DNA of 6,260 bases, taken from assembly GCA_023379515.1 (NCBI GenBank), contig JAMCQQ010000525.1, forward strand, positions 1 through 6,260. The letters run 5' to 3'. Of the stretch, positions 1-6,260 are shown in pieces; positions within the stretch are counted from its first letter, which is position 1; the number at the start of each line of letters is the position of its first letter. Origin of the DNA: Actinomycetota bacterium. GTDB taxonomy: Bacteria > Actinomycetota > Humimicrobiia > Humimicrobiales > Humimicrobiaceae. The notes under the pieces are model-generated. The model saw only the letters and a list, made by a program, of their open reading frames with translations. It made no database searches and was not told where the DNA came from. A program made the position numbers and the translations under genes.

Positions 1-604
1 AAATTATAAAAAGAAATAGAGCTGATAATAAAATAATTATACCGTGGTACAGATAATAATATATTGCACTAAGTCCAGGCCAGCCGATCTTGCCTCCGAC
101 AAAGGTGGTGGCATTATCTAAAAACCACCAGTCCCAAGTCATGTTTTTAAGGCCCTCTGTAGCGACGCTGATAAATTTAGATGTCATTCCTTTTTGTGTA
201 AAAGCAGATATTGTTTCAGGGTATGCCTTAAGAAGCAAAAAATAAGGCGGGAGGGCTAGGAGCAACACCTTATACTTTTTTGAGACAAATCTAATGATCG
301 CTTTAAAATTCCGAACAATATTAATTAGCAGCGCAAGCATTGATGACAAGAGTAAAATAAAGCCTAATTCATGAAACCTGAAAGATAATACGGCAAATAA
401 GAAAGCCATTATTATATAAAGATTATCATTTTTTTTTGTTCCCAAGTAGATTAGGGTAAGTGTAGGAATGGTAAATGCAATGTTGAGTGTTTCCGGTCTA
501 ACTTCTTCATTCATAATAATAAGCATGGGAGAAGAAAGTATCATTAGTACAGATAGATTGGCCAATGAGCTGTTCTTGTCTTTAACTAAAGGTAATGTAA
601 AGAA
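1..604 (-). CDS. 3' part of a frameshifted GT-C-like membrane glycosyltransferase (partial, runs off the window)
   Basis: The minus strand is open from just after a TGA at 605-607 down to base 1, with no stop in about 200 codons. It lies one frame away from the gene at 582-1226. The first in-frame ATG is at 542-544, well inside hydrophobic coding sequence, and no convincing ribosome site precedes it, so I read this as the continuation of that gene and not as a separate one. The translation is a string of membrane segments (for example a stretch beginning NLYIIMAFLFAVLSF and another beginning KVLLLALPPYFLLL). Loops carry RPETLN, FRFHELGF and TWDWWFLDN, which look like the polar loops of lipid-linked-sugar-dependent GT-C enzymes. 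The C-terminus lies beyond the window. The frame continuity is seen directly; the enzyme class is inferred from topology and motif style, with no named subfamily. Confidence 0.62.
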
Positions 605-1226
605 TCAGCGGGGTAAAGATTTTAAAATAGCCGATATAGTTCCAACCTGCTACATAATGTGAGCTCGCAATAAGAAAAGGAGCTGCGTCTCTGCCTGCAA
701 ACAAACTGCCATTGTCGATGCCTGTCCTTATTATGTTGTTGTAAGCTACAAAATAATGCAAAGAATCAATATCATATACATAAGGATTGAGAATCAATCT
801 AATTACAAAAAAGATAATTGGAATGAATAGAATTATCAGAAAATGTTTATTTAGCGTAATATATTTAAAAGAAATGTTTTTTAAATTGATTTTTGTCTTG
901 TCATAAAAAATAGATACTATTGCTAATATCACATTAATGATAATTATAAAAGAAACTAAATTAAATTCGAGAAGGTTTAAACTATTTCGAATGATTAAAT
1001 AAATAATCGATAGCACACTGATGGAAGCGAGAATGTCTAAAGGCAGCCTTACATACCATTCGACTTTTTGTCGTTTGCTAAATAAAACTGAATTTAAGTT
1101 GTGACCAGGTAAATAATAAAGAAGCAGAGTTCCTGGGACTATCTTAATCCAGTCCATGCCGAATTTTTCCGCCAAAATATAAGCTCCTGCGAATGCTAAC
1201 AGAGTTAAAAAATTTATGAGAAACAT
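582..1226 (-). CDS. 5' part of the frameshifted GT-C-like membrane glycosyltransferase
   Basis: A 214-codon frame starting at an ATG with an AGGA ribosome site 5 nt upstream. The product is strongly hydrophobic, with membrane segments around residues 2-20, 60-80, 90-108 and 128-146. Residues 37-60 (YYLPGHNLNSVLF, then a short basic loop and R60) resemble the PG...LF...R pattern common near the N-terminus of large bacterial envelope membrane proteins. After the fourth segment comes NPYVYDIDSLHY (147-158), followed by an AYNNIIRTG stretch. An acidic DxD (D152, D154) in the first large external loop is typical of GT-C glycosyltransferases that take sugar from polyprenyl phosphate. The frame stops at TAA 582-584, but coding character resumes at once in the +1 frame and continues to base 1, so this is only the front of a gene of more than 400 codons. 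Family assignment is inference. Confidence 0.72.
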   Translation of the reverse strand: MFLINFLTLLAFAGAYILAEKFGMDWIKIVPGTLLLYYLPGHNLNSVLFSKRQKVEWYVRLPLDILASISVLSIIYLIIRNSLNLLEFNLVSFIIIINVILAIVSIFYDKTKINLKNISFKYITLNKHFLIILFIPIIFFVIRLILNPYVYDIDSLHYFVAYNNIIRTGIDNGSLFAGRDAAPFLIASSHYVAGWNYIGYFKIFTPLILYITFS

Positions 1227-1231
1227 AAAAA

Positions 1232-1235
1232 TCCT
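1232..1235 (-). promoter_or_regulatory. ribosome binding site of the minus-strand membrane gene
   Basis: The minus strand reads AGGA followed by five T residues and then ATG at 1226-1224. The spacing supports this ATG as the start, because in-frame sequence upstream is A/T-rich with no other ATG close by. Confidence 0.55.
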
Positions 1236-1299
1236 ATTTTTTTAAAAAGAAAACCATATACCGTCTGGCTTTGCAAAACGGTAGTTTACAAAGGGTTAT

Positions 1300-1329
1300 T
1301 TGACTTTAATTCATTATAAACATTATACT
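1300..1329 (+). promoter_or_regulatory. sigma70-like promoter for the five-gene plus-strand operon
   Basis: TTGACT at 1300-1305 (5 of 6 to the -35 consensus) and TATACT at 1324-1329 (5 of 6 to the -10 consensus) are 18 bp apart. Transcription would begin near 1336, giving a leader of about 50 nt before the TTG start at 1386. No other clear promoter is visible between the five plus-strand genes, whose gaps are 16 bp or less, so this could drive all of them. The boxes are seen directly; activity is inferred. Confidence 0.6.
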
Positions 1330-1342
1330 TTATTAAAAGCAA
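1313..1342 (-). promoter_or_regulatory. divergent sigma70-like promoter for the minus-strand membrane gene
   Basis: Read on the minus strand, TTGCTT (1342-1337, 3 of 6 to consensus) is followed after 18 bp by a perfect TATAAT (1318-1313). Transcription would begin near 1306, giving a leader of about 80 nt to the ATG at 1226. The weak -35 is partly offset by the perfect -10. This promoter physically overlaps the plus-strand promoter. Confidence 0.45.
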
Positions 1343-1385
1343 CCGCCTCGACATTTTTTCTTTTAGTAATAATAATGGATTTGAG

Positions 1386-1625
1386 TTGATTAAAAATAAA
1401 TTTAAAAAAACAATAGGCAAAACAATAATTTTTATTATTCTATGTCTCTGGTTTATCTCTTTGGTGCCAGGTCTTTTATTAGAAAGACAAGAAATCATAA
1501 ATCGATATAATCAATTTGGCAGAAAATCGCAGGCTCAAAAAGAAGAAGAGGCAATTCGTATATCTTCCCCTGGACAGATTGTTAATGAATATATAATCCA
1601 AACTAAAAATGATAGACATAATTAA
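1386..1625 (+). CDS. small single-pass membrane protein, function unknown
   Basis: A 79-residue product with a basic N-terminus (KNKFKKTIGK), one membrane segment at about residues 13-33, and a charged, probably helical tail (ERQEIINRY, QAQKEEEAIRI). The positive-inside rule puts the tail outside the cytoplasm. It is not recognised as a known family. The layout (short cytoplasmic start, one helix, charged tail) is like FtsB/DivIC division proteins, but I see no clear family motif and do not make that assignment. The start is TTG; GGA lies 6 nt upstream, and no other ATG, GTG or TTG is available in the frame, which is open back to 1320. The gene follows a good promoter and overlaps the next gene by 17 nt, which supports it being real and first in the operon. 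The opposite-strand frame here (1286-1498) is taken as a shadow. Confidence 0.55.
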   Translation: MIKNKFKKTIGKTIIFIILCLWFISLVPGLLLERQEIINRYNQFGRKSQAQKEEEAIRISSPGQIVNEYIIQTKNDRHN

Positions 1626-2982
1626 ATTAGCACTGATTACGTTTTACATTTATTTTGTAGGGTATTGTGTAATAAACATTATACTCATAAAACTTAAAGA
1701 CAAAATGTCGGTGTATAATTTTATTGGTTTGTCGGGGATTGTTGGGATAGGTGCGATAAGCTTTGAGTTGTTTTTTTTATATTTATTTAAAATACCGTGG
1801 CGAACCGAAGTCCTATTCGTGCCCTGGCTAATGGTTTTTACTTGGCTTTTAATCACAAAACGTCTTGGTCTAAGGATAGTAAAGCCAGTAGTATTAAATT
1901 ATTTAACTATTTTATTTATTTTTCTTCTAACAATAGTTCTGATTGGTTGGGTTTTAACTAATCCAGCTTATGGTTTTGATGGATGGGCAATTTGGAGTTT
2001 TAAAGCAAAGATATTTTATTTACGAGAAACTATTCCACTTGATTTTTTAAAGCAACCAGATTTTTTTATATTTATTAATAGCAATTATGTTATCCTCTTA
2101 CCTCTTATTCAGGCATGGATATATCTGCATCTAGGTCATATGCAGACGAGCTATGCGCAAGTAATTTATATCATCACTTATGCGAGTATGCTCTTAATAT
2201 CCCTAGATTTTTTCAAATCCGTTTCTAAGAATAAAACAATCCCCGGTGCTTTAGTTCTAATGCTTGCGTTAATGCCATGGCTTGTTGAAAATTCCCAGAA
2301 AAATTATGCTGATATAATATTAGCCGTTTATTTAGTTTCTGGTTTTGCTTTTTTAATTCATTGGCTTAAGGGTGAAAGTAATTATTATTTATGGTTCTCC
2401 TCTCTTTTGTTCGGGTTTGGCGCATTCACAAAGAATGAGGGAATAATTATATATATAATATTTATAATTTTTATGTGTTTTCATTTATTGTATTTGCAAA
2501 AGAAACCATTTTTTTCTACACTCCGACAAACTTCAAAACCTATTTTGATAAGTTCTATCGTATGGTTGGTTTGGACATTATTTTCGAAGTTTAATAATCT
2601 TAATACTATTATGACTTCGACTAATCTAACAATTGATTATACTTTAAGCCACTATAAAATGAGATTGTTTGTTATATTTAAGGCGATAATTAATGAAACA
2701 GTACTGCGCTATACTCATTGGGGCCTAACTTGGCCGTTATTCATTTTCCTTTTTATTGTTGCTCTATTTGCAGGGGTTAAAACGGTAAAATATTATTTGT
2801 TTATTTTTATAATTATTGCAGTCTACATAGCTATATATTTTTATACGCCCTTAAATCTCCAACAACAACTTAACACATCTCTAGATCGACTAGTTTTGCA
2901 AATTACGCCTTGTGCCATTTTGCTTTCAGGATATACACTGTTAAAATTATGGGATAAAATTAGTAGCGTGAAGCAAAAATGA
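1609..2982 (+). CDS. GT-C-type membrane glycosyltransferase (ArnT/PMT-like fold)
   Basis: A 457-residue protein with about ten or more membrane segments. Several motifs fit bacterial GT-C transferases of the dolichyl-phosphate-mannose transferase type, which move sugar from polyprenyl phosphate to an acceptor on the outer face of the membrane. The first external loop carries GFDGWAIWSFKAK (residues 122-134), with D124 as the likely catalytic acid; NSNYVILLPLIQAW follows at 157-170. YAD at 233-235 is a second acidic position, TKNEG sits at 274-278 after a membrane segment, and SLDRLVLQITP at 424-434 resembles the conserved C-terminal SxDR...P stretch. The ATG at 1609 lacks a ribosome site and overlaps the previous gene by 17 nt, so it is probably translated by coupling. 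The stop shares ATGA with the next gene. Class is well supported; sugar and acceptor are unknown. Confidence 0.8.
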   Translation: MIDIIKLALITFYIYFVGYCVINIILIKLKDKMSVYNFIGLSGIVGIGAISFELFFLYLFKIPWRTEVLFVPWLMVFTWLLITKRLGLRIVKPVVLNYLTILFIFLLTIVLIGWVLTNPAYGFDGWAIWSFKAKIFYLRETIPLDFLKQPDFFIFINSNYVILLPLIQAWIYLHLGHMQTSYAQVIYIITYASMLLISLDFFKSVSKNKTIPGALVLMLALMPWLVENSQKNYADIILAVYLVSGFAFLIHWLKGESNYYLWFSSLLFGFGAFTKNEGIIIYIIFIIFMCFHLLYLQKKPFFSTLRQTSKPILISSIVWLVWTLFSKFNNLNTIMTSTNLTIDYTLSHYKMRLFVIFKAIINETVLRYTHWGLTWPLFIFLFIVALFAGVKTVKYYLFIFIIIAVYIAIYFYTPLNLQQQLNTSLDRLVLQITPCAILLSGYTLLKLWDKISSVKQK

Positions 2983-4703
2983 AAAAGTTTTCAACTATAT
3001 CAATTATCGTCCCTTTATATAATGAAGAGAGTACGATAAAAGAAATTATCTCGATTATTAGGAAGGCAGATACTCTTGGGCTTAAAAAGGAGATAATTTT
3101 AGTTGACGATTGTTCAAATGACGACAGCTTAAAAATACTCAAAAGCCTCAAATTAGCAGATTGCAAGATATTTCATCATGACAAAAATCAAGGCAAAGGC
3201 GCTGCATTAAGGACTGGCTTTAGTAAAGCTAGCGGCGATATAATTCTAATTCAGGATGCCGATTTAGAGTATGATCCGAATGAATATCCAAATTTGCTCA
3301 AGCCGATTCTTGATGACCGAGCTGACGTTGTGTTTGGTTCACGATTCATGGGAGGCGCTCCGCATCGAGTTCTATATTACTGGCACATGATTGCCAATAG
3401 ATTTTTAACCACTCTTTCAAATATTTTCTCAGACTTAAATCTAACCGACATGGAAACCTGCTATAAAGTATTTAAAAAGGAAGTGATCAAATTAATTAAT
3501 ATAGAGGAAGATCGTTTTGGCATGGAGCCGGAAATTACTGCTAAATTAGGTGAATTGGTCAGAACTAATAAGACGAGAGTTTATGAAGTCGGTGTTTCTT
3601 ATTACGGTCGCACTTATGAAGAAGGAAAGAAAATCGGCTACAAAGATGCAATTCGGGCTTTTTGGTGCATTTTATATTACAATAACTCCAATTTTGCTGT
3701 TGCCTGCAAATATTTTATTAATGGATTACTTGTTGCGCTGGCTCAATTTGTCGCTATGGTAATTTTGGTTGAGGTTTTGCATTTTAATTCAATTCTAATG
3801 CAAAATATTGCAAACATAATTAGTATAGAATTTGCGATTCTGGTTGCTTTTTATCTACATTCAACCATCACTTGGCGTAAACGCTATAGCGCAAGAAGAG
3901 AATTAATAAAAGTTTTTTTTCTTTTTCAATTAATCACTATCACATCGGTCATTGTCCGGATAGTTGTCTTTTATCTTTTATCTAAATCGGGAATGGAATA
4001 CTCTCTAAATACTTTAATCGGGATTGTAATTGCCATTGCAATAAATTTTCTGGGATATAAAAATATTTTTTCTAAGCTGGCAACTGGTAAGAAAAAAGAA
4101 AAAAATAATGCAACCAGAGGGTATGGATTGCTTGAAAATTTTCTGGCTCGAAAGCGCGCTAATCTTGCCTGTCATATGATCAAAAAGAATGACAAAAAGG
4201 GGGCAATCTTGGATCTTGGCTGTGGAACTCAACCAGTTTTTTTAACTATCGCAAAATCATTTACAAAAAGATATGGTTTAGACCAGGTAATTGATAGTCA
4301 AAATATCGAACTAGATGGAAAGTCAAAAATTATATTAAAAAAATGGGACATGGCATCCAATAAATTACCTTTCGAAGATAACCGTTTTGATGTTGTTAGC
4401 TTGCTTGCTGTAATCGAACATTTTGACCGCATATCGACAACAAAAATTCTTAAGGAAACAAAGCGTGTTTTAAAAGACGAAGGCATGGTCATAATAACTA
4501 CGCCATCTCGCTGGACAGAGAAACTTCTCAAATTTCTTGCTTATATTCGGGTGGTTAGCCCTGAAGAAATTGAAGAACATAAAGAACAATTTACTCGTTC
4601 TGCACTGACTGAAATTTTAAAAAGAACTGGCTTTAAAACCAAGACGATTTCAAGCGGTTCTTTTGAATTGACTGCTAATCTTTGGGCAATAGCTAAAAAA
4701 TAG
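2979..4703 (+). CDS. three-domain fusion: GT2 polyprenyl-phosphate glycosyltransferase, GtrA-like membrane domain, SAM methyltransferase
   Basis: A 574-residue protein, continuous in one frame. Residues 1-235 are a GT2 glycosyltransferase of the polyprenyl-phosphate sugar synthase (DPM1) type: VPLYNEE 11-17, LVDDCSND 41-48, NQGKGAA 70-76, metal-binding QDADLEYDP 92-100, GSR 120-122, ETCYK 159-163, EPEITAKL 183-190 and GRTYEEGKKIGYKD 210-223. Residues about 240-366 are a GtrA-like four-helix domain (helices near 245-265, 275-296, 310-334 and 343-360, with STITWR 295-300 and INFLGYKNIF 355-364). Residues about 380-574 are a class I methyltransferase: LDLGCGT 411-417 for SAM binding, D435, LPFEDNRFDVV 463-473, IEHF 479-482, RVLKDEG 496-502 and TTPS 507-510. 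Its substrate cannot be told. The ATG overlaps the previous stop as ATGA. GT2-GtrA fusions are familiar; the added methyltransferase is the unusual part. Confidence 0.9.
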   Translation: MKKFSTISIIVPLYNEESTIKEIISIIRKADTLGLKKEIILVDDCSNDDSLKILKSLKLADCKIFHHDKNQGKGAALRTGFSKASGDIILIQDADLEYDPNEYPNLLKPILDDRADVVFGSRFMGGAPHRVLYYWHMIANRFLTTLSNIFSDLNLTDMETCYKVFKKEVIKLINIEEDRFGMEPEITAKLGELVRTNKTRVYEVGVSYYGRTYEEGKKIGYKDAIRAFWCILYYNNSNFAVACKYFINGLLVALAQFVAMVILVEVLHFNSILMQNIANIISIEFAILVAFYLHSTITWRKRYSARRELIKVFFLFQLITITSVIVRIVVFYLLSKSGMEYSLNTLIGIVIAIAINFLGYKNIFSKLATGKKKEKNNATRGYGLLENFLARKRANLACHMIKKNDKKGAILDLGCGTQPVFLTIAKSFTKRYGLDQVIDSQNIELDGKSKIILKKWDMASNKLPFEDNRFDVVSLLAVIEHFDRISTTKILKETKRVLKDEGMVIITTPSRWTEKLLKFLAYIRVVSPEEIEEHKEQFTRSALTEILKRTGFKTKTISSGSFELTANLWAIAKK

Positions 4704-4719
4704 AAAATTATAGTCTATT
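4699..4719 (+). repeat. short inverted repeat spanning a stop and abutting the next start
   Basis: AATAGA (4699-4704) and TCTATT (4714-4719) are exact reverse complements around a 9-nt loop. The stem covers the TAG of the fusion gene and ends directly before the ATG of the next gene. With one G-C pair per six it is weak and has no trailing T run, so it is not a terminator; an effect on initiation is only a possibility. Confidence 0.3.
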
Positions 4720-5658
4720 ATGAGACATTATTTAGTAACTGGCGGAGCTGGTTTTATCGGTTCAAACTTAATAGCAAGATTGCTTGAATCTAAAGATAAT
4801 AAGGTTACCTGTATGGACAATTTACTTACAGGTAAAAAAGAAAATATCAACGGTTTTATTAGCAATCCGAATTTTAATTTTATTAAGTGCGATATTATTA
4901 AGCCATTCAGTATAGATGACAAATTGGACTATGTGATTAATCTAGCTTGCCCGGCTTCGCCGATGGATTACCGCAAAAACCCAATTGAAACATTGGAAGC
5001 TAGTAGTATTGGAACTAGAAATATGCTTGAGATTGCTCGCGAGAATAAAGCCAGATTTTTTCATACTTCGACCTCAGAAGTTTATGGTGATCCGAAAGAA
5101 CATCCCCAAAAAGAAACTTATTGGGGTAATGTGAATTCATACGGCGAAAGATCTTGTTATGATGAAGCCAAGTTCCGCAAGTTAGCTCTAATATACTATT
5201 ATAAGCATGATTTTAGAGTTGATACTGGAATTATTCGGATTTTTAATACATATGGTCCAAAAATGCAACCAAATGATGGAAGAGTGGTTTCAACTTTTAT
5301 TCGCCAAGCGTTAAAAGGGGAAGACTTAACTATTTTTGGTGATGGAAAACAAACTAGATCATTTTGTTACATTGAAGATCAGGTAGATGCACAGATAAAA
5401 GCAATCCATTCAAACATCGAGGGACCAATTAATGTTGGAAATCCAGAAGAATTCACTATGATTGAATTAGCACAAAAAATATTGAAATTAACTAAATCAA
5501 ATTCCAGGATGGTTTTTAAAAAATTGCCCAAGGATGATCCAACTCAAAGGTGTCCTGATATATCAAAAGCAAAAAAACTGTTAAACTGGGAGCCCAAAGT
5601 GAAGCTTGAAGAAGGTTTAAAGCAAACTATTATCTGGTTTAAAGGTATTGGCTATTAG
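4720..5658 (+). CDS. UDP-glucuronate decarboxylase (UDP-xylose synthase)
   Basis: A 312-residue short-chain dehydrogenase/reductase of the extended type, the usual length for soluble bacterial UXS with no membrane anchor. It converts UDP-glucuronate to UDP-xylose and CO2 using bound NAD, in the cytoplasm. The Rossmann motif TGGAGFIG is at 7-14 with D33 for the adenosine ribose. ACPASP at 76-81, TSTSEVYGDP at 116-125, HPQKETYWGNVN at 128-139 and RSCYDEAK at 144-151 are diagnostic for this family as against UDP-glucose 4-epimerases or dTDP-glucose dehydratases. The active-site set is S119, E120, Y147, K151, and R277 in DDPTQRCPD. FNTYGPKM 175-182 and GDGKQTRSF 207-215 line the substrate site. 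The gene begins 16 bp after the preceding stop with no good ribosome site, and precedes the enzyme that makes its substrate. Specificity is well supported by these motifs. Confidence 0.93.
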   Translation: MRHYLVTGGAGFIGSNLIARLLESKDNKVTCMDNLLTGKKENINGFISNPNFNFIKCDIIKPFSIDDKLDYVINLACPASPMDYRKNPIETLEASSIGTRNMLEIARENKARFFHTSTSEVYGDPKEHPQKETYWGNVNSYGERSCYDEAKFRKLALIYYYKHDFRVDTGIIRIFNTYGPKMQPNDGRVVSTFIRQALKGEDLTIFGDGKQTRSFCYIEDQVDAQIKAIHSNIEGPINVGNPEEFTMIELAQKILKLTKSNSRMVFKKLPKDDPTQRCPDISKAKKLLNWEPKVKLEEGLKQTIIWFKGIGY

Positions 5659-5662
5659 TCTT

Positions 5663-5667
5663 GGAGG
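5663..5667 (+). promoter_or_regulatory. ribosome binding site that fixes the start of the UDP-glucose dehydrogenase gene
   Basis: GGAGG lies 5 nt before ATG at 5673. This is the strongest ribosome site in the window and rules against the in-frame TTG at 5661, which would place the site inside the coding sequence and add four residues (MEEN) before the usual MRVVVIGTGYVG start of the family. Confidence 0.8.
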
Positions 5668-5672
5668 AAAAT

Positions 5673-6218
5673 ATGCGGGTTGTTGTGATCGGCACGGGTT
5701 ATGTTGGGCTAGTACAAGGAGTTTGTCTTGCGGAACTTGGCAATAATGTTGTTTGTATTGATATTGACCAAAATAAAATTGATAAATTAAAGAAGGGTAT
5801 TTCACCGATCTACGAACCGGGTATAAATGAGTTAATTAAGAAAAATCTAGCAATTGATCGAATAAAATTTGATATCTCATTTGATAAATATTTGGATGAA
5901 GCGGAGATTATTTTCTGTGCGGTAGGTACGCCGCAAGGAGAAAATGGAGCAGCAGAGCTTAAGTATGTATTAGCTTTTGCTGAAGAAATAGGTAAAAAAT
6001 TAAAAAATTATAAAATTATTGTTAATAAAAGTACAGTACCTGTAGGAACCAACAGAATAGTCCAAAAGAAAATTGCTGAATATTATAAAGGCAAATTTGA
6101 TATTCTTTCCAACCCCGAATTCTTAAAAGAAGGATTGGCAATTGAGGATTTTATGCACCCAGACAGAATCGACGCATGCATCGATAGGATTATCGACTAC
6201 TTTGACTTGCGGCATTAA
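5673..6218 (+). CDS. ugd: UDP-glucose 6-dehydrogenase, N-terminal part only, cut by an inverted join
   Basis: The family oxidises UDP-glucose to UDP-glucuronate with two NAD, in the cytoplasm, supplying the decarboxylase encoded just upstream. The frame has 181 codons, whereas complete enzymes have about 430-450. Residues 1-166 are normal: NAD-binding GTGYVG 7-12, D30, YEPG 47-50, VGTP 84-87, STVPVGT 120-126, NPEFLKEG 147-154 and HPDRI 162-166. After I166 the family pattern (VIG...) is lost; the last 15 residues match nothing expected and are the antisense reading of a C-terminal UGD segment (6168-6260, minus strand). The catalytic cysteine region, central helix and UDP-binding domain are absent, so the product as it stands cannot be active. 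The start is set by GGAGG at 5663-5667. Enzyme identity is secure; whether the break exists in the organism is not. Confidence 0.9.
   Translation: MRVVVIGTGYVGLVQGVCLAELGNNVVCIDIDQNKIDKLKKGISPIYEPGINELIKKNLAIDRIKFDISFDKYLDEAEIIFCAVGTPQGENGAAELKYVLAFAEEIGKKLKNYKIIVNKSTVPVGTNRIVQKKIAEYYKGKFDILSNPEFLKEGLAIEDFMHPDRIDACIDRIIDYFDLRH
6168..6185. repeat. imperfect palindrome at the inverted join
   Basis: The 18 bases ATCGACGCATGCATCGAT pair with themselves on the other strand at all positions except one pair (6173 with 6180), centred on GCATGC. The normal plus-strand UGD reading ends at its left edge (6170), and the antisense UGD fragment reaches the same bases. Seen directly; its role as the joining site is inferred. 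Confidence 0.7.
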
Positions 6219-6260
6219 TTTTTGCAAATTTTCTCCAGCTACCGGATCATAAGCAATAAT
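6168..6260 (-). pseudogene. fragment of the UDP-glucose 6-dehydrogenase C-terminal domain in inverted orientation
   Basis: From the window end the minus strand reads, in one open frame of 31 codons, IIAYDPVAGENL followed by QKLMPQVKVVDNPIDACVD. This matches the start of the UDP-binding C-terminal domain of UGD, where the family shows V.AYDPVA.EN, then P.V and an A...AD region ahead of the TEW motif. Past 6168 the reading runs into the antisense of the plus-strand HPDR codons and loses sense. In an intact gene this segment would lie roughly 600 bases downstream of 6170 on the plus strand. The rest of the inverted piece, if any, lies outside the window. Confidence 0.75.

What the first reader, a model, noticed from the sequence alone, without database searches (positions are those of the whole stretch)
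6120..6260. UDP-glucose dehydrogenase is joined to an inverted piece of its own C-terminal domain
The plus strand encodes a textbook UGD up to HPDRI (6156-6170) and then collapses. The last 93 bases, on the minus strand, encode AYDPVAGEN..., a recognisable piece of the UGD C-terminal domain. Two parts of one gene that should lie about 600 bases apart on the same strand are adjacent and head-to-head, with the middle (including the catalytic cysteine) missing. The likely cause is a fold-back chimera from multiple displacement amplification or a misassembly near a contig end. A real chromosomal inversion is also possible. An automatic annotation would silently report a short UGD.
Basis: partly seen in the sequence, partly recalled or inferred. 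Interest (0 to 1): 0.75.

Follow-up and report, generated by a model that had tools for sequence, protein, structure and literature searches.

The report
Amplification chimera inside a sugar-enzyme gene
The end of this DNA piece joins the front of an ordinary bacterial gene (UDP-glucose dehydrogenase) to a backwards scrap of the same gene, most likely a laboratory amplification artefact, because the unbroken protein is found on another contig; it matters only as a warning about false short genes.

Summary
Plus-strand 5673-6170 encodes residues 1-166 of a UDP-glucose dehydrogenase (UGD); the last 93-97 bases, read on the minus strand, encode residues 345-376 of the same protein. The decisive evidence is database protein P0255, an intact 433-aa UGD on a different, 22,383-bp contig. 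It is identical to the window over 166 of 166 N-terminal and 32 of 32 C-terminal residues, with the expected 178-residue middle (including the GGSCFPKD motif) between them. The window is itself a whole 6,260-bp contig; its protein is listed as a 181-aa UGD with a 15-residue nonsense tail. The junction lies on 4, 6 or 8 nt of shared sequence within 6164-6171. An inverted join with an intervening deletion and a few shared bases is the signature described for multiple displacement amplification (MDA) chimeras (PMC1855051). I call it a physical fold-back chimera (0.93), with MDA as its source inferred at about 0.65. A real intragenic inversion in part of the population is not excluded (about 0.04). 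The host looks like a Patescibacteria (Berkelbacteria-like) bacterium, by similarity. Ordinary; scored low.

The parts
5673..6170 (+). UDP-glucose dehydrogenase, native N-terminal part (residues 1-166, NAD-binding domain)
   Evidence: PF03721 E 1.7e-60; 166 of 166 identical to P0255
6164..6171 (.). junction: CAGAATCG, within which both parents share 4, 6 or 8 nt depending on one unknown native codon
   Evidence: deduced from the residues that flank each part in P0255 and the genetic code; native DNA not seen
6165..6260 (-). inverted piece of the same gene's C-terminal domain (residues 345-376); the bases from 6172 on can only come from this side, 6164-6171 are in whole or part shared
   Evidence: 32 of 32 identical to P0255 residues 345-376; gapless placement in A3; edges
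6171..6218 (+). spurious 15-codon tail and stop that give the predicted 181-aa 'short UGD'; antisense of the C-terminal piece
   Evidence: ORF list; listed as P0121, 181 aa, contig 6260
4720..5658 (+). SDR-family sugar epimerase/dehydratase directly upstream (context; same neighbour in L005 and L007)
   Evidence: PF16363 and PF01370; SDR-like ORF upstream of UGD in 2 of 7 loci examined, scores 955 and 1138

Best explanation
The contig end is a fold-back (inverted-with-deletion) chimera. During DNA amplification a 3' end within the UGD gene, set free by branch migration or strand displacement, annealed through 4-8 complementary bases (within CAGAATCG) to a strand of opposite polarity about 630 bases away in the same gene and was extended along it. 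The chimeric molecule was sequenced and assembled as the end of a 6,260-bp contig, and gene calling gave a false 181-aa UGD. Shown: the two parts, their orientation, the missing middle, an intact version elsewhere, bounds on the shared bases. Inferred: the molecular event, that it happened in vitro, and that MDA was the reaction.
For: Intact 433-aa P0255 on a separate 22,383-bp contig is identical over both parts and carries the middle. The window is a whole contig (P0121, longest contig 6260) and the junction lies 93-97 bases from its end. Within the window no inverted repeat of 25 nt or more touches the junction; the only pair there in a finer search of 5600-6260 is a 12-nt-arm palindrome, no more than chance gives. 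Shared bases are 4, 6 or 8 nt; of 200,000 random inverted joins in this window 2.6% share at least 4 nt, 0.32% at least 6, 0.046% at least 8. In a single-cell MDA study 406 of 475 chimeras were inverted, 337 of those 406 joined segments under 10 kb apart, and 76.8% of chimeras had at least 2 and up to 21 complementary bases (PMC1855051), about one junction per 22 kb. The 30 best genome loci (L005-L034) have stop-free frames of 429-540 codons over the UGD match, so an unbroken UGD is the rule in kin.
Against: No reads, coverage or sample metadata are available, so neither MDA nor an in-vitro origin is shown directly. P0255 carries no source name, so I cannot say whether it comes from the same assembly. 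The DNA of its contig was not reached, so identity is at protein level only and the shared length is bracketed, not measured. 4-nt sharing, the low end, is only mildly unusual for a random join (2.6%).
Confidence: 0.93

Rival explanations
1. A real inversion of about 630 bp inside UGD in part of the population, leaving the gene broken in those cells; P0255 would be the uninverted allele.
For: One junction alone looks the same for an inversion and a fold-back; both forms could coexist.
Against: Only 4-8 nt shared at the breakpoint and no longer inverted repeat there; the contig stops 93-97 bases past the junction; 166 of 166 and 32 of 32 identical residues leave no sign of decay. No search for inverted UGD copies in kin was made; one listed match (G009) has stops inside, which is not an inversion signature.
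Confidence: 0.04
2. Pure assembly error: clean reads of one intact gene joined wrongly.
For: Contig-end position.
Against: The parents share at most 8 nt at the join, far below the k-mers or overlaps assemblers use (general knowledge); a chimeric read or molecule is needed.
Confidence: 0.03
3. A chimera of another preparation step (library or PCR template switching) rather than MDA. This is a sub-case of the best explanation's artefact class, so its figure overlaps with it.
For: The same geometry is possible; the source protocol is unknown.
Against: Inverted joins with deletion within 10 kb are the dominant MDA class.
Confidence: 0.3

Closest known systems
Inverted-with-deletion chimeras of multiple displacement amplification (Lasken and Stockwell 2007, PMC1855051; abstract, Results and Discussion read)
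   Same: Second segment inverted, intervening sequence lost, segments under 10 kb apart, a few complementary bases at the join.
   Different: Known there from reads against a reference with MDA known; here from one contig end and an intact protein, MDA unknown.
Bacterial UDP-glucose 6-dehydrogenase (PF03721 + PF00984 + PF03720)
   Same: N-terminal domain and C-terminal piece are this enzyme's.
   Different: Middle domain and catalytic cysteine motif absent from the window; C-terminal piece on the wrong strand; the 181-aa product is not a native protein.
Site-specific or repeat-mediated invertible DNA (phase variation; recalled)
   Same: Would also place an inverted segment inside a sugar-nucleotide gene.
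   Different: No inverted repeat of useful length at the visible breakpoint and no recombinase among the window frames scanned with Pfam; the other breakpoint is outside the window.

Membership tests
MDA inverted chimera | second segment inverted relative to the genome | tested here: met
   tblastn of intact P0255: 1-166 plus, 345-376 minus
MDA inverted chimera | intervening deletion, segments under 10 kb apart | tested here: met
   residues 167-344 missing; breakpoints about 630 nt apart by residue positions in P0255
MDA inverted chimera | short complementary bases (2-21 in 76.8% of chimeras) at the join | tested here: met
   4, 6 or 8 nt by codon possibilities; not measured on native DNA
MDA inverted chimera | DNA was amplified with phi29 polymerase | not testable with these tools
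   no sample metadata; no own genome held
MDA inverted chimera | intact arrangement exists in the source genome | tested here: inconclusive
   intact P0255 identical over 198 of 198 compared residues, but its source is not named, so same genome is inferred
Functional UDP-glucose dehydrogenase | complete three-domain protein with catalytic cysteine motif | tested here: not met
   of 13 listed Pfam families only PF03721 passes its curated cut-off; residues 167-344 with GGSCFPKD have no match in the window
Repeat-mediated invertible element | inverted repeats flanking the inverted segment | tested here: inconclusive
   visible breakpoint has 4-8 shared nt and an 18-nt near-palindrome no more common in the window than chance; the other breakpoint is outside the window

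The most novel reading that the evidence does not exclude
A genuine intragenic inversion that switches off UGD in a subpopulation of an uncultivated Patescibacteria lineage, a microhomology-mediated on/off change in a sugar-nucleotide gene.
Probability: 0.04. Interest if true: 0.4.

Novelty: not a real feature. Interest (0 to 1): 0.08.

Why it matters
It is an explained artefact. Its use is practical: a fold-back join at a contig end produced a plausible 'short UGD' that the protein database used here lists as a protein (P0121), and one search with an alignment of relatives recovered the intact version. Contig-end truncations with an antisense remnant of the same gene could be flagged automatically.

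Tried and rejected
Family and PDB-sequence searches with the C-terminal fragment alone gave nothing useful. The window's own genome is not held. The exact junction word has 0 matches in viral contigs; a viral-contig scan with the N-terminal part gave two UGD loci, 55% and 40% identical. Genome-contig scans with the UGD part did not complete; the one answered used the glycosyltransferase and returned a single distant locus, which served to reach related genomes. A protein search seeded with the two viral-contig UGDs and the two window pieces (best 120 of 8,000 scored listed) was not compared further, except for the exact-string test. Searches around the closest genomes (1, 4, 7, 13 and 55 genomes) found nothing above 66% identity.

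The near-palindrome at 6168-6185 looked like a possible cause, but one such 18-mer is seen in the window where 2.08 are expected on average in 200 Markov-simulated sequences, so I dropped it.

I considered whether the contig ends exactly one assembly word past the junction. The distance from the left edge of the shared bases to the contig end is 93, 95 or 97 nt, and single-cell assemblies with k = 25, 55, 95 are described (passages of PMC11253033 and PMC6142677). But both passages also say that 200 bp are trimmed off each end, which speaks against it, and the deciding codon is unknown. I give it no weight.

A hairpin self-priming version of the event (seen from the other strand, with a loop of about 600 nt) is not separated from strand exchange by one junction; PMC1855051 finds that hairpin and same-strand switching play no major role in MDA.

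Papers: PMC1855051 abstract, Results and Discussion; PMC11253033, PMC6122165, PMC4937190, PMC6142677 passages only (PMC4937190: MDA chimeras roughly once per 10 kbp); all others search listing only.

Full report
What is there. The window is one whole contig: its predicted UGD protein is listed as P0121, 181 aa, on a contig of 6260 bases. The plus strand from 5673 encodes a UGD NAD-binding domain (PF03721, E 1.7e-60, residues 1-166), and HPDRI ends at 6170. The plus frame then runs 15 more codons to a stop at 6216-6218. On the minus strand the frame from 6260 is open and reads as a piece of the UGD C-terminal domain.

Is the fragment really UGD? Alone it is too short for profile and PDB searches, so I fetched full-length relatives. 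Of 379 genomes drawn evenly from the phylum of G001 (the genome of L003, a Candidatus Staskawiczbacteria MAG; that this is Patescibacteria is recalled), 126 have a UGD N-terminal match at E <= 1e-20 and 253 do not. The closest, L005, L006 and L007, are 63-66% identical and have stop-free frames of 438, 449 and 432 codons. L007's protein matches P0241 at 100% over its length on a contig of the same size, named as from a Candidatus Berkelbacteria bacterium. The 32-residue fragment scores 86, 80 and 91 against these three, with shuffle maxima 46, 40 and 46. Over the 33 UGD frames found in 34 loci it beats all 500 shuffles in 18 and not in 15. It aligns without gaps at columns 345-376, the N-terminal part ending at 166.

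The decisive result. A search with those relatives and the two window pieces as separate rows returned P0255, 433 aa, on a contig of 22,383 bases (best 120 of 7,999 scored proteins listed). It is identical to the window over 166 of 166 N-terminal residues and 32 of 32 fragment residues; the next best N-terminal match among the 120 compared has 119 identities. Of the 360 proteins then held, two contain the N-terminal 166 residues (P0121 and P0255) and one contains the fragment (P0255). tblastn of P0255 on the window gives two matches only, 1-166 on the plus strand and 345-376 on the minus strand, both 100%; residues 167-344, with GGSCFPKD, have no match there. P0255's source column is blank, so I cannot tell whether it comes from the same assembly; same species or strain is inferred from 198 of 198 residues.

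The junction. P0255 shows which residues follow each part in the intact protein. With the genetic code this puts the right edge of the shared bases at 6171 and the left edge at 6164, 6166 or 6168, so 8, 6 or 4 nt are shared. Of 200,000 random inverted joins within this window 2.6% share at least 4 nt, 0.32% at least 6 and 0.046% at least 8. No inverted repeat of 25 nt or more touches the junction, and the 18-nt near-palindrome there is not more than chance gives.

Mechanism. In an MDA of one E. coli cell 406 of 475 chimeras were inverted, and 76.8% of chimeras had at least 2 and up to 21 complementary bases at the join (PMC1855051 Results); 337 of the 406 inversions joined segments under 10 kb apart, at about one chimeric junction per 22 kb (Discussion). 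The explanation given there is a displaced 3' end priming on a nearby strand of opposite polarity. The window fits these points. An assembler joining clean reads would need more than 8 shared nt. Seen from the other strand the event could also be hairpin self-priming with a loop of about 600 nt; one junction does not separate the two, and the paper gives hairpins no major role. MDA is inferred, not shown.

Rivals. A real inversion of the middle of the gene would give the same junction and is not excluded; it is disfavoured by the few shared bases, the lack of a longer repeat at the visible breakpoint, the contig end 93-97 bases away, and the absence of decay in either part. Other preparation chimeras remain possible and belong to the same artefact class.

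Context. An SDR-family sugar enzyme lies directly upstream of UGD (4720-5658). I looked for it in 7 of the 35 loci: a similar ORF lies directly upstream of UGD in L005 and L007 (scores 955 and 1138), while the best scores in L006, L008, L009, L010 and L035 are 39-197 within the flanks held. The window is an ordinary sugar-nucleotide and glycosyltransferase cluster of what looks like a Patescibacteria bacterium; that placement rests on similarity of UGD and its neighbour only.

Verdict.

Noticed in passing
window 2-1226, minus strand: Two abutting minus-strand open frames (582-1226 and 2-565), the second with a sub-threshold PMT_2 match (E 0.00062, 20.4 bits against a cut-off of 26.1), look like one membrane glycosyltransferase gene interrupted by a frame change near 565-610; sequencing error or pseudogene not resolved.
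   Followed up: partly
window 2979-4703, plus strand: One 574-aa frame joins a family-2 glycosyltransferase, a GtrA/DPMS membrane domain and a SAM methyltransferase; a genome-contig scan with it confirmed one relative, matching residues 1-189 at 28%.
   Followed up: partly
window 1609-2982, plus strand: 457-aa hydrophobic protein with no Pfam or NCBIfam match at E 0.001, perhaps a membrane glycosyltransferase.
   Followed up: no
protein P0122: A 243-aa database UGD whose N-terminal part runs, after KPDRIVVG, into a second near-identical copy of its own start; looks like another chimeric or misassembled UGD, in direct orientation, on a 1,241-bp contig.
   Followed up: no
G302:C1:150820-151314 and G187:C14:8007-8603: UGD N-terminal matches lying in unusually long open frames (912 and 840 codons), possible fusions or insertions; in G187 the match is in two pieces.
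   Followed up: no
P0255: Its source column is '-', although the window does not encode it; the reason is unknown, perhaps a shared or withheld source with the window.
   Followed up: no
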